A DNA stretch of 64,000 bases from Opitutus sp. GAS368 (GTDB lineage Bacteria; Verrucomicrobiota; Verrucomicrobiia; Opitutales; Opitutaceae): assembly GCA_945906965.1 (NCBI GenBank), contig CAMDRP010000004.1, positions 1-64,000 of the forward strand, written 5' to 3'. The translations under genes and the position numbers were made by a program. Shown piece after piece: positions 1 through 64,000 of the stretch. The notes beneath the pieces were generated by a model. That model ran no database searches. It was not told the origin of the DNA and worked only from the letters and a program-made list of their open reading frames with translations. Every line of letters starts with the position of its first letter. Position 1 is the first letter of the stretch.

Positions 1-191
1 CAGAAAACCGCCCCTCTCGGGCTGTTTTCCGCTGTGTTAAATGCGCTCACTCCGGCCATGCCGATGTGATCGCCGCTCAGAATATAATGTCGGCAGGACT
101 TGCCGCCACTGTCCGTGGAGGAGCTTCAGGCTCCGGTGAAGCGGGAACCGCCCCTCAACGCGCCCGCCTGCTTCGCAGGCGTGCTGCTTAA
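1..191 (+). CDS. tnpB: TnpB C-terminal fragment (IS200/IS605 family), 5' part outside window
   Basis: The frame starting at base 3 is open from the left edge to TAA at 189-191 and encodes the tail of an RNA-guided TnpB nuclease. Visible landmarks are a CxxC of the zinc ribbon (CVKC, codons at about 36-47), then GHADVIAAQNI, the usual place of the last RuvC aspartate (HADxxAAxNI), and an Ala/Arg-rich variable tail. The rest of the protein lies left of the window, so its integrity is unknown. The typical right end of such an element follows at once, which supports the call. TnpB uses an RNA made from the element's 3' end to cut DNA at sites next to the transposon's target motif. Confidence 0.85.
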   Translation, partial: ENRPSRAVFRCVKCAHSGHADVIAAQNIMSAGLAATVRGGASGSGEAGTAPQRARLLRRRAA

Positions 192-227
192 GGGAATCCC
201 GGCCCTTTAGGGCCGGGAGGAGGTCAA
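1..227 (+). mobile_element. Right end of an IS200/IS605-type element
   Basis: Downstream of the tnpB stop there is a perfect 8-bp hairpin with a four-base loop (CCCGGCCC 198-205, TTTA, GGGCCGGG 210-217), followed by GAGGAGGTCAA ending at 227. A subterminal imperfect-or-perfect hairpin followed by a short cleavage tetranucleotide is how IS200/IS605 right ends look; TCAA (224-227) matches the right cleavage site known for IS608. The base after 227 resumes a ParE-like reading frame on the other strand, which sets the boundary. The left end and any tnpA lie outside the window. Confidence 0.75.
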
Positions 228-247
228 GGCCCAGATCACAACTATGT
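100..247 (+). ncRNA. Probable omega RNA (TnpB guide RNA), limits approximate
   Basis: In TnpB systems the guide RNA is transcribed across the 3' end of tnpB and the right end, with about 16-20 bases of flanking DNA as guide. Here that would make the 198-217 hairpin part of the scaffold, 227 the last scaffold base, and roughly 228-247 the guide, which lies in the disrupted ParE-like gene. The 5' limit is a guess; only the hairpin and the element boundary are visible. Confidence 0.4.
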
Positions 248-470
248 CGGCTTCAATTGTGTGGTAAATCCCGTAGGGAAACTGGCTGACAAGAAACCGC
301 CTTACTTCATCTTCAATCACACGCCACGTGCTTGGCGCAGCGAGAATCTTGCCGACGCCGACCTCGACCTCATTTAGGAAAGCGTCTCCTAGGCCGGGTA
401 CTTGCCCATTGTAATATTGGCCGGCCGCAATGTATTCCGCCAGCGCCTCTTAGGCGAAGCGAAGTTTCAT
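207..470 (-). pseudogene. ParE/RelE-family toxin, broken by an early stop and an IS insertion
   Basis: Starting at ATG 470-468, which overlaps the antitoxin stop (ATGA), the frame reads MKLRFA, then TAA at 452-450 (codon 7), then continues in the same frame as a recognisable ParE/RelE toxin: EALAEYIAAGQYYN, the central RRFLVSQFPYGIYH and the IVVIWA strand. No good start codon follows the stop. At 228/227 native sequence gives way to the IS right end, which supplies LTSSRP and a stop, so the usual C-terminal GHxxxxPxYW-like end is lost. The toxin would normally cut or poison a cellular target and be neutralised by the upstream gene product. Two independent lesions make it non-functional. Confidence 0.85.
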
Positions 471-700
471 TGCCGCAACGCAGCACGGGCTACTTGGAGC
501 GCTTGATCACCATCGACTAGCGTCGCGGTGCCGGAATGGACCGCTTTCCGGCGGCGGCGGATCTCATTGAGATGGGCGTGTTCGACAGTGGGATCGGCTT
601 GGGCAGAGAGACTATTAAGCAATTTCCCCACGAGCAAAGCGCGCCCCGACCTCGGGAGACCGAGGGCTTCTGCGATAATTTTTTCAGCGGTGGCGGCCAT
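467..700 (-). CDS. Addiction-module antitoxin component (TIGR02574-like)
   Basis: A 77-residue protein resembling the short 'putative addiction module component' family that pairs with ParE/RelE toxins. It has the typical N-terminal helix (IIAEALGLPRSGRALLVGKL), a central acidic segment, and the family-like EIRRRRKAVHSG followed by a V-D-x-x-x-A-L stretch near the C-terminus. Its stop overlaps the start codon of the broken toxin gene, the usual TA order and coupling. The antitoxin itself shows no damage, so it is now an orphan unless it acts on another toxin. No Shine-Dalgarno motif is visible upstream. Confidence 0.8.
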   Translation of the reverse strand: MAATAEKIIAEALGLPRSGRALLVGKLLNSLSAQADPTVEHAHLNEIRRRRKAVHSGTATLVDGDQALQVARAALRQ

Positions 701-1076
701 GATAGAACGATGCTTTAGCCCAGTCGGAAATCAAGCGGCAGCAACTAGGCGATTTTCGCTGCCATGGATTGCTCGAATTTACAGGGCCGTAGCCTACGGT
801 TTTTCGCGAGCTTCGTTCAAGTTCCCGAGCTGCAGGTTAATATGTCTCAATCCATCGCTACGATGTCGTGGGTCGCATGACACTGACTGCCAGGTGGAAA
901 CCAAACCACGAACTTTTTTTGAAGCAAATCGTACGGTTTTCGCGCTGTACCTCCCTGTGTGGGGGGTGTCAAATCGCTGAATGAAAAATCAGGATAAAAT
1001 CGCAGCTATTCACGCCTGCAAGCTTGCAGTCAAACCCGCGTCGCATTGATTCAAGCTAGCGTTTCCCCCTCGAATA
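701..1076. other. Intergenic stretch without a recognisable gene
   Basis: I see no coding frame with family signatures on either strand here. It is less GC-rich than its surroundings (T-runs near 909-917, AATGAAAAATCAGGATAAAAT around 980-1000). It must contain the promoters of the antitoxin (leftward) and of the cytochrome cluster (rightward), but no convincing -35/-10 pair stands out. Confidence 0.5.
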
Positions 1077-4000
1077 ATGCCGCCGCACCGCCCCATTTCG
1101 CTTCTCTCTTTTGCCCTGCCTGCCCTCGGCGCCTCGTTGCTGATTTTTCAAGCCAGTTGCCGCCCCGGCGACCCGCTCACAGGTACCGCCAAGACCCGCG
1201 CGCCAACCCCCGTCACGTCCAAGGTTTCTTTCAACGAACACATCCAACCGATCCTCTCCGAATACTGCTACCACTGCCACGGTCCGGATAAAAACACCCG
1301 CAAAGCCGAACTCCGCCTCGACGTCGCCACCGACGCTTTCGCTCCGCGCAAAAACGGCCCCGCCATCGTCAAGGGTCAGCCCGAGAAAAGCGCGGTGGTC
1401 ACGCGCCTGTTTTCAAAAGACCCCGAGGTCGTCATGCCGCCCCCTGAGGCACACAAGACGCTCAAGCCCGGAGAAATCGCCCTACTCCGCCAGTGGATCA
1501 GTGAAGGCGCGGTGTACGAAGACCACTGGGCCTTCATCGCGCCGCAACGCCCCGCCGTGCCCACGCTCGCACAGACGCAGCTTAAAATCCAAAACCCCGT
1601 CGACGCTTTCATTTTTGCCCGGCTCGAAAAAGAAAATCTCGCGCCCTCGCCCGCGTCCGACCGCGCCACATTGATCCGCCGCGTCACCTTCGATCTCACC
1701 GGCCTCCCACCCACTCCGGCCGAAGTCGCCGCTTTCCTCGCCGACCCCGCGTCCGATGCCTACGAACGCGTCGTGGAACGCCTCCTCGCCAGCCCGCGCT
1801 ACGGCGAACACCGAGCGCGCTACTGGCTCGACTACGCGCGCTACGGCGACACCCACGGTCTGCATTTCGACAATTACCGGGCAATCTGGCCATACCGCGA
1901 TTACGTCATTCGCGCGTTCAACGCCAATAAACCCTTCGACCGCTTCGTCCGCGAGCAACTCGCCGGCGACCTCCTTCCCGCCAAGAACATCGACGAACTC
2001 GCCGCCACCGGCTTCGTGCGCTGCAGCGTCACCACCAACGAAGGCGGCACCGTCACCGAAGAAGTAGCGATGAATCTCGCCCGCGACCGCGTGGAGGCCT
2101 TTGGCGCCACCTTCCTTGGCCTCACCACGGGCTGCGCGGCCTGCCACGACCACAAGTTCGATCCCATCACGCAAAAAGACCATTTCCAACTCGTCGCGTT
2201 TCTCAACAACACCGCCGACAAACCCTGGGATTTCAACATCGAGGCACCACTCCCCATCCTCCGCGTCCCCACCGAATCCGCCCTACCCGCCGTCAACGCC
2301 GCCCTCGCCGAACGCGCCGCCCTCGAAACGCGCCTCAACGAGCTCCGTCAAAATTCCTCCTCTGCGATCAAGACCTGGCTCGCCAGCGGCGCCCGCCCGC
2401 AAGCCGTTTCTCCCGCCGGCCTCGAGTTGCGCCTCCGCTTCGACGAAGCCAAAGGCGACATCGTAACCAATGCCTCGCCGCTCGCCGGCACTGCCCTCCC
2501 TACCACATTTAAAGCCGACACCAACCCCCTCATCTGGGGTGAATCTTCGTGGTTCTGGCCCAGCGTGCGCTTCGATATTTTTACCCGCCTGCCCCTCGGC
2601 CGCACCGGTGACGTCGACGCCCAAGAAGCGTTTTCCGCCGGCGGTTGGTTCATGCCCCGCGGCAAACCCGGCGGCGGCGGCACGGGCGACGGCGCCTTGC
2701 TCTCACGTTATCACTCACCTGAAAAAGGTCCGGGCCGCGGCTGGGAAATCTTCTTCGAGAAAAATCGCCTCGTCATCAACCTCGCCGACGGCCCGGCTGG
2801 TCGCGCCCTTACCATCGTCTCCCGCGACGTCCTCCCCAACGGCGATTGGCAACACGTCTTCTTCACTTACGACGGTTCCCGCCGCGCCGCCGGCCTACAA
2901 ATTTATTTCAACGGCAAAGCGATCCGCCGCACCGTCCGCAGCGACAACCTCGATCCGCGGCGCCCACTGCTCACCCCCGCCGCCCCGTTACGTTACACCG
3001 ACAGCGAACCTCTTCGCAATGGCAGCGCGCCCGACATCCGCCTTTTCCGCCGCACCGCGCTCGAATCCCAACTCTCCAGCCTCACTACGATTCGCACCAC
3101 CGCGACCACTTATTTAGGGCGCCGCGATGATTCTGATCCGCTGCGCGAAGGCCGCTTCCAAGACATCCGCTTCTACCGCCGCGCCCTGGCCGTCGATGAA
3201 GTCGCCCGCCTGCCCTTCGAAGATATCGCCGCCGAAATCATCGCGCGTCAGCCTGAACCCACCCACTGGACCACCGACGAAGCCTTTGTCGTCGCCGAGA
3301 AATTCTTCCTCGGCCAGATCGACGCCGAAGCGAAAAAAATCACCGCTGAGCTCGCCGTCCTCGACAACCGCATCGACATCCTCACGCGCGGCGGCGCTCC
3401 CACCCTCGTCGCCCGCGAACGCGCCCAACCCGCCTACGCCGATCTCCTCAAACGCGGCGATTACTTCGCCCGCGAAGAACGCGTCGCACCGGGCACCCCG
3501 CACTTTTTGCCACCGCTGCCCGCCGGCGTGCGCCCCGATCGCCGCGCTCTCGCTGAGTGGCTCCTCACCCCCGAGCAACCGCTGCTTACCCGCGTCACCG
3601 TCAACCGCATGTGGCAGGAAGTTTTTGGCCGCGGCCTCGTCGAGACCGCCGGCGATTTCGGCATCATGGGCGCACGGCCCTCACACGCCGAGCTGCTCGA
3701 TTGGCTTGCCGTCGAGTTCCGCGAGAGCGGCTGGGATGTGAAAAAATTCTACCGCACTCTCGTCACGTCCGCGACCTACCGCCAATCCGCCACCGTGACT
3801 CCGGCACTCCTCGCCGCCGATCCCGGCAACAAACTCCTCGCCCGCGGCCCGCGCTTCCGCATGGACGGCGAGATGCTCCGCGACGCCGCGCTCGTGACCT
3901 CGGGCCTCCTCGTCGAAAAAATCGGCGGCGCCCCCGTCAAACCTTACCAACCGCCCGGTCTGTGGGAAGAAGTAGCGATGCCCGAATCCAACACCAAGAA

Positions 4001-4481
4001 ATACGTCCCCGGTACCGGCGAAGACCTCCACCGCCGCAGCGTGTACACGTTTTGGAAACGCGCCTCCCCGCCGCCGAGCTTGGAGACATTCGACGCCACC
4101 TCGCGGGAATTTGTCTGCGTCCGCCGCGCGCGCACCAACACGCCCTTGCAGGCCTTCGTCACGATGAACGACCCGCAATTCGTCGAAGCCGCTCGCAAGC
4201 TCGCCGAGCGCGCCGTCGCTAGTTCGCCCGACGCCACGGCCCGCCTCGACACCCTCGCGCATCTCACGCTCGGCCGCGCGCTCAAACCCACCGAACGCAC
4301 CGCCCTCGAACGCACGCGCGCCACCTTCGCCGCTTACTACGAAAAAAATCCCGCGGAAGCCCGTGCCCTGCTCACCGTCGGCGAAACGCCCGTCGGAAAA
4401 AACCTCGATCCCGTTGAACTCGCGCAATGGACACTCGTCTCCAGCCAGTTCTTTAACCTCGACGAATTTCTCACCAAGTAA
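1077..4481 (+). CDS. PSCyt1-PSCyt2-LamG-PSD1 multidomain c-type cytochrome protein
   Basis: An exported 1134-residue protein of the planctomycete/verrucomicrobial cytochrome family. In order: N-terminal hydrophobic export signal (about residues 7-28); PSCyt1 with a heme motif C64-YH-C67-H68; PSCyt2/DUF1549 (about 165-380), with its own CAACH at 353-357; a LamG/concanavalin-like region (about 460-700); and PSD1/DUF1553 (about 820-1120). The CxxCH motifs predict covalent heme binding outside the cytoplasm. The LamG part is absent from the paralogue at 6068 and suggests polysaccharide or surface contact (inference). It lies 11 bp before a DUF1501 gene, the standard partner. The molecular function of this family is not established; roles in complex carbohydrate use or extracytoplasmic electron transfer have been proposed. 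Confidence 0.9.
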   Translation: MPPHRPISLLSFALPALGASLLIFQASCRPGDPLTGTAKTRAPTPVTSKVSFNEHIQPILSEYCYHCHGPDKNTRKAELRLDVATDAFAPRKNGPAIVKGQPEKSAVVTRLFSKDPEVVMPPPEAHKTLKPGEIALLRQWISEGAVYEDHWAFIAPQRPAVPTLAQTQLKIQNPVDAFIFARLEKENLAPSPASDRATLIRRVTFDLTGLPPTPAEVAAFLADPASDAYERVVERLLASPRYGEHRARYWLDYARYGDTHGLHFDNYRAIWPYRDYVIRAFNANKPFDRFVREQLAGDLLPAKNIDELAATGFVRCSVTTNEGGTVTEEVAMNLARDRVEAFGATFLGLTTGCAACHDHKFDPITQKDHFQLVAFLNNTADKPWDFNIEAPLPILRVPTESALPAVNAALAERAALETRLNELRQNSSSAIKTWLASGARPQAVSPAGLELRLRFDEAKGDIVTNASPLAGTALPTTFKADTNPLIWGESSWFWPSVRFDIFTRLPLGRTGDVDAQEAFSAGGWFMPRGKPGGGGTGDGALLSRYHSPEKGPGRGWEIFFEKNRLVINLADGPAGRALTIVSRDVLPNGDWQHVFFTYDGSRRAAGLQIYFNGKAIRRTVRSDNLDPRRPLLTPAAPLRYTDSEPLRNGSAPDIRLFRRTALESQLSSLTTIRTTATTYLGRRDDSDPLREGRFQDIRFYRRALAVDEVARLPFEDIAAEIIARQPEPTHWTTDEAFVVAEKFFLGQIDAEAKKITAELAVLDNRIDILTRGGAPTLVARERAQPAYADLLKRGDYFAREERVAPGTPHFLPPLPAGVRPDRRALAEWLLTPEQPLLTRVTVNRMWQEVFGRGLVETAGDFGIMGARPSHAELLDWLAVEFRESGWDVKKFYRTLVTSATYRQSATVTPALLAADPGNKLLARGPRFRMDGEMLRDAALVTSGLLVEKIGGAPVKPYQPPGLWEEVAMPESNTKKYVPGTGEDLHRRSVYTFWKRASPPPSLETFDATSREFVCVRRARTNTPLQAFVTMNDPQFVEAARKLAERAVASSPDATARLDTLAHLTLGRALKPTERTALERTRATFAAYYEKNPAEARALLTVGETPVGKNLDPVELAQWTLVSSQFFNLDEFLTK

Positions 4482-4492
4482 CCGCCCGCGCC

Positions 4493-6046
4493 ATGTCCGC
4501 TCCCTACGATTCCCACGACCTCTGCTCCGACCACGGCGGCGAAAACCCCACGATCTGGCACCTCCCCGTGCCTCAATCGCTCAAGGACGAATGGCTGCGC
4601 CTCGAGACCCGCCGCCACTTTCTCGGCCGTTCCGGTAAAGCCCTCGCTTGGGCCGGCCTCGCGAGCATCGTAGGCCGCGGCACTTCGTCCGCTCGCGCCG
4701 CCAGTCATCCCGCCGACGGCGCCACGCTCGCCGCGCAACTCCCGCACTTTGCGCCCAAAGCCAAACGCGCCATTTATCTTTTCATGGCCGGCGCGCCATC
4801 GCAGCTCGAGACCTGGGATTACAAGCCCGGTCTCCAATCTCTCTTCAACACCGACCTGCCCGAATCCGTCCGCGGCGGCCAGGTTCTCACCGGCATGACC
4901 GCCAGCCAAGCGCGGCTGCCCGTAGCCCCGAGTTTTTATAAATTCGCCCAACACGGTCGCGCCGGCCACTGGGTCTCTGAGCTCTACCCTTGGACCGCGA
5001 AAATCGCTGACGAACTCACGGTCATTAAATCCCTCCACACCGAGGCGATTAACCACGAGCCGGCGATTCTCCAGCTCACCACCGGCAACATGTTTCCCGG
5101 TAAACCTTCGCTCGGCTCGTGGCTCTCCTACGGCCTGGGCGCCGTCAACGACGAGCTCCCGACCTTCGTCGTGCTCACCTCAAAGATGCCCGTCACGCGC
5201 AACGTCCAGGCGCTCTCCAACCGCCTCTGGGCTTCCGGTTTTCTATCACCCGAATACGCCGCAGTGGCCCTCCGCTCCGGCGGTGATGCGGTCCTGCACT
5301 TGAGCAACCCGCCCGGCGTCAACAGCGACCTCCGTCGCGCTATGATCGACGGCGTCAACGACGTGAACCGTCAGCTCTACGAAACCGTGGGCGACCCCGA
5401 GACCAACGCCCGCATCGCCCAATACGAACTCGCCTTCCGCATGCAGACCTCCGTGCCCGAGCTCACGGATTTCTCCAACGAGCCCGCTTCCACGTGGGAC
5501 CTCTACGGCCCCAAGGCCAAAGAGCCCGGCACCTTCGCCTACAACTGTCTCATGGCCCGCCGTCTCGCCGAACGCGGCGTGCGTTTCACTCAAGTTTTTC
5601 TCCGCAGCTGGGACAACCACAACCTGCTCCCCGAGAACATCAAAACACTCTGCGAAGACTCCGACCGTCCCACCTACGGTCTCATCACCGACCTCAAACG
5701 CCGCGGTCTCCTCGACGACACGCTTGTCATCTGGGGCGGGGAATTCGGCCGCACGGTCTATTCGCAAGGCACGCTCAAGCCCAACGATTATGGCCGCGAC
5801 CACCACCCACGCTGCTTCAGCATGTGGATGGCCGGCGCCGGCATGAAACCCGGCCTCAGCTACGGCCAGACCGATGATTTCTCCTACAACATCGTCAAAG
5901 ACCCCGTCCACATCCGCGACCTCCACGCGACGATCCTCCACCAATTCGGTCTCGATCACGAACGCCTGTCCTTCAAATTCCAAGGCCTCGACCAGAAACT
6001 CACTGGCGTCCTCCCCGCCAAAGTCATCACCGATTTACTCGCCTGA
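4493..6046 (+). CDS. DUF1501 family protein (first copy)
   Basis: A 517-residue protein of the DUF1501 family, related to the alkaline phosphatase/sulfatase fold. Before the domain there is a TRRHFLGRSGKALAWAG segment (about residues 40-56), a twin-arginine-like export signal placed unusually far in. Conserved stretches include APSQLETWDYKPG, TEAINHEP, LAERGVRFTQVF, the histidine-bearing WDNHN and IWGGEFGRT. It starts 11 bp after the first PSD1 gene and ends 21 bp before the second, so all four genes are probably one transcript. No enzymatic activity can be assigned from sequence alone. Confidence 0.9.
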   Translation: MSAPYDSHDLCSDHGGENPTIWHLPVPQSLKDEWLRLETRRHFLGRSGKALAWAGLASIVGRGTSSARAASHPADGATLAAQLPHFAPKAKRAIYLFMAGAPSQLETWDYKPGLQSLFNTDLPESVRGGQVLTGMTASQARLPVAPSFYKFAQHGRAGHWVSELYPWTAKIADELTVIKSLHTEAINHEPAILQLTTGNMFPGKPSLGSWLSYGLGAVNDELPTFVVLTSKMPVTRNVQALSNRLWASGFLSPEYAAVALRSGGDAVLHLSNPPGVNSDLRRAMIDGVNDVNRQLYETVGDPETNARIAQYELAFRMQTSVPELTDFSNEPASTWDLYGPKAKEPGTFAYNCLMARRLAERGVRFTQVFLRSWDNHNLLPENIKTLCEDSDRPTYGLITDLKRRGLLDDTLVIWGGEFGRTVYSQGTLKPNDYGRDHHPRCFSMWMAGAGMKPGLSYGQTDDFSYNIVKDPVHIRDLHATILHQFGLDHERLSFKFQGLDQKLTGVLPAKVITDLLA

Positions 6047-6067
6047 TCGCCCCGCGGCGTCCCGCGC

Positions 6068-8557
6068 ATGTTAAAATTTCTTCCGCTACTTCTCCTCGTC
6101 GCCCTCGTGCCCGCGCCCGCCGCGCCGGCACCAGCACCTCCGCCGATTGACTACACCCACGACATCCGCCCCATCCTCGCGGAAAACTGTTTTTACTGCC
6201 ACGGCCAAGACGCCACTAAACGCGAAGCCAAGCTCCGGCTCGACACCCACGAGGGCCAACTAGCCAACGAAGTCGTCGTTCCCGGTAAACCCAACGAAAG
6301 CGAACTCATTGCCCGCATCCTCTCGAACGAAGAAGACGAGCAGATGCCCCCCGCCGATTCCCACCGCGTCCTTACCGCCGCGCAAAAAGACACCCTGCGC
6401 CGCTGGGTCGCCGAGGGCGCGCCGTTTACCCCGCATTGGACGTTCTCCGCCCCCACGCGACCGAACCCGCCCGGCGTTCGCGCCGAAAAGTGGATTGAAA
6501 ATCCGATCGACCGTTTCGTGCTCGCTCGCCTCGAAACCGAAAAACTTGCCCCGTCGCCCGAGGCCCCGCGCGCGACGTTGATCCGCCGCGTCAGCCTGGA
6601 TCTCACCGGCCTCCCGCCCACGCCCGCCGAACTCGCCGCCTTCCTCGCCGACAAAAAACCCGGCGCCTACGAACGTCTCGTGGATCGCCTCCTCGCCTCC
6701 CCGCACTACGGCGAACGCATGGCGCTGCCCTGGCTCGACGCCGCCCGCTACGCCGATTCCAACGGCTTCCAACAAGACGGCGACACCTTCCAGTGGATTT
6801 GGCGCGACTGGGTCGTCCGCGCCCTCAACGCCAACCAACCCTTCGACCAATTCAGCATCGAGCAACTCGCCGGCGACCTCCTAACCAACCCCACCATCGA
6901 CCAACGCATCGCCACCGCGTTCAACCGCAACCACCTCCTCAACGGCGAGGGCGGCGCCATCCCCGAAGAACAGCGCCACGTCACCCTCTTTGACCGCGTC
7001 GACACCACCTCCACCAACTGGCTCGGCCTCACCGTCGCCTGCGCCCAATGTCACGACCATAAATTCGACCCCATTACCCAGCGCGATTATTACTCGCTGC
7101 TCGCAGCATTTAATAACGTCCCTGAAACCGGCCTAGTCGGTGGTTCCTCTTACAAAGTCCGTACCGCTGCGCCCGTTCTCGACCTCGCCACGCCCGAACA
7201 CAAAGCCCAACTCGCCGCTGTCGAGGCCCGCCTCGCCGCCCTCAAATCCGACGAACTCCTCGTCAAACTCCGAGGTGAGTGGGAAGCCCAGATTGCCACC
7301 GACGAAACCTTTCCCGTCCCCGCCCTCCGCGCCGCCGCCGCGCGCCCCGCCAAGGAGCGCCCCGAGCTCGAAAACGGCGATCTCCGTCGCTACTTTTTCA
7401 AACACGGTCTCGCCAAGGTCCATCCCGAGCTCGCCCAACTGCTCGCCGATCTCGCCCGCCTCAAAGTCGACGACTACCCGCGCGTCATGGTCATGGACGA
7501 CAGCAAACCCCGCGACACGTTCATCCTCGACCGCGGCAACTACGAGACGCGCCTCGATCAAGTTTCCTTCGCTACGCCTGAGTTTCTTCCACCGCTCCCC
7601 GCTGATGCACCGCGCAACCGCTTGGGCCTCGCGCGCTGGCTCATGAGTCCCGCGCAACCGCTCACCGCCCGCGTCATCGTCAACCGCCAATGGCAGACGT
7701 TCTTCGGCCTCGGCCTGGTCAAAACCAGCGAAGACTTCGGCGTGCAAAGCGACCCACCCGTTCACCAAGAATTACTGGATTGGCTCGCCGTGGAATATCG
7801 GGACGGCGGCTGGAACACCAAAGCTCTCCATCGCCTCATCGTCACCAGCGCCACCTATCGCCAAGCTTCCCGCGTCACACCCGCGCTGCTCGAACGCGAC
7901 CCAGAAAATCGCCTCTACGCGCGCGGCGCCCGGATTCGTCTGCCCGCGATGGTAATCCGTGACCAAGCCCTCGCCATCTCCGGGCTCCTCGTCGATCGCC
8001 TCGGCGGCAAACCCGTTTATCCCTACCAGCCCGCCGACATCTGGGACTCGCTCGCGATCACCAAAGAGCGCGACTTCACGTACCCGCAGTCCACCGGCGA
8101 AGACCTCTACCGCCGCAGCCTGTACACGTTCTGGCGCCGCACCGTGGCGCCTTCCAATATGTTCGACGCCTCCGCGCGCAACACCTGCATGGTCCGCACC
8201 GCGATCACCAGCACACCACTGCACGCGCTCACCACGCTCAACGATCCGACCTTTATCGAGGCCGCCCGCGCCCTCGCCGCCCGCACGCTCCGCGCCGCGT
8301 CCTTCCGCGACACGCGCCTCGCACACGCCTTCCGCCTCGTGCTCGCCCGCGACCCCGATGCCGCCGAGAAAAAACTGCTCCGCACCAGCCTCGAAAAACA
8401 ACTCGCCCGCTTCACCGCTGATCCCGCCGCCGCCCAAGCGTTTCTCACGGTCGGCGCCATCCCGCGCGATCCCGCTTTCTCCACCGCCGAACACGCCGCG
8501 TACACCGCCGTCTGCCTCGCGCTCCTCAACCTCGACGAAACGCTGACCAAATCATGA
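6068..8557 (+). CDS. PSCyt1-PSCyt2-PSD1 c-type cytochrome protein (second copy)
   Basis: An 829-residue paralogue of the 1077 gene product without the LamG region. A Sec-type signal peptide (about residues 1-20, LPLLLLVALVPAPAA) leads to PSCyt1 with C41-FY-C44-H45, PSCyt2/DUF1549 with CAQCH at 325-329, and PSD1/DUF1553 (about 515-810) with RVIVNRQWQTFFG and the STGEDLYRRSLYTFWRR-type motif shared by both copies. The stop codon overlaps the ATG of the next DUF1501 gene (ATGA at 8554-8557), so the two are translationally coupled. Likely an exported redox protein acting with its DUF1501 partner; substrate unknown. Confidence 0.9.
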   Translation: MLKFLPLLLLVALVPAPAAPAPAPPPIDYTHDIRPILAENCFYCHGQDATKREAKLRLDTHEGQLANEVVVPGKPNESELIARILSNEEDEQMPPADSHRVLTAAQKDTLRRWVAEGAPFTPHWTFSAPTRPNPPGVRAEKWIENPIDRFVLARLETEKLAPSPEAPRATLIRRVSLDLTGLPPTPAELAAFLADKKPGAYERLVDRLLASPHYGERMALPWLDAARYADSNGFQQDGDTFQWIWRDWVVRALNANQPFDQFSIEQLAGDLLTNPTIDQRIATAFNRNHLLNGEGGAIPEEQRHVTLFDRVDTTSTNWLGLTVACAQCHDHKFDPITQRDYYSLLAAFNNVPETGLVGGSSYKVRTAAPVLDLATPEHKAQLAAVEARLAALKSDELLVKLRGEWEAQIATDETFPVPALRAAAARPAKERPELENGDLRRYFFKHGLAKVHPELAQLLADLARLKVDDYPRVMVMDDSKPRDTFILDRGNYETRLDQVSFATPEFLPPLPADAPRNRLGLARWLMSPAQPLTARVIVNRQWQTFFGLGLVKTSEDFGVQSDPPVHQELLDWLAVEYRDGGWNTKALHRLIVTSATYRQASRVTPALLERDPENRLYARGARIRLPAMVIRDQALAISGLLVDRLGGKPVYPYQPADIWDSLAITKERDFTYPQSTGEDLYRRSLYTFWRRTVAPSNMFDASARNTCMVRTAITSTPLHALTTLNDPTFIEAARALAARTLRAASFRDTRLAHAFRLVLARDPDAAEKKLLRTSLEKQLARFTADPAAAQAFLTVGAIPRDPAFSTAEHAAYTAVCLALLNLDETLTKS

Positions 8558-10002
8558 ACCCTCTCAGCGAAGCGCATCTCCAACTCACCCGCCGCCAATT
8601 TTTCGGCCGCAGCGCCACCGGCGTCGGTGCCGCTGCGCTCACGTCGTTGCTCAACTCCGACGCCCTTGCCGCGCTCACCGCCTCCGGCAACGGCCTCCCG
8701 CATTTCGCGCCCAAGGCCAAACGCGTGATTCTGCTCTGGCAGGGCGGCGGCCCATCCCAGGTCGATCTCTTCGACTATAAACCCGGCCTCGAAAAACTCC
8801 GCCTCCAGGAACTCCCCGAGTCCGTCCGCAGCGGCAATCGTCTCTCGACGATGACCGCCTCGCAGAAAAAATTCCCCATTCTGCCGGCGCTGAAACCGTT
8901 CAAGCAATACGGCCGCTCGGGTCGTTGGCTAAGCGAGTTACTCCCACACATCGGCGGCTTGTCCGACGAGATGTGTCTTATTCGCTCGATGCGCACCGAG
9001 GCCGTCAACCACTCGCCCGGCGTCACGTTTTGCCTCACTGGCTCCCAGATTCCCGGCCGCCCGAGCATGGGCTCATGGCTCACCTACGGCCTCGGCTCGC
9101 TCGCGGCCGATTTGCCATCGTTCGTCGTCATGACTTCCTCCGACCGCGAAAAAACCTGCGGCCAACTCTTCTACGAACATTACTGGGGCAGCGGCTTTAT
9201 CCCTTCTAAATTCCAAGGCGTGCGCCTCCGCAGCGAGGGCGAACCCGTCCTCTACCTCAACGACGCCCCCGGCCTCGACCGCACCCAGAAACGCGCCCTG
9301 CTCGACGACATCGCGAGCCTCAATCACCACCAACTCGATCTCCACGGCGACCCCGAGACCGACACCCGCATCGCCCAATACGAGATGGCGTTTAAGATGC
9401 AGGCGAGCGTCCCCGGACTCCTCGAGCTCGATAAAGAATCTCCCGCGACCCTCGCCAGCTACGGCCCCGACGTGAACCGCCCCGGCAGCTACGCGCGCAA
9501 TTGTCTGCTCGCCCGTCGCCTCGCCGAACGCGGGGTACGTTTCATCCAGCTCATGCACGGCGGCTGGGATCAACACCGCAATCTGTCCACGCAACTCGAG
9601 ATCCAGTGCCGCGACACCGATCAACCCACCGCGGCTCTCATCCACGACCTCAAACAGCGCGGCCTGCTCGAAGACACGCTCGTGATTTTCGCCGGTGAAT
9701 TCGGCCGCACGGTTTTCGTGCAAGGCGACATCACCAAACGCGACGGCCACGGCCGCGACCACCTCGGCTCCGCGTACAGCACGTGGATGGTTGGCGCCGG
9801 CGTGAAACCCGGCATCGCCTATGGCGAGACCGACGACTTCAGTTACAACGTCGTCAAAGACCCCGTTCACGTCCACGACTGGCAAGCGACGATCCTCCAC
9901 CTCCTCGGTATCGACCACCAACGCCTCACCTACCGCTACCAAGGCCGCCAATTCCGCCTCAGTGATGTGCACGGCGAAGTCCTCCGCGGCCTGCTCGCCT
10001 AA
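8554..10002 (+). CDS. DUF1501 family protein (second copy)
   Basis: A 482-residue paralogue of the 4493 product, beginning in the overlap with the preceding cytochrome gene. The N-terminus carries a twin-arginine-type signal (LTRRQFFGRSATGVGAAAL, residues 11-29). The DUF1501 core keeps GGGPSQVDLFDYKPG, TEAVNHSPG, LAERGVRFIQ, GGWDQH and FAGEFGRT, so the probable metal-binding histidines and aspartates are present in both copies. The two copies differ mainly at the N-terminus: the first has about 35 extra residues before the arginine motif. Confidence 0.9.
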   Translation: MNPLSEAHLQLTRRQFFGRSATGVGAAALTSLLNSDALAALTASGNGLPHFAPKAKRVILLWQGGGPSQVDLFDYKPGLEKLRLQELPESVRSGNRLSTMTASQKKFPILPALKPFKQYGRSGRWLSELLPHIGGLSDEMCLIRSMRTEAVNHSPGVTFCLTGSQIPGRPSMGSWLTYGLGSLAADLPSFVVMTSSDREKTCGQLFYEHYWGSGFIPSKFQGVRLRSEGEPVLYLNDAPGLDRTQKRALLDDIASLNHHQLDLHGDPETDTRIAQYEMAFKMQASVPGLLELDKESPATLASYGPDVNRPGSYARNCLLARRLAERGVRFIQLMHGGWDQHRNLSTQLEIQCRDTDQPTAALIHDLKQRGLLEDTLVIFAGEFGRTVFVQGDITKRDGHGRDHLGSAYSTWMVGAGVKPGIAYGETDDFSYNVVKDPVHVHDWQATILHLLGIDHQRLTYRYQGRQFRLSDVHGEVLRGLLA

Positions 10003-10047
10003 AGCCTTTTTTTTCTCCTTAATCCCAACTCGAACCCCTCCTCCCCT

Positions 10048-11100
10048 ATGCAAACTCGTCGTTCCTTCCTCACTCAAGTCGCCGCCACCGCGGCCGTCAG
10101 CGCGATCTCCGCGCCGTTCATCCGTGCCGCCGACAAAGCTGGCTCCGGTCAACTCATCACCGGCACCGGCGCCCACCGCTACGAGATGATCCACGATTGG
10201 CTCACCGCGCCCGAAGGCCTCGTCTGGGGCGACACCCAAGGCCTCGCCCAAGATAGCCAGGGCCTTATCTACGTCGCCCACACCGTCAACAACACCTCGA
10301 TGCGCCCCGAGGCCATCGTTGTTTACGACGCGAAAGGTAAATTCGTCCGCGCCTTCGGCGACGACATGCGCGGTGGCGCCCACGGCCTCGGCGTCCGCAA
10401 GGAAGGCAACCGCGAGTTTCTCTACCACTGCGACACCACGCGCTGCAAAGTCATCAAGACCACCCTAACCGGCGAAGTCGTCTGGTCCAAAGGCTACCCA
10501 CGCGAAGACGCTGCCTACGGCGCCGCGCCCATCAAATTCATCCCAACCAACATCGCCTTCGCACCCAACGGCGATTTCTACATCGGCGACGGCTACGGCT
10601 CCTACCGCATGCTTCGCTACTCCATCGACGGTAAATTCCTCGGCGAGATTTCCTCGCCCGGCAAAGGCGACAACGAAATCAGTAACCCCCACGGCCAATA
10701 CGTCGACACCCGCGGCAAGGACCCCGTCCTCGTCATCGCCGACCGCGGCAACCGCCGCATCCAGACCTACACGCTCGACGGCAAACACCTCCGCACGATC
10801 AAAGACGACACCAAGCTCCGCCAACCCTGCCATTTCGACGTGCGCGGCGACCTGATGCTCTGCCCCGACCTCGACAGCCAGGTCTGCCTTATCGACAAAG
10901 ACTATAACGTCATCGCCCAACTCGGCGACGGCATCGCGCACAACGGCAAGACCGGCTCCCGCCGCTCGCAATCACGCGCCGAGTACACGCCCGGAGAATT
11001 CATCACGCCACACGGCGCAATCTTCCTCAACAACGGCGATATCCTCGTCGCCGAATGGCTGCCCATCGGACGCCTCACGCTCCTGCGTAAACTCGCCTAA
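10048..11100 (+). CDS. Exported NHL-repeat (six-bladed beta-propeller) protein
   Basis: A 350-residue protein with a twin-arginine signal (TRRSFLTQVAATAAVSA) and a beta-propeller built of NHL-type blades, seen as repeated GxxxxP-G-x-x-Y/I-x-x-x-D-x-x-N-x-R-I/L units such as APNGDFYIGDGYG and DPVLVIADRGNRRIQTY. Comparable proteins are annotated as peptidylglycine alpha-amidating lyase-like or as generic NHL proteins. It follows the DUF1501 gene by 45 bp with no terminator between, and precedes a strong terminator, so it probably closes the cytochrome operon. The enzymatic role is unknown. Confidence 0.8.
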   Translation: MQTRRSFLTQVAATAAVSAISAPFIRAADKAGSGQLITGTGAHRYEMIHDWLTAPEGLVWGDTQGLAQDSQGLIYVAHTVNNTSMRPEAIVVYDAKGKFVRAFGDDMRGGAHGLGVRKEGNREFLYHCDTTRCKVIKTTLTGEVVWSKGYPREDAAYGAAPIKFIPTNIAFAPNGDFYIGDGYGSYRMLRYSIDGKFLGEISSPGKGDNEISNPHGQYVDTRGKDPVLVIADRGNRRIQTYTLDGKHLRTIKDDTKLRQPCHFDVRGDLMLCPDLDSQVCLIDKDYNVIAQLGDGIAHNGKTGSRRSQSRAEYTPGEFITPHGAIFLNNGDILVAEWLPIGRLTLLRKLA

Positions 11101-11154
11101 GGATTCACCTGTAGGCAGGGTGACCCCACCCCGCTTCGCTCCGCTCCACGCGTA

Positions 11155-11183
11155 GGGCAGGTCTCGAGACCTGCCCTTTTTTT
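11155..11183 (+). terminator. Rho-independent terminator with a fully palindromic stem
   Basis: A perfect 22-bp palindrome (11155-11176, arms GGGCAGGTCTC / GAGACCTGCCC) is followed by seven T (11177-11183). It lies 54 bp after the NHL gene stop and 13 bp before the next ATG. The GC-rich 50 bases before it also look non-coding. Confidence 0.85.
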
Positions 11184-11196
11184 CCGCTCCCTCTAA

Positions 11197-12672
11197 ATGT
11201 CCGTTCCCGCCACCAAATCCAAGCTCTTGCCCCGCCTCACCGTCGCCGCCGCGCTCAGCGCCGCCACGGTCACCGCCGCCTTTGCGTTTGCGCCCGACGG
11301 CATCGCCCACGGTGGCGGGCTGCGCTTACTCGGACGGCTGCATCCGCTACTCGTTCATTTTCCCATCGCGCTCCTGCTGCTCGTTCCGCTTTTAGAAATT
11401 CTCGGCCGTCGCCGCGCCGCGCTCCGCGAATCCGCCGGTACGGTTCTCACGCTTAGTTTAATTGGCGCCGTGCTCTCCGTCTTCGCCGGCCTCGCCCTCA
11501 TGCGCGCCGATGGCCACGAAGGCGCCACCTTGGAAAATCACCTCTGGGGTGGCGTCGCCGTTGCCGTGGCCACCGCGCTGGCTTGGCTCACACGCGGTCG
11601 CTCGCGCATCCTCTATGTTCTCTCGCTCGCCGCGAGTCTCAGTGCGCTCGCATGGGCCGCCCACCAAGGCGGCTCGCTCACCCACGGTGAAGATTATCTG
11701 ACCGAGCCCCTCCCGCCGGCGGTTAAAAAAATCCTGCACATCCGCGAAAAACCCGCGGCTGAAACCTACGCCACCGACACCGTCTTTGGCGGCGCCGTCC
11801 GACCCATCCTCGAGAAACACTGCTTCTCCTGCCACGCCGCGGATAAAGAAAAAGGCGATTACCGCATGGACACCTTTGCCGCGCTACTCGCCGGCGGAAA
11901 ATCTGGCAAACCCGCCATCACGCCCGGCGACACCGCCAAGAGCGAACTCCTTCAACGCATGCTCCTCGATCTCACCGATGAGAAAGTCATGCCGCCGAAG
12001 AAAAAAGCCCGGCCCACCGCCGCCGAGATCGCCCTGATTCGTTGGTGGATCAAGCAAGGGGCGTCGCGCGATACGCTCATCACCTCCGTCAAAGAAGCAC
12101 CGCTCGAAATCACCGCGCTCCTCGCTGGCCCCAGGCTATCCGTCACCGCACCCGCCGCGCCCACGTATCAACCCCGCGTCGGTGATTACAGCGCACTCCG
12201 CAGCCAGATCATCGCCCTAGAGAAAAAGCTTCACGTTAAAATCACACCCGTCTCCGCCCGCACCGGTGACGGCCTCGCGCTTCAGACTCGCGGCGCCGAA
12301 AAAACCTTCGGCGATACCGAACTCGCCGCCCTAGCCCCTCTCGCCGCGTTCATGGTCGAAGCCGAACTTGGCGGCACGCGCCTGACCGACGCCAGCCTCG
12401 CCACGTTGAAAACCTTCGTCGCCCTCGAGCGACTCAACCTCGAGCGCACCGCCCTCACCGGCGCCACGCTCGGTGAAGTCCGCGCCTTTAAAAAACTCAG
12501 CTACCTCAACCTCTGTTCGACCGCCGTTACCGACGACACGCTCACCGCACTCACCGGCGCTCCCGCGCTTCGCCAACTCTATCTCTTCGGCAGTAAAGCC
12601 ACCCCGGCCGGACTCACGCGCCTCCGCGCTGCCCTACCGAAGACTGATATCGGCGAACTGACCGCGCCTTAA
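11197..12672 (+). CDS. DUF2231 membrane domain - PSCyt1 cytochrome - leucine-rich repeat fusion
   Basis: A 491-residue protein with an N-terminal hydrophobic signal, then a DUF2231-type membrane region with about four helices (roughly residues 45-155, starting LHPLLVHFPIALLLLVPLLE), a PSCyt1-like heme region with C209-FS-C212-H213 and the family's PPKKKARPTAAEIALIRWWI ending, then leucine-rich repeats (about 370-485; LERLNLERTALTGATL, LSYLNLCSTAVTDDTL). It follows the terminator closely and so is probably expressed separately from the DUF1501 pairs. The order suggests a membrane-anchored cytochrome with an exposed protein-binding domain; function inferred only from domains. Confidence 0.85.
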   Translation: MSVPATKSKLLPRLTVAAALSAATVTAAFAFAPDGIAHGGGLRLLGRLHPLLVHFPIALLLLVPLLEILGRRRAALRESAGTVLTLSLIGAVLSVFAGLALMRADGHEGATLENHLWGGVAVAVATALAWLTRGRSRILYVLSLAASLSALAWAAHQGGSLTHGEDYLTEPLPPAVKKILHIREKPAAETYATDTVFGGAVRPILEKHCFSCHAADKEKGDYRMDTFAALLAGGKSGKPAITPGDTAKSELLQRMLLDLTDEKVMPPKKKARPTAAEIALIRWWIKQGASRDTLITSVKEAPLEITALLAGPRLSVTAPAAPTYQPRVGDYSALRSQIIALEKKLHVKITPVSARTGDGLALQTRGAEKTFGDTELAALAPLAAFMVEAELGGTRLTDASLATLKTFVALERLNLERTALTGATLGEVRAFKKLSYLNLCSTAVTDDTLTALTGAPALRQLYLFGSKATPAGLTRLRAALPKTDIGELTAP

Positions 12673-12711
12673 TTAAGTCTGCAAAAGAACGGACTCATCC
12701 CATCACGTCCG

Positions 12712-13200
12712 CTACGGATTCACCGCGATCAGCTCGACTTCAAAAATCAGACCCGCTCCGGCCGGCACCCCGCCGCCGCCCATCGTGCCGTAGCCAAGAG
12801 AGGGCGGGATAAAAAATTCTGCTTTCCCGCCCGGCTTCATCGCCTCCATGCCCTCGGCCCAACCGGCGATGAGCGTCTTCACCACCAAATCCGTCGGCGC
12901 GCCGCGCTTACGCGAGTCGTCGATTACTTGTCCGTCCTTCAGCGCACAGGCGTAATGCACGCGCACACGATCCGCGCGCGTCGGCGCCACGCCCGTACCG
13001 GGCGCGAGCAGACGAATCCCTAGGCCGCTCGGTTGCCACGCGACGCCTGGCACGGTGGAGCGCGGGCCGTAAAGCCAATCGCGCATGATCGTGGCGTCGT
13101 CGCGTTTGACGCGCTTGGCCTCGGGTTGCGCCGGGACGCAACCAGCGAGCACGACGATCACGCCAAGGCCGGCAAAAATAAATAAAACGCGGAGCATCAT
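12712..13200 (-). CDS. FKBP-type peptidyl-prolyl isomerase lipoprotein
   Basis: Reading from ATG 13200-13198 gives a 162-residue lipoprotein: signal MMLRVLFIFAGLGVIVVLAGC with lipobox LAGC and lipidated C21. The C-terminal FKBP domain (about 70-160) has VRVHYACAL, the IAGWAEGM tryptophan, IPPSLGYG and the closing PAGAGLIFEVEL, all typical of active FKBPs. I chose this start because it overlaps the rarA stop (ATGA) and puts the signal peptide at the N-terminus; a longer upstream reading would bury it. It probably helps fold exported proteins in the periplasm. Confidence 0.9.
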   Translation of the reverse strand: MMLRVLFIFAGLGVIVVLAGCVPAQPEAKRVKRDDATIMRDWLYGPRSTVPGVAWQPSGLGIRLLAPGTGVAPTRADRVRVHYACALKDGQVIDDSRKRGAPTDLVVKTLIAGWAEGMEAMKPGGKAEFFIPPSLGYGTMGGGGVPAGAGLIFEVELIAVNP

Positions 13201-14546
13201 GGCGCGCGCTGGATTTTCAATTCCTGCCAACGCGCGAGGCGGTCGGCGATTTTCGCTTCCCAACCGGCGGTCTTCGGCGTGTAGAGCGCGAGCGATTTTT
13301 CCAGGTAATTTTGACCGGAAATATTTTCCGGAAAATCGTGGGAATAGAGGTAGCCTTTGCCGTGGGCGTTTTGCTTGCTGGCGGCGCCGCTCTTATCGCG
13401 AAGCGGGAGCGGGATAGGTTGCACGGGCGCGGTTTTTAATGCCGCGTGCGCCGCGGACAACGCCAGTGTAGCAGAATTACTCTTCGGCGCGGTGGCGATA
13501 TAGAGCGTGGCGTGCGCGAGCGTGAGTTCGGCCTCGGGCAAACCGATAAAATCGCACGCATGATGCGCCGCCACGGTGAGCGGGAGGGCTTGCGGGTCGG
13601 CGAGGCCCACATCCTCGCTAGCGAGAATCACGAGGCGACGCGCGATGAAGCGCGGGTCTTCGCCGCCGGCTAGCATCTTGGCCAACCAATACATCGCGGC
13701 GTCGGGATCACTGCCACGACAACTTTTGATGTACGCGGAAATCGTGTCGTAGTGTTCATCTTCGTCGGCATCGTACCGGATGCGGCGCTCGCGCGCAAAA
13801 ACTTCAAGATCGGCCGCGGTGAGCGGCTGGCGCTCGGGCAAACTGAGCACGAGTACCTCAAGAGCGTTGAGCGCGCGGCGGAGGTCGCCATCGCAAAGCA
13901 CGGCGAGATCAGCGAGGAGCTTCGCCTCGGCGGTGACGCCGCGTGCGCCCAGACCGCGCTCCCCATCCGCGAGCGCGGCGGCGAGCACGCCCGCGATGGC
14001 GGCTGGAGCGAGAGGCTCGAGACGAAAAAGATGACTGCGCGAAAGGAGCGGCGCGTTGACGTAAAATCCGGGGTTGTGCGTCGTCGCGCCGATGAGACGC
14101 ACGGTGCCTTCTTCGACGTCGGGCAAGAGCAGGTCCTGTTGCGACTTGTTGAAACGGTGAAGCTCGTCGATGAACAAAATCGTGGCGGCCTCGGGGCGAC
14201 GACGGGCGGCGGCGAGGATTTCGCGCAACTCGGCGACGTTGGACATCACGGCGTTGATGCGCACGAAGCGACTGCCCGTCTCGTGCGCGATGGCCTCGGC
14301 GATGCTGGTCTTACCGCAACCGGGCGGACCGTAAAACAGGAGCGAGCCGAAGCGATTTTGCGCGACGAGCCGCGGGAGCAGACTGTCGGGCTTAAGGATG
14401 TGTTCCTGCCCGACGACTTCGGCGAGACGGCGGGGGCGCATGCGCGCGGCGAGCGGTTGGTGAGCGCCCGCGCGTTTATCGGCCTGGGCGGGCGCAGCGG
14501 GCGCGAGCTCTTCGGCAAAAAAATCAGGTTGGTCAGCGGCGGACAT
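13197..14546 (-). CDS. rarA: Replication-associated recombination protein A (RarA/MgsA)
   Basis: A 449-residue AAA+ ATPase of the clamp-loader-like RarA family, which acts at stalled replication forks. Walker A is GPPGCGKT (73-80), Walker B is FIDELH (125-130), and the sensor region reads GATTHNPGF. The C-terminal RarA tetramerisation part includes ALLSAHHACDFIGLPEAEL-like sequence and ends with the family KGYLYSHDFPE motif. It is the first gene of a two-gene unit with the FKBP lipoprotein, whose ATG overlaps its stop. Length is as expected for the family. Confidence 0.95.
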   Translation of the reverse strand: MSAADQPDFFAEELAPAAPAQADKRAGAHQPLAARMRPRRLAEVVGQEHILKPDSLLPRLVAQNRFGSLLFYGPPGCGKTSIAEAIAHETGSRFVRINAVMSNVAELREILAAARRRPEAATILFIDELHRFNKSQQDLLLPDVEEGTVRLIGATTHNPGFYVNAPLLSRSHLFRLEPLAPAAIAGVLAAALADGERGLGARGVTAEAKLLADLAVLCDGDLRRALNALEVLVLSLPERQPLTAADLEVFARERRIRYDADEDEHYDTISAYIKSCRGSDPDAAMYWLAKMLAGGEDPRFIARRLVILASEDVGLADPQALPLTVAAHHACDFIGLPEAELTLAHATLYIATAPKSNSATLALSAAHAALKTAPVQPIPLPLRDKSGAASKQNAHGKGYLYSHDFPENISGQNYLEKSLALYTPKTAGWEAKIADRLARWQELKIQRAP

Positions 14547-14786
14547 GACGTGGCGTTAATCTCCGCGAAACCGGGCGGATGAAAAGGTATTTCAGTTTGG
14601 CGCGGAACGGCGGCGATTTGCGCTTAACCAAGGCGTTGCTTAGAAGAGCGAGATAACGGCGAGCCTGCGGGTGGCGGTAGCTTTGACTGCGTTGGTTATT
14701 TTATTGCTCGTGGCTTTGGCGCTGTAGTGGCGGCGCCAATAAATTTTGCCGTGTATTCGGGCCGTTTACTCCATCATAGTTAAGAC

Positions 14787-15068
14787 ATGAAAAGTGCCTA
14801 CGAACTTGCAATGGAACGTCTCGATAAATCTTCGCCGGCGGAGCGGCCCCTTACTTCCGAAAAAAAAGCCCGTCTCGCGGATGTCGACACCCTGTTTAAG
14901 GGCAAAATCGCGGAGCGGGAAATCTTCTTGAAGCAGCAATTAAATCAGGCCTACGCCGCGCAAAATGCAGAGGACGTGGATAAAATCCAAAAACAAATCG
15001 TCAGCGAGCGCGCACGGCTTGAAGAGGAACGTGAAGCAGAAAAAGAACGCGTGCGTCGCGCGAAATAA
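14787..15068 (+). CDS. Small charged coiled-coil protein of unknown function
   Basis: A 93-residue protein with no recognised family. It begins with a polar segment (MKSAYELAMERLDKS) and continues as a predicted long helix or coiled coil rich in Lys, Glu, Arg and Ala from about residue 25 to the end (KIQKQIVSERARLEEEREAEKE). No signal peptide or membrane segment. It stands alone between two leftward gene blocks, with 240 bp of non-coding DNA upstream, so it must have its own promoter. The even codon usage and helix pattern make it a likely real gene. Confidence 0.6.
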   Translation: MKSAYELAMERLDKSSPAERPLTSEKKARLADVDTLFKGKIAEREIFLKQQLNQAYAAQNAEDVDKIQKQIVSERARLEEEREAEKERVRRAK

Positions 15069-15163
15069 GTCGGAATGAAAGGAAATCTCGGCCCGTCCCA
15101 AAGCTGGCCGAACTGCATGTTAAATTGAAGGACGCGAGAACGGCTCATCGGGATTGCCGCGAT

Positions 15164-15721
15164 CTATTTTGGCGTGGCCGCAGGGGCGGATCCGGCAGAG
15201 GTAACGGCTGGAGCTCCGGTCGGGGTAGCGACGTTGCGACGAAAAATAAAGCGATTGATACGGGCATTGGCCGCGGGATCGGCAGCGCTGAAGCGGCCTT
15301 GGTGCGTCAACGTGTCCGCCGAGACGTTGGTGCGGTAGCGTTCGACGAGCTTGGGTTTTTCGTGCTCGGTGTCGGGCTGATATTTGGAGGGACGATGATC
15401 GAAGGCGTTGCGCTCGGGCGTCTTGAATTCTGGGCGGTGTGAGTCGGGCTTGATGAGATTTTTTTCGCGCGTCTCGGAAATATCAGTCGGAGCGCGACGC
15501 TCGGCGGCCGGGGCGCTGGCTTGGGGCACCACATTGGGCGTGACGCGGCGCTCTTGTAGCGTGGCGTTGGTCTCAGGCTTTTTTTTGGACGGCGTGACGG
15601 TCGCAGCGGGCGCGAAGGGGGTGTTGCGCTCGGCGTATTCGACTTTGGCGGCGTCGGCCGCATGCGAGGATGAAAGGCGGGCCAAGGCTAAGACGAAGCA
15701 GGCTGTGTGGCTGATTTTCAT
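15164..15721 (-). CDS. Exported low-complexity protein of unknown function
   Basis: A 185-residue protein with a signal peptide (MKISHTACFVLALARLSSSHA, cleavage probably near residue 21) and then a polar, proline- and charge-rich body without obvious domain (TPSKKKPETN, RPEFKTPERNAFDHRPSKYQP). The C-terminal half has a short more hydrophobic stretch (NARINRFIFRRN). It lies 27 bp downstream of the ThyX-like gene on the same strand and may share its transcript. No function can be assigned; the secretion signal is the main support. Confidence 0.6.
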   Translation of the reverse strand: MKISHTACFVLALARLSSSHAADAAKVEYAERNTPFAPAATVTPSKKKPETNATLQERRVTPNVVPQASAPAAERRAPTDISETREKNLIKPDSHRPEFKTPERNAFDHRPSKYQPDTEHEKPKLVERYRTNVSADTLTHQGRFSAADPAANARINRFIFRRNVATPTGAPAVTSAGSAPAATPK

Positions 15722-15748
15722 CGAACAAGAGCGTGGTGAACGCGCGGG

Positions 15749-17095
15749 CTATTCCGGTTCGGCAGTGCCTTCAACCACCCAGGAGCGGGCTTCGGGGACT
15801 TGCGCGAAGAATGCGCGGAGGGCAGCGGAGAGGTGGTCGGCGTAGCGGAAGTGCGCGCCCATGCCGGTACGCAGTTCGGCTTCGTAGATGAATTTGTCGC
15901 CGTGAGTGCTGTGTTCGAAGGGCGTCTGGGCACCGAGCAACAGCGAGTAAACGTAGGTGGCCGAGCCGCGTTGCATGAGCTCGCGGGTGAGTGCGAGTTG
16001 ATCAGCGAGGAGCGTGGCGTGGGCGGCGTGGGTGATCTCCGAGGGAAGATAAAAACCAGCCTGAATCATCGGCGTGTAGCGGTGGCCGGTGCGGTGGCGG
16101 TTGAGGTCGCGGAGCTCGGCAATGGCCATGTTGTTCCAAGCGAAACTCACGCGCATGCGGCGGGTGGCGGTGCCTTGTTGGGCGTAGCGGTTGCCGCGAT
16201 GATTAAGGGCTTCGGCGACGGATTGCGTCTCGGCGAGAAACGGCGCGGTGGCGCGGTCGACGTGCACCCAGACTTCGTCGGCGAGCGGGGCGGCCGAGAG
16301 GCGGGCGAGTCCGAGCGAGAGCGACGCGGCGAGGTCTTGGCGAGATTGTTCCTCGTAGGATTTCTCGGCGAAGCTGTGGCGCGTGAGGCGCGGGGATTGT
16401 TTGACGAGTTCGGCGCGGATGAGCGCGGCAGCGGCGCGGGCTTCGGGATGCGGGAGCGAGTCGAGGTGCTTCACCGTGACCGCCCACATGCGCGAAGTCT
16501 GGACGAGGCCGAGGTTGGTACGCGTGGCGAACGGGATAAAATAACGGGCGCGATCGAGCGCGTAGTTCTTGCGGAGGCGCGTGACGACGGCGGGTTTAGC
16601 GTCGGGCGGGAGGCGCACGAGATCGGGTTGAGCGACGGCGAGCGCGTCCAGGCGAGCATACTCGGCGTGATAGACGGCGAAAGAACGGGCGACAATGTCG
16701 CGCCAACGCGGCGCGAGATCATCAGGGATGCCGAGTTCTTCCGCGGTGGGGACGTTGGCAGCGTCCATCGTGATGTAGCGCGTGGAGGATTCCTGACCGT
16801 CGGCCATTTGCGCGATTTCGAAAATTTTATACGCGAGCCACATCGAGACGCCGTCGAGGGCGATAGCGAGTCCGCCCGTGAGGCCGCCGATGGACGCGTG
16901 GCCGTAATCGACGAATTTGAGGATGCGGTCGATGGACGCCTCAGGGTTGGCGAGGTCGACCTTGGCCATGATGACGTCGAGGCCCTCGTTGCTGCGCGAG
17001 TAGCGCGCGAGAACAGAGGCAAGCAGCTCGGGCGTGACCTTGGGAAGATCGGCAGCGGTCGGAGGTGGGACGAGGGCGAGGCCGGTGACTTTCAT
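15749..17095 (-). CDS. Double-length ThyX-like (FAD-dependent thymidylate synthase family) protein
   Basis: A protein of about 448 residues, twice the size of a usual ThyX. Two ThyX-like halves can be seen: an N-terminal one with YGHASIGG and ESSTRYI, and a C-terminal one with RHRTGHRYTP, which sits where the signature RHRxxSxNExSxRY would be, followed by a Thy1-like helical tail (HRTGHRYTPMIQAGFYLP). The signature is incomplete in both halves (no SxNE), so thymidylate synthesis from dUMP with FAD is uncertain. Long ThyX proteins are known from Chlamydia, also a PVC bacterium. I preferred the ATG at 17095 (MKVTGLALV) over in-frame ATGs at 17107 and 17134. A low-complexity secreted protein gene follows. 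Confidence 0.7.
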   Translation of the reverse strand: MKVTGLALVPPPTAADLPKVTPELLASVLARYSRSNEGLDVIMAKVDLANPEASIDRILKFVDYGHASIGGLTGGLAIALDGVSMWLAYKIFEIAQMADGQESSTRYITMDAANVPTAEELGIPDDLAPRWRDIVARSFAVYHAEYARLDALAVAQPDLVRLPPDAKPAVVTRLRKNYALDRARYFIPFATRTNLGLVQTSRMWAVTVKHLDSLPHPEARAAAALIRAELVKQSPRLTRHSFAEKSYEEQSRQDLAASLSLGLARLSAAPLADEVWVHVDRATAPFLAETQSVAEALNHRGNRYAQQGTATRRMRVSFAWNNMAIAELRDLNRHRTGHRYTPMIQAGFYLPSEITHAAHATLLADQLALTRELMQRGSATYVYSLLLGAQTPFEHSTHGDKFIYEAELRTGMGAHFRYADHLSAALRAFFAQVPEARSWVVEGTAEPE

Positions 17096-17161
17096 GCGCG
17101 AACCCATAGCCGCAAACCGGGGTGAAAAGAGCAAGCCGCAGAAATCAGCTGGGTTCAGTTT

Positions 17162-17887
17162 CTAGGCGTGAGCCGCGCTCGAGCTAGAGGGCAGCAGGAT
17201 AAATCCCGTGGCGAGGTCACCGAGAATTTCGCTGCGGGCGCCACGATGGTGCACGTGCCAGAGAGCAATCAGCGCGCAGAAGAGCGCGTCCGTGCGGTCT
17301 TCGACGGGTTTGCTCCATGGGGCGGCGAGGAGCGCAGGCGTTTCCGCGTCGAGGGTGAGAAAGGCAAACTCGGCGGCGAGTAAGGTGCGCAGGAGACGTT
17401 GGAGGCGGCGAAATTCGAGGCGACGGGCGGCGACCGGACCTTTTTTATATTTGATGATGCGCGGGAGCCGAAAGAGTCGGACCATCGCAGGGTGCGGGTA
17501 AACCTCGGCGGCGAGGCGCGGCGCGGAACCTTGCCAGCCGGCGACAAAGTCCAAGTCGTTCGCGAGGCGCGCTAGGACGCGCGGCGGGCGGGGGCATTGC
17601 GTGAGGTTGGCGGGGTGGCAGGCGGCGTGTTCGCGGTGAAAGAGCGTGTGGGTGAGCCGATCCACCGGGCGTGCACCGGTGCGATTCGGGCACACGATGG
17701 GTGCGTCGATAGCGGCGAAGGCCGGTTCGGCGGGTTGCAGGTGGGGCGCTATCGCGGCGATCAGCGCGGCGTCACCGTGCGGGTAAGCGTAGCCGAGGAG
17801 ACGGGCGCGCCGACGGTCGTAGCGGATGAGACAGACGCCGTCGGAATTTTTTTCGCCCCACGCCAGATCGAGGCCGATCAAGAGCAT
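17162..17887 (-). CDS. DUF429 family protein
   Basis: A 241-residue protein that begins LLIGLDLAWGEKNSDGVCLI, an RNase-H-like first strand with an acidic residue, and continues with AAIDAPIVCPNRTGARPVDR and AAEVYPHPAMVRLF, all typical of DUF429 (predicted nuclease-like). It lies just 18 bp downstream of nuoN on the same strand, so it may be read through from the complex I operon, without any clear functional link. Its biochemical activity is not established. Confidence 0.8.
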   Translation of the reverse strand: MLLIGLDLAWGEKNSDGVCLIRYDRRRARLLGYAYPHGDAALIAAIAPHLQPAEPAFAAIDAPIVCPNRTGARPVDRLTHTLFHREHAACHPANLTQCPRPPRVLARLANDLDFVAGWQGSAPRLAAEVYPHPAMVRLFRLPRIIKYKKGPVAARRLEFRRLQRLLRTLLAAEFAFLTLDAETPALLAAPWSKPVEDRTDALFCALIALWHVHHRGARSEILGDLATGFILLPSSSSAAHA

Positions 17888-17905
17888 GGCGGCGACAAAC
17901 GAAAC

Positions 17906-19414
17906 TTAGCGGGCTGAGAGCCAAGCGCCGAGCGGGCCTTGATAAAAACCGAGGACAACGACGGCGAGCGCGAGCGCACTGAGGGCGAAGCCCGTGACAA
18001 AATCAACCGGCGTGCGCTCGGGGTGCGTGGGCGCATCGACGGACTTGCCCCAGGTCTCGAAGAAGGCCGCTTTGATCCAACCGAAATAGTAGTAGATCGA
18101 AACGACGACACCGATAACCGCGATGGCGAGCAGGCCGTACAGGCCGGCTTGGAAGGCCGCGATGAAGATGAAGAGTTTACCCATGAACCCAACGAGCGGC
18201 GGAATACCCGCGAGTGAGCCTAGGCCGAGGGCGAGGACGAGCGCAAGGAACGGGCGGTCCTTGGCGAGGCCGGCGTAGTGATCGAGTTCTTGATCAGCGT
18301 CGTTAGCGCCAGCGACGTGGGCCATCACGCCAAACACGGCGAAGGAGGCGAGCAAGTAGGCGAAGAGGTAGAAATAAATCGCGCCGACCGCCATCGGGGC
18401 GCGACTCACAGCGGCGACCCCAAGCAGCAAGAAACCGGCGTGGGAAACACCGGAAAGACCGATCAAGCGTTTGACGTTATGCTGCGTGAGCGCGGCGAAG
18501 TTACCGAAAAGAAGCGTGGTCGCAGCGAAGAACGTGAGCACTGGAGCGACGAGCCAAGCATAGCTGGCGAAGACCGTGCCCGCGAGCGCGAGCAGCGCGG
18601 TGAAACCGACGGCTTTAGACGAGACGGCGAGGAAAGCCGTCACGGGCGTGGGCGCGCCTTGATAGACGTCGGGCACCCATATTTGGAAGGGAAACGCGCC
18701 GATTTTAAACGCGACGCCGGCGAGCACAAGGACGATGCCGATGCTCGCAAGAAAGTTGTGGGGGTTGGCGGCGAGGAACGCGGCGAGTTGGCCGTAGTGC
18801 ATGCTCTGCGCGGTGTGCGCGGGGAGCGCAGGGTTGCCGGCTACACCGTAGAGAAGAACGATGCCAAACAGCATGAGCGATGAGCTGAGCGCGCCCATGA
18901 CGAGGTACTTGAGGCCAGCCTCAAGCGTGAGTGAGGTGCGGTAGTAACTGACCAAAATGTAAAGGCCGATGGTGACCGTCTCGAGCGCGACGAAGAACAA
19001 CACGAGGTGATTCGACTGCGCGAGGAGCATCATCGCGGCGGTGACCACGAGCACGATGTGGTAAAACTCGACGCGCGGCAGCGACTGTTTCGCAAGGCTC
19101 ACTCGCGCAATTACGCATACCATAATTGCAGCGAGCAAAAAGAAGATACGCATGATTTGGCCGCCGTGCGTATGGAGGAGCAGTCCGTTGAAGGTCTCTT
19201 GATTGAGATAAGCGGACGGAGCGTTGAACAGCACCCCACCGAGGATAGTCACGAGTCCGACGAGGGTGGCCACCGGCACGATGCGGCCGTGTTCCTTGGG
19301 AAACAGGAGCTCGATGACGAGCAGCACGAGGGCGAGACCGCCGAGGAGAATCTCGGGGGTGATGGCGCCCCAGAGGTTGCGACTGGCGAGCGTTTGAAGG
19401 ACCGAAATATCCAT
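17906..19414 (-). CDS. nuoN: NADH-quinone oxidoreductase subunit N
   Basis: A 502-residue polytopic membrane protein with about 14 hydrophobic segments, an antiporter-like proton-pumping subunit of complex I. The family motif VPDVYQGAPTPVTAFLAVSS is present, with a lysine in the following helix and SGVSHAGFLLLG. It is the last gene of the nuo operon, 12 bp after nuoM. Confidence 0.95.
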   Translation of the reverse strand: MDISVLQTLASRNLWGAITPEILLGGLALVLLVIELLFPKEHGRIVPVATLVGLVTILGGVLFNAPSAYLNQETFNGLLLHTHGGQIMRIFFLLAAIMVCVIARVSLAKQSLPRVEFYHIVLVVTAAMMLLAQSNHLVLFFVALETVTIGLYILVSYYRTSLTLEAGLKYLVMGALSSSLMLFGIVLLYGVAGNPALPAHTAQSMHYGQLAAFLAANPHNFLASIGIVLVLAGVAFKIGAFPFQIWVPDVYQGAPTPVTAFLAVSSKAVGFTALLALAGTVFASYAWLVAPVLTFFAATTLLFGNFAALTQHNVKRLIGLSGVSHAGFLLLGVAAVSRAPMAVGAIYFYLFAYLLASFAVFGVMAHVAGANDADQELDHYAGLAKDRPFLALVLALGLGSLAGIPPLVGFMGKLFIFIAAFQAGLYGLLAIAVIGVVVSIYYYFGWIKAAFFETWGKSVDAPTHPERTPVDFVTGFALSALALAVVVLGFYQGPLGAWLSAR

Positions 19415-19426
19415 TGCGGTGAGGCG

Positions 19427-20947
19427 TTACTTGACGGCGCCGACCTGCGCGGCGGGCGCGGGCGAGAGCGTGGCGTCGAGGGCGGTGGAGAGGGACTTCG
19501 GCCAGAAGCCGATGAACATGAGAGCAGCGAGAAGGATCAAAGCCGGGAGACGTTCGCTCCAGCGCAGGTCGGAGACCGGATGCTCGGCGGCGATCTTGGC
19601 GAACTCCGGCGTGGCGGGGCCAAAGAAGACGCGGGCCGCGGCGCGCAAACCATACACCGCGGAGATCACGACGCCGGCGACAGCGAGGATGGTGATAAGC
19701 GGGGAAAATTTCCAGAGCGCGACGAAGATGGTGAGTTCACCCCAGAAGTTGGCAAAGCCAGGCAGGCCAATACCGGCGAACGTCGCGGCGACGAAGAGCG
19801 CGGACAAGACCGGGGCCTTTTGCGCGAGTCCGCCCATCTCATCGAGCGCGAAGGTGTGAGTGCGCTGATAAACGCTCGTGGTCAGCAAAAACATCAGCGC
19901 GACCGAAAGACCGTGCGCGACCATGAGCAACACGACGCCGCCGACACCGAGGGTCGATCCCGCGGCGATGCCGAGGAACGCATAACCCATGTGCATCACG
20001 GAGCTGTAACCGACCATCTGCTTGAGGTCGCGCTGGGCGATGGTGACGAAGCCGATCACAAGGACGTTGCCGACGACGGCGAGCCAGGCGAGCGGGTGCG
20101 ACCAATGGATCAGACCGGCGGGCAAAAGCGGGAGCGCGATTTGGATGAGGCCGTAGAGGCCGAATTTTTTAAGCACCCCAGCGTGAAGCATCGCAGCCGA
20201 ACTTGGCGCGGCGCCGTAACCGAGCGGGGCCCAGGTGTGGAGCGGCCAGATGGAAACAAGGATGCCGAAGCCAAGAGCGAGGAGACCAAAGATGTTGTGT
20301 TGTACCGTGGCCTCGAGAGGTTGGGCGGCGATCACGCGGCGGAGTTCGATAAGATCGAAGCTGTGGGCGCCGCTTTTAACATAGAGGGCGATCAGGCCGA
20401 TGAGCGAAAGCATCGCGCCGAGCGTGAGGTAGATCGTCAGCTTCATGGCCGCGTAATTGCGGTCGCGACCACCCCAGATACCGACCATAATAAACGTTGG
20501 GATGAGGGCGAGTTCGTGGAAGAAATAGAAGAAGAAGATATCCACGCTGGCGAAGACGCCCATTAGGCCGCCTTGCATGACGAGCAGGAGCATCAGGTAA
20601 ATTTTTAGGCGTTCCGCGCCCGACTGGATGGCGTAAAGACCGGCGGCGAAACCGACAATGCCGGCGAGCACGAAGAGCGGGAGCGAGATGCCGTTGAGGC
20701 CGAGCTTCAGCCCAATGCCGAGGTTGTCCAAACCCGTGGAATACGAGGTGAGGAACGCATAACCGTGCGTCTGCGCAGCGGTGCCGTAGTAAAACCAGAC
20801 GTGCAACGCGAGGAGTAGCGGCAAGCCGAAGCCGACGTAGGCGAGCTTCACGGAGAAGCGCTTGGGCAGTCCGCACGCGATGGCCAACGCGACGGCGAGC
20901 GGCGCGAAGATGGCGACGAGGAGAGGATCGAAAGGCAGAGTGCTCAT
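19427..20947 (-). CDS. nuoM: NADH-quinone oxidoreductase subunit M
   Basis: A 506-residue antiporter-like membrane subunit of complex I, with about 14 hydrophobic segments. Conserved parts include WPLHTWAPLGYGAAPSSA, where E. coli-type NuoM has LPDAHSQAPTAGSV, and FFYFFHELALIPTFIMVGIWGG with the loop glutamate. It translocates protons coupled to quinone reduction. It follows nuoL by 7 bp and precedes nuoN by 12 bp. Confidence 0.95.
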   Translation of the reverse strand: MSTLPFDPLLVAIFAPLAVALAIACGLPKRFSVKLAYVGFGLPLLLALHVWFYYGTAAQTHGYAFLTSYSTGLDNLGIGLKLGLNGISLPLFVLAGIVGFAAGLYAIQSGAERLKIYLMLLLVMQGGLMGVFASVDIFFFYFFHELALIPTFIMVGIWGGRDRNYAAMKLTIYLTLGAMLSLIGLIALYVKSGAHSFDLIELRRVIAAQPLEATVQHNIFGLLALGFGILVSIWPLHTWAPLGYGAAPSSAAMLHAGVLKKFGLYGLIQIALPLLPAGLIHWSHPLAWLAVVGNVLVIGFVTIAQRDLKQMVGYSSVMHMGYAFLGIAAGSTLGVGGVVLLMVAHGLSVALMFLLTTSVYQRTHTFALDEMGGLAQKAPVLSALFVAATFAGIGLPGFANFWGELTIFVALWKFSPLITILAVAGVVISAVYGLRAAARVFFGPATPEFAKIAAEHPVSDLRWSERLPALILLAALMFIGFWPKSLSTALDATLSPAPAAQVGAVK

Positions 20948-20954
20948 CGCAGGA

Positions 20955-22838
20955 TCAGAAATTGAAGGTCGCGTAGATCCAGAGGATCACGATGCCGAGC
21001 AGGAACCAGTAAACGTAAACGTTGAGACGACCGACGTGGAGCGCACGGGCCCCGAGGCCGACCAATCCGACGATACCAGCCAGGCCGCGAACGATGAGGC
21101 CGGCGAGGAAGATTTGCTCGAGAAAATTAAGGAAAAGCGCAAAACGTTGCTGAACTTTAGCGACGTAGTACTCGTAACCGCGGTCGAAGGAAAATTGCAG
21201 GCCGGTGAGCGCGCCGAAGAGTCCGGGGGATTTTTGCTGAAGCGAATCCGTGGCCGTGGAGCCGTAAAGCGCGAGCGCGGCGCCCGCGCCGAGCACCGTG
21301 ACCGCAAGACTGGTGAGGAGGATCACGGTGTGATCGGAACCGTGTGCCTCAGGGATAAGATCAAAAACGCCGGAGAACACATCGGGGTAAATCCCCGTAT
21401 AGCCGCCAACCACGGTCAGGACGGCGAGCACGAGGAGCGGGGCCGTGAGCGTGAGTCCGCCTTCGTGTGCGTGGGACGCGGCATCGGAGCGCGGAGCGCC
21501 GAGGAAGGTGATTTTCCAGAGGCGCACCATGTAAAGTGACGTAAGCACGGCCGTGAGGGCGAGGACCGCGAAGACGGCTTTGTTATTGGCGAAGGCGAGG
21601 TAGAGAATCGCGTCTTTGGAGAAGAAGCCGGCAAGGAAGGGGAAACCGATGATCGCCGCCACGCCGAGCGTGAAGGTGACGAAGGTGAACGGCATTTTTT
21701 TCGCGAGGCCACCCATGCGGAAGATGTTTTGTTCGTGGTGGCAGCCGTGAATGACGGAGCCGGAACCCAGGAACATCAGGGCCTTAAAGAAGGCGTGCGT
21801 GGTGAGGTGGAACATAGCGGCGCCGACGCCAGCAGCGAGAACGATCGTGTGCGTATCCGCGCCGTGAGCGTGCGAAACGGTCAACGAGCCGAGGCCGAAC
21901 GCCGCGACCATGTAGCCGAGTTGGGAGAGCGTGGAATACGCTAACACCTTTTTAATATCGCTCTGGACGATGGCGCAAAGGGCGGCGTAAAGCGCGGTCG
22001 CGGCACCAGTCCACATGATGACGGTGAGCGCGTCGGGCACCATGAGCACGTTGATGCGACACAGCATGTAAATACCGGCGGCGACCATCGTGGCGGCGTG
22101 GATGAGCGCGGAGACCGGCGTCGGGCCTTCCATGGCGTCGGGGAGCCAGACTTGGAGGGGAAGCTGGGCAGACTTGCCGACCGCGCCGCAGAACAAGAGC
22201 AACGGAATCGCGGTACTGATGACGAGGGCGTGCGTATCGGCCTTAGTGGCGAGTTCGGTGAAGTTAACGGTGCCGTTGGCCCAGTAGCACATCACGATAC
22301 CGAGGAGGAAACCGAAGTCGCCGACACGGTTGGCGATAAAGGCTTTCTTGGACGCGGCGGCGGGCGCGGCGTTTTCGTGCCAGTGGTTGATGAGCAAATA
22401 AGAGCTGAAACCGACGAGCTCCCAAAAAATGAACATCATGAAAAGATTATCGGCAAACACGATGCCGAGCATCGAAAACATGAAAATGGAGAGGCCGCCG
22501 AAGTAGCGGGCCTTAGCCGCGTCTTCGTGCATGTAGCCGAGCGAGAAGACGTGAACGCAGAGACCGACAATACCGACGATCACCAACATGAGCGCGGCGA
22601 GGTCATCGAACTTGAAGCCGATCGAGAGGGCGAAGTTGCCTAAGCGAAGCCATTCGAAGGATGCGCTGAAGCGGTCGTTGTTAAGCGCGAGCAGAAGAGC
22701 GAAGCCTGCAATCGCGGCCGCCGTGGCCGTCGATAAAATCGAGGCGATGCCACCGGAGCGGCGCAGGAAAAGCGCGATCACCGCCGCCGAAGCGAGCGGG
22801 AGCAGCAAAACAAGGAGAGCGTGCTGGAGCATGGTCAT
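20955..22838 (-). CDS. nuoL: NADH-quinone oxidoreductase subunit L
   Basis: A 627-residue membrane subunit, the largest antiporter-like protein of complex I, with the extra C-terminal lateral helix and transmembrane segment expected of NuoL. Recognised motifs: WLPDAMEGPTPVSALIHAAT, FSSYLLINHW, AFFSKDAIL-type FFSKDAILYLAF. Its start lies 5 bp after the nuoK stop. Confidence 0.95.
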   Translation of the reverse strand: MTMLQHALLVLLLPLASAAVIALFLRRSGGIASILSTATAAAIAGFALLLALNNDRFSASFEWLRLGNFALSIGFKFDDLAALMLVIVGIVGLCVHVFSLGYMHEDAAKARYFGGLSIFMFSMLGIVFADNLFMMFIFWELVGFSSYLLINHWHENAAPAAASKKAFIANRVGDFGFLLGIVMCYWANGTVNFTELATKADTHALVISTAIPLLLFCGAVGKSAQLPLQVWLPDAMEGPTPVSALIHAATMVAAGIYMLCRINVLMVPDALTVIMWTGAATALYAALCAIVQSDIKKVLAYSTLSQLGYMVAAFGLGSLTVSHAHGADTHTIVLAAGVGAAMFHLTTHAFFKALMFLGSGSVIHGCHHEQNIFRMGGLAKKMPFTFVTFTLGVAAIIGFPFLAGFFSKDAILYLAFANNKAVFAVLALTAVLTSLYMVRLWKITFLGAPRSDAASHAHEGGLTLTAPLLVLAVLTVVGGYTGIYPDVFSGVFDLIPEAHGSDHTVILLTSLAVTVLGAGAALALYGSTATDSLQQKSPGLFGALTGLQFSFDRGYEYYVAKVQQRFALFLNFLEQIFLAGLIVRGLAGIVGLVGLGARALHVGRLNVYVYWFLLGIVILWIYATFNF

Positions 22839-22843
22839 CGGCG

Positions 22844-23152
22844 TCAGTTCTTCAAAGTGTCGAGCTGGTCAATCTGCACCGTGTGGCGGCGGCGGAAGAG
22901 CGCGACGATGATGGCGAGACCGACGGCAACCTCGGCGGCCGCGACGGTGAGGATGAAGAAGACAAAGACGTTGCCATCCATGGTGCCGTTGACCCGCGAG
23001 AAGGCGACAAGCGCAAGCGTTGAGGCGATGAGCATGAGCTCGAGACTCATGAAGACGATCAGGGTGTTGCGGCGGATGAGCACGCCGAAAAAGCCGATGG
23101 CAAAGAGCACGGCGCTGACAATCACGTAGGCGTTGAGGCTGGCAGTCATCAT
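22844..23152 (-). CDS. nuoK: NADH-quinone oxidoreductase subunit K
   Basis: A 102-residue protein with three membrane helices. The second helix carries the conserved glutamate in [18 protein letters not shown], and the third [17 protein letters not shown] includes the second key glutamate. Its start overlaps the nuoJ stop by 4 bp, so the two are translationally coupled. Confidence 0.95.
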
Positions 23153-23661
23153 TTAGCATCCTCCGCGATTTCGTGTTTCTTGCTCAGCACGATCACGCCG
23201 AGCATCGAGATTAAGAGAAGGAAACCGATGATCTGCACGGGCAACAGGTAGGTCGTGAACAATTGGTAAGCGTAGAGTTTCAGTTGCGCGCCGGCGGCGA
23301 CACTGACGGGGGGCGAGCTAACAATCTGGCCTTTTAAAGCGACGCTGCCGATACCGGCGAGCAAGAGCGCGAAAGCGACAAAACCCGCGATTGTGCGAAA
23401 GCCGCGGAGGCCGAAGGTTTCTTTACCCTGCACGTCGAGCAACATAACGATAAACAAAAACAATGCGGCGACCGCGCCCGCGTACACCAGCAGGAGCACG
23501 AAGGCTAATAGGTAGGCGTCGAGCTGAACGAAGAGTCCGGCGACTCCCACGAGGCAAAGGATCAAACAGATGGACGCGTTGACGGCGTTCTTGTTTACGA
23601 CGACCCCCACGGCGCAGAGCACCGTGAAGATCGCGAAAAGCAGGAAGAGAAATTGGGCCAT
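23149..23661 (-). CDS. nuoJ: NADH-quinone oxidoreductase subunit J
   Basis: A 170-residue membrane protein with five hydrophobic segments, including the helix with the pi-bulge region of NuoJ ([19 protein letters not shown]). It is part of the proton channel around the quinone site. It overlaps nuoK by 4 bp and lies 69 bp downstream of nuoI, the largest gap inside the operon. Confidence 0.95.
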
Positions 23662-23730
23662 GTCGGTCGGGTCGGGTCGGGCTTAAAAAATTCGGTGATG
23701 AAGGCGAAGTGAAGAACGGGCAACGGTGGA

Positions 23731-24273
23731 TTAGTGGGCGTTGCCGTGTTCTTCGGCGGTTTTTTTCTTATCCCATTTGTGGTGGGCATCGGGCAACGTG
23801 CCACCGAGTTCGTAGAGGCGGTCCTTATGGTTCACCATCTCGGCGCGAGTGTAGCCGGACATTGAAAATTGATTCTGCAGGAAGATCGCTTCCTCGGGGC
23901 AAACTTCCTGGCACAAGCCGCAATAAATGCAGCGCAGCATGTCGATATCGAACGCTTGCGGGCCTTTCTCGACGTGTGCGCGATCCGCTTGATCGGCGGG
24001 TATTTCGCCTGGGGTGATGCGGATGGCTTTCGGCGGGCAGACAAATTCGCAGAGCTGGCAGGAGACGCATTTCTCGCGGCCGTTGGGGTCCTTCACGAGC
24101 GTCGGGACGCCGCGGTAACCGACAGGGATAGCCGGACGTTGCTCAGGGTACTCGAGCGTTTTCTTCGGGGCGATGAGATGCTTGAATGTCGTCTTCAACC
24201 CGCCGGCGATCTGCGGAAGATAGGTGCGCTCGAGAAAAGTGAGCGGCTTGCGTTCGACGGTAATGACGGCCAT
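23731..24273 (-). CDS. nuoI: NADH-quinone oxidoreductase subunit I (two 4Fe-4S clusters)
   Basis: A 180-residue ferredoxin-like subunit of the peripheral arm. The two 4Fe-4S motifs are CVSCQLCEFVCPPKAI and CIYCGLCQEVCPEEAI, each CxxCxxCxxxCP. They hold clusters N6a and N6b on the electron route to the quinone. An N-terminal stretch (TYLPQIAGGLKTTFKHL) is the usual membrane-surface helix. Confidence 0.95.
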   Translation of the reverse strand: MAVITVERKPLTFLERTYLPQIAGGLKTTFKHLIAPKKTLEYPEQRPAIPVGYRGVPTLVKDPNGREKCVSCQLCEFVCPPKAIRITPGEIPADQADRAHVEKGPQAFDIDMLRCIYCGLCQEVCPEEAIFLQNQFSMSGYTRAEMVNHKDRLYELGGTLPDAHHKWDKKKTAEEHGNAH

Positions 24274-24292
24274 GGCGCGGTTCGGTTGAAAA

Positions 24293-25453
24293 TTACTTTT
24301 GGATCAACGCGATCGCGATCGCGTAGAAGAGGAGGTTGGCAATGGAGAGCGGCAGCAATTTCTGCCAGCCGATCTTCATGACTTGGTCGTAGCGGAAACG
24401 CGGGAGCGTCCAGCGCACCCACATGAAGAAGAAGATCATCGCGAGCACCTTGCCCATGAAAATGGCGATGGACAAAATTCCAACAAAGAGCGGAGCGTGC
24501 GCAAACGGCAGGAACGTGCCGAGGAAATCCACGGCCGTGGCGAGCGAGACCCACGGGAGTGGGTTCCAACCGCCGCCGAAGAGCAGCATGAACACGCCGG
24601 AGCCCACGATCATGTGCGAATACTCCGCGACGAAAAACAGGCCCCATTTAAACGCGCCGTATTCCGTATGAAAACTGCCGACGAGATCGGACTCGGATTC
24701 GACGGTGTCGAACGGCTGGCGATTCGTTTCCGCGAAGAGCGCGACGAGAAAAATAAAGGCCGAGATCGGCATCAGAAAACCAAACCACATGCCACCGAGG
24801 AAACCAGGTTGGCTTTGGAACTCGACGACGCGGGCGAAGCCCATCGTACCTTCGGTGCCGGGCGCGTTGACCCAAAGAAACACCGGGAGCACGGCGAGCG
24901 TCATCGAAAGTTCGTACGAGATAAGCTGCGCCGAGGCGCGCACACTGCCGAGAAACGGGTATTTGGAATTCGAGGCCCAGCCGGCGAGAATCGCGGAGTA
25001 AACCCCCAGCGAGGACACCGCAAACACGGCCAACATACCGATATCAAGCGGTGCTAGCCCGAGCGGGATCAGTTTGCCCGCCGCATCGAAATACGCGCCG
25101 AAAGGCACCGCGACGACGGTCGTGAGCGCGGGAACCATCGCGACGATGGGCGCGAGCACGAAGTAGAATTTGTTCACATGCCCGGGCAGTGAATCTTCCT
25201 TAAACATCATCTTACCGCCGTCGGCCATGACGTGAAACACGCCGAGACGTTGGAGGAATTTACCGAGGAACGGAATCCACGCGACCCACGGCACGGTGGC
25301 GCGGTTAGGGCCGGGGCGGTCTTGAATCCAGGCGGCGACCTTGCGCTCGGCCATCGAGCACGCGCCGGCGATTGGGAAGATCACCATAATCACGGCGAGG
25401 CCTTGCAAAATCAGGCGGATGACGAGCGGAATTTCGAAGTAGAAGTCGAACAT
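24293..25453 (-). CDS. nuoH: NADH-quinone oxidoreductase subunit H
   Basis: A 386-residue membrane protein with about eight hydrophobic segments, forming much of the quinone-binding chamber. Recognised motifs: AERKVAAWIQDRPGPNR near the N-terminus, ETNRQPFDTVESESDLVGSF with its acidic residues, and EYGAFKWGLFFVAEY. The order H-I-J-K after G is the standard one. Confidence 0.95.
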   Translation of the reverse strand: MFDFYFEIPLVIRLILQGLAVIMVIFPIAGACSMAERKVAAWIQDRPGPNRATVPWVAWIPFLGKFLQRLGVFHVMADGGKMMFKEDSLPGHVNKFYFVLAPIVAMVPALTTVVAVPFGAYFDAAGKLIPLGLAPLDIGMLAVFAVSSLGVYSAILAGWASNSKYPFLGSVRASAQLISYELSMTLAVLPVFLWVNAPGTEGTMGFARVVEFQSQPGFLGGMWFGFLMPISAFIFLVALFAETNRQPFDTVESESDLVGSFHTEYGAFKWGLFFVAEYSHMIVGSGVFMLLFGGGWNPLPWVSLATAVDFLGTFLPFAHAPLFVGILSIAIFMGKVLAMIFFFMWVRWTLPRFRYDQVMKIGWQKLLPLSIANLLFYAIAIALIQK

Positions 25454-25467
25454 GGCGGCGCTTCGGT

Positions 25468-27162
25468 TCAGGCGGTCGCAGCGGCAACGGCGGGTTGCGC
25501 GGGTTTATAGTGGAGCGTCTCGCCTTCGACAAAGGGCAACGCGGCGTACGGCGTGGCATCGAGCACCAAGCCGGTCTCGGGGAGATTGGCGAAGGTCATC
25601 GTCGCGAGCGCGGGGACTTCGGCCGCGATAACCTTCCAGAGCGAGCCGAGTTCGGCGGGGAGCGCGGCCCCGCCAGCGGCGGCGACCAACTGGGCGAGGA
25701 CAACAAGGTCGTCGGTCGCACCGGCGGCCGCAGGAACGGCTTTGAGGGTTTTCTGGATGCGGAACTGTTGGTTCACGAACGTGCCGCTCTTTTCAAAGAC
25801 GGTGAGAGTCGGGAACACGACTTTAGCGGCGGCACTGGTGGCATTGGCGTGGGCGCCGAGGTAAACGATGGAAACCTTCGCGAGCTGCGCGGCGGTGAGG
25901 CCGGCGGCGGCGAGGTCTTCGTTGATGGCGACAACGGCTTTGATTTTGCCGGCGTCGATCTGCGCAGCAAGGTCGGTGAGTTGCTGGGCGGGCAACGTCT
26001 TAATGAGGCCGGTGACAAGAGCGCCGCGGACGTTGGGGTTGCGGTCAGCGGAGATGAGGAGCTTGTCGCCCTGCCCTACTCGGCTGACGAGGTGCGCGGA
26101 GGCTTTGAGCGCGGTGGCGAGGTGGCGGGTGAAGAATTGTTCTTCCACCGTGCTGCGAGCGGAGCCGACGATGGCGATGGCGCCGGGCGTAGATTTGAAG
26201 AGCGCGGCCGCACGAGCCACGAGGGCTTCAATGGTCTCGGTGGCAGCGAGGCGATCAGCGGCTTTAACGGCCTTGTAAAGTACGCGGGCGCTGTCGGCGA
26301 GCCAGGTGTCGTTCACCTCGTCGTTGCGGCGCGGGGTGATGCGGTAGATCGTGCCTTCACGGGACCAGACGACGGTGTTGGCGCCGACGGAGGATTCGGT
26401 GTCGATGACATTGGTCTGCTTGAGAAACCAGACGCGCATCTTGAAGCGGAAATCGGTGCTGGTGAGCGCGCCGACGGGGCAGATGTCGACGGTGTTCAGC
26501 GAGTAATTATTCTCGAGTTTCTTGCCCGGATAGCAGGTGAGCGTCGAGTAACTGCCGCGATCGACGAAGCCGAGAACATCGTCTTTGGCGATTTCCTTGG
26601 AGAAACGGATGCAGCGGGAGCAGAGGATGCAGCGCTCGTCGTCGAGGGTGACGCGGGGCCCGAGTTGGGTGCGCTTGGGTTTGACGTTTTTCTGTTCGAC
26701 GAAGCGGGAGTAGCCGCGGCCGTAACCGGTGGCTTGTTCCTGGAGTTTGCATTCGCCGGCTTGATCGCAAATGGGGCAATCGAGCGGATGATTGATGAGG
26801 AGGAACTCCATGACGCCTTCGCGGGCGTCTTTAACCATGGGGGAGATCGTCTTGACGTGAAGGCCGGGGGAGACGTTGGTGCCGCAGCCGATCTGGGGGC
26901 GCGGGATCCAGTTGATCTTCTGCTTGCCGGTGGCCGGATCCATGATCGGCGCCTTGGTGGCGGGATCGACGGCGGGCATGCCCATTTCGATCAGGCACAT
27001 GCGGCAATTGCCCACGACCGAGAGTTTCGGGTGGTAGCAATAATGCGGCACGTCGACGTTCACCAGGCGCGCGGCCTCAATGACGTTGGTGCCTTTCGGC
27101 ACGGCGATCTCCTGGCCGTCGATGTTGACGGTGACGAGGTCGGGTTTAGCGGGAGCGATCAT
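25468..27162 (-). CDS. nuoG: NADH-quinone oxidoreductase subunit G, short form
   Basis: A 564-residue iron-sulfur subunit. The N-terminal 2Fe-2S ferredoxin domain has C42, C53 and C56 (GNCRMCLIE); next come the 4Fe-4S region with CPICDQAGECKLQ and the two-cluster region CILCSRCIRFSKEI with DICPVGALTSTDFRFKMR. The remaining 300 residues match only part of the molybdopterin-oxidoreductase-like domain, so the protein is much shorter than the roughly 900-residue E. coli subunit. It passes electrons from NuoF/E towards NuoB and NuoI. Confidence 0.93.
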   Translation of the reverse strand: MIAPAKPDLVTVNIDGQEIAVPKGTNVIEAARLVNVDVPHYCYHPKLSVVGNCRMCLIEMGMPAVDPATKAPIMDPATGKQKINWIPRPQIGCGTNVSPGLHVKTISPMVKDAREGVMEFLLINHPLDCPICDQAGECKLQEQATGYGRGYSRFVEQKNVKPKRTQLGPRVTLDDERCILCSRCIRFSKEIAKDDVLGFVDRGSYSTLTCYPGKKLENNYSLNTVDICPVGALTSTDFRFKMRVWFLKQTNVIDTESSVGANTVVWSREGTIYRITPRRNDEVNDTWLADSARVLYKAVKAADRLAATETIEALVARAAALFKSTPGAIAIVGSARSTVEEQFFTRHLATALKASAHLVSRVGQGDKLLISADRNPNVRGALVTGLIKTLPAQQLTDLAAQIDAGKIKAVVAINEDLAAAGLTAAQLAKVSIVYLGAHANATSAAAKVVFPTLTVFEKSGTFVNQQFRIQKTLKAVPAAAGATDDLVVLAQLVAAAGGAALPAELGSLWKVIAAEVPALATMTFANLPETGLVLDATPYAALPFVEGETLHYKPAQPAVAAATA

Positions 27163-27177
27163 CGGGACGGGAGAGGG

Positions 27178-28539
27178 TTAAACGAGCGCGACCGCGTCGG
27201 CGGGTTTCGCGGTCTTTTTGGTCTCGGGATACTGTTTAAATTCGTCGCCAAATTTAGCGATGAAGCTCTGGGTTGGCCACGAGCAGGCTTCGCCGAAGGC
27301 GCAGATGGTGCGGCCGGGAATCTGGTCGGCGACGCTCTTGAGGAGCGCGGCGTCTTCATTGCGCGCTTGGCCGTGGACCATGCGCGAGGTGATTTTCTTC
27401 ATCCAGAGCGAGCCTTCGCGGCAGGGCGTGCATTGGCCGCAGCTTTCGTGGGAGTAGAAAGCGTTAATGTTGGCGAGGGCTTCGACCATGTTGACGGTGT
27501 CATCCATGACGATGACGCCACCGGAGCCGCCCATCGTGCCGATCATGCCGAGGGAATCGAAATCCATAGGCACGTCTTCGACGCCCCAATCGTAGTCGAC
27601 CAACTCGGTGCCGACCTTGCGCTTGCCTTTGAAACGTTCGCCGAAACGGAGGATTTTCGCGGAAGAGCCGCCGGGGATGACCGCTTTGAATTTACGACCG
27701 GGCAGCGGGCCGCCGCAGACCTCGTTGAGGAGCTGGCCCATGGTGATCGTGCCGGCGGGGAACTCGTAGTAGCCGGGGCGTTGCACGTGGCCGGAGACAC
27801 AGAAGATGCGCGTGCCGGTGTTGCCGGGCGTGCCGATCTTGGCGTATTCGGCGCCGCCGTGCTCAGCGATGTACTTCACGTGGCAGAGCGTCTCGACGTT
27901 ATTCACGATCGTCGGGCACTGGTAGAGACCAAGGACGGCGGGGAAATACGGGGGCTTGATGCGCGGATTGGCGCGTTTGCCTTCGAGCGATTCGATGAGG
28001 CCAGTCTCTTCGCCGCAGATGTAGGCGCCAGCGCCGCGGTGAACGAAAATTTCACAGGAATAGCCGGTGCCCAGGATGTTCGGGCCGACGAAGTTGGCCG
28101 CGCGAGCCTCGGCGATGGCTTTTTCCAAAATACGGGCGCCGTGCGGCATCTCGCCACGGATATAAATGTAGGCCTGCTTCACGTTGTTCGCGAAGCACGA
28201 GATCATCGTGCTCTCGATCAACTGATGCGGATCCTGATGCATGATGTAGCGATCCTTGAAGGTACCGGGCTCGGATTCGTCAGCGTTGACGATGAGATAA
28301 ATGGGTTTGCCGCTCTTACGGTCCACGAGGCCCCACTTCACACCGCAGGGGAAACCCGCGCCGCCACGACCGCGCAGGCCGGATTTTTTAACTTCGTCGA
28401 TGAGCTCCTCGGGCTTGCGGGCGACGGCTTTTTTCAAGACTTCGTAGCCGCCGTTACGCAGGTAACAGCCGATGTCGTTCGTGTATCCGGGCTCGTCAAT
28501 GTGCTTGAAGATGATGCGGAGTTGTTCGGGAGCGGGCAT
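27178..28539 (-). CDS. nuoF: NADH-quinone oxidoreductase subunit F (NADH and FMN binding)
   Basis: A 453-residue flavoprotein subunit that oxidises NADH. The FMN/NADH loop is GLRGRGGAGFPCGVKWG, the second glycine-rich part GAGAYICGEETGLIESLEG, and the N3 4Fe-4S cluster is bound by ESCGQCTPCREG plus a later cysteine (AFGEACSWP). It lies 14 bp after nuoE and 15 bp before nuoG. Confidence 0.95.
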   Translation of the reverse strand: MPAPEQLRIIFKHIDEPGYTNDIGCYLRNGGYEVLKKAVARKPEELIDEVKKSGLRGRGGAGFPCGVKWGLVDRKSGKPIYLIVNADESEPGTFKDRYIMHQDPHQLIESTMISCFANNVKQAYIYIRGEMPHGARILEKAIAEARAANFVGPNILGTGYSCEIFVHRGAGAYICGEETGLIESLEGKRANPRIKPPYFPAVLGLYQCPTIVNNVETLCHVKYIAEHGGAEYAKIGTPGNTGTRIFCVSGHVQRPGYYEFPAGTITMGQLLNEVCGGPLPGRKFKAVIPGGSSAKILRFGERFKGKRKVGTELVDYDWGVEDVPMDFDSLGMIGTMGGSGGVIVMDDTVNMVEALANINAFYSHESCGQCTPCREGSLWMKKITSRMVHGQARNEDAALLKSVADQIPGRTICAFGEACSWPTQSFIAKFGDEFKQYPETKKTAKPADAVALV

Positions 28540-28552
28540 GGACGGAAGGGAG

Positions 28553-29038
28553 TCAGCGTTTCTGGGCTTCAGCTTTGATCTGGTCGCTCAACTGTTTCGC
28601 TTTCGCGCAGTCGACTTTCTCGTGGAGTTCGTCGTCAATCATGACGACCGGAGCGGTGCCGCAACTAGCGAGACATTCCACGAAATCAACCGTGACTTCG
28701 CCGTCGGGCGAGACTTCGCCGAGGTGAGTGTGAAATTCTTGCTCAAACGTCGCGCAGGTCTTGTAACCACCAAGAAGAGCGCAGGAGAGCGTGCGGCAGA
28801 CTTTGATGTGCCGACGACCGATCGGCTTCTGCCGGAACATCGGGTAAAACGTGATCACTTCGAGCACGTTGATCGGTTGCAGCTCGAGCTTGGCGGCGAC
28901 CCACTCGCTGGTGTCGGGCGGGAGGTGTCCTACATCCTCTTGGATGAGGTGCAGCAACGGGAGCGTGGCGCTCCGCTTCGTCGGGTAATGCGTGATTACC
29001 TCGTCGATCTTGGAGAGTGTTTCGGGCTTGAGATTCAT
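28553..29038 (-). CDS. nuoE: NADH-quinone oxidoreductase subunit E (2Fe-2S)
   Basis: A thioredoxin-fold subunit of about 161 residues holding the 2Fe-2S cluster N1a through C-RTLS-C and C-LAS-C (KVCRTLSCALLGG, ECLASCGTAPVV). I use ATG 29038 (MNLKPETLSKID); the in-frame ATG at 29074 would add 12 residues and overlap nuoD by 13 bp, which is possible but lacks family support. Confidence 0.93.
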   Translation of the reverse strand: MNLKPETLSKIDEVITHYPTKRSATLPLLHLIQEDVGHLPPDTSEWVAAKLELQPINVLEVITFYPMFRQKPIGRRHIKVCRTLSCALLGGYKTCATFEQEFHTHLGEVSPDGEVTVDFVECLASCGTAPVVMIDDELHEKVDCAKAKQLSDQIKAEAQKR

Positions 29039-29061
29039 CGAGCTGGGTTCGCGAAAAAAAC

Positions 29062-30294
29062 TTAACGGTCGCACTCACCCATGACGAAGTCGAGGGAGCC
29101 GAGCAACGTGACGACGTCAGACATCATGGTCCCGACGCAGACTTTAGGGAGGATGGAGAGATTGCAGAACGAGGGTGAGCGAATCTTCATGCGCCACGGC
29201 ACACCGCCGCCCTTACTCACGATGTAAAAGCCAAGCGCACCCTTGGGATTTTCCGCTTCGAAATACACTTCGCCGGCCGGGATCTGCGGGCCTTCGGTGA
29301 CGATCATGAAGTTGTTAATCAACTCCTCCATCGAGGTGAGAATCTTGTCCTTCGGCGGCGCGAAAATCTTGCGCGCGTCCTTCGCGTACCAGTCACCGCT
29401 GGGGAACTTGGCGACGATCTGGCGGATAATCCGCACCGACTGGCGCATTTCTTCGCCGCGGCATAGATAACGATCGTAGCAATCGCCCTTCGTGCCCACC
29501 GGAACGTCGAATTCGTATTGCTCGTAGCCCGAGTAAGGCCGGTCTTTGCGCAGATCGAGCGCCACACCGGAGCCACGGAGATTAGGCCCGGTGAGACCGT
29601 AGGCGAGCGCATCGGCTTTCGTGATGATGCCGACGCCGACCGTACGGTCTTGGAAAATCTTATTCCGCGTGAGCAGCGCCAACGTTTCCTCGAGCGCAGG
29701 CTCGAACTGATCGCAAAACGCGATCACTCGGCCGAGCCAACCCTCGGGCACATCACGCGAGACGCCGCCGATACGCGTGTAACTCGTCGTGAAACGCGCG
29801 CCCGTGAGTTCTTCGAAAAGCTTGTAGAGGTGTTCGCGCTGATTGAGCGAGTGCACGAGCACGGTCCAAGCGCCGACATCGAGGCCGAACGCGCCGAGGC
29901 CCATCAAGTGCGCCGAGATGCGGGCCATTTCCGCCGTGAGCACGCGGATCGCTTGGCAACGTGCTGGGACTTCGAGGCCCGCGAGTTTTTCCACCGCGAT
30001 GGCGTAGGCCATATTGTTGGCTAGCGGCGCGAGATAATCCAACCGGTCCGTGTAAGGCACGAACTGATTATAAGTCATGTTCTCGGCGATCTTCTCGTCG
30101 CCGCGGTGCAAGTAGCCGACGATCGGGTCGCACTTTGTGAGGACTTCGCCGTCGAGCTCCATCTGGAGGCGCAACACGCCGTGCGTGGACGGATGGGAAG
30201 GCCCCATCGAGAGGGACATCTTTTCCGGCGCAAATTCTTGCTCGGCGCCGGCGGCTTTCGCCGCGCTATCTGGAAAGGCAATTTCGGTGGCCAT
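29062..30294 (-). CDS. nuoD: NADH-quinone oxidoreductase subunit D
   Basis: A 410-residue subunit homologous to the large subunit of NiFe hydrogenases, forming the quinone site with NuoB. Conserved parts: MGPSHPSTHGVLRLQMELDGE, GYLHRGDEKIAENMTY and, at the C-terminus, SLDFVMGECDR. It is separate from NuoC here, unlike the NuoCD fusion of enterobacteria. The nuoC start region precedes it by 12 bp. Confidence 0.95.
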   Translation of the reverse strand: MATEIAFPDSAAKAAGAEQEFAPEKMSLSMGPSHPSTHGVLRLQMELDGEVLTKCDPIVGYLHRGDEKIAENMTYNQFVPYTDRLDYLAPLANNMAYAIAVEKLAGLEVPARCQAIRVLTAEMARISAHLMGLGAFGLDVGAWTVLVHSLNQREHLYKLFEELTGARFTTSYTRIGGVSRDVPEGWLGRVIAFCDQFEPALEETLALLTRNKIFQDRTVGVGIITKADALAYGLTGPNLRGSGVALDLRKDRPYSGYEQYEFDVPVGTKGDCYDRYLCRGEEMRQSVRIIRQIVAKFPSGDWYAKDARKIFAPPKDKILTSMEELINNFMIVTEGPQIPAGEVYFEAENPKGALGFYIVSKGGGVPWRMKIRSPSFCNLSILPKVCVGTMMSDVVTLLGSLDFVMGECDR

Positions 30295-30306
30295 GGCGTC
30301 GGTAAA

Positions 30307-30936
30307 TCAGGCTTGGGGTTTAGCGGAGCGTTCGTTCCAGCTCTCGTCTTTGGCGCGAGGCTCGGCTTCGGTGAGGTTCATCTCGCCAGAAGACGCCACA
30401 AAGGGCCCGCCTACCATCGGCGCCGGGATCACTTTGGCTTGGGTTTCTTCCGCCACTTCGAGATCGGGCAACGCCGTCTCGATGCCCGCCAATGGGAATT
30501 CTTTACGCAAAGGATGATAGGGATAACCATCCCACATCAAAATACGGCGCAAGTCTGGGTGGCCTTCGAACTTAATTCCAAACATATCGTAGGCCTCACG
30601 TTCGTGCCAGTTGGCCGCCGGCCAAAGATCCACGACACTCGGCACCGCCGGAGCCGCATCATCACCCGTACACGGCGTCGCCACACGCACGGCCGCGTGC
30701 GAGGTGGTCGAATAAAGATGATACACCGCCGTGAACCGCGGCGTCGCGCCCTCGGCCCAGTCGATCGCCGTGACATCCGACAACAAATCAAACCCGGCCT
30801 CATCGCGCAGCGATTTCAACGCGGCGACAAGATCCGCCGTCGGCACATCGACCGCAGGACAATCGCGGCTGGCGCGGTCGGTCACCTGCGGAAATTTAGC
30901 CTTGAGGGCGCTAAGGGCGTCGACGGAAGCGGACAT
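30307..30936 (-). CDS. nuoC: NADH-quinone oxidoreductase subunit C
   Basis: Reading from ATG 30936 gives a 209-residue protein (MSASVDALSALKAKF). The 30-kDa-subunit signature follows: DLWPAANWHEREAYDMFGI and HPDLRRILMWDGYPYHPLRK. A longer reading to 31074 would overlap the nuoB end and is not family-like. The C-terminal 35 residues after the signature are variable. It is a peripheral-arm subunit between NuoB and NuoD. Confidence 0.93.
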   Translation of the reverse strand: MSASVDALSALKAKFPQVTDRASRDCPAVDVPTADLVAALKSLRDEAGFDLLSDVTAIDWAEGATPRFTAVYHLYSTTSHAAVRVATPCTGDDAAPAVPSVVDLWPAANWHEREAYDMFGIKFEGHPDLRRILMWDGYPYHPLRKEFPLAGIETALPDLEVAEETQAKVIPAPMVGGPFVASSGEMNLTEAEPRAKDESWNERSAKPQA

Positions 30937-30973
30937 CGTTAAAATAAGAAATGCGTTTAACCTAAAGCAGAAC

Positions 30974-31483
30974 TCAGGCCTTAAAAAGTTGGCCGGCGGA
31001 ATGCTCGGTCTTAATCTTACTCTGAAGCTTGATGAGCGCGTCGAGCAAAGCCTCAGGCCGCGGAGGGCACCCACTTACATAAACGTCGACCGGAATGATC
31101 CGATCCACGCCCTGCAACGTCGCGTAACTACGGTACATGCCGCCCGAACTCGCGCAGGCGCCCATGGCGATCACCCATTTAGGCGAGGTCATCTGATCGT
31201 AAATACGACGCACCACCGGCGCCATTTTGTAGGTCACGGTACCGGCGACGATCATGCAATCTGCCTGACGCGGGGAAAAACGCATCACCTCAGCGCCGAA
31301 GCGCGCGATGTCGAAGCGGCCGTTGCCGACGGCCATCAATTCGATGGCGCAGCACGCCAGACCCATCGGCATCGGCCACACGGAGTTAGTACGGATCCAG
31401 TTGATGACCGCGTCGGCGCGAGAAACGATGACTTCGCCTTCGACCTTGCCGTTGTAGCCAAATTCGGAGTTTGCGGAGACCAT
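30974..31483 (-). CDS. nuoB: NADH-quinone oxidoreductase subunit B (N2 cluster)
   Basis: A 169-residue subunit that binds the terminal 4Fe-4S cluster N2 through the tandem cysteines in [10 protein letters not shown] and the cysteines in [10 protein letters not shown] and [11 protein letters not shown]. All ligands are present. It is the first gene of the nuo operon here: nuoA, normally directly upstream, is absent, and the 396 bp beyond it hold no membrane-protein frame. The promoter of the operon should lie in that stretch. Confidence 0.95.
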
Positions 31484-31879
31484 GGATAAAATTGGGTTGA
31501 TAGGACACTATCGGCGCCGACCGTAGTGACCCAGGTCGGTCGCGCAAGATGCTTTTCCGGAAATCCTCCGGTCATTAGCCCGAACGGGCTACCTCAAGTA
31601 AAAAACTGGCGGAAAGGACGAGATTTCAACACGAACCAAAGTGGCGCTAATAGATGTTTTTTAAAGGGCAATCCCGCTGAAATCTTTAGCGAACGTGCCT
31701 GCCCGTGGCGCGAGATGTCGAGATGATCGAGAGGGAATTCCGGTTACCACCGAGGGAATTCGCGCCACTTCGGCCTCCGGTTCGTCATTGACGTATCGGT
31801 GATCGATATTCGCTGGCCTTGGACGCACCATCGGGTTTTCCGGCGGCCTGGCGCATGTGGTTGGTTCGCAGGTTTGTGA
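31484..31879. other. Gene-free stretch between nuoB and the TA module
   Basis: No coding frame with family signatures is visible. It holds the start side of the nuo operon, a 7-bp perfect inverted repeat (TAGCCCG 31576-31582, CGGGCTA 31585-31591), and at 31602-31630 a degenerate copy of the tRNA-Ser 3' end. Two copies of GAGGGAATTC occur at about 31731 and 31752. The leftward promoter of nuoB is expected here but I cannot place it. Confidence 0.5.
31602..31630. repeat. Degenerate copy of the tRNA-Ser 3' end (possible attachment-site remnant)
   Basis: Compared with 32853-32881 (offset 1251 bp), 23 of 29 bases agree and the first 12 (AAAACTGGCGGA) are identical. The matched part of the tRNA gene covers the encoded CCA, the acceptor strand and part of the T arm. 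Same orientation as the tRNA copy, so the two form a direct repeat around the TA pair. Confidence 0.4.
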
Positions 31880-32395
31880 TTAACCACTGACGATGCGCCG
31901 AGCATCCTTGAGGAGGAGCACGAGGTGCATCGGGTAACCTGGAAGCGGCGCGAAATCGTAACGCTCGTAAAAGGCTTTGGCCGCTTCGTCCTTGGCATGC
32001 ACAAGCAACGCGCGCACGCCGACGCCCTCGGCCGCAGTCAACACACGGATAATCGCGTCCTTGAGTAGACCGGCTCCAATTCCTTGGCCTTGCCAGGAAC
32101 GGTCCACGGCGAGTCTCGCCAAGAGCACGACCGGAATCGGGTGGCGCGGTGCGCCCTTTTGGAGGCGGGTCGGTGCATCTGCGTAGAGGATCTGTGATGC
32201 CGCCAAACTATAATAGCCGACAACGATATGGCTGTCTGTGGTCGCGACGTAGGTCTTGGCGGTCCCGGATTGGTGGTTGCCAAGCGCGTGGCGGGACAAG
32301 AACTCGTCAAGTGGCGGAGCACCGCAATCGAATGCGGCAACCTGATGATGCGCTCCCAGCGGCTCAGGTCGATTGAGCGTTTTGGGCGAAGACAT
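31880..32395 (-). CDS. GNAT acetyltransferase, TacT-type toxin
   Basis: A 171-residue GNAT-fold protein with the acetyl-CoA loop SWQGQGIGAGLL and the catalytic-type tyrosine in AFYERYDFAPLP. In the TacT family such enzymes acetylate the amino group of charged tRNAs and stop translation. The N-terminal part (FDCGAPPLDEFLSRHA) and the YYSLA segment are also typical. It overlaps the upstream DUF1778 antitoxin gene by 32 bp, the standard arrangement. The pair sits between nuoB and tRNA-Ser. Confidence 0.88.
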   Translation of the reverse strand: MSSPKTLNRPEPLGAHHQVAAFDCGAPPLDEFLSRHALGNHQSGTAKTYVATTDSHIVVGYYSLAASQILYADAPTRLQKGAPRHPIPVVLLARLAVDRSWQGQGIGAGLLKDAIIRVLTAAEGVGVRALLVHAKDEAAKAFYERYDFAPLPGYPMHLVLLLKDARRIVSG

Positions 32396-32651
32396 CGGGA
32401 GTCGTTAGAAGTTTGCGCAGACGGGGCAAGTCACGCGCTGGCGCGTCCAACCGTTTCGCAAATTCATTCCATGGACCTTTCTTAAGCGCGAAAGTCTGCT
32501 GGCTGAGGAGGTCGGCTTGGGCCCGCTCGACGGCAGCACGCAGAATGTAGTCGGTCAGATTGGTAGCGCCTGAGAGTTCCGCTGCCAAGATCAGTAATGA
32601 TTTCGTCTTGGGCGGAGTGCGCAGATGGATTTGAGCAGTAGCGGTGGCCAT
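32364..32651 (-). CDS. DUF1778 antitoxin, TacA-type
   Basis: A 95-residue ribbon-helix-helix protein. The N-terminal DNA-binding part (AQIHLRTPPKTKSLLILAAELSGATNLTDYILRAA) is followed by a polar arm ending FAKRLDAPARDLPRLRKLL, which in this family wraps around the acetyltransferase toxin. The gene starts first in the pair and overlaps the toxin by 32 bp. It should repress its own promoter in the 206 bp upstream, where a TTGT/ACAA inverted repeat lies at 32667-32678. Confidence 0.88.
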   Translation of the reverse strand: MATATAQIHLRTPPKTKSLLILAAELSGATNLTDYILRAAVERAQADLLSQQTFALKKGPWNEFAKRLDAPARDLPRLRKLLTTPDVFAQNAQST

Positions 32652-32857
32652 GATTGGTGAACTTTATTGTCAACACAAGTGATACACACGAACCAGCGTG
32701 TCAATCATAGGCACCTCCGCACACGGCTGCAACGTGTGGCCCATTTGGAAAACGCCAGAATCCTAGCTTTAATTTCTTGCGCGGGAGTTCGCGTTATCCA
32801 ACCACTCGCCTGCTTGGGCAGGGGTGCAACTGGCGGATTTACGGTTCGTTAGAAAAC

Positions 32858-32947
32858 TGGCGGAGAGGGAGGGATTCGAACCCCCGGTTCCCTTTCGGAA
32901 ACACGCGCTTTCCAAGCGCGCGCATTCGACCACTCTGCCACCTCTCC
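32858..32947 (-). tRNA. tRNA-Ser (anticodon GGA)
   Basis: The leftward strand folds as a class II tRNA: acceptor GGAGAGG (from 32947) pairs with CCTCTCC (32868-32862), the discriminator is G at 32861 and CCA is encoded at 32860-32858. The anticodon loop CTTGGAAA gives anticodon GGA (32913-32911), the variable arm is long as expected for serine, and the T loop reads GGTTCGAATCC. It reads UCC and UCU codons. Confidence 0.95.
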
Positions 32948-33023
32948 GGTGTTAAACCGACTCGTCGAAAACGAGCCCGTCGTTGGGCGAAGGGGCGAAA
33001 CAAAGAGCGCAGCCCGAGCCGGG

Positions 33024-33890
33024 TCAACGCGGAACTTGCACGGTCTTTAATCCAGCGCTCTGTCGCCGCCAAGCATCCGGACTCGCCCGCTCCACCGCCC
33101 GGAACGCCCGATAGAAATTGGAAACGTCCTCGAAGCCACATTCATAACAGATCGACGTCACCGACCGCCCCGTTTCACGCAACAGCCTCCGCGCGTGCGC
33201 CAACCGCAGCGCCCGCACCGTGTTAAACCACGTATCGCCGGACACCTGCTTAAACAGTGTCGTAAACCTCCGCCGACTCAGCCCCAACCGCTCCGCCGCT
33301 CCATCAATGTGCCGCTCCTCGAAAAACGTCTGCTCAAGTCCTTGCGCATACCCCGCCACCCGCGCCTTCGCCAACGACCCCGCCGGCTGCGCCGCAGCAC
33401 GCCCGCCCTTCTTCGCCCCCATCCCGCGCAACACCAGCCCCATCAATTGCCAAGCCAGCCCGAGCAACAACGCCTCCCCACCCGCCCGCCGCAGCGTCTG
33501 CTCGTGCAACATCTGCCGGATCAGCGCGCGCGCATCCATCGCCCACGTAGCATGACCAAACACCTGCACGCTCCCCAGGCCCTGCGCGCTCGCCGGCAAC
33601 ACCCCCAACACCCGCGCTTCCACACACACGGCATAAAGCGACATCGGCCGCGTGTCCTCGATCCGATGCCGACATCCCGCCGGGACCAACACCACCGCGC
33701 CAGTTTCCAAAACTTCCCGCCGCGGCCCGTCCACCAACACCCCCGCCCCCGCCACCACGAGCAACACTTTCACAAACGCATGCGCCGTGTCATCCATCCG
33801 AAATGCACGATCATGCCGGCTTTCCAAAACAAAAACCCCCGCCGCGTTAAACGTGACGTCGATCGGGCGGCGGGCGAGCGGTTCAAACAT
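33024..33890 (-). CDS. AraC-family transcriptional regulator
   Basis: A 288-residue regulator. The N-terminal half is a cupin-like sensing domain (GAVVLVPAGCRHRIED), and the C-terminal 100 residues hold two helix-turn-helix motifs (GAAERLGLSRRRFTTLFKQ and SVTSICYECGFEDVSNFYRAFR). It is divergent from the Rieske oxygenase gene with 99 bp between the start codons, which makes that gene and the methyltransferase its probable targets. The ligand is unknown. Confidence 0.9.
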   Translation of the reverse strand: MFEPLARRPIDVTFNAAGVFVLESRHDRAFRMDDTAHAFVKVLLVVAGAGVLVDGPRREVLETGAVVLVPAGCRHRIEDTRPMSLYAVCVEARVLGVLPASAQGLGSVQVFGHATWAMDARALIRQMLHEQTLRRAGGEALLLGLAWQLMGLVLRGMGAKKGGRAAAQPAGSLAKARVAGYAQGLEQTFFEERHIDGAAERLGLSRRRFTTLFKQVSGDTWFNTVRALRLAHARRLLRETGRSVTSICYECGFEDVSNFYRAFRAVERASPDAWRRQSAGLKTVQVPR

Positions 33891-33910
33891 ATCCGTCCGA
33901 TTTCAGTTAA

Positions 33911-33939
33911 ATTGCCCGATCTGCCAAGCTTGATTGCCC
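33911..33939. promoter_or_regulatory. Possible AraC-type operator: two direct ATTGCCC half-sites
   Basis: ATTGCCC occurs at 33911-33917 and again at 33933-33939, same orientation, 22 bp start to start, inside the 99-bp divergent region. AraC-family dimers often bind direct half-sites about two helical turns apart. The downstream copy lies 50 bp before the Rieske ATG, where a -35 element would be. Short repeats of this kind can arise by chance. Confidence 0.35.
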
Positions 33940-33989
33940 AGCCCGCCACGACACGTACCGCCGCTTTTGCTAGGGTTTTCTTCCGCTCC

Positions 33990-35051
33990 ATGACTCTCGA
34001 CGAAGACCACGTCCTACATTCTCTCCGCGCCACCTGGCAACCCGTAGCCAACTCCACGAGTCTCGCCCCCGGCGCTGTGATGGGTGTCACTTTACTCGAA
34101 ACGGAGCTCGTCTTGGCGCGCTTCGCCGAGGGTCGACTCCTCGCGGCGGATGTCGCTTGCCCGCATAAAGGCGCACGGCTTTCCGCCGGTTGCATCCGTG
34201 AGGGCGAACTCATGTGCCCGTACCACGGTTGGCGCTTCGATCCGGCGGGCGCCTGCCAATCCATTCCATCCCTCGTCGAGCCCAACGCCGCCAAACTCGC
34301 CCTGTCTCACCTCCACGCCTACGCCGTGCAAGAGCGCTACGGCTTAATTTGGGTCCAGCTCGATTCCACGCCTGCCGCCGATGGCACGGTCGCTACGTTG
34401 CCCGAAGTGCCAGAATTTGATGACCCGCACTGGACCTACGTCATGGGCCCGCCCATGGCGTTTGCGACCGGCTGGCGCCGCGAGGTCGAAAACTACCTGG
34501 ATATGACCCATTTCGCTTTCGCCCACGCCACCACGTTGGGCAAGGCCGCCGACCACCGTCTTCCGCCGATGGACATCTGCGAAACGGCCGATGGTGGTTT
34601 CCAGATGGACGCGCCCTTCCCCGCCCTCGCCACGCCCGCGGAGCCTCCCGGCAAACTCCAGAGCGCGCACCACCGCACCCAACGCGGTTATTTGCCCAAC
34701 TTCACCACCATCCGCCAGAGTTTCGCCGACGGCGACGCCCGCGTCCTCCTGCACGTTCCTTCGCCCCGCACGCGCACGAGTTGCACGGTTTTTTGGTCAC
34801 TCGCGATTTCTCCGGGCTTCGACGGCCCGCCGCCCGCCACTCAACTCGAATTTGCCGTCCGCGTCCTCGACGAAGATCGCCTCATGTGCGAAAACCAAAT
34901 CCCCGCCGAAGTACCGATCAACCCAGGCCGCGGAGGCTGGGGCGTCCTGGTCATGCCCGGCGACACCCTCGCCAACACCTTCCAAAAACAACTCCGCCGC
35001 TGGCTCACCGCCCGTCCCGCCCCGACCACCCTCGCTGAAAAATCAGCATAA
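33990..35051 (+). CDS. Rieske non-heme iron oxygenase, demethylase-like
   Basis: Reading from ATG 33990 gives 353 residues. The N-terminal Rieske domain has C-P-H (ACPHKGARLS) and C-PY-H (MCPYHGWRF), the 2Fe-2S ligands; the catalytic domain has the mononuclear iron site NYLDMTHFAFAHATT (D-x3-H-x4-H-like spacing). Size and layout fit vanillate demethylase-type oxygenases, which remove methyl groups by hydroxylation. A reductase gene is not next to it. It is 69 bp upstream of a MetE-C-like gene with no terminator between, which suggests co-transcription. The longer upstream reading frame is a shadow of the AraC gene. Confidence 0.88.
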   Translation: MTLDEDHVLHSLRATWQPVANSTSLAPGAVMGVTLLETELVLARFAEGRLLAADVACPHKGARLSAGCIREGELMCPYHGWRFDPAGACQSIPSLVEPNAAKLALSHLHAYAVQERYGLIWVQLDSTPAADGTVATLPEVPEFDDPHWTYVMGPPMAFATGWRREVENYLDMTHFAFAHATTLGKAADHRLPPMDICETADGGFQMDAPFPALATPAEPPGKLQSAHHRTQRGYLPNFTTIRQSFADGDARVLLHVPSPRTRTSCTVFWSLAISPGFDGPPPATQLEFAVRVLDEDRLMCENQIPAEVPINPGRGGWGVLVMPGDTLANTFQKQLRRWLTARPAPTTLAEKSA

Positions 35052-35120
35052 TCCCGCTCGCCACCCCGCGTCTTTATAGGCCCAACTCAACTTTCATTTT
35101 TCACACCCCCACCTATCACC

Positions 35121-36131
35121 ATGGCCAAACCCAGCATCCTCACCACCACCGTCGGCTCCTATCCAGTTCCAGACTGGCTCGCGGCCCTTCCTTCCGAGCA
35201 AGCCGTCATCGACGCCACGCGCGTCGTTTTCGATATCCAACACCAAGCCGGCATCGACCTCCCCACCGACGGCGAGCTCTACCGCTTTGACGTCAACCAC
35301 CCTGACACCAACGGCATGATCGAATACTTCATTCGTCCCATGTCCGGCATCAACGGCCAGGTCGGCCGCTCCATCACCGAAGAATTCTCCCGCCATCATC
35401 CGATGGGGTTCCGCCGCAAGCCCGCTGGCGTCGTCACCGGCGCCCTCGGCGAAGGCTCCCTTAACTTGCTCGCCGATTGCCAACGAGCCGCCTCCGTCTC
35501 CGGCGGTGACTTCAAGTTCACGGTCACGAGCCCCTACATGCTCGCGCGCACGCTGCTCGACCACCACTACGGCAGCTTCGACAAGCTCACCATGGCCCTC
35601 GGACACGTCCTCGCCGCCCAGATGCCCGGCCTCCCCGCCGCCTGCGTCCAAGTCGACGAAGCCAACATCCCCGGCAATCCCAAAGACGCCCCCCTCGCCG
35701 CCGCTTCGATGAACCTCGTCCTCGACGCCATCGACAACAAGACCGAGCGCGCCGTCCACTTTTGCTTCGGCAACTACGGCGGTCAGACGATCCAGAAGGG
35801 AAACTGGAAAGCCCTCCTCGATTTCCTCAACGCCCTCCACACCGACCACCTCGTTCTCGAACTCGCCCACCGTCCCGCCAGCGACCTCGATGCCCTCAAA
35901 CACATCGACAAGAAAATCGCCCTCGGCGTCGGCGTGATCGACATCAAGGTGAACCACATCGAGACCGCCGACGAAGTCGCCGCGCGCATCGAAGCTGTGG
36001 AAAAGAAAGTCGGCCCCGGCCGCGTGAAGTGGGTCCACCCCGATTGCGGTTTCTGGATGCTCAAACGCTCCATCGCCGACCGCAAAATGGAAGCCCTCGT
36101 CCTCGGCCGCGACAAATACCTCGGTCGCTAA
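35121..36131 (+). CDS. MetE C-terminal-like (cobalamin-independent methionine synthase II) protein
   Basis: A 336-residue TIM-barrel protein matching only the catalytic half of MetE. Zinc-site residues are visible as H-x-C in AVHFCFGNYGG, a downstream glutamate, and the cysteine in HPDCGFWML; the N-terminus TTTVGSYPVPDWL is typical. Such core proteins use various methyl donors and thiol acceptors. The gene follows a Rieske oxygenase and precedes a terminator, so the two may act in sequence on one compound (inference). Confidence 0.85.
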   Translation: MAKPSILTTTVGSYPVPDWLAALPSEQAVIDATRVVFDIQHQAGIDLPTDGELYRFDVNHPDTNGMIEYFIRPMSGINGQVGRSITEEFSRHHPMGFRRKPAGVVTGALGEGSLNLLADCQRAASVSGGDFKFTVTSPYMLARTLLDHHYGSFDKLTMALGHVLAAQMPGLPAACVQVDEANIPGNPKDAPLAAASMNLVLDAIDNKTERAVHFCFGNYGGQTIQKGNWKALLDFLNALHTDHLVLELAHRPASDLDALKHIDKKIALGVGVIDIKVNHIETADEVAARIEAVEKKVGPGRVKWVHPDCGFWMLKRSIADRKMEALVLGRDKYLGR

Positions 36132-36160
36132 ACCGCCCGCGGTTGACCGCGTTTACCGCA

Positions 36161-36188
36161 GGCCGCGCCTCACCGCGCGGCCTTTTTT
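36161..36188 (+). terminator. Rho-independent terminator after the MetE-like gene
   Basis: Perfect 8-bp stem GGCCGCGC (36161-36168) / GCGCGGCC (36175-36182), six-base loop, then six T (36183-36188). It lies 29 bp after the stop codon. The stem is inside the left copy of the 43-bp repeat. Confidence 0.85.
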
Positions 36189-36204
36189 GCACCCAGCCGC
36201 CGCG
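36162..36204. repeat. Direct repeat copy 1 left of the RelE TA module
   Basis: Matches 36812-36854 at 39 of 43 positions, exactly 650 bp apart. Read leftward it encodes RRLGAKKAAR followed by TGA, a variant of the last codons of the ceramidase-like gene (RQLGAKKTAR, TGA) that lie in copy 2. It is therefore a displaced copy of that gene's 3' end, and also forms the terminator stem. Confidence 0.85.
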
Positions 36205-36213
36205 TGCCTCGCG

Positions 36214-36248
36214 TTGACACCCGTGTGAGCGCACTACACCTGTAGTGC
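36214..36248 (+). promoter_or_regulatory. Promoter/operator of the RelE TA module
   Basis: A consensus TTGACA (36214-36219) is followed by a palindrome with perfect 8-bp arms, GCACTACA (36231-36238) and TGTAGTGC (36241-36248), which ends on the base before the ATG. A possible -10 (TACACC, 36235-36240) lies inside it, with a short 15-bp spacer. Binding of the antitoxin here would block the promoter. There is no room for a Shine-Dalgarno sequence. Confidence 0.65.
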
Positions 36249-36557
36249 ATGAGCTCCGCGACTGTTCCCACCTCAATTCGGCTCACCGCCGCCGAGAAAC
36301 GCCGCATCGCTATCGCCGCCCGCAAACGTGGCCTGAGCCCCGCCACCTACATAAAGCGTGTCGCCCTCGAAAGCACCCAAAGCTCCATCACCAGCGACGC
36401 CAAACTCGAACGCCTCGCCACCCTCGTGCGCTCCGTCTACGATGCCGTCGAAGACGAAATCGACTACCGCGCCGCCGCCGCCGCTTGGGGACGTCACCTC
36501 AAAAGCGGAGCCAAGACCATGAGCGGCGAGGAGGCTCGTCATGCGTTGGGACTTTGA
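36249..36557 (+). CDS. Ribbon-helix-helix-like antitoxin of a RelE module
   Basis: A 102-residue protein with an N-terminal DNA-binding region (TSIRLTAAEKRRIAIAARKRGLSPATYI, residues 7-34) like RHH/CopG-type antitoxins, and a C-terminal acidic part that should hold the toxin. It starts directly at the operator palindrome and overlaps the toxin gene by 17 bp. The module lies between two copies of a 43-bp repeat. Confidence 0.85.
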   Translation: MSSATVPTSIRLTAAEKRRIAIAARKRGLSPATYIKRVALESTQSSITSDAKLERLATLVRSVYDAVEDEIDYRAAAAAWGRHLKSGAKTMSGEEARHALGL

Positions 36558-36810
36558 ACTGAGCCCTGAGGCGGTCAAACAGCTTGAGAAAATCGGCCCT
36601 TCGGCCGCAGAGAGTATTTTAGGGTTTCTCGAAAAACGCATCCGTGGCGCTGCAGATCCAATGGCCTTCGGCAAAGCCCTTCGCGGCGAGCTCAAGGGTT
36701 TTTGGCGCTACCGCGTGAAAGACTACCGCATACTCTGTCGAATCGAGGAGTGCCGCGTCGTTGTCATAGTTATCGCCGTCGGCCACCGCTCGAGCATTTA
36801 CGAAGACTAA
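36541..36810 (+). CDS. RelE/ParE-family toxin
   Basis: An 89-residue toxin of the RelE superfamily: start WDFELSPEAVKQLEKI, central GKALRGELKGFWRYRVKDYRILC, and the closing VIAVGHRSSIYED where GHR near the C-terminus is usual for RelE/StbE toxins. Basic residues of the probable active surface (R, K, H) are all present. It starts inside the antitoxin gene (17-bp overlap), so translation is coupled. Intact. Confidence 0.9.
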   Translation: MRWDFELSPEAVKQLEKIGPSAAESILGFLEKRIRGAADPMAFGKALRGELKGFWRYRVKDYRILCRIEECRVVVIVIAVGHRSSIYED

Positions 36811-36811
36811 A

Positions 36812-36854
36812 GCCGAGCCTCACCGCGCGGTCTTTTTTGCGCCCAGCTGCCGCG
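36812..36854. repeat. Direct repeat copy 2 right of the RelE TA module
   Basis: The second copy, two bases after the toxin stop. It contains the real stop and last ten codons of the ceramidase-like gene on the other strand. The terminator stem is weaker here because of one mismatch, but the T-run is kept. Confidence 0.85.
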
Positions 36855-38208
36855 CCAACTTGGCCAACGCTCGGATCAAGTCCTGATCCACTCGCGCGTA
36901 CGGCAACTCACCCATCATCAGCGGCACAAAATCATCCGAATAACCTGCCCTCCGCTGCGCCGCCGCATCCGGTGCGTAGCCGTTGCCACCAACTAAGCTC
37001 ACGACCCAGGTGGCCACGTGCGGACTGTTTTTCAAAATCACCGACTGCAAGCTGTGGTACACTTCCAGCCCGCAGCCCAACAACGCCACCGGCCCGATCC
37101 TCAAACCATGCACGCGTACCGGCGGATTTGGCGCCACCCGCCCGCGCCACTCCGTGAGCAACGCCCGCATACCCTGTAACCGGGCCATCTCCATCCCGCG
37201 AGTGTGCAAAGGCGGTAACCCGCCAGCGTGGGGAAAATCTGTCACGCCGGCTTCGGTGAAAATCTTTTCCAAAGCCGACACCCGCTTGAGTACCCGAGCC
37301 TTCGACCAAGCCACGCGAGTAAATTTAATTTCATCACTCACGTTAACCAAAGCGTTAGCCGCGCACGCGACCGGTCGCGCCACGCGCAATCCACGCGCCA
37401 CCGCGCCTACATACTGACGCGCGATCGCGTTCAAGGCCCGCCGCGATTCCCGCGGTACGCGGTGGTTCAACTTCGGGTTAACATCGCCCAGCGCTCCCGG
37501 CAAAAAAATCGCCACCGCACCCGCGTGCTTCGCTTCCAGTTGGATCGAGGCCAGTCCGACAAAATCCCCGTGAATCGCCGCGGTTTTTTCGCCATAAACA
37601 ACCGGGTGACAGCCGAAATGGTGGAGCAACCCGACCAGTTTTCCGCCCGCACCATACGCTGCCAACACGCGTACGGTCGGGTCCGTCTGCTCGGGCTTTG
37701 CCGGCCGCCAACGAAGATTCATCCGCTCCGCAAAATTCGCGTTCAGCGCAAAACCCGTGTCTGTCTCGCGGTTCACAGCAATGCCTTCACACGCGACGTG
37801 TGCGTGTCGCCACTCGACCTCGGCCAGCGCTGCCTTAGCACGGACCGCTGCTTCGGCCGCCCGTGCGGGCAATGTCTCCAAATAAACCGCATCCGGCTCA
37901 CCCCACCCAAACATCCCGCCGACCGAGGGCGCACTGTGCGTGTGCGTAGAAGACAAAAACACCTCATCCGCTCGGCAACCCACGCGCGCAGCGACAGCCG
38001 CGCGAATGCGCTCGGCCAAGGGCCGCGGCGTTCCACACAACTCCAGACTCAGCAACACGACATTCGTTTTTCCGTCACGGATCACTGCCGCACGCGCCGC
38101 AAGGGGCGCGACGATTTCCTGCGCCGCGCGGTTGCGGTACGGCCCGTAGCCAGCCAATTGAACGCCTAGGCGCGGCGTGAGGTCGCTCTTGCCGAAGCCC
38201 GCTTTCAT
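36820..38208 (-). CDS. Neutral/alkaline ceramidase-like hydrolase
   Basis: A 462-residue protein of the neutral/alkaline non-lysosomal ceramidase superfamily. Visible motifs: the N-terminal AGFGKSDLTPRLGVQLAGYG, the metal-binding SSTHTHSAPS (HxH) and LLHHFGCHPVVYG, and FLPGALGDVNP. There is no signal peptide, so it is probably cytoplasmic, and its substrate need not be ceramide. Its ATG overlaps the stop of the aminotransferase gene (ATGA at 38205-38210 region), so the two are coupled. Its last codons are duplicated 650 bp downstream, on the far side of the TA module. Confidence 0.85.
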   Translation of the reverse strand: MKAGFGKSDLTPRLGVQLAGYGPYRNRAAQEIVAPLAARAAVIRDGKTNVVLLSLELCGTPRPLAERIRAAVAARVGCRADEVFLSSTHTHSAPSVGGMFGWGEPDAVYLETLPARAAEAAVRAKAALAEVEWRHAHVACEGIAVNRETDTGFALNANFAERMNLRWRPAKPEQTDPTVRVLAAYGAGGKLVGLLHHFGCHPVVYGEKTAAIHGDFVGLASIQLEAKHAGAVAIFLPGALGDVNPKLNHRVPRESRRALNAIARQYVGAVARGLRVARPVACAANALVNVSDEIKFTRVAWSKARVLKRVSALEKIFTEAGVTDFPHAGGLPPLHTRGMEMARLQGMRALLTEWRGRVAPNPPVRVHGLRIGPVALLGCGLEVYHSLQSVILKNSPHVATWVVSLVGGNGYAPDAAAQRRAGYSDDFVPLMMGELPYARVDQDLIRALAKLARQLGAKKTAR

Positions 38209-39533
38209 CAGCGTCGCGCCGGCGCGGTCGGTCCGGCCGTGCGCTCGTGATCGCGCAGCGCCCCGATATTTGCTTCTAATTTCAAAATAATCTCGGCCAT
38301 ACGGCTCACCATTTCTTCGTTGGGATCGACGAAGTCAAAACGCGTCTCGATCGAGTTGGCCACGCGCCAACGGCACTGCGGCAACGCCATTCCGCGATAA
38401 TCCACGCCCGAGCGCTCGAGCGCCGCGAGCCACGACACGCGCGGGCCGCGGTAATCTTGCCAATGTAGCCGCGCCCAATCCGGGATCGGCGACGGCACAT
38501 AGCCAAACGCCATCATGCCTTCCGCCTTCATCGCCGCCGCGAAGGTGTTGCGCGACACCCCCGCCGACGCGGGATCAAAATTCATCGTGAGCAGATGATA
38601 AACCGGCTTCACGCCCGCCGCGTAGTCGGGCATCCGCAAAAATTTCGCAGCAGCAATTTTACTCCGCAACAGCTCCGCGTGCCGGCGACGCTCAGCGATC
38701 CAGCCGTCGATCCGGCCAAATTGTTCCGTGAGCAACACCGCGTTTAACGGCGTCACACGATACGTGTACACGAGCGAATCTACCCACGGCCGCAGCGCAT
38801 CCGGGAAATCTGTTTCCGGCGAGCGGCCCATGTGTTGCCCGATCATAGCGCCTTTCCAGAAAACGGATTCGTCCGGCGTCACGAGATAACCGGCCTCCGT
38901 CGTGGGCAGCACTTTGCCGCCCATGCAGGAAAAACCCGCGGCATCGCCGACGTTGCCTACGCGCAAACCGTCGATCTCCGCGCCGTGCGCTTGGCTGCCG
39001 TCTTCGACGAGCTTCAAGCCGCGGCGGTCGGCGATTTCGCGTAAGCGGCGCAAGTTCGCGGGCTGCCCGAAAATATGCACCGCAAGAATCGCCTTCGTGC
39101 GCGGCGTGATCGCCGCCTCCACCGCCGCCGGATCGATCAAGCCCGTGTCCCGCTCCACATCCACAAAGATCGGAATCGCATTCTGGTGCAGAATACACGA
39201 GGTCGACGCGCCCCACGTGTAAGGCGTCGTGATCACTTCATCGCCCGAACAAATTTCCAGACCCGCCAGCGCCGCCTGCAACGCCGCATGACCCGAGCTG
39301 CACGCCAAAACTCGACGGCCGCCGTGATAACGCGAGATCGTGTCTTCGGCCTCAGCAATTTCCGGTGAGTGAAACCGCCCGAGTCCCACGGCCTTGCCCG
39401 CGCGCAACACTTCGCCAACGCGCTCGATGGCCCGCTCCGAAAATACAGGAAACTTCGAATATACCACTTCGCCCACCGGCGTGCCGCCGAGCAGGGCCAA
39501 TTTTGATGCCGAGGAGGGAGAATGCGTACTCAT
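38208..39533 (-). CDS. DegT/DnrJ/EryC1/StrS-family aminotransferase
   Basis: A 441-residue PLP-dependent enzyme of the sugar-aminotransferase type. Visible: ACSSGHAALQAALAGL (cofactor phosphate region), VEDGSQAHGAEIDG, and FSCMGGKVLPTTEAGYLVT with the likely PLP lysine. In this family the donor is usually glutamate or glutamine and the acceptor a keto-sugar or cyclitol. It is the middle gene between an AraC regulator and the coupled ceramidase-like hydrolase. Confidence 0.88.
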   Translation of the reverse strand: MSTHSPSSASKLALLGGTPVGEVVYSKFPVFSERAIERVGEVLRAGKAVGLGRFHSPEIAEAEDTISRYHGGRRVLACSSGHAALQAALAGLEICSGDEVITTPYTWGASTSCILHQNAIPIFVDVERDTGLIDPAAVEAAITPRTKAILAVHIFGQPANLRRLREIADRRGLKLVEDGSQAHGAEIDGLRVGNVGDAAGFSCMGGKVLPTTEAGYLVTPDESVFWKGAMIGQHMGRSPETDFPDALRPWVDSLVYTYRVTPLNAVLLTEQFGRIDGWIAERRRHAELLRSKIAAAKFLRMPDYAAGVKPVYHLLTMNFDPASAGVSRNTFAAAMKAEGMMAFGYVPSPIPDWARLHWQDYRGPRVSWLAALERSGVDYRGMALPQCRWRVANSIETRFDFVDPNEEMVSRMAEIILKLEANIGALRDHERTAGPTAPARR

Positions 39534-39580
39534 TATGCACTCAATCTACCACGTCGCTACCGCCGCGGGAATAGCCGCAC

Positions 39581-40486
39581 TTACGAAGCCATGGCCAAAC
39601 TTCCGCTTCGCGCCGCGAGCGCCGCCCTCGGCGTCTGCCCCGTCACCCGCTTAAACGCGCGGCTAAACGCAAAGGGATCCGCGAAGCCTAAGCCAAGGGC
39701 GACGGCCTTCACGCTCGCCCCGGTGCGCCCGAGGCGTTGCTGCGCCAACACGATCCGTTCGCCCAAAATAAATCGCCCCAGCGGCGTGCCCGTCTCCGCG
39801 CGAAAAAGTCCCGTCAGATAATTCGGCGACACGTGAACCGCCCGCGCCACGTCGCCCAAGGCCAGCGGCCGCGCCGCGTTCGCCCGCACAAAGTCCACCG
39901 CACGACCCACGAGTTGCGCGCGCGTATCGTGCTGCGCTTCGCCGCCATCGAGCACGCGGCGATACAACGCGAGCGTCACCGTAAGCATCGCCTCGCGCAG
40001 CGCATCCACATCCGGCGCCCGTCCCGCACTCGCCATCACGCGCAATGCCGCCAAGCGCCCGCGTGCCTCGGCGGGCAACGCCGCCAAGCTCATACGATGT
40101 TCCACTTCGAAGCCGCCGCGTTTCGAGTAGCGCGTCGCGTGCAGGCTCGGTTCACCTTCGTGCAAACTCCACCACACGAGCCGATAGCCCACACCCGGCC
40201 GACCAAATGCCTCGGCGTGCGCCGTTCCTGCCGGACAAATTACCAGATCGCCCGGCTGCAGTCCGCAGCCGGCGCGTTCAAAACTAAATCGGCATCGCCC
40301 AGCCAAAAGCAGGCATAGCTCCGCGTGTTCGTGCGCGTGATCTTCGCCGTAAAGCGCCGGGATAAACTTCATCCGCGGACGTCGCTCCGCAGGCCGCGCG
40401 CCGCGCCACGGGCCGAGCACCTGCGCCGCACCCAACCCGCCCAAAGCGGAAATCAATTCGCGACCTAAAAATACCGTGAGCGACAC
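39581..40486 (-). CDS. AraC-family transcriptional regulator
   Basis: A 301-residue regulator with an N-terminal cupin sensor (HAHEHAELCLLLAGRCRFSF, LQPGDLVICPAGTAHAE) and C-terminal tandem HTH (LGDVARAVHVSPNYLTGLFR, VKAVALGLGFADPFAFSRAFKR). It lies 47 bp upstream of the DegT gene on the same strand and probably controls that operon. The layout is typical of regulators of sugar use. Confidence 0.9.
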   Translation of the reverse strand: MSLTVFLGRELISALGGLGAAQVLGPWRGARPAERRPRMKFIPALYGEDHAHEHAELCLLLAGRCRFSFERAGCGLQPGDLVICPAGTAHAEAFGRPGVGYRLVWWSLHEGEPSLHATRYSKRGGFEVEHRMSLAALPAEARGRLAALRVMASAGRAPDVDALREAMLTVTLALYRRVLDGGEAQHDTRAQLVGRAVDFVRANAARPLALGDVARAVHVSPNYLTGLFRAETGTPLGRFILGERIVLAQQRLGRTGASVKAVALGLGFADPFAFSRAFKRVTGQTPRAALAARSGSLAMAS

Positions 40487-40558
40487 GCCACCATCGAAAC
40501 AACCTGCACCGGCGTCTGCAAAACTTTCTTCCGCGTCCCCAGATGCGGGGCGGCGTGC

Positions 40559-41800
40559 TTAAACCACGCGAGCGCCACCCGCGACGACAAGCTCCACGGG
40601 GTTCCCGCCGACTTCATGCGCCAAGAGCCGTTCGTCGCGGTGCCGCAGCATAATCAAATCCGCGCGTTGGCCGACTTCGATTGTGCCTCGATCGGTCAAG
40701 CCGAGCACCGCTGCCGCGTTCACCGTGGTCGCGGTGATCGCCTCCGCCGGCGTGAGGCCTGCATAACGCACCGCCAGCGCAATGACGAAGGGCATCGAAT
40801 GCGTCGGCGCCGAGGCCACGCCGTAATCGCTCGCGAGCGCGATTAATCCACCGCTGTCTGCAAAAGCTCCGGCGCGCGCGTAGCGGCCTTTACCGTGAAA
40901 ACTCGCCGCCGGTGTGAACACGCCAAAGGTATCGCTCGCCGCTAACGCCACGAGATCCGCCTTTGAGGCGTTTTCTAAATGATCCACGCTGCGCAGATGC
41001 AGCCGCAACGCCTCAGGCACCATGCCCGTCGACGTCGCCGCGTCCGCGCTTACGCGCAGCGGCAACCCATGTTTGCCCGCGCGCTCAAACAGACGCACGC
41101 ACGCCTCCACCGGCCACGCATCCGCCGCGCTCACGGCGTCCACGGCGATGCCCGGGAATTCGTGCCACACCGCTGGCAACAACTCACGCACGACCATGCG
41201 CGTAAACGCCGCCACGTCGCCTTCCACGGCTTGCCCGAGTAGGGCCGTGGGCACGACGGTGCCGGTAAATTCCTGCGCCGCCCGAGCGATGGCGTGCAGC
41301 ATTTTGGTTTCGCCGTCGATGCTCAGCCCGTAGCCGCTTTTTACTTCCATCGTAGTCGTGCCGCCGCGCAGCATCGCGTCAAGGCGTCCGCGGAGGCTGG
41401 CTGCGAGTTGTTTCCGCGTCGCCTCGCGCACGGCGCGCACGGTGGCTTGGGTGCCGCCGCCTTTTTTTAAAATCTCCGCTGGCGCAATCCCGCTCAATTC
41501 TTGTTCCCATTCCGCGAGGCGATCTCCCGCCCAACACGCATGCGTGTGACAATCGACAAAACCGGGCATCAACACGCGCCCATCCGCCTCGATCACTTCG
41601 GCGTCCGCTGGCACAGGCAAGTCCGGTCCTACGGCCGCGATTTTCCCGTCTACGACGAGCACATCGCCGCGCGCGATCACGCCGAGTTCCTTGAGCGCAG
41701 GACCGCGCCGGGCTTTGCGCCCGCCAAGCAACGTCGTCACGGCGGCCCCATCAGATTGCGCGAGGGTCAGGACGCGGGCGTGGCGGATCAAAAGACTCAT
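40559..41800 (-). CDS. hutI: Imidazolonepropionase
   Basis: Reading from ATG 41800 (MSLLIRHARVLTLAQ) gives 413 residues, the usual length; an in-frame ATG at 41866 would add 22 poor residues. The metal site H-x-H is in GFVDCHTHACWAGDR, and EVKSGYGLSIDGETKML and LASDYGVAS are typical of HutI. It hydrolyses 4-imidazolone-5-propanoate to N-formimino-glutamate in histidine breakdown. No hutH, hutU or hutG is next to it. Confidence 0.92.
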   Translation of the reverse strand: MSLLIRHARVLTLAQSDGAAVTTLLGGRKARRGPALKELGVIARGDVLVVDGKIAAVGPDLPVPADAEVIEADGRVLMPGFVDCHTHACWAGDRLAEWEQELSGIAPAEILKKGGGTQATVRAVREATRKQLAASLRGRLDAMLRGGTTTMEVKSGYGLSIDGETKMLHAIARAAQEFTGTVVPTALLGQAVEGDVAAFTRMVVRELLPAVWHEFPGIAVDAVSAADAWPVEACVRLFERAGKHGLPLRVSADAATSTGMVPEALRLHLRSVDHLENASKADLVALAASDTFGVFTPAASFHGKGRYARAGAFADSGGLIALASDYGVASAPTHSMPFVIALAVRYAGLTPAEAITATTVNAAAVLGLTDRGTIEVGQRADLIMLRHRDERLLAHEVGGNPVELVVAGGARVV

Positions 41801-41893
41801 GGCGCGAACCTTTACGGTCTTGCCCGCGCGTGCAAGCCGCACGCCACAGTTGCCAATTCCGCCCAACCACCACCTAGTTTACCTCCTGCCGCC

Positions 41894-42349
41894 ATGTCCG
41901 CCGATCTCTCCGAACTTTATCAACAGGTCATTCTCGACCACAACCGCCGCCCCCGCAACCGTGGCAAACTCCCCACGGCCAACCGCGTCGCCCACGGCAA
42001 CAACCCTTCCTGCGGCGACGAATGCAGCGTGCATCTGCGCCTCGATGGCGACCGCATCGCGGAGATCACTTTCGATGGATCCGGTTGCGCTATCTCGCAG
42101 GCCAGCGCCTCGCTCATGACGACGCAGCTCAAGGGTAAGACCGGCGCCGAGGCCCAGAAACTTTATGACGAGTTCCACCACATTGTGACCACCGGCGAAG
42201 CGCCCACCGAGATCAGCGACCTCGCCGCGTTCGCTGGCGTCCATACGTTTCCCGCCCGCATCAAGTGCGCCACGCTCGGTTGGCACGCCGCCCTCAACGC
42301 CCTTAAAGGCGATCCACTTCCGGCCACCACCGAGACGCATAAAGATTAA
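41894..42349 (+). CDS. sufU: SufU-type iron-sulfur scaffold/sulfur transfer protein
   Basis: A 151-residue IscU-like protein with the three cysteines of the SufU family: NNPSCGDECSVHL, GSGCAISQASASLM and ARIKCATLGWHAAL. The 18-20 residue insertion typical of SufU lies before the last cysteine (GEAPTEISDLAAFAG). It accepts sulfur from SufS for Fe-S cluster assembly, which complex I and the cytochrome-rich lifestyle need. It lies 27 bp upstream of sufS. Confidence 0.92.
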   Translation: MSADLSELYQQVILDHNRRPRNRGKLPTANRVAHGNNPSCGDECSVHLRLDGDRIAEITFDGSGCAISQASASLMTTQLKGKTGAEAQKLYDEFHHIVTTGEAPTEISDLAAFAGVHTFPARIKCATLGWHAALNALKGDPLPATTETHKD

Positions 42350-42376
42350 GCCATTTCCCACTTTCGCCTTTAGCCC

Positions 42377-43612
42377 ATGTCCGACCTCGCCCGCACCCGC
42401 GCTGATTTCCCGATCCTGCACCAGCAGGTCAACGGCAAGCCCCTCGTCTACCTCGACAACGGCGCCACCTCGCAGAAACCCCGCCGCGTGATCGATGCTC
42501 TCGTTCACTATTACGAGCGCGACCACTCCAACGTCCACCGAGGCCTCCATGCGCTTTCCATGCGCGCGACCGACGCCTACGAAGGCGCGCGCACTCGCGT
42601 CGCAAAATTCATTCACGCCGCCGACCCCGCGGAAATTATTTTCACGCGCGGCACGACCGAGAGTATTAATATTATCGCGCACAGTTGGGCCCGCGCGCAC
42701 CTCAAAGCTGGCGATGTCATCCTCACCACTGAGATGGAGCACCACTCCAACCTCGTCCCGTGGCAACAAGCCGCCCGCGCCGTCGGCGCCACGGTCCGCT
42801 ACATCCCGGTGCTCGGGACCGATGCCGAGGGCGGACTCGATTACGCCGCGCTCGATACGTTGCTCACGCCGGAAGTGAAGCTCCTGACGTTCACCCACAT
42901 ATCCAACACCCTCGGCACCATCAACGACGCCGTGCGCCTTTGCGCTCGCGCCCGCGCGATCGGCGCCGTCTCAGTCGTCGATGCCGCCCAATCCATCGGC
43001 CACACCCGCATCGATGTACAGGCCCTCGGTTGCGATTTTCTCGTTTTCTCGGGCCACAAGATGTGCGGCCCCACGGGGATCGGCGTACTTTACGGTCGGC
43101 GCTCCTTGCTCGATCAACTCGCCCCCGACGAAACCGGCGGCGGTATGGTCGTAAATGTCACCTACGAGGGCGCCACGTGGAAACCTTCCCCTGAGCGTCA
43201 CGAAGCCGGCACGCCCAACATCGCCGATGCCATTGCTCTTGGCGCGGCCTGCGATTACCTCGACGAGATCGGCCGCGACGCCATCGCCGCCCACGATCAC
43301 CACCTCGCGCAGATCGCGATGGAAAAACTCTCCGACATCCCCGGCATCCGCATCATCGGCCCGCGCGCCCGCCAGCCCCGCGGCGGGCTCGTGAGTTTCG
43401 CCTTCGCCGAAGTTCACGCCCACGATGTAGTCACCTTTGCCGATGAAGACGGTCTCGCCCTCCGCGGCGGCCACCACTGCAACCAGCCACTCATGCGCAA
43501 ACTCGGCCTCACCAGCACCACGCGCGCGAGTTTCTATTTATACAACACCGCGGCCGAGATCGACGTCCTCGTCGCGAGCCTCCACCGCATCCAGAAATTC
43601 TTCATCGGTTAA
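42377..43612 (+). CDS. sufS: Cysteine desulfurase SufS
   Basis: A 411-residue group II cysteine desulfurase. The PLP lysine is in FSGHKMCGPTGIGVLYG and the active cysteine in LRGGHHCNQPLM (the short loop of group II enzymes). N-terminal YLDNGATSQKP and ERDHSNVHRGLHALS are typical. It releases sulfur from cysteine and passes it to SufU. No sufBCD genes are in the window. Confidence 0.95.
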   Translation: MSDLARTRADFPILHQQVNGKPLVYLDNGATSQKPRRVIDALVHYYERDHSNVHRGLHALSMRATDAYEGARTRVAKFIHAADPAEIIFTRGTTESINIIAHSWARAHLKAGDVILTTEMEHHSNLVPWQQAARAVGATVRYIPVLGTDAEGGLDYAALDTLLTPEVKLLTFTHISNTLGTINDAVRLCARARAIGAVSVVDAAQSIGHTRIDVQALGCDFLVFSGHKMCGPTGIGVLYGRRSLLDQLAPDETGGGMVVNVTYEGATWKPSPERHEAGTPNIADAIALGAACDYLDEIGRDAIAAHDHHLAQIAMEKLSDIPGIRIIGPRARQPRGGLVSFAFAEVHAHDVVTFADEDGLALRGGHHCNQPLMRKLGLTSTTRASFYLYNTAAEIDVLVASLHRIQKFFIG

Positions 43613-43686
43613 ACCCCGACGCCTTTACCCAAGCGCGCCCCTTCCGACTCGCCTCCCGCTCACGTATTCGCTTTGGCTTTTACCCT

Positions 43687-45759
43687 ATGAAACTCCGTTC
43701 GCTCCTCGTCACCCTCGCCGCGCTGTGCGTAGGCACCGCCGCCCACGCCGATGAAGGCATGTGGCTCTACTCCGCTCCGCCCCGCGCCCAGATCAAAGCC
43801 AAATACGGCTTCGACCTCACCGACGCTTGGCTCGACCACGTACGCCTCTCCTCGGTGCGCTTCAATAGCGGCGGCTCCGCCTCCTTCGTCTCCGGTGAGG
43901 GCCTCGTGATCACCAACCATCACGTCGCCGCCGACTCCCTCCAAAAAATGGGCTCCCAAAAGAACAACTACCTCCGCGACGGCTTTTACGCCAAAACCGC
44001 CGCCGAAGAGATCAAGTGCAACGACCTCGAAGTAAACGTCCTCCAATCCATCGAAGACGTCACCGCCCGCATCAACGCCGCCGTTCCCGCCACCCTTAGC
44101 GGTGCCGAAGCGGCCCTCGCCCGCCGTAAAATCATCGCCGAAGTCGAAAAAGAATCCCGCGATAAAACCGGCCTCCGCAGCGACGTCGTCACCCTCTACC
44201 AAGGCGGCGCCTACCACCTGTATCGCTTCAAGCGTTACACCGACATCCGCCTCGTCTTTGCTCCCGAAGCCCAGATCGCGTTCTTCGGCGGCGACCCCGA
44301 CAACTTCGAATTCCCCCGCTACGACCTCGATGTTTGTTTCTTCCGCGTCTACGAAAACAACCAACCCGTTCAATCCACTCATTACCTGAAATGGTCCGCC
44401 CGCGGCGCCGCGGATAACGAACTCGTCTTCGTCTCCGGCCACCCCGGCCGCACCAGCCGCCTGCTCACCACCCCCGAGCTCGCCTACCTCCGCGACAACC
44501 AATTCCCCGACCAACTCGCCACCCTCAAACGCCGCGAAGTCCTCCTCAATTCCTGGAGCGCCCGCAGCCAAGAAAACAACCGCCGCGCCCGCGATGAACT
44601 CTTCGGCATTCAAAACTCCCGCAAAGTCCGCGACGGCGGTCTCGCTGCACTACAAGACCCCGCCTTCTTCGGCACCAAAGTCGCCGCCGAAAAAGCCCTA
44701 AAACAAAAACTAGCCGATTCGCCGAACGGAGCCGAAGCCCTCGCGGCCTTCGAGCGCATCAGCGCCGCGCAAAAGAGCATCGCCCTCATCGCCAATCGCC
44801 AACGCCTCCTCGAAGGTGGCGGCGGCTTCAACGCCGACTCCTTCAGCCTCGCCCGCCGCCTCCTCCGCGCCGGTGACGAACGCCCCAAGCCCAACGGCGA
44901 ACGCCTCGCCGAATTCGCCGAAGCCCGACGCGAATCCTTCGAGCTCATGCTCTTCACCGATAAACCCATCTACGCCGACTACGAGATTCTCTCCCTCGCC
45001 GATTCCCTCACCTGCCTCGCCGCCAACCTCGGCGCCGACGACCCGCTCGTGCTCGCCGTCCTCGCTGGCAAATCTCCGCGTGCCCGCGCCGCCGAACTCA
45101 TTAACACGACCCAAGTCCGCGACGTCGCCTTCCGCAAAAAACTCTACACCGGCGGAGCCGCCGCCGTCTCCGCGGCCCACGATTCCATGATCGAAGTCGC
45201 CCGCCTCATCGACACCGAAGCCCGCGCCCTGCGCAAAATCGTCGAGGCCCAGAGCGAGATTAAACAACAAGCCCAAGCCCTCATCGGCAAAGCCCGCTTC
45301 GCTATCGAAGGCGCTAACACCTACCCCGACGCCACCTTCACCCTGCGCCTCAGCTACGGCACCGTGAAAGGCTACGAAGAAAACGGCGCCCCTGTCGCCG
45401 CCATGACGACCTTCACTGGTCTCTACGCCCGCAGCGCCGAGCAAGACAACCAATCGCCCTTCGACCTCCCGCCGCGCTGGGTCGCGAAAAAATCCGCCCT
45501 CGATCTCAACGTGCCCTTCAATTTCGTCAGCACCAACGACATCATCGGCGGCAACTCCGGCAGCCCGATCGTGAACCAGAAAGCCGAGTTCGTCGGCATC
45601 ATCTTCGACGGCAACATCCAGTCGCTCTCCGCCGATTTCGGCTACGACGACAAACAATCCCGTGCCCTGAGCGTGCACAGCGCCGGCATCTTGGAAGCGT
45701 TGAAAAAAGTCTACGAAGTCCCCGCCCTCGTCTCCGAGCTGACCCAAGGCCACCGTTAA
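43687..45759 (+). CDS. S46-family dipeptidyl-peptidase, DPP7-like
   Basis: A 690-residue exported peptidase with signal peptide MKLRSLLVTLAALCVGTAAHA. The chymotrypsin-like part has the histidine in GLVITNHHVAAD (H78/H79) and the nucleophile in DIIGGNSGSPIVN (S624). Residue 642, 18 after the serine, is glycine. In known S46 enzymes glycine here goes with DPP7/DAP BII specificity (hydrophobic P1), arginine with DPP11 (acidic P1). It trims dipeptides from peptides outside the cytoplasm. A terminator follows. Confidence 0.92.
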   Translation: MKLRSLLVTLAALCVGTAAHADEGMWLYSAPPRAQIKAKYGFDLTDAWLDHVRLSSVRFNSGGSASFVSGEGLVITNHHVAADSLQKMGSQKNNYLRDGFYAKTAAEEIKCNDLEVNVLQSIEDVTARINAAVPATLSGAEAALARRKIIAEVEKESRDKTGLRSDVVTLYQGGAYHLYRFKRYTDIRLVFAPEAQIAFFGGDPDNFEFPRYDLDVCFFRVYENNQPVQSTHYLKWSARGAADNELVFVSGHPGRTSRLLTTPELAYLRDNQFPDQLATLKRREVLLNSWSARSQENNRRARDELFGIQNSRKVRDGGLAALQDPAFFGTKVAAEKALKQKLADSPNGAEALAAFERISAAQKSIALIANRQRLLEGGGGFNADSFSLARRLLRAGDERPKPNGERLAEFAEARRESFELMLFTDKPIYADYEILSLADSLTCLAANLGADDPLVLAVLAGKSPRARAAELINTTQVRDVAFRKKLYTGGAAAVSAAHDSMIEVARLIDTEARALRKIVEAQSEIKQQAQALIGKARFAIEGANTYPDATFTLRLSYGTVKGYEENGAPVAAMTTFTGLYARSAEQDNQSPFDLPPRWVAKKSALDLNVPFNFVSTNDIIGGNSGSPIVNQKAEFVGIIFDGNIQSLSADFGYDDKQSRALSVHSAGILEALKKVYEVPALVSELTQGHR

Positions 45760-45789
45760 TTAAGCCCGCCCTCGTCTTCTTTGCCCTTC

Positions 45790-45818
45790 AGGGCCGGTCT
45801 CACCGACTGGCCCTTTTT
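45790..45818 (+). terminator. Rho-independent terminator after the S46 peptidase gene
   Basis: Stem AGGGCCGGTC (45790-45799) / GACTGGCCCT (45805-45814) with one G-U pair and a five-base loop, then a T-run to 45818. It lies 31 bp after the stop. Confidence 0.8.
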
Positions 45819-45905
45819 CATGCCCAACTCCAGCGCCGCAACCTCTCACTCGGCTGAGTCATTTATATCATTTTACCGGCCCGTGTCTTTTATCAACCGC
45901 TACTC

Positions 45906-47195
45906 TCAAAGCCCCACCGCGCTGAACGCACCCGCTAGCCCAGACGCCAACACGACCCAGCCGAGACCAACACGGCCCCAATACAACGCCACCCCCGCCG
46001 CCACCGCCACGCCCAAGACCCAAAAATCCACGCCCCCACTTCCACCCCGTGGCCACAGCGCGTACCACGCAAACCAACCCGCCAGCTGCCCGATCACGCC
46101 GACCACCGCCGCCGACACCGCCGCCAAGGCCCCGCGCCAGGCCACCCAACCGCGACACCGCTCCACGTACGGCGCACCCACGAGAATAAATAAAAACGTC
46201 GGCACGAAGGTCACCCACGTCGTCATCACCGCACCCCAAGTCGCCGCAGCCCAGGGCGACAGCCCGCCCGGTTGCGCCCAGCCCGCGAGGAACCCCACGT
46301 GTTGCAGCACCAAAATCAACGGCCCCGGCGTCGTTTCCGCGAGCGCCAGCCCGTCTGCCATCTGCGGCGCCGTGACCCAATAATAATGCTCCACCGCCTG
46401 TTGCCCCACATACGGCAACACCGCGTAAGCCCCGCCAAAGGTCACCACCGCTGCCTTGCTAAAAAACCAACCGAGCTGCGTAAAAAGTCCGTCTCCGCCC
46501 TGCAGCCAGGCCGCGCCCATGACCGGTCCAAACCACAACGCCAAGCCGATGCACCCGATCCACGCCGTCTCGCGCACCGTACGCGTTTGCGTCGCGTCGT
46601 TTACCACCGCAGCCTCGCTCGCACTCGCGGTCGATGTTTGCCCAAACGCATCCGGCCAACGTCGCACGCCGAAAAACCCCACCGCCAGCGCGACGACAAC
46701 GACGACCGGAAACGGCGCCACCCCCAAAGCGAGCACCACACCCGCTGTCACCGCGAGCAACCAAGCGATCAGCGTTTTCAAGGACTTGCGCCCGACTCGC
46801 AGGACGGCCACCGCGAGAATCGCCACCACAGCCGCCTTCAACCCGTGCAGCACACCCGCCACCACTGGCACCGCGCCGAAACTCACGTAAATCCAACTCA
46901 AGCCCCACATCGCCAGCGCGCCCGGCAACACAAACAGCCCGCCCGCCACCAAGCCCCCGCGCACACCATGCAAGAGCCAACCGCAATACGTCGCCAGTTG
47001 CGTCGCCTCGGGACCGGGCAAGAGCATACAAAAATTCAACGCATGCAAAAACCGCGCTTCCTCGACCCACTTTTTCTGCTCCACGAGTTCCCGATGCATC
47101 AGCGCGATCTGCCCCGCGGGTCCGCCAAAGCTGAGCAGCCCCAGCTTGAGCCAAAACTTCACCGCCATGCGAAACGTGGGCCGCGCTGCCATCAC
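45906..47195 (-). CDS. chrA: Chromate transporter (two-domain ChrA)
   Basis: A 429-residue membrane protein with about ten hydrophobic segments in two CHR halves. Each half starts with the family signature: LGLLSFGGPAGQIALMHRE and LLPGPEATQLATYCGW in the first, AAVVTFGGAYAVLPYVGQQ and LAETTPGPLILVLQHVGF in the second. Long-chain ChrA proteins export chromate. A second in-frame ATG follows the first directly. It is alone and faces the peptidase terminator region. Confidence 0.9.
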   Translation of the reverse strand: MMAARPTFRMAVKFWLKLGLLSFGGPAGQIALMHRELVEQKKWVEEARFLHALNFCMLLPGPEATQLATYCGWLLHGVRGGLVAGGLFVLPGALAMWGLSWIYVSFGAVPVVAGVLHGLKAAVVAILAVAVLRVGRKSLKTLIAWLLAVTAGVVLALGVAPFPVVVVVALAVGFFGVRRWPDAFGQTSTASASEAAVVNDATQTRTVRETAWIGCIGLALWFGPVMGAAWLQGGDGLFTQLGWFFSKAAVVTFGGAYAVLPYVGQQAVEHYYWVTAPQMADGLALAETTPGPLILVLQHVGFLAGWAQPGGLSPWAAATWGAVMTTWVTFVPTFLFILVGAPYVERCRGWVAWRGALAAVSAAVVGVIGQLAGWFAWYALWPRGGSGGVDFWVLGVAVAAGVALYWGRVGLGWVVLASGLAGAFSAVGL

Positions 47196-47353
47196 TCCAC
47201 CACACGCCGCCCAGGCCCGCGCGCAAAGTCAAAAATCAACGCCGCACGTTAAATTCACTTCGGCCATCACGCGCCGTACTCAAAACCACCCGAACATCCA
47301 CGATCCCGCATTGCCGAGCGCGGGTTTGAACCTCACGGTGCTCGCTTTACCCC

Positions 47354-48931
47354 ATGTGCCTCGCCCGACGTATCCTTCTCTGCCTCGTCGTCCCGCTCGT
47401 CTCGTTGCCACTTTGCGCTGAGACCTACGACCTCATCATCCGCCACGCCTCGCTCATCGACGGCACCGGCGCACCAGCCCGCACCGGCGATCTCGCCATC
47501 CGCTCCGGCCGCATCGCCGCCATCGGGCAACTGCCCGCCGGCTCCACCGCACCCACCGAAATCGACGCCGCCGGTCACGTCGTCGCACCCGGCTTCATCG
47601 ACGTCCACACGCACTCCGAAGACGTCAACGATCTCCCCACGGCGGAAAATTTCCTGCGCATGGGCGTCACCACCATCGTCACCGGCAACTGCGGTGGCTC
47701 GAAGCTCGAGGTCGGCGCCTTCTTCTCCCAACTCGCGCGCACCGGCGTCTCACTCAACGTCGCCACGCTCATCGGTCACAACACCGTGCGTTTCCAAGTC
47801 ATGGGCGGCAGTTTCATGCGCCCTCCCACGCCCGCTGAACTGGAAAAAATGTGCGCCCTCGTCGAACAAGCGATGCAGGAGGGCGCCGTCGGCCTGAGCA
47901 CGGGACTGATTTATTTGCCCGGCTCTTTTGCCAAGACCGATGAAATCGTCGCCCTCGCCAAAGTCGCTGCCGCGCACGGCGGCATCTACGCAAGCCACAT
48001 GCGCTACGAAAACTCCCGCATCCTCGAAGCCCTCGACGAACTCACCACCGTCGCCCGCGAGGCGAAAATCCCCGCCGAAGTTTCCCACATTAAACTCTCG
48101 AGTCCCAACGCTTGGGGGCGCGCCGACGAAATCTTAGCCTACCTCGACCGCGCTCGCGCCGCGGGTTTGAAAATTACGCAGGACCAATACGCCTACACCG
48201 CCTCGAGCACCGGCATCTCCGCGCTCATCGCCGCTGAGTTCCGCGAAGGCGGCGCCGCGCGCTACAAAGAGCGGCTCGCTGATCCCGCGATCAAGGCCCA
48301 GATGGTCGCCGAGATGAAAAACTCCATCGCCAAGGGCCAACGCGGCGACTTCACCTACGCCGTCGTCGCCAACTTCAAACCTGACCCGCGCTTCAACGGC
48401 AAAACCATCCCGCAATGCGCGCGACTCCTCCGCGGCGCGGCGACGCTCGACGACCAGATCGAGACGATCCTCGACATCGAAGCCCGCGGCGGCGCGCAAG
48501 GCGTCTTCCACGGCATGAGCGAGCCCGACCTCAAAAAATTCCTCGCGCAACCCCTTACCATGATCGCCTCCGATTCCGGCATCCGGAAGTTTGGCGAAGC
48601 CGTCCCCCACCCGCGCGGCTACGGTAACAACGCCCGCATTCTTGGCCGCTATGTGCGCGACCAAAAGGTGATTTCAATCGAAGACGCCGTACGCAAAATG
48701 ACCTCGTTACCTGCGCGCACGTTTCGGCTCGGCGAGCGCGGCGAGCTTCACCCTGGCGCTATTGCCGACGTCGTGATTTTCGACCCCGCAACGGTCAACG
48801 ATCCCTCGACTTACGACGACCCACACCATTACGCGACGGGCTTCAGTGACGTGATCGTGAACGGTATACCCGTGATCCGCGCCGGCCAACTCACACCCGC
48901 CCGCCCCGGCCAAGCGGTACGCTTGAAATAA
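47354..48931 (+). CDS. N-acyl-D-amino-acid deacylase family amidohydrolase, exported
   Basis: A 525-residue amidohydrolase with a signal peptide (MCLARRILLCLVVPLVSLPLCA). Metal-site motifs are GFIDVHTHSEDV (HxH), the conserved cysteine of VTGNCGGS, YASHMRYE, EVSHIKLSS and the aspartate in MIASDSGI. All key residues of the D-aminoacylase family are seen. It would release D-amino acids or related groups outside the cytoplasm. It follows chrA divergently with 158 bp between. Confidence 0.9.
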   Translation: MCLARRILLCLVVPLVSLPLCAETYDLIIRHASLIDGTGAPARTGDLAIRSGRIAAIGQLPAGSTAPTEIDAAGHVVAPGFIDVHTHSEDVNDLPTAENFLRMGVTTIVTGNCGGSKLEVGAFFSQLARTGVSLNVATLIGHNTVRFQVMGGSFMRPPTPAELEKMCALVEQAMQEGAVGLSTGLIYLPGSFAKTDEIVALAKVAAAHGGIYASHMRYENSRILEALDELTTVAREAKIPAEVSHIKLSSPNAWGRADEILAYLDRARAAGLKITQDQYAYTASSTGISALIAAEFREGGAARYKERLADPAIKAQMVAEMKNSIAKGQRGDFTYAVVANFKPDPRFNGKTIPQCARLLRGAATLDDQIETILDIEARGGAQGVFHGMSEPDLKKFLAQPLTMIASDSGIRKFGEAVPHPRGYGNNARILGRYVRDQKVISIEDAVRKMTSLPARTFRLGERGELHPGAIADVVIFDPATVNDPSTYDDPHHYATGFSDVIVNGIPVIRAGQLTPARPGQAVRLK

Positions 48932-48975
48932 ATCGCCGGCCTAAACATCCATCAGGCGCTACGCTCACGCTCATG

Positions 48976-50127
48976 CTAGCGCTTTAATTTCAACAACCGC
49001 TCACCCGCAGCGTGGAGCGTCGCAGGCTTCTTGGCAAAATTAAGCCGCACGTAGCGATTTTCACCGTTCGCAAAAAAACTTGAGCCTGGCACGGGCGCGA
49101 CACCGATCTCCTTGGTCATCCAGTGAGCAAATTCCACGTCGCTCGCATAGCCGAAAGGCGAAATATCGAGCATCACAAAATACGCGCCCTCAGGCCGCGT
49201 ATAGCTCAAGCCAGTCTGGTCGAGATAACTCAGTAACACATCGCGCGAGGCCGCGTACTCCGCCGTCAATCCATCATAGTAACTCGCCGGAAAATTCAGC
49301 GCCGTTACCACCGCGTGTTGCAAGGGCGCCGCCGCGCCCACCGTCAAAAAATCATGCACCTTACGCGCCTGCGCGATCACGCCGGGTGCCGCATGGAGAT
49401 AACCCAGCCGCCAACCCGTGATCGAAAACGTCTTCGATAAGGACGAGCACATAAGCGTGCGCTGCGCCATACCCGGTAACGTCGAGAAATACGTGTGCCG
49501 ATGCGGCGCGAAGACGATGTGCTCGTAAACTTCGTCCGTGAGCACCCACGTATCAAATTCCTCGGCGAGCGCCGCGATCTGCAGCAGCTCCTCGCGCGTG
49601 AACACCCGACCGCACGGATTCGACGGGTTGCATAAAACAAAAGCCTTCAAACCGCTCGCAAAGGCTCGGCGCAGCTCCGCCGGATCAAAGCGATAATGCG
49701 GCGGATGGAGCGGCACATGCACGGGCACCGCGCCGGAGAGAATCGCATCGGCATTATAGTTTTCGTAAAAGGGGGAGAACATCCCGACTCTATCGCCCGG
49801 ATCACACACGGTCATGAACGCGGCCATCATGGCCTCTGTAGCGCCACAGGTCACCACGAGCTCACGGTCCGCATCTACTGGCCGCCTCGTAAACCGCCCG
49901 ATCTTCGCACCGAGCGCCTCACGTAATTCAGGTGCACCCCACGTAACGGCGTATTGGTGCCGCCCGGCATCCATCGCATCTTTGCCCGCCTGCACGAGCG
50001 CGGCCGGCGGATCCCAATCAGGAAAACCTTGCGAGAGATTGATCGCGCCGTGTCGAACGGCGACGCGTGACATCTCGCGAATGAGCGACTCGGTGAAACC
50101 GGCAGTGCGTTGCGAGGTGCGGGGCAT
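48976..50127 (-). CDS. Class I/II PLP-dependent aminotransferase
   Basis: A 383-residue aminotransferase of fold type I. It has INLSQGFPDWDPP near the N-terminus, the PLP-binding NPSNPCGRVF and TDEVYEHIVF, and the Schiff-base lysine in CSSLSKTFSITGWRLGY. The pattern is closest to the methionine/kynurenine (YbdL-like) group, which acts on methionine and aromatic amino acids; substrate not certain. Monocistronic or with the LysM gene upstream on the same strand (62 bp). Confidence 0.88.
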   Translation of the reverse strand: MPRTSQRTAGFTESLIREMSRVAVRHGAINLSQGFPDWDPPAALVQAGKDAMDAGRHQYAVTWGAPELREALGAKIGRFTRRPVDADRELVVTCGATEAMMAAFMTVCDPGDRVGMFSPFYENYNADAILSGAVPVHVPLHPPHYRFDPAELRRAFASGLKAFVLCNPSNPCGRVFTREELLQIAALAEEFDTWVLTDEVYEHIVFAPHRHTYFSTLPGMAQRTLMCSSLSKTFSITGWRLGYLHAAPGVIAQARKVHDFLTVGAAAPLQHAVVTALNFPASYYDGLTAEYAASRDVLLSYLDQTGLSYTRPEGAYFVMLDISPFGYASDVEFAHWMTKEIGVAPVPGSSFFANGENRYVRLNFAKKPATLHAAGERLLKLKR

Positions 50128-50189
50128 GGGGAAAATATCAGGAAAAAAAGCGTGGGGAAATCAACCGCCACGCCGGCAGACCGGCGTGA

Positions 50190-51068
50190 TCACGGAATTT
50201 TTAACGTCATACCTTCTTTAAGCGGCGTACCCGCACCGGCTGGCAGTACATCGCGGTTGGCTTCGATTAGGGCTTGGACGCGCGCATTGGTAGCAGCGCC
50301 GTAATACTTTTTTGCGATGGCGTAGAGTGAATCTTTCGCCGCGACGGTGTGCCGCCGACCGCCGGTTGAGCTCAGAGCTGAAACCTTACCGCGTGCACTA
50401 GAGACATTAGCTGGAGTTTGAAAATCAGCGCTGGGCTCAGGCTCGCGATTGGCGATGGGCGCGAGGGTGATGGCCGAGGCTTCGTCCGCCGCCGCGGGCG
50501 CAGGGAGGCGCGCGTCAACTTCCTCGCCGGTAGCGCCACGAGGAGCGGGATTGAAGCTCGCGCGAGCGCCGCCGCTCAGACCGCGCAGAGCGGCGAGTTC
50601 GTTGCGGAGTTGTTCATTTTCACGTTCGAGGCGTTCTCGTTGGTCGAAACCGTCGAGCCGCACTTCGCGTGAATCGAGCGGCTGATTAGGCAACGTGCGT
50701 CCGAAATCTCGTTTCGCCGCCTCGATCTGTTGGCGCACAAGCGGCGCCTGGCGGGAGTTGGGTTGTTGCTCGAGATACTTGCGAAAATGATAAATGGCCG
50801 CGATCGGGTCTTTAATGTGCTGTTTGTAAATGAGGCCGGCCTCGAGGTGCGATTCAGGCGAAGCTTCGCCGCGCCGCGCGATCACGCGCAGAAACGTCGA
50901 CAGCGCTTCCTGCGGCCGGCCTTGCTTCACCAGTTGCTGACCTTCGCGGTACGCCGCGTCATCCGTCTCCGGGCTCAAGCCCAAGCTCTCGCCCGGACCA
51001 CAGCCCACGCCCGCCAGGCCAAAGGCTAGCACTATTAGCGCGGAGAGAATTTTAAAAAACTTGGACAT
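50190..51068 (-). CDS. Lipoprotein with tetratricopeptide-like helices and a C-terminal LysM domain
   Basis: A 292-residue lipoprotein: signal MSKFFKILSALIVLAFGLAGVGC with lipidated cysteine 23. Residues 35-105 form TPR-like helices (YREGQQLVKQGRPQEALSTF), then a short coiled coil (ERLERENEQLRNELAAL), a Pro/Ala-rich linker and LysM (about 238-292, HTVAAKDSLYAIAKKYYG ... GMTLKIP). It probably binds peptidoglycan through LysM while anchored in a membrane. Confidence 0.85.
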   Translation of the reverse strand: MSKFFKILSALIVLAFGLAGVGCGPGESLGLSPETDDAAYREGQQLVKQGRPQEALSTFLRVIARRGEASPESHLEAGLIYKQHIKDPIAAIYHFRKYLEQQPNSRQAPLVRQQIEAAKRDFGRTLPNQPLDSREVRLDGFDQRERLERENEQLRNELAALRGLSGGARASFNPAPRGATGEEVDARLPAPAAADEASAITLAPIANREPEPSADFQTPANVSSARGKVSALSSTGGRRHTVAAKDSLYAIAKKYYGAATNARVQALIEANRDVLPAGAGTPLKEGMTLKIP

Positions 51069-51145
51069 CGGAAACAGGGAAAGGGATTGAATGCAAATAA
51101 GCCTCCCCTAAGTTCCAGTCTCCGCCCTCGCGGTTCAAATCATAA

Positions 51146-52135
51146 ATGGCCATCGCTCCGAAATCCGCCCTCGCCCGCGCCCGCCGCTGCTTCCGTATCG
51201 AAGGCGAGGCCCTCACCGCGACCGCCCGCAGCTTAGACCGAGAATTTGTCGCCACCGCTCGTGCCGTCGAGTCCACGGTCGCCGCCAGTGGCAAACTGAT
51301 CTTCAGCGGCGTCGGCAAATCCGCTCACATCGCTCAGAAAATCGCTGCGACCTTCAACAGCACCGGCGTCGCCTCGTGTTTTATCGACGCCACGCAGGCG
51401 CTCCACGGTGATCTCGGGCTCTGCGCCGAGGGCGATCTCGCGATTCTCCTCAGCAACAGCGGCCAATCCGAAGAAATCCTGCGCCTCGTGCCGCTCTTGA
51501 AACGTTTCGGCCTGCGCGTCGTGGCGTTTACCGCCCAAGATGATTCGGACCTCGCCCGCGCCGCGGACCACCGCCTCCTCTACCGCGTTCCCCGCGAAGC
51601 CTGCCCCCTCAAACTTGCCCCGACGGCCAGCACCACCGCCGCCCTCGCCCTTGGTGACGCACTCGCGATGGTCATCCTCGAAGCTCGCGGCCTCACTCGC
51701 GACGACTTCGCGCGCTTCCACCCGGCAGGCAATCTCGGCCGTGTGCTGCTTCTGCGCGTGCGCGATATCATGCGCACCGCCGATCGCCTCCCAATCGCAG
51801 CGGACACCGTCACGCTTCAAGATGCGATTCTCGCGATGACCAAGGCCAAGAGCGGCAGCATCGCTCTGGTCGCCAAAAAAACGGCGCGCCTTTCTGGCAT
51901 TCTCACCGACGGAGATTTTCGTCGTAGCGCGCTCACTGGGCCCGATTTTATGAACCGCCCCGTGGCTGCGTTCATGACACGTAAACCTAAAACCATCTCC
52001 GCCGAAGCGCTCGGCGTAGACGCGCTCCGCCTCTTTGAGGCCCACAAGATCGACGATCTCATCGTTGTTGATGCCCAAGGTCGCCCCGTCGGCCTGATCG
52101 ACGGACAGGATTTGCCCAAATTGAAAATCGTGTGA
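51146..52135 (+). CDS. kdsD: Arabinose-5-phosphate isomerase (KdsD/KpsF), SIS plus two CBS domains
   Basis: A 329-residue enzyme that turns ribulose 5-phosphate into arabinose 5-phosphate for Kdo synthesis. The SIS domain (about 35-180) has FSGVGKSAHIAQKIAATF, DLAILLSNSGQSEE and APTASTTAALALGDAL; the CBS pair (about 205-325) includes DGDFRRSAL and VVDAQGRPVGLID. It implies an outer membrane with Kdo-containing lipopolysaccharide. Its stop overlaps the GTG start of the next gene. Confidence 0.93.
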   Translation: MAIAPKSALARARRCFRIEGEALTATARSLDREFVATARAVESTVAASGKLIFSGVGKSAHIAQKIAATFNSTGVASCFIDATQALHGDLGLCAEGDLAILLSNSGQSEEILRLVPLLKRFGLRVVAFTAQDDSDLARAADHRLLYRVPREACPLKLAPTASTTAALALGDALAMVILEARGLTRDDFARFHPAGNLGRVLLLRVRDIMRTADRLPIAADTVTLQDAILAMTKAKSGSIALVAKKTARLSGILTDGDFRRSALTGPDFMNRPVAAFMTRKPKTISAEALGVDALRLFEAHKIDDLIVVDAQGRPVGLIDGQDLPKLKIV

Positions 52136-53382
52136 AGCCCCCTATCCGCATCGCCATCGTTGGCCTCGGCGGATTCGCCGGATCACATCATACCGCCGTC
52201 GCTCGCCTCGAGGAACGCGGTCACGCTAAACTCATCTGCACCTGCGATCCGCGGGCCGATACGTTCGCCAATGAACGTGAAACCCTCGGCTTCGCCGCCC
52301 GGGGCGTGCCGGTCTTTGCTGACTACCGCGCCATGCTCGCGGCTTGCGCGCGCGACCTCGACCTCGTCGTCATCCCCACCCCGATCAACCTCCACGCCGA
52401 GATGCACGCGGCGGTCACTGCCCTCGGCCTGCCTGTTTATCTCGAGAAACCGCCCACACTCGATCACGCCGAGCTCGAGCGTATGATCTCTGCTGATACG
52501 CGCGCAACGAAATCCTCCTTGGTGGGTTTCAACTTCATCGTCGAGCAACCGCGTCTTGCGTTGAAAGAGCGCCTGCTCGCGGGCGAATTTGGCGCGCTGC
52601 GGAGCACAACGCTCAGCGCGCTCTGGCCGCGGCCCGCGAGCTACTTCCAGCGCAACGACTGGGCCGGTCGCCTCATGATGGCGGACCGACCTGTCATCGA
52701 TTCGTGTTTCGGTAACGCGATGGCGCACTTCGTCCACAACATGTTGTTTTGGGCCGGCCCCCACGTGCTCCATAGCTGGGCGCAACTCGCCACCGTCCGC
52801 GCCGAACTTTACCGCGCCCATGCCATTGAGGGCGCGGACACGTTTTTCGTCGAGGCGGCGACCACCACCGGCGTCAACCTGCGCTTCGCCCTCTCACACG
52901 CCTGCGCCGGCACCGCCTCGCATAACGAAATGCTGCTCTGCGAGCGCGCCACGCTACACTACGCGGTGGGCCGACAGATCGAGATTCGCTGGCACGACGG
53001 TCGCATCGAGCGCAGCACGCCCGAGCCCTTCGATGGCCTCGAGTGCAACCACCTCGATTATTACCGTTACCTCCGCGGTGAAACGTCGCGTCCCGCCACT
53101 TCACTCGTCGACTCGCGCCCCTTCGTCGCGCTCAATGATCTCGCGCACATCTCCAGTCGTATCATCGCGCCCATCCCTGCTCACCTTGTCTCCGACGCGC
53201 GCGACGAAAAAGAACAAAAAGATTACCTCAACGTCACTGGTATGAACGCCGCCTTCGATACGTTTCTTGCGCAAGGCATATGGCCCGGTGCCCACGGGTG
53301 GAACCACCCCGGCAGCGAATGCACAACGCCCGCCGATCTCTCGCGTTTCGAAGCCACCATCCGCTCGATGGCCGCCCCGTAA
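52132..53382 (+). CDS. Gfo/Idh/MocA-family oxidoreductase
   Basis: A 416-residue NAD(P)-dependent sugar dehydrogenase-type protein. The Rossmann motif is IAIVGLGGFAGSHH, and the family EKPP (VYLEKPPTLDHAE) contains the catalytic-type lysine. It starts with GTG at 52132, inside the kdsD stop (GTGA), so it is coupled to kdsD; a role in surface sugar metabolism is a fair inference, but the substrate is unknown. Confidence 0.88.
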   Translation: MKPPIRIAIVGLGGFAGSHHTAVARLEERGHAKLICTCDPRADTFANERETLGFAARGVPVFADYRAMLAACARDLDLVVIPTPINLHAEMHAAVTALGLPVYLEKPPTLDHAELERMISADTRATKSSLVGFNFIVEQPRLALKERLLAGEFGALRSTTLSALWPRPASYFQRNDWAGRLMMADRPVIDSCFGNAMAHFVHNMLFWAGPHVLHSWAQLATVRAELYRAHAIEGADTFFVEAATTTGVNLRFALSHACAGTASHNEMLLCERATLHYAVGRQIEIRWHDGRIERSTPEPFDGLECNHLDYYRYLRGETSRPATSLVDSRPFVALNDLAHISSRIIAPIPAHLVSDARDEKEQKDYLNVTGMNAAFDTFLAQGIWPGAHGWNHPGSECTTPADLSRFEATIRSMAAP

Positions 53383-53486
53383 AACCGATTAAAGCCAACC
53401 CCACGCGACCCTAATTTCAGCGGACAAAGCGGCGCAAAATTCGTCGCTCGCTTTACTCCCCGCGCCTCACGCGCCAAATTTCACCT

Positions 53487-55124
53487 ATGCCCACGCCCGC
53501 CTTCGTTTATCAAGACCCGCTGCCCCTCGGTCCCGACGACACCGTTTACCGCCTCCTCACCAAAGAAGGTGTGAGCACCACGACCTTTGAAGGCCGGGAA
53601 ATCCTCAAAGTCGCGCCCGAGACTCTCGCCTACCTCGCCCAGCACGCCTTTCACGACACGTCGTTTTTCCTCCGCTCGAAACACGTCGAGCAAGTCGCCG
53701 CCATCCTAGACGACCCCACCGCCAGCGCCAACGACCGCTACGTCGCCCTCACCCTCCTCAAAAACGCCGAGATCGCCGCGCGCGGTATTCTCCCGATGTG
53801 CCAGGACACCGGCACGGCCACCATCCTCGGAAAAAAAGGCCAGCAAGTCTGGACCGGAGCCAATGATACCGAATGGCTCAGTCGCGGCGTCTACGACTGC
53901 TACACCAAGGAAAACCTCCGCTACTCCCAAGTCGCTCCGCTCGACCTTTGGAAAGAGGTCAACACCGGCACCAATCTCCCCGCCCAAATCGACCTCTACG
54001 CCACCGAGGGTGCGAAGTACGAATTTCTCTTCGTCGCCAAAGGTGGCGGCTCCGCCAACAAAATGTTTCTCTACCAAGAAACCAAGGCGCTGCTCAATCC
54101 GAAGAGCCTCGAAAAGTTCGTCACCGACAAACTCCAATACCTCGGCACCAGCGCCTGCCCGCCTTATCACCTCGTCTTCGTCCTCGGCGGCACCAGCGCC
54201 GAAGCCTGCCTGAAAACTCTCAAGCTCGCCTCCGCCAAATACCTCGACGCACTTCCCACCACCGGCAACGAACATGGCCGCGCCTTCCGCGACCTCGAGT
54301 GGGAAAATAAAATTCTCGAAATCGCCCAAAACAGCAAAATCGGCGCCCAATTCGGCGGTAAATATTTCGCCCTCGACGTCCGCGTCGTTCGCCTCCCGCG
54401 CCACGGCGCCAGTTGCCCCGTCGGCATGGGCGTCTCCTGTAGCGCCGACCGCAACATCAAAGCCAAGATCACCAAAGACGGCGTCTTCCTTGAGGCGATG
54501 GAAACCAACCCCGGCCGCTTCATCCCGGAAGCCGACCGCCGCTTCAAAGACGACAACATCGTCAAAATTGATCTCCGCCGCCCGATGCCCGAGATCCTCG
54601 CCGAGCTCTCCAAATATCCGGTCACCACGCGCGTCTCGCTCACGGGTCCGATGATCGTCGCCCGCGACAGCGCCCACGCGAAACTTCAAGAACGCATAGA
54701 CGCCGGTCTCGGCCTGCCCGACTACGTTAAAAACCACCCCATCTACTACGCCGGTCCCGCCAAGACTCCCGCCGGTTTCGCCTCTGGATCCTTCGGCCCC
54801 ACGACCGCCGGCCGCATGGATAGTTACGTGAATAACTTCCAAGCTCTCGGCGGCTCCATGATCATGCTCGCCAAGGGCAATCGCAGCCAAGCTGTCACCA
54901 AATCCTGCAAGGCCCACGGCGGATTTTACCTCGGCAGCATCGGTGGCCCCGCCGCGATTCTGGCGCAGGACAACATCAAGAAAGTCGAAGTCCTCGAGTA
55001 CCCCGAGCTCGGCATGGAAGCGATCTGGAAGATCGAAGTAGAAGACTTCCCCGCCTTCATCCTCGTCGACGACAAGGGCAGCGATTTCTTCGTCAACAAC
55101 TGCGGCATCTGCGTCCCCGGCTGA
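53487..55124 (+). CDS. Fumarate hydratase class I (4Fe-4S)
   Basis: A 545-residue iron-sulfur hydro-lyase of the class I fumarase family, with the alpha and beta domains in one chain. Likely cluster cysteines are in [11 protein letters not shown] and in [13 protein letters not shown]; the beta part has [15 protein letters not shown] and ends NNCGICVPG. It converts fumarate to malate in the TCA cycle. It is oxygen-sensitive in known members. Single gene, facing yjbQ convergently with 9 bp between. Confidence 0.93.
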
Positions 55125-55133
55125 GCCGCCGTG

Positions 55134-55550
55134 TCAGCCCAACACCGTCACAATCACCGTACGGGCGTGCGGCGAGTGGCGGTGTTCCCACAGAAAAATT
55201 CCCTGCCACGTCCCCAGCTGTAATTTGCGCTCGGCAAACGGCACGCTCTCACTCGTCCGCGTGAGCGCCATTTTGATGTGCGATGGCATGTCGTCGGGCC
55301 CTTCGAGCGTGTGCTCAAACGCGGGATCGTCCGCCGGCACGAGGCGATCGAGCCACGCGACGAGATCGCTCCGTGCCGAAGGATCGGCGTTTTCCATGAT
55401 CACTAAACTCGCGCTCGTGTGCTGACAAAAAATCGTCACCACCCCGCGCGTCATCCCGCTACGCCCAAGTACGCCCGCGACCTGCTCGGTGAATTCATGC
55501 AAACCCACTCCGCGCGCCCGTAACGTCAGCGTCTCTTGAAAAACAGCCAT
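55134..55550 (-). CDS. yjbQ: YjbQ/UPF0047 family protein
   Basis: A 138-residue protein of the YjbQ family, known for weak thiamin phosphate synthase activity. Motifs: VTIFCQHTSASLVIMENAD, FEHTLEGPDDMPSHIKMAL and the closing GTWQGIFLWEHRHSPHARTV. I use ATG 55550 (MAVFQETLTL); an ATG at 55562 would add four residues. The true cellular role is not settled. Confidence 0.9.
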   Translation of the reverse strand: MAVFQETLTLRARGVGLHEFTEQVAGVLGRSGMTRGVVTIFCQHTSASLVIMENADPSARSDLVAWLDRLVPADDPAFEHTLEGPDDMPSHIKMALTRTSESVPFAERKLQLGTWQGIFLWEHRHSPHARTVIVTVLG

Positions 55551-55608
55551 ACCCCGAGCCAATCGTCTACCGCCCCGCGCTCAAGCCCGCAACCTCACCG
55601 CCCGGCGC

Positions 55609-55634
55609 AAAAAAGCCGGGCGCTCAAGCCCGGC
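55609..55634 (-). terminator. Rho-independent terminator of the sigma/anti-sigma operon
   Basis: On the leftward strand a perfect 7-bp stem GCCGGGC (55634-55628) / GCCCGGC (55621-55615) with a six-base loop is followed by six T (55614-55609). It lies 41 bp after the stop of the anti-sigma-position gene. Confidence 0.85.
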
Positions 55635-55674
55635 TGCAAGCTCATCGTTCTCAACGCGGACCAAAATGCCCGCT

Positions 55675-56541
55675 TTAGAATTTCACCATCAAGCGATCAC
55701 CGCCAAGGCCGAGCCGGCTGTTGACCGATTCGTACAGACGTTCGTCGGAAATCCGACTAGCCAAGCGCTCACTGCTGCGCGGGGTGAAGGGTTTCGCATT
55801 AGCCACAACCGGCAACGCCGTACCGAGGTAACGCGCCCGCCGCACATCGGCTGGAGCCTTCATCTGCGCGAGCGGATCTACCACCGGCGTACGTGCCGGC
55901 ATCACGCGCGATTCAAAGCCGCGCATCGCAGGATTCAGCAGCGGACGACCGCCGAAGGTATTATCATCAGATTGGGCCGCGGCGAAATTTTCTGCGATCG
56001 AACGAGTCGAGGGGCTCGAAACGGCTACCTTGTCGGTACCGCCACCGATCAGCGCCGCCATCGCCGAAATGCGCTCAGCGCCGTCGACACCAGTAAAATT
56101 ATTTTCCGCCGACGCGTTGACTTCGGTATCCTTCATCGGCGCAACGCCCGAGACGCTGTTCGCCTGAACAGCAACGACGTTCGCGGGATAGCCGACCAAG
56201 AGGCCGGAATTCGTCCGAAGGTTGTTTTCCGTGCCTTGATCCACGAGCCCGGGCAAAACGACGCCACTGAAACCGGCGTTCTGAGTTTGATATTCTCGCA
56301 CGCTCAAAAAAGTCAGCGCCAACACCGCAGTGGCTCCGAGGGGTAAATGATAACGGGAAAGTCCCGCCAGGGCGCGGGCGGGCAACGTCTGCCACCAAGG
56401 ACGTTTCGTGACGAGGGCCGCCAGTTGCTTAGCGCGTAGCTCGCGTTCGAATTGTGTCCAAAATTCCGGCGCCGGGCGCTCAGCCCGCTTCAAACGCAGC
56501 AAATCCTCTAGGCTCACGGGTTTCTGGTGATCGGAGTTCAT
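55675..56541 (-). CDS. Single-pass membrane protein in anti-sigma position
   Basis: A 288-residue protein directly after an ECF sigma gene, with start and sigma stop overlapping (ATGA). The N-terminal 60 residues are cytoplasmic and charged (PAPEFWTQFERELRAKQLA), one hydrophobic segment follows (about 64-82, YHLPLGATAVLALTFLSV), and the remaining 200 residues would be outside and look disordered. No zinc anti-sigma motif (HxxxCxxC) is present. The topology and position suggest it holds the sigma factor at the membrane, but no family match proves it. Confidence 0.7.
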   Translation of the reverse strand: MNSDHQKPVSLEDLLRLKRAERPAPEFWTQFERELRAKQLAALVTKRPWWQTLPARALAGLSRYHLPLGATAVLALTFLSVREYQTQNAGFSGVVLPGLVDQGTENNLRTNSGLLVGYPANVVAVQANSVSGVAPMKDTEVNASAENNFTGVDGAERISAMAALIGGGTDKVAVSSPSTRSIAENFAAAQSDDNTFGGRPLLNPAMRGFESRVMPARTPVVDPLAQMKAPADVRRARYLGTALPVVANAKPFTPRSSERLASRISDERLYESVNSRLGLGGDRLMVKF

Positions 56542-57230
56542 CGGCGAAGGTAGGGCTGGAGCTCAGCTTGCAAGAGTTGCTTCGCATAGTGCAGCCGCGA
56601 GCGCACGGTTCCCACGGAGGAATCCATGATCTCGGCGATCTCTTGGTGGCTCAGGCCCTCGATTTCGAATAAAGTAACCACGGTACGATGCTTGATAGAC
56701 AGTTTCTGCATCGCTTCGTTCAATTTTTCCTGAAGTTCACGCACATAGGTGTCTTTTTCGGCCCCACTCGTGTCCGTGAGGGCGGCAATGATCTCGCGGG
56801 AAACAGGTTCATCGGCGTCGATCTGTTGCAGGCTAAAGAACGAGCGAAGGCGATGTTTACGCAGGTGACTCAGCGCCGTATTGACCGCGATCCGGTATAA
56901 CCATGTGAAAAACGAAGACTGCCCGCTAAAACGGTGGATCGACTGAAACGTCTTAATGAAAGTGTCTTGCGTAAGATCGGCCGCATCCTCGCGGTTCGAG
57001 GTCATATTATAAATGATCCCGAGCACGCGCTCGCGGTATTTAAGGATCAACTCATCGAAGGCCGCCACGTCGCCGGCTTGCACGCGATGCACGATGGCCA
57101 TGTCGGCATCGGCCTCGAGCACTCGCTCCGGCGAGGCAACGAGGGTTTTGCCGATGACCTTAGTGGCGTGCATAACGTCATGAGCAAACCCGAGCCCGCC
57201 GCCGGAGCAAATGGAAAGTTTTTCGCTCAT
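56538..57230 (-). CDS. RpoE-like ECF sigma-70 factor
   Basis: Reading from ATG 57230 gives 230 residues. Region 2 reads FDELILKYRERVLGIIYNMT, then DAADLTQDTFIKTFQSI and FFTWLYRIAVNTALSHLRK; region 4 is HRTVVTLFEIEGLSHQEIAEIMDSSVGTVRSRL, a good helix-turn-helix. It resembles the RpoE/AlgU group. I chose this start because it overlaps the kinase stop (ATGA at 57227-57230); a start at 57173 would also keep all domains. Expression is coupled to both neighbours. Confidence 0.92.
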   Translation of the reverse strand: MSEKLSICSGGGLGFAHDVMHATKVIGKTLVASPERVLEADADMAIVHRVQAGDVAAFDELILKYRERVLGIIYNMTSNREDAADLTQDTFIKTFQSIHRFSGQSSFFTWLYRIAVNTALSHLRKHRLRSFFSLQQIDADEPVSREIIAALTDTSGAEKDTYVRELQEKLNEAMQKLSIKHRTVVTLFEIEGLSHQEIAEIMDSSVGTVRSRLHYAKQLLQAELQPYLRR

Positions 57231-59014
57231 CGCGGTAACTGGAAATAAAATTCGGTGCCTTTGCCCGGTTCGCTCGTGCACGCGATGCTGCCGCCGTGAG
57301 CGACGATGATCTCGCGGGCAATCGCCAAGCCGAGCCCCGCGCCGGCCTTCGTCTGCCCCGGCGCCCGATAAAAACGATCAAACACCTTCGCCAAACTCTC
57401 CGCCGGAATCCCCGACCCTTGGTCTCTTACAGAAAAACGCACAAAGCCCAACGGCGCCGGCGTGGTCTCGAGCGTGACGACGCCGCCCGGCGGGCTGAAT
57501 TTCGCGGCGTTAGCGAGTAAGTTGATAAACACATGACGGATGCGCGCCCCATCCACGCGAATCCGACCGAGTTCGTCGCCGCCACGCACTTCGAGGCGCG
57601 CGCCAGCTGCCGTAATAAAACTGCGCGCCTCAGCCGCGATCTCGGCGAGAAGTTCGCTCACGGAAATTTCAGTGAGATCAAGAGTAGTCGCGCCGGCTTC
57701 GAGCCGCGTCAAATCGAGCAGGTTGTCGAGAATGCGCAGCAATCGGTCCGCATCGTCGCGCGCAGTCTCAAGCAACTCACGTTGCGTCGGCGCGAGCGCG
57801 CCGAGGTCTTGCTCGAGCAAAAGGTAAAGCGCAAGACGCAGGCTCGTGAGCGGGGTCTTAAGCTCGTGGCTGACGGTGCCCGCGAGATTTGTTTTGGCAT
57901 CATCGAGCAGACGAAACTTGGTCACATCTTGGAGAATAATCGCAGCGCCCTTGAAGGCCGTGAGCGTGTCGCCGATCGCGAGGATGCGCGGCAGGTAATA
58001 CCGCATTTCGCGTTCCACGCGGAAGGAAACGACGTGACGATAATCCGTGGGCAAATAATGCTGGTCCGACGCCATCACCTGCGCGAGCGGCGCGGCGAGC
58101 TCCGGTGGAAAGCACGCCGGAAAATCCGGTGATTGCACGAGGCGCTCGGCCGCGGGATTGCGCACCGTGTGCGTACCGTCGTTCTCCAAAACAAACACCG
58201 GATCCGGCGCCGACGTCAGCGTGGCCTCCATCGTGCGCTGCGTACGCACGACGTGAGCCAAAGTCGCATCACGGTAAGCGCGGAGCTTGGTGGACATTTG
58301 GTTAAAAGCGCGCGCGAGTTGCCCGAGTTCGTCCTTGGAACGCTCCGCCACTTCTTGGTCGAGATTGCCTTGGCCGATAGCGAGTACCGACGCGGTGAGT
58401 TCCTTGATCGGCTGCAGAAGAAAACTCGAAAACCGCCACGCCCAAAACAACGAGATGAGCAGCGCCGCAGCGATACCGCCGAGCCCAACGTACAGCGTCG
58501 TGGTCGCGAGAGATTCGGCGCGCGCGGCAGTTGCTAACGCAGCGGTGTAGTCACGACGATTGAGCTCTTCGATGGCGGCGAAAAGTCGATAAAGTGCGGT
58601 CTCGAGACGTTGCATCGTCGAGAGCGAACCAGGCCCGCCCGAACGCAACACAGCTCCGGCCTGATTCGCATAATCCAGCAACAACTCATCAAGCGCCGCG
58701 ATCGAGGGCGCGCGTAAACCGCCCGCTGCGGTTGCCGATTGCGCCATGAGCTCACGCGTAAACGACGCGCGCGCGTCATCAAAAAGCCGCTGAGCCTCGA
58801 GCGGATCTGAGCGGGCCGAAACGGATGCAGCGCGACTCATCGCCGTAGCCGCCGCCCGCATCCGCTGGCTGGCCAACACCGCCGCGTAGTCCGCGATCAA
58901 CTCGCGTTGCATCGACCCGGTGAATTGTCGGCTCACGATCACCGCGTAGCCACCCGTCGCGAGCAAAAGCAGCAGAAACGGCAAAAAACCGAGGTAGAGG
59001 CGGGTACGCAACAT
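57227..59014 (-). CDS. KinB-like sensor histidine kinase
   Basis: A 595-residue membrane kinase. In order: first membrane helix (about 7-28), periplasmic helical sensor (30-175), second helix (about 177-200), HAMP (200-255), PAS-like region (about 270-370), HisKA with phospho-acceptor H383 in VSHELKTPLTSLR, and HATPase with NLLANAAKFSPPGG, GSGIP and GAGLGLAIAR. The order of parts resembles KinB of Pseudomonas. It is 15 bp downstream of the response regulator gene and overlaps the sigma gene. Confidence 0.92.
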   Translation of the reverse strand: MLRTRLYLGFLPFLLLLLATGGYAVIVSRQFTGSMQRELIADYAAVLASQRMRAAATAMSRAASVSARSDPLEAQRLFDDARASFTRELMAQSATAAGGLRAPSIAALDELLLDYANQAGAVLRSGGPGSLSTMQRLETALYRLFAAIEELNRRDYTAALATAARAESLATTTLYVGLGGIAAALLISLFWAWRFSSFLLQPIKELTASVLAIGQGNLDQEVAERSKDELGQLARAFNQMSTKLRAYRDATLAHVVRTQRTMEATLTSAPDPVFVLENDGTHTVRNPAAERLVQSPDFPACFPPELAAPLAQVMASDQHYLPTDYRHVVSFRVEREMRYYLPRILAIGDTLTAFKGAAIILQDVTKFRLLDDAKTNLAGTVSHELKTPLTSLRLALYLLLEQDLGALAPTQRELLETARDDADRLLRILDNLLDLTRLEAGATTLDLTEISVSELLAEIAAEARSFITAAGARLEVRGGDELGRIRVDGARIRHVFINLLANAAKFSPPGGVVTLETTPAPLGFVRFSVRDQGSGIPAESLAKVFDRFYRAPGQTKAGAGLGLAIAREIIVAHGGSIACTSEPGKGTEFYFQLPR

Positions 59015-59029
59015 CGCGAACGGGTGCGC

Positions 59030-60364
59030 TTAAAGCAGGCCGAGTTTCTGACGTTTGCGGTACAACGTGGCCGGATCGATGCCGAGGATGCGCGCGGCTT
59101 CATCCAGCGTCGCCGTGGTCGCAAGGATGCGGCGCAGGTGCTCCGTCTCGAGCGCATCCACCGTGACGCGCGCACCGACGTTGATCGCGGAGTCGATCGG
59201 CGCACCTAACGTATCCGGCAAATCGGCCAGCTCGATCGTTTCATGAGCCGCGAGGATCACGGCACGTTCGACGACGTTGCTCAATTCTCGGAGGTTGCCG
59301 GGCCACCCGTAGGCAACGAATGCCGCTTTCACGGCGGGCGCGTAAGCGATGATTTTTTTGCCCAAGCGCGCGGCAAAATGCCGACGATAACTTTCTGTCA
59401 GCGCCAGTAAATCGCCCGGCCGCTCGCGCAAGGCAGGCAACGTCACCGCGATGACGTTGAGCCGATAGTAAAGATCTTCCCGGAAACGCCCCGCCTTCAC
59501 TTCGGTCGCGAGATCGCGGTTGGTCGCGGCGATGACGCGGACTTGCGCGCGGCGCGGCGCGGTCTCACCCACGCGCTCGTATTCGCGCTCTTGTAAAAGC
59601 CGCAGAAGCTTGGGCTGGATGGCGAGCGGCAGTTCGCCGATCTCATCGAGGAACAACGTCCCGCCCGCCGCCGCCGCCACTTTGCCCACGGTATCCGCGA
59701 CGGCGCCGGTGAACGAGCCTTTCACGTGACCAAACAACTCGCTCTCCAACAACTCGCGCGAAAGCGACGGACAGTTGACCGTCACAAAGGCGGCGTCGCG
59801 TTGCGCGCTACGCCGGTGCAGTTCGCGCGCGAGCAGGCTTTTGCCGGTGCCGCTGGGGCCGAGCAACAACAGACTCGCGGGACTCTCCGCCGCCTTAAAA
59901 GCCATCGCGAGCGCACGGGCCATGACGGGTTCGGCGGATTCTAAAGCGATCGGCGGCACCTCGGAGGCGAGATCGGATTCGAGGGCACGGACGCGATTTT
60001 GGAGCGTCGCGGCCTTTTCAATCTTGGCGAGCACGGCGCGGATCTGATCTGGCGTGAAAGGTTTCGGGATAAAATCAAACGCTCCGCGGCGCATTGCCTC
60101 CACCGTCGTGGCGATATTCGCGTAAGCGGTGAACATCACGACCGCCACCGAAGGTTGCAGGTGCAACATCCGCGCGAGCACATCAAGTCCGTCCTCGGCG
60201 CCGAGTTTTAAATCGAGAAACACCGCGTCAAAAACTTCATCAGCTAAGACCTTCAACGCGCGGGCCCCCGTGGCAGCCTCGACTACGGTGTGGCCAGCGG
60301 TCTCGAGAGCAATCCGCGTAGTTTTACGGATCGAAGGCTCGTCGTCGGCAATAAGGACACGCAT
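59030..60364 (-). CDS. NtrC-type sigma-54-dependent response regulator, AlgB-like
   Basis: A 444-residue regulator: receiver domain with acidic pocket ADDEP and phospho-acceptor D51 (VFLDLKLG), AAA+ domain with Walker A GPSGTGKS (169-176), the sigma-54 contact loop GSFTGA (216-221, the usual form is GAFTGA) and Walker B LFLDEI (237-242), then a Fis-type HTH ([21 protein letters not shown]). First gene of the four-gene operon; its partner is the kinase that follows. It should activate sigma-54 promoters. Confidence 0.92.
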
Positions 60365-60573
60365 GGTCGGGAGTAATTTTAAAAGCGAAGAGCCAATACT
60401 GAAAGTGCTGGCGCAAATATATTTAACTAACGCTCAGACTAGGAATCCGTTCGTAACACAACCCTTACGACCAAAATGGGCCTGCAGGGTTCCCGGCGGC
60501 GGCGATTAAAGATATTTTTCTTTAGTCGAATGCCGACGATAAAGTCTCTACATATAGACCTTCAAAACACGCC

Positions 60574-61803
60574 ATGGCGCTTATCAGCAATCCCTCTCCC
60601 CGTTCTGAAACCGGCCCCATCGTTCCTACGCCGCGCGTGGCCGATCTCGAAATCAAAGACGCCCAACTGATTTTCAGCGCGGTCTGGTCCGATCTTCAGG
60701 CGGAATTTGGCCGTGAAAATCTACGTTTCCCCAAAGAATTCATCCTCCTTGGCGGCGCCCCGGGCGCAGGCAAAGGCACCAACACCCACTTCATCGCCCA
60801 AGCCCGCGGCCTGACCTGCGAACCGGTCGTCATTAGCGCCTTGCTCGACACGCCTGAAGCCAAACGGCTCAAGGACGGCGGCAACATGGTCGGCGACCGC
60901 GAGGTGATCGGGTTACTCCTGCGCCGGTTATTGCGCGAGGAGTTTCGCGACGGCGTCATCCTCGACGGTTTTCCGCGCACCAAGGTTCAAGTCGAGTGCT
61001 TAAAGTTGCTTGTGGACAAGATGCACATGTTGCGCCGCGAGTTCTACTCGACGCCGTTGAGCATCCATTTTCGCCAGCCGACGATTCATATCATGGTGTT
61101 GTTTGTGGACGAGAAGACCTCGGTGGACCGCCAACTTTTCCGCGGGCGCGAGGTCAAAGCCCACAACGAAGAAGTCCGCCGCAGCGGTGTAGGCGAATTG
61201 CTCGAAGAGCGCGCCACCGACTTTGACCAAGCGCTGGCACAACGACGTTATCGCGTGTTTAAAGAGCAGACGTGGGACGCGCTCCAAGAGCTGAAGGAAA
61301 TTTTCCACTACCATTTCGTCAACGCGCAAGGCTCGGTCAATGAGGTCGAGCGCAATATCCAGCACGAGCTTGAGTACCAAAGCACCCTCGAGCTCGACCC
61401 GCGCACGGTGGACCGGCTGCGCGCGATTCCCGTGGCAAGCGAGATCATCATTCACGCCCGCCAAGAGCTCGTGCGCCGCCTCGATGGCTACGAACTAGAA
61501 CATGCCGAACTCTTCGGCCGCGTGGCAGCCTTCATCGAAAAAAAAATGATGCCGATCGTGCTGCGCCACGCGATCTCGGGGGTCGCCCTGGTCAACGCCG
61601 AGGATCCGTGCCTCGAAGACCCCGTCGCACTGGCGATGTTGATCGATATATTTTCCGAACGCGGCTACCACGCGGTCGTAGATCTGCACCGAATCGAGAT
61701 TCCGGAACACTTCGACCTCAAGACCGGCCAGATCAAATGCCGGTTGAAAAAAGTGTACCGCATCCAAGTGCGTTTTCCGGGCTCGGAAATCCGCCGCGGC
61801 TGA
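60574..61803 (+). CDS. Adenylate-kinase-like protein with a long C-terminal extension
   Basis: A 409-residue protein, about twice the size of adenylate kinase. The P-loop is GGAPGAGKGTNTHF (about 60-73), followed by the NMP-kinase signature VILDGFPRTKVQVE and a helix-rich lid region. Residues from about 240 on have no standard kinase counterpart (ELDPRTVDRLRAIPVASEII, LFSERGYHAV-like IDIFSERGYHAVVDLHRI). Phosphotransfer between nucleotides is likely but the preferred nucleotide and the role of the extension are unknown. It is transcribed divergently from the response regulator operon. Confidence 0.75.
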   Translation: MALISNPSPRSETGPIVPTPRVADLEIKDAQLIFSAVWSDLQAEFGRENLRFPKEFILLGGAPGAGKGTNTHFIAQARGLTCEPVVISALLDTPEAKRLKDGGNMVGDREVIGLLLRRLLREEFRDGVILDGFPRTKVQVECLKLLVDKMHMLRREFYSTPLSIHFRQPTIHIMVLFVDEKTSVDRQLFRGREVKAHNEEVRRSGVGELLEERATDFDQALAQRRYRVFKEQTWDALQELKEIFHYHFVNAQGSVNEVERNIQHELEYQSTLELDPRTVDRLRAIPVASEIIIHARQELVRRLDGYELEHAELFGRVAAFIEKKMMPIVLRHAISGVALVNAEDPCLEDPVALAMLIDIFSERGYHAVVDLHRIEIPEHFDLKTGQIKCRLKKVYRIQVRFPGSEIRRG

Positions 61804-61847
61804 GTTCCATCTGTCTGGCGTGACTGCCACGACTTAGGCCGGGCTCA

Positions 61848-63089
61848 TCACTCGTAGCGCAACGCCTCGATTGGATCGAGCGCAGCGGCTTTCCACGCGG
61901 GGTAAAAACCAAAGCCCACGCCGATCCCACAGCACACCAATAATCCCGCAATTGCCCAACCCCAAGGGAAAACCACCGAGGCGCTAAGCAGCAAGGCAAG
62001 TGCGTTGCCCGCGCCTACCCCGAGCAGGATACCGACCAAGCCACCCGCAACCGAGATCGCGACCGACTCGATCAGAAATTGCGTGAGGATGCTAATTTTC
62101 CTCGCACCGATGGATTTACGGATGCCGATCTCTTTGGTGCGCTCGGTCACACTCACGAGCATGATGTTCATGATGCCGACCCCGGCGGCGAGGAGCGCGA
62201 TCGCACTGATCACAAACGCGCCGGCACTGATCGCATCGGCCACTTTAGCGAAGGCGGAGATGAGCGAGTCGTTGGAGTAAATTTCGAAATCATTTTCCTG
62301 CTCGGGCCGCAGGCCGCGAACGATGCGCATCGCGGTCACAATTTTATCCAGCGTCTCGTTGTAGCGATCCTGCGACGGCGCCTGGATTGCGATGCTGATG
62401 CTCCGACGCGCGCGGCCAAAATCGATCGCGAAACGCGTGATCGGAATGATTAAAATACCATCCTGAGAATTACCAAAGGAAGAACCACGCTCCGCAAACG
62501 TGCCGATGACGGTGTACGTTTTGCCTGAGACTTTAACGAGTTTACCTAAGGGCGTCTCGTTGGGAAACAGCCGGGAAACAATCGTCTGGCCGATGATGAT
62601 CACGGGGCGAGCCAGCTCGACATCGGCCGGGGTCAGATTGCGACCGATGCCGATGCTGTATTGATTGGCGATGAGAAAGTGTTCGTTGCTACCACCAAAC
62701 GAGAGTCCGGGGCTCGTCTTGCGATTTTCGTAAGTAGCCTGAACAACGCCTTCGTTATTGAAGGTCTTGAGGCAGACGACATCGGTGTAACCTTCGATGA
62801 GTTGGACGAAACGGAGCGCGTTAGGCAGGGTGATATCGCGACGATTTTCGAAGCGGCGGCGGTTCGCACCGTCGCTGGAAATACCCATGGGGTTTTTCCC
62901 GACTTGAATGATGTTGGAGCCCAAGAAACTGAGACCGGACTCGACGGACTGACGCAGCGCGGAGACCGCGGTCATCACGCCGATGACGGAAAAAACGCCG
63001 ATCGTGATCCCGAGCATCGTGAGCGCCGAACGAAGTTTATTCACGCCCAGAGAACCGAGGGCCATGCGGAGAATTTCGGTAAATTTCAT
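61848..63089 (-). CDS. MacB/FtsX-type ABC transporter permease
   Basis: Reading from ATG 63089 (MKFTEILRMALGSLGVNKLR) gives 413 residues. One membrane helix near the N-terminus (LTMLGITIGVFSVIGVMTAV), a large periplasmic MacB-type domain, then three helices; the cytoplasmic ERTKEIGIRKSIGARKISIL is the family's coupling loop, and it ends AAALDPIEALRYE. It lies 7 bp after a second, paralogous permease, which suggests a heterodimer with an ATPase coded further right. Confidence 0.9.
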   Translation of the reverse strand: MKFTEILRMALGSLGVNKLRSALTMLGITIGVFSVIGVMTAVSALRQSVESGLSFLGSNIIQVGKNPMGISSDGANRRRFENRRDITLPNALRFVQLIEGYTDVVCLKTFNNEGVVQATYENRKTSPGLSFGGSNEHFLIANQYSIGIGRNLTPADVELARPVIIIGQTIVSRLFPNETPLGKLVKVSGKTYTVIGTFAERGSSFGNSQDGILIIPITRFAIDFGRARRSISIAIQAPSQDRYNETLDKIVTAMRIVRGLRPEQENDFEIYSNDSLISAFAKVADAISAGAFVISAIALLAAGVGIMNIMLVSVTERTKEIGIRKSIGARKISILTQFLIESVAISVAGGLVGILLGVGAGNALALLLSASVVFPWGWAIAGLLVCCGIGVGFGFYPAWKAAALDPIEALRYE

Positions 63090-63096
63090 GCGCGCC

Positions 63097-64000
63097 TTAT
63101 TCGTAACGCAGCGCCACCACCGGATCGAGCCGGGAGGCGCCCCAAGCCGGCGCAAAACCGGATATGATACCCGTGAGAATGGAAACGGCCATGCTGATAA
63201 AAACGAGGCTCACCGAGAACTCGACGGGGATAGCTGGAAACGCCGCGCCCACCGCCAACACGAGCCCATAAGTCAGCCCGAGGCCGACGAAGCCGCCGAT
63301 CAGACAAATCGAAACGGCCTCAATCAGGAATTGCAGCAAGATGGTGCGGCGGCGGGCGCCGAGGGCTTTGCGCGTACCGATCTCCTTCGTGCGCTCTTTA
63401 ACAGAGACGAAGGTGATATTCATGATGCCGATGGCGCCGACGAACAGCGAAAGTCCCGTGATAAATAATCCAGCTAGAGCGATGCCTTGCTTGATCGGAT
63501 CGAGTTGAGCTTTGAATGCGCCTTGTTCGTTGATGTTGAAATTATCGCGTTCGCCCGGGAGTTGAGCGCGCACGCGGCGCATCGCACCCGTGAGCTCTTC
63601 GCGAGCATCGGCCACGCGGGTTTTGTCGGTGATCTTAACGCGAATCTCGGCGCCACGGCGCACGCTGAAATATTTCCGAAACGCCTCGAGCGGTAAAATC
63701 GCCTGATTATCGAAGGAAAAAAGTCCGAGAAAAGAGCCTTGCTTCGCGACGACGCCGATGACCGTAAACGGATGCCCGCCGATCATTACCGTCTGATCGA
63801 TGGAAGAGCGGTTTTGAAAGAGCGCTTCGGCGACGTCGAAACCTAACACGCAGACGGGTCGACCGCCGGCAGCTTCGGTGTCGTTAAAAAGGCGGCCTTC
63901 GGCAAAATCGGCGCTGATGAGTCGGCCGTAGTCAGCGGTGGTGCCGATGGTGAAGACTCCGCTGACTTTATTTTCACCTGCCTTCACGGAATTCCCGCGA
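63097..64000 (-). CDS. MacB/FtsX-type ABC transporter permease, N-terminus outside window
   Basis: The frame is open from the right edge to the stop at 63097. The visible 300 residues hold the end of the periplasmic domain (VCVLGFDVAEALFQN, GGHPFTVIGVVAKQGSF), the coupling loop VKERTKEIGTRKALGARRRTIL, three helices and the end SRLDPVVALRYE. Paralogous to its neighbour. The start, first helix and probably the ATPase gene are beyond 64000. Confidence 0.9.
   Translation of the reverse strand, partial: RGNSVKAGENKVSGVFTIGTTADYGRLISADFAEGRLFNDTEAAGGRPVCVLGFDVAEALFQNRSSIDQTVMIGGHPFTVIGVVAKQGSFLGLFSFDNQAILPLEAFRKYFSVRRGAEIRVKITDKTRVADAREELTGAMRRVRAQLPGERDNFNINEQGAFKAQLDPIKQGIALAGLFITGLSLFVGAIGIMNITFVSVKERTKEIGTRKALGARRRTILLQFLIEAVSICLIGGFVGLGLTYGLVLAVGAAFPAIPVEFSVSLVFISMAVSILTGIISGFAPAWGASRLDPVVALRYE

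What the first reader, a model, noticed from the sequence alone, without database searches (positions are those of the whole stretch)
1..470. IS200/IS605 tnpB element inserted into the tail of a ParE toxin gene
The right end (ending TCAA at 227) joins the toxin frame at codon level: native sequence up to IVVIWA, then IS-coded LTSSRP and stop. If the omega RNA is made, its guide (about 228-247) is derived from this toxin gene, so TnpB would target intact copies of the same toxin gene elsewhere that have the right target motif.
Basis: partly seen in the sequence, partly recalled or inferred. Interest (0 to 1): 0.6.

Follow-up and report, generated by a model that had tools for sequence, protein, structure and literature searches.

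The report
IS605-type element in dead toxin gene
A common bacterial jumping gene of the IS605/TnpB type landed in the tail of a toxin-antitoxin toxin gene that also carries an early stop codon; its RNA guide would match that spot as it does for every such element, but no intact copy of the toxin is left in this genome for it to cut, so it is ordinary.

Summary
Bases 1-227 are the 3' end of tnpB plus the right end of an IS200/IS605-type (tnpB-only) element. At least six other copies in the genome, and more in two sister species, match up to the same TCAA and then diverge. The flank, read on the minus strand, is a ParE-family toxin gene truncated after IVVIWA and running into IS-coded LTSSRP-stop, next to an intact antitoxin gene (467-700).

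tnpB upstream and the left junction cannot be seen, because the contig starts at window base 1. Relatives show the left end is inserted after TTTAT (occasionally CTTAT or ATTAT; TTTAC in a related subfamily). That agrees with the codons expected after IVVIWA (V/I-K).

The right end folds as an omega-RNA-like scaffold, so a guide at 228-247 is plausible. No other site in the genome matches that guide within 3 mismatches, and the nearest intact orthologue lacks the motif and has 3 mismatches in the first 16. Cutting 'intact copies elsewhere' therefore has no visible target. The normal target is this locus just after excision, which is published TnpB biology. Ordinary.

The parts
3..191 (+). 3' part of tnpB (last 62 codons and stop), cut by the contig start
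   Evidence: PF07282 positions 39-60, E 7.9e-5; 97% identical to the C29 copy, which has 237 aa
96..227 (+). predicted omega-RNA scaffold: multibranched fold closed by GACUU/AGGUC next to the element end
   Evidence: MFE -70.2 kcal/mol, z -3.29, 0 of 200 shuffles as stable; same basal helix in the 15-copy consensus fold
198..217 (+). right-end subterminal hairpin CCCGGCCCTTTAGGGCCGGG
   Evidence: sequence; the same hairpin occurs at the left end
224..227 (+). right terminal tetranucleotide TCAA, the element boundary
   Evidence: copies diverge immediately after it
228..247 (+). putative guide, derived from the toxin gene (antisense to the toxin)
   Evidence: position only, by analogy with TnpB systems; unique in the genome within 3 mismatches
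228..470 (-). ParE-family toxin pseudogene: start ATG 470-468, in-frame TAA at 452-450, 3' end cut off by the element
   Evidence: 69% identity over 74 aa to an intact PF05016 orthologue
207..227 (-). element-coded tail LTSSRP plus stop, in frame with the toxin
   Evidence: translation
467..700 (-). intact antitoxin gene, 77 aa, Unstab_antitox (putative addiction module component)
   Evidence: PF09720, E 9.1e-13

Best explanation
A multi-copy, tnpB-only (IS1341-type) member of the IS200/IS605 family inserted by single-strand transposition after a TTTAT-like site that lay antisense across two codons of a chromosomal ParE-type toxin gene. The last ~20 toxin codons are thereby separated from the rest, and the toxin frame ends six IS-coded residues later. 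The toxin is independently dead from a stop at codon 7; the antitoxin survives as an orphan. The 3' end of tnpB and the right end probably form an omega RNA whose guide starts at 228. Its expected target is this same locus when the element has just been excised, so that the cut is repaired from the copy that still holds the element. Shown: right end, copies, toxin truncation, early stop, antitoxin, absence of other guide targets in the genome. Inferred: transposition mechanism, omega-RNA production, TnpB activity, order of the two toxin lesions.
For: Seven right ends of this type in the genome with unrelated flanks. The C29 copy keeps the TnpB RuvC residues D, E, D and the four zinc cysteines (Pfam). 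Left ends start at [T/C/A]TTAT|CTCAG in 26 of 31 collected sites, one of them after allowing for a one-base alignment shift. Both ends lie on one contig in shortened copies (G000:C19, G006:C46, G002:C10). On the toxin strand TTTAT or TTTAC reads ATA-AA or GTA-AA, i.e. I/V-K(N), matching V-K after IWA in the intact orthologues. The omega-RNA fold is more stable than shuffles. A Y1 transposase gene with HUH and catalytic Tyr motifs lies beside a related left end on C36. TnpB as retention nuclease of the excised site: PMC11870625.
Against: The left junction of this very copy and the toxin's 3' remainder are not in the assembly, so a deletion next to the element is not excluded. tnpB of this copy may be incomplete. 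No expression data.
Confidence: 0.85

Rival explanations
1. The element sits beside the toxin through a deletion or rearrangement rather than simple insertion: the toxin's 3' end was removed and lies nowhere in the genome.
For: No left-end contig in the genome carries a ParE C-terminus. In a sister MAG (L090) the same toxin gene was cut at another point by unrelated DNA, apparently the 3' end of a histidine-kinase-like gene, so this gene does suffer rearrangements.
Against: The assembly breaks at these repeats, and five left-end contig ends against more right ends shows that left flanks are missing. The motif predicted at the left junction fits the expected toxin codons.
Confidence: 0.12
2. 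The TnpB guide acts as a defence: it cuts incoming or duplicate intact copies of this toxin gene.
For: The guide position would be complementary to the toxin gene; TnpB can cut element-free plasmid copies of its own site (PMC11870625).
Against: No such copy in the genome; the nearest intact orthologue reads TTCAC next to a guide with 3 of 16 mismatches, and G005 differs more. The resident toxin is dead and the flank is an ordinary one among unrelated flanks of the other copies.
Confidence: 0.03

Closest known systems
IS200/IS605 family, IS1341-type (tnpB-only) elements
   Same: TnpB with RuvC and zinc-ribbon domains, subterminal hairpins, no terminal inverted repeats, TCAA right end, fixed left target motif, no tnpA between left end and tnpB
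   Different: nothing of substance; left motif TTTAT
OMEGA TnpB-omegaRNA systems such as ISDra2
   Same: structured RNA at the tnpB 3' end finishing at the element end with the flank as guide; insertion motif as target motif
   Different: RNA and cleavage untested; the full tnpB of this copy not seen
ParE/RelE toxin with PF09720 (addiction module component) antitoxin
   Same: gene order, ATGA overlap, homology; annotated as RelE/ParE toxin plus addiction module protein on Synechococcus plasmids
   Different: the toxin here is a pseudogene

Membership tests
IS200/IS605, IS1341-type | TnpB (OrfB_IS605, Cas12f1-like TNB) encoded in the element | tested here: met
   PF07282 and PF01385 in the C29 copy; the last third of the TNB domain in the window
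IS200/IS605, IS1341-type | subterminal hairpins and a conserved end tetranucleotide, no inverted repeats | tested here: met
IS200/IS605, IS1341-type | insertion 3' of a conserved short target motif | tested here: met
   NTTAT before CTCAG in 26 of 31 left ends; not for this copy, whose left end is missing
IS200/IS605, IS1341-type | no tnpA in the element | tested here: inconclusive
   the left-end fragment of G002:C54 runs straight into tnpB; this copy is cut by the contig start
OMEGA TnpB nuclease | RuvC D-E-D triad and zinc ribbon | tested here: met
   in the C29 copy, read by eye from the translation; only the last D and one CxxC lie in the window
OMEGA TnpB nuclease | omega RNA expressed with flank-derived guide | not testable with these tools
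   only the fold was computed
ParE toxin (PF05016) | homology to ParE over the whole toxin | tested here: inconclusive
   the window fragment gives no Pfam match itself, but is 69% identical to an orthologue that does
ParE toxin (PF05016) | intact toxin reading frame | tested here: not met
   TAA at codon 7 and loss of the 3' end

The most novel reading that the evidence does not exclude
The element's guide, taken from a toxin gene, makes TnpB an anti-addiction nuclease that destroys incoming intact alleles of that toxin, e.g. on plasmids, while the cell keeps the orphan antitoxin.
Probability: 0.02. Interest if true: 0.5.

Novelty: new member of a known kind. Interest (0 to 1): 0.12.

Why it matters
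It is a clear natural example of a TnpB element whose guide falls inside a toxin gene, and of a toxin-antitoxin pair decaying with the antitoxin left intact. It does not change what is known about either system.

Tried and rejected
Looked for the toxin's 3' end by PF05016 in the genome: six ParE hits elsewhere; the shortest, on C98, is mid-contig with its own short ORF upstream and no element end in view. Read the flanks of the five left-end contig ends (C119, C92, C85, C127, C115) on the toxin strand: none gives a ParE C-terminus. Degenerate pattern left end plus ParE tail: no match. Toxin-antitoxin locus in the genus: only a 65% match in G005 and short matches to other parts. Considered recoding of the TAA at codon 7: rejected, since the orthologues carry ordinary sense codons there. 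A Pfam check of the DNA that cuts the toxin in L090 failed on coordinates and was left at recognition by eye.

Full report
Setting. The window is the first 64 kb of contig C4 of a 190-contig Opitutaceae-like genome, and window base 1 is the contig's first base. Nothing upstream can be read; the break is the usual one inside a repeated element. The family attribution rests on relatives named.

Element. Bases 1-227 recur in the genome at 97-99% identity (C74, C56, C29, C22, C159, C133), with more divergent or shortened copies on C147, C19 and C136. All well-preserved copies share the sequence to TCAA and then differ, so the boundary at 227 is exact and not chance. Bases 3-191 are the last 62 codons of tnpB. 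Copy C29 shows 237 residues with RuvC and zinc-ribbon domains; homologues with open frames of about 400-465 residues lie on C119 and in sister genomes. The left end was found through sister genome G002 (C54) and then on five contig ends of this genome: NTTAT|CTCAGNGGACGGCGCGAAAACCCGGCCCTTTAGGGCCGGGATGAAG; in G002:C54 it runs into tnpB with no tnpA between. The motif is TTTAT, or CTTAT or ATTAT, in 26 of 31 sites, one of them after allowing for a one-base alignment shift; a related subfamily uses TTTAC. Three internally deleted copies hold this left end and this type of right end on one contig (C19, G006:C46, G002:C10). A Y1 transposase that could act in trans lies beside a related left end on C36.

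Toxin gene. On the minus strand the antitoxin (467-700, PF09720) overlaps by ATGA the toxin start at 470-468. An intact orthologue from an Opitutaceae MAG (L089) is 69% identical and is a PF05016 ParE protein; relatives on Synechococcus plasmids are annotated as RelE/ParE toxin beside an addiction module protein. A second MAG (L090, 92% identical over 49 residues) keeps an intact antitoxin but has lost the toxin's 3' half in a different way. Toxin decay with antitoxin retention has therefore happened at least twice. The two lesions in the window cannot be ordered.

Left junction. The toxin's missing end was not found. The insertion motif nevertheless predicts I/V-K(N) as the residues after IVVIWA, and the orthologues have V-K. 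This favours simple insertion over deletion but does not prove it.

Guide. The right end folds into a multibranched structure closed by GACUU/AGGUC next to the boundary (z -3.29; consensus), as expected of an omega RNA. A 20-nt guide from 228 occurs once in the genome within 3 mismatches, at the insertion itself. The nearest intact orthologue (L089) shows TTCAC and three mismatches in 16. Targeting of other toxin copies is thus without a visible target. Published work describes TnpB cutting the element-free version of its own site to retain or spread the element (PMC11870625); that suffices here.

Verdict. A correct and careful observation of an ordinary arrangement.

Noticed in passing
G000:C72:6444-6497 (L097), C6:52058-52111 (L100); G002:C7:317-370, C49:15874-15927; G006:C103:5681-5734: Tiny ~50-nt elements made of the left end, one hairpin and the right end of this family, with exact boundaries (TTTAT left, TCAA right) at unrelated loci. 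They resemble the 52-bp terminal-only PATE of ISHwa23 in Haloquadratum (PMC3119063); the reversed-pattern control gave no match.
   Followed up: partly
L019:1603-2904 (C119): A second gene, facing another tnpB element's right end, also finishes in the IS-coded tail LTSSRP: this end supplies the same six residues and stop whenever it joins in that frame.
   Followed up: no
L090:1930-2301: In a sister MAG the same toxin gene is cut by DNA that reads, on the other strand, as the end of a histidine-kinase-like gene (FEPFFSTKFDGRGLGL), while the antitoxin is intact.
   Followed up: partly
L051:1714-1990 (G005:C1): The G005 orthologue of the toxin has an in-frame stop where the intact orthologue has the Trp of PDYW; it may be slightly shortened or decaying too.
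   Followed up: no
L086/L093 (G000:C36:1-460): Apparently intact Y1 transposase gene whose 3' end overlaps a left end with TTTAC motif: a possible trans-acting source for the tnpB-only copies.
   Followed up: partly

Follow-up and report, generated by a model that had tools for sequence, protein, structure and literature searches.

Toxin–antitoxin modules between long direct repeats in an Opitutus genome: probable transposase-free insertions with target duplication

Chromosomal toxin–antitoxin (TA) modules are patchily distributed and clearly transferred between genomes, usually without mobility genes, and the way in which they move is a long-standing question. A locus of Opitutus sp. GAS368 poses this question in a compact form, as a RelE-type TA pair is enclosed there by two long direct repeats that carry the end of a neighbouring gene. 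How could such a pair have come to lie between two copies of the same sequence? The window analysed is a stretch of 64,000 nucleotides (assembly GCA_945906965.1, contig CAMDRP010000004.1, positions 1–64,000 of the forward strand). Its genome is designated G000, with contigs denoted by C numbers, and its relatives are labelled G001–G012 and onwards. All of these genomes are metagenome-assembled drafts; the agreement of several independent assemblies argues against an assembly artefact.

A toxin–antitoxin cassette between two copies of a gene junction

The left neighbour of the cassette is a metE-like gene (Meth_synt_2; positions 35,121–36,131, forward strand; PF01717, 2.2e-15), which adjoins the repeat in nine members of the genus. 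Copy 1 of the repeat (36,162–36,204) combines the intrinsic terminator of metE with a detached copy of the 3′ end of a ceramidase gene, and a terminator scan places the stem-loop of a strong intrinsic terminator at 36,160–36,183. The insert that follows (36,205–36,811, forward strand) is a minimal TA cassette of 607 bp with no terminal inverted repeats. Copy 2 (36,812–36,854), found after the toxin stop, comprises the last 10 codons and the stop of a neutral ceramidase-like gene on the reverse strand (36,820–38,208; PF04734, 1.6e-14), upstream of which lies a gene for a DegT-type aminotransferase. The repeats, the TA pair between them and the gene end that they carry had been described in the initial annotation, and they were confirmed: by alignment the 43-bp copies are identical at 39 of 43 positions (91%) and lie 650 bp apart around the TA pair, copy 2 holds the ceramidase end as stated, and by translation copy 1, read leftward, encodes RRLGAKKAAR and a stop.

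A repeat of comparable score was obtained at 0 of 300 random window positions, which argues against a chance pairing, and no second pair of this class occurs anywhere in the 64-kb window. The 24-nt core has a single other match in the whole genome at three or fewer mismatches, a terminator-like sequence on contig C15. The 43-bp sequence is thus not dispersed without TA modules, and the idea of a dispersed repeat or repeated terminator was rejected, as the core occurs only here and at this one partial site. No known RNA family was detected in the region.

The toxin gene (36,541–36,810, forward strand) is predicted to encode a member of the RelE/StbE family, with matches to PF05016 (ParE_toxin; 2e-15) and to the NCBIfam model TIGR02385 for RelE/StbE (37.1 bits against a cut-off of 27.9; 3.4e-09); the nearest solved structure is 2khe (3.5e-19). 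Its reading frame overlaps that of the antitoxin, and its stop codon ends 1 bp before copy 2. The antitoxin (36,249–36,557, forward strand) is RelB-like, with a NikA-like match in its N-terminal part (PF21983, 1.7e-07) and a DUF6290 match in its C-terminal part (PF19807, 4.6e-07). Directly 5′ of its start, the sequence contains the palindrome CACTACA-CC-TGTAGTG (36,232–36,247), which is conserved in G009, G003 and G012 and is probably an autoregulatory operator. The toxin score, the overlapping operon and the palindrome before the start resemble RelBE/ParDE type II modules, whereas the NikA-like N-terminus of the antitoxin and its match to the RelB model NF046040 (1.4e-07), which lies under the cut-off of that model, set it apart. 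A TTGACA box situated 9 bp inside the insert (36,214–36,219, forward strand) could be a −35 element. The cassette had been described as carrying promoter, operator, antitoxin and toxin; the two genes are borne out, and an operator-like palindrome and the TTGACA box are visible, but a consensus scan of the cassette found neither a −10 consensus nor a complete sigma-70 promoter.

The repeat had been taken for a duplicate of the ceramidase gene end, a description that is correct but incomplete, as the duplicated stretch is the metE terminator fused to that end. A hairpin of the same type is located 3′ of metE in the congeners G005, G007 and G008, where there is no ceramidase gene, so the repeat is primarily the terminator of metE. 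The C-terminal tail of the ceramidase-like gene, GAKKxAR followed by a stop, reads through the terminator sequence; distant relatives end at or near LARxL and do not have this tail. Copy 1, on the metE side, carries the ceramidase-like coding sequence RxLGAKKxAR. The presence of the ceramidase-like RxL codons in this copy suggests that the junction of metE, terminator and ceramidase existed before it was duplicated by the insert.

The junction in related genomes

The order metE–repeat–TA–repeat–ceramidase is found on a single contig in G012, G009, G003 and the Umea bin (L084 = G074), and the same layout is split over two contigs in G002. The two copies in G009 are identical (42/42). The contig of the Umea bin (G074:C55) is approximately 97% identical at this site and belongs to an assembly assigned to another genus, possibly through misbinning. 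When the junction was compared across the relatives, none was found that lacks the TA pair and keeps both repeat copies, the combination that the initial annotation had named as speaking against an insertion.

In G006 the junction reads metE–repeat–ceramidase, with one repeat copy and no TA pair. The flanking sequences of this genome are closest to those of the TA-bearing G012, and approximately unbiased (AU) tests rejected a basal position of G006, whether relative to all carriers (p=0.0001) or only to the clade of carriers that it belongs to (p=0.039). As G006 nests among carriers, its clean site is more likely to reflect a precise repeat-to-repeat deletion, or the import of an allele, than the ancestral state, and the tree tests disfavour G006 as a simple pre-insertion ancestor. 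The single copy agrees with the left copy in bases at its start and with the right copy in one base close to its end; this would fit a crossover between the copies, and it would fit an ancestral allele as well.

The genome G007 carries a ParE-type remnant directly after the metE terminator, with neither the ceramidase gene nor a second repeat. A TA module at this spot may therefore predate the present layout, and the history of the locus may exceed a single insertion. In G008 (L071) and G005 (L073), a vapC-like and a vapB-like gene, recognized by eye, lie right after the metE terminator on the opposite strand. Together with the G007 remnant, these pairs make it possible that the 3′ flank of metE is a hotspot for TA modules in the genus.

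Further toxin–antitoxin pairs between unrelated repeats

A census of direct repeats was made over 1.40 Mb of the home genome, blind to TA content, with a repeat length of at least 30 bp, an identity of at least 85% and a spacing of 300–2000 bp. It returned 12 loci, which were divided into coding and non-coding ones after the list had been viewed; five are coding paralogs or repeats within genes. Six of the remaining seven enclose a TA pair, of the types RelBE, ParE-type, Phd-PIN, HigBA-like, BrnTA and VapBC, and are numbered here as sites 1 to 6, with the RelE-type pair of the window as site 1. If a density of one TA module per 50 kb is assumed, a random interval of such size would be expected to include a module in no more than a few percent of cases. 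The TA genes are the open reading frames found between the repeats at the six sites; the Pfam assignments of the BrnA and VapB-like antitoxins are weak. The suggestion that the genome might hold other TA modules with duplicated flanks was thus borne out at five sites besides the first.

The repeats of the six sites are unrelated to one another, with a longest shared word of 8 nt, and they range in length from 37 to approximately 130 bp. The inserts measure 580–941 bp and contain little beyond the TA pairs. None of the six shows terminal inverted repeats above the level of shuffled ends, and at sites 1 and 2 no recombinase gene was found, as the repeats there enclose only TA genes.

Site 2, on contig C22, which had first emerged from a survey of TA loci, holds a ParE-type pair between repeats of 53 bp (51/53 identical). 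The site is empty, with one repeat copy and no TA, in G006 (C114) and on one contig of G009 (C179); it is filled on another contig of G009 (C167) and in G003 (C74), there with an internal deletion. One base in the repeat is common to the two empty alleles and absent from every filled copy, so these alleles may be truly ancestral. That the G009 assembly holds a TA-bearing and a TA-free allele suggests a mixture of strains or a population polymorphism. Relatives of the site 2 cassette are present elsewhere in G012 and G001 (85–87% nucleotide identity), and a more distant one in G007 (73%).

Site 3 lies upstream of pgi (L192 (G000:C22) 3119–4213; L193 4005–4766; L196) and has repeats of 77 bp, which enclose a Phd-PIN pair in the home genome and a HicAB pair in G009 and G003. 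The 37-bp repeats of site 4 (L225 (G000:C18) 10665–11550) flank a HigBA-like pair, composed of a RelE-type toxin fragment and an HTH antitoxin; at the same location in G012 (L184, G012:C146, 1519–3193) there is a ParE-type TA together with a remnant of an integron integrase. Site 5 (L231 (G000:C23) 815–1800) is a BrnTA pair between repeats of approximately 130 bp, and the toxins of sites 4 and 5 are broken by in-frame stops. At site 6 (L211 (G000:C5:60001-73329) 5574–6773), a VapBC pair is bordered by a duplicated 3′ end of ptsI, with a repeat of approximately 91 bp and a further diverged block. G006 and G009 have one copy (approximately 91 bp) and no TA at this position, whereas the site is filled in G012, G002 and G003, and a relative of the cassette (approximately 70% nucleotide identity) is found elsewhere in G010 and G001. 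In total, relatives have single-copy empty sites at three of the loci and another TA at two of them, and two of the cassettes have relatives at other positions.

The proposal that TA modules spread into gene ends in a transposase-free manner is thereby supported in its recurrence, which extends to other TA families, but gene ends are too narrow a description. A gene 3′ end is involved at site 1 and, with ptsI, at site 6, while sites 2 and 3 are on the 5′ sides of genes.

The seventh non-coding locus (L177 (G000:C7) 9616–11536) does not enclose a TA pair; its 36-bp repeats flank genes for an HTH protein and for an ATPase of the AAA_14/DUF4143 type. Immediately outside this locus there is a ParE-type toxin. 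A rule that every TA module has such repeats would be false, as flanking repeats are absent from at least three of the other ParE-type matches in the home genome (on C18, C33 and C7). For G005, a different species of the genus, a 412-kb sample yielded no TA pair between repeats of this kind; that genome contains a perfect 46-bp direct repeat at a gene resembling a type I restriction S-subunit, with copies approximately 1 kb apart and a small open reading frame between them (L260, C1:333001–353000, 11256–12297). Further candidates were set aside: a 40-bp repeat around a TA in another family of the order (L061) looks like a dispersed element, and the repeats at L040/L149 and at L150 are more suggestive of genes duplicated in tandem than of a duplicated target.

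How the cassettes may have arrived

The reading that we favour, with a probability of roughly 0.78, is that the RelE-type pair is a 607-bp cassette that arrived by a transposase-free insertion which duplicated 42–43 bp of its target, and that at least five other TA modules arrived through the same kind of event at unrelated repeats. The initial annotation had proposed as much for site 1, with a cassette of about this size, and the comparisons support it, the step of insertion itself being deduced from its products. An ordinary transposon or MITE is disfavoured, as terminal inverted repeats are lacking and the duplications, at 37 to approximately 130 bp, are not short and of fixed length; with no shared word above 8 nt, a single site-specific recombinase is also unlikely.

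Insertion would have occurred when the repair of a break, or template switching during replication, re-copied a stretch of the target. Ku-dependent end joining was rejected as the route, since Ku was not found in the home genome; the one member of the genus in which it was detected is G007, a genome without the site 1 cassette. As Ku was not found in the other carriers of the locus either, classical non-homologous end joining with fill-in is unlikely. Recombination between the repeats could later bring about exact loss of the insert or a swap of its cargo. As a repeat-flanked insert would be easily lost unless its loss harmed the cell, addictive TA cargo would be what mainly persists.

Nobusato et al. 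(Gene 259:99-108, 2000) are said to have described insertion with long target duplication for restriction-modification systems. The features that characterize such insertions are found here, namely long direct repeats, single-copy empty sites in relatives, repeats that are variable and unrelated, and no transposase or terminal inverted repeat. This mode of insertion is known for restriction-modification systems (PMC3874152, PMC1643837, PMC3031569), with duplications described as being of the order of 100 bp. The likeness extends to the units themselves, which are selfish, addictive gene pairs inserted without a transposase, and to their long and variable flanking repeats, of which relatives have one copy. 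The present cases differ in that they are stand-alone type II TA pairs of several families, with inserts of 0.6–0.9 kb and repeats of 37 to approximately 130 bp. Because the cargo is a type II TA rather than a restriction-modification system, they are best regarded as a variant of insertion with long target duplication and not as plain members. A literature search, which for restriction-modification systems covered citations and reviews, found no report of such a footprint for TA modules that stand alone.

What, then, would connect these insertions with TA genes? It is about an even bet that they are generic accidents with a long duplication and that the TA pairs are visible only through a filter of addiction, with no mobility specific to TA modules. 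The variety of TA families, whose ends and targets are unrelated, fits this explanation, and relatives keep exactly one repeat at three sites, as exact loss predicts. Against it stand the broken toxins of sites 4 and 5, which are retained though unable to addict, so that retention by addiction is not absolute, and the one insert that is not a TA; moreover, sequence alone cannot separate such a filter from TA-specific mobility. The association with TA modules may be explained by retention through addiction rather than by a mechanism dedicated to them. A dedicated route is a rather doubtful alternative, in which a trans-acting host or phage function would insert TA modules at intergenic sites while copying 40–130 bp, and the repeats would later serve as exchange points for the replacement of one TA family by another.

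Tyrosine-recombinase integration usually restores a gene end through the repeat, and the repeats could accordingly be the att cores of an integrase-borne element reduced to its TA pair. The involvement of gene 3′ ends at sites 1 and 6, with direct repeats that restore them, recalls such islands. The six inserts, however, have six repeats that are unrelated to one another, and sites 2 and 3 flank genes on their 5′ side. It is also unlikely that six islands all decayed to sub-kilobase remnants consisting of their TA, with no integrase left at sites 1 and 2, and this origin is considered very improbable.

The odds are likewise long against the TA pairs being integron gene cassettes misplaced by an integron integrase, with the repeats as recombination sites or by-products. 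This possibility draws on the site 2 cassette, a ParE-type relative of which is separated in G012 by approximately 170 bp from the degenerate remnant of an integron integrase, while the copy in G001 ends in an attC-like sequence (GGCTAAC...GTTGAGC, by eye), an 18-bp repeat being present on either side; a full integron integrase is encoded in G011. The flanking repeats are nonetheless target sequence, ordinary and single-copy in the chromosomes of TA-free genomes, and a duplication of 40–130 bp of target is not known from integrase insertion at secondary sites. In addition, no attC-like sequence was noticed by eye at sites 1, 3, 5 and 6, and the home genome has no integron integrase above the cut-off.

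That two copies of a common terminator flank the TA pair by chance, with no duplication by insertion, is barely credible and already largely refuted: the repeat is indeed a strong intrinsic terminator, with similar ones after metE in congeners and one more in the genome, but the identity runs into ceramidase-coding sequence and is complete in G009, the core is not dispersed, and the layout recurs at five other TA pairs, whose repeats have no long word in common with this one.

For the preferred reading, insertion with long target duplication, the significance lies in the finding of several TA families within one genome that share one common footprint, with one-copy empty sites and differences of cargo in close relatives. 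The spread of TA modules is thereby linked to the long-target-duplication footprint of restriction-modification systems. The idea that repeat-flanked inserts are easily lost while addictive cargo stays becomes testable, and it supplies a search rule for any genome, namely long unique direct repeats approximately 0.6–1.1 kb apart. Taken together, these observations suggest a general and reversible route for the spread of selfish TA genes.
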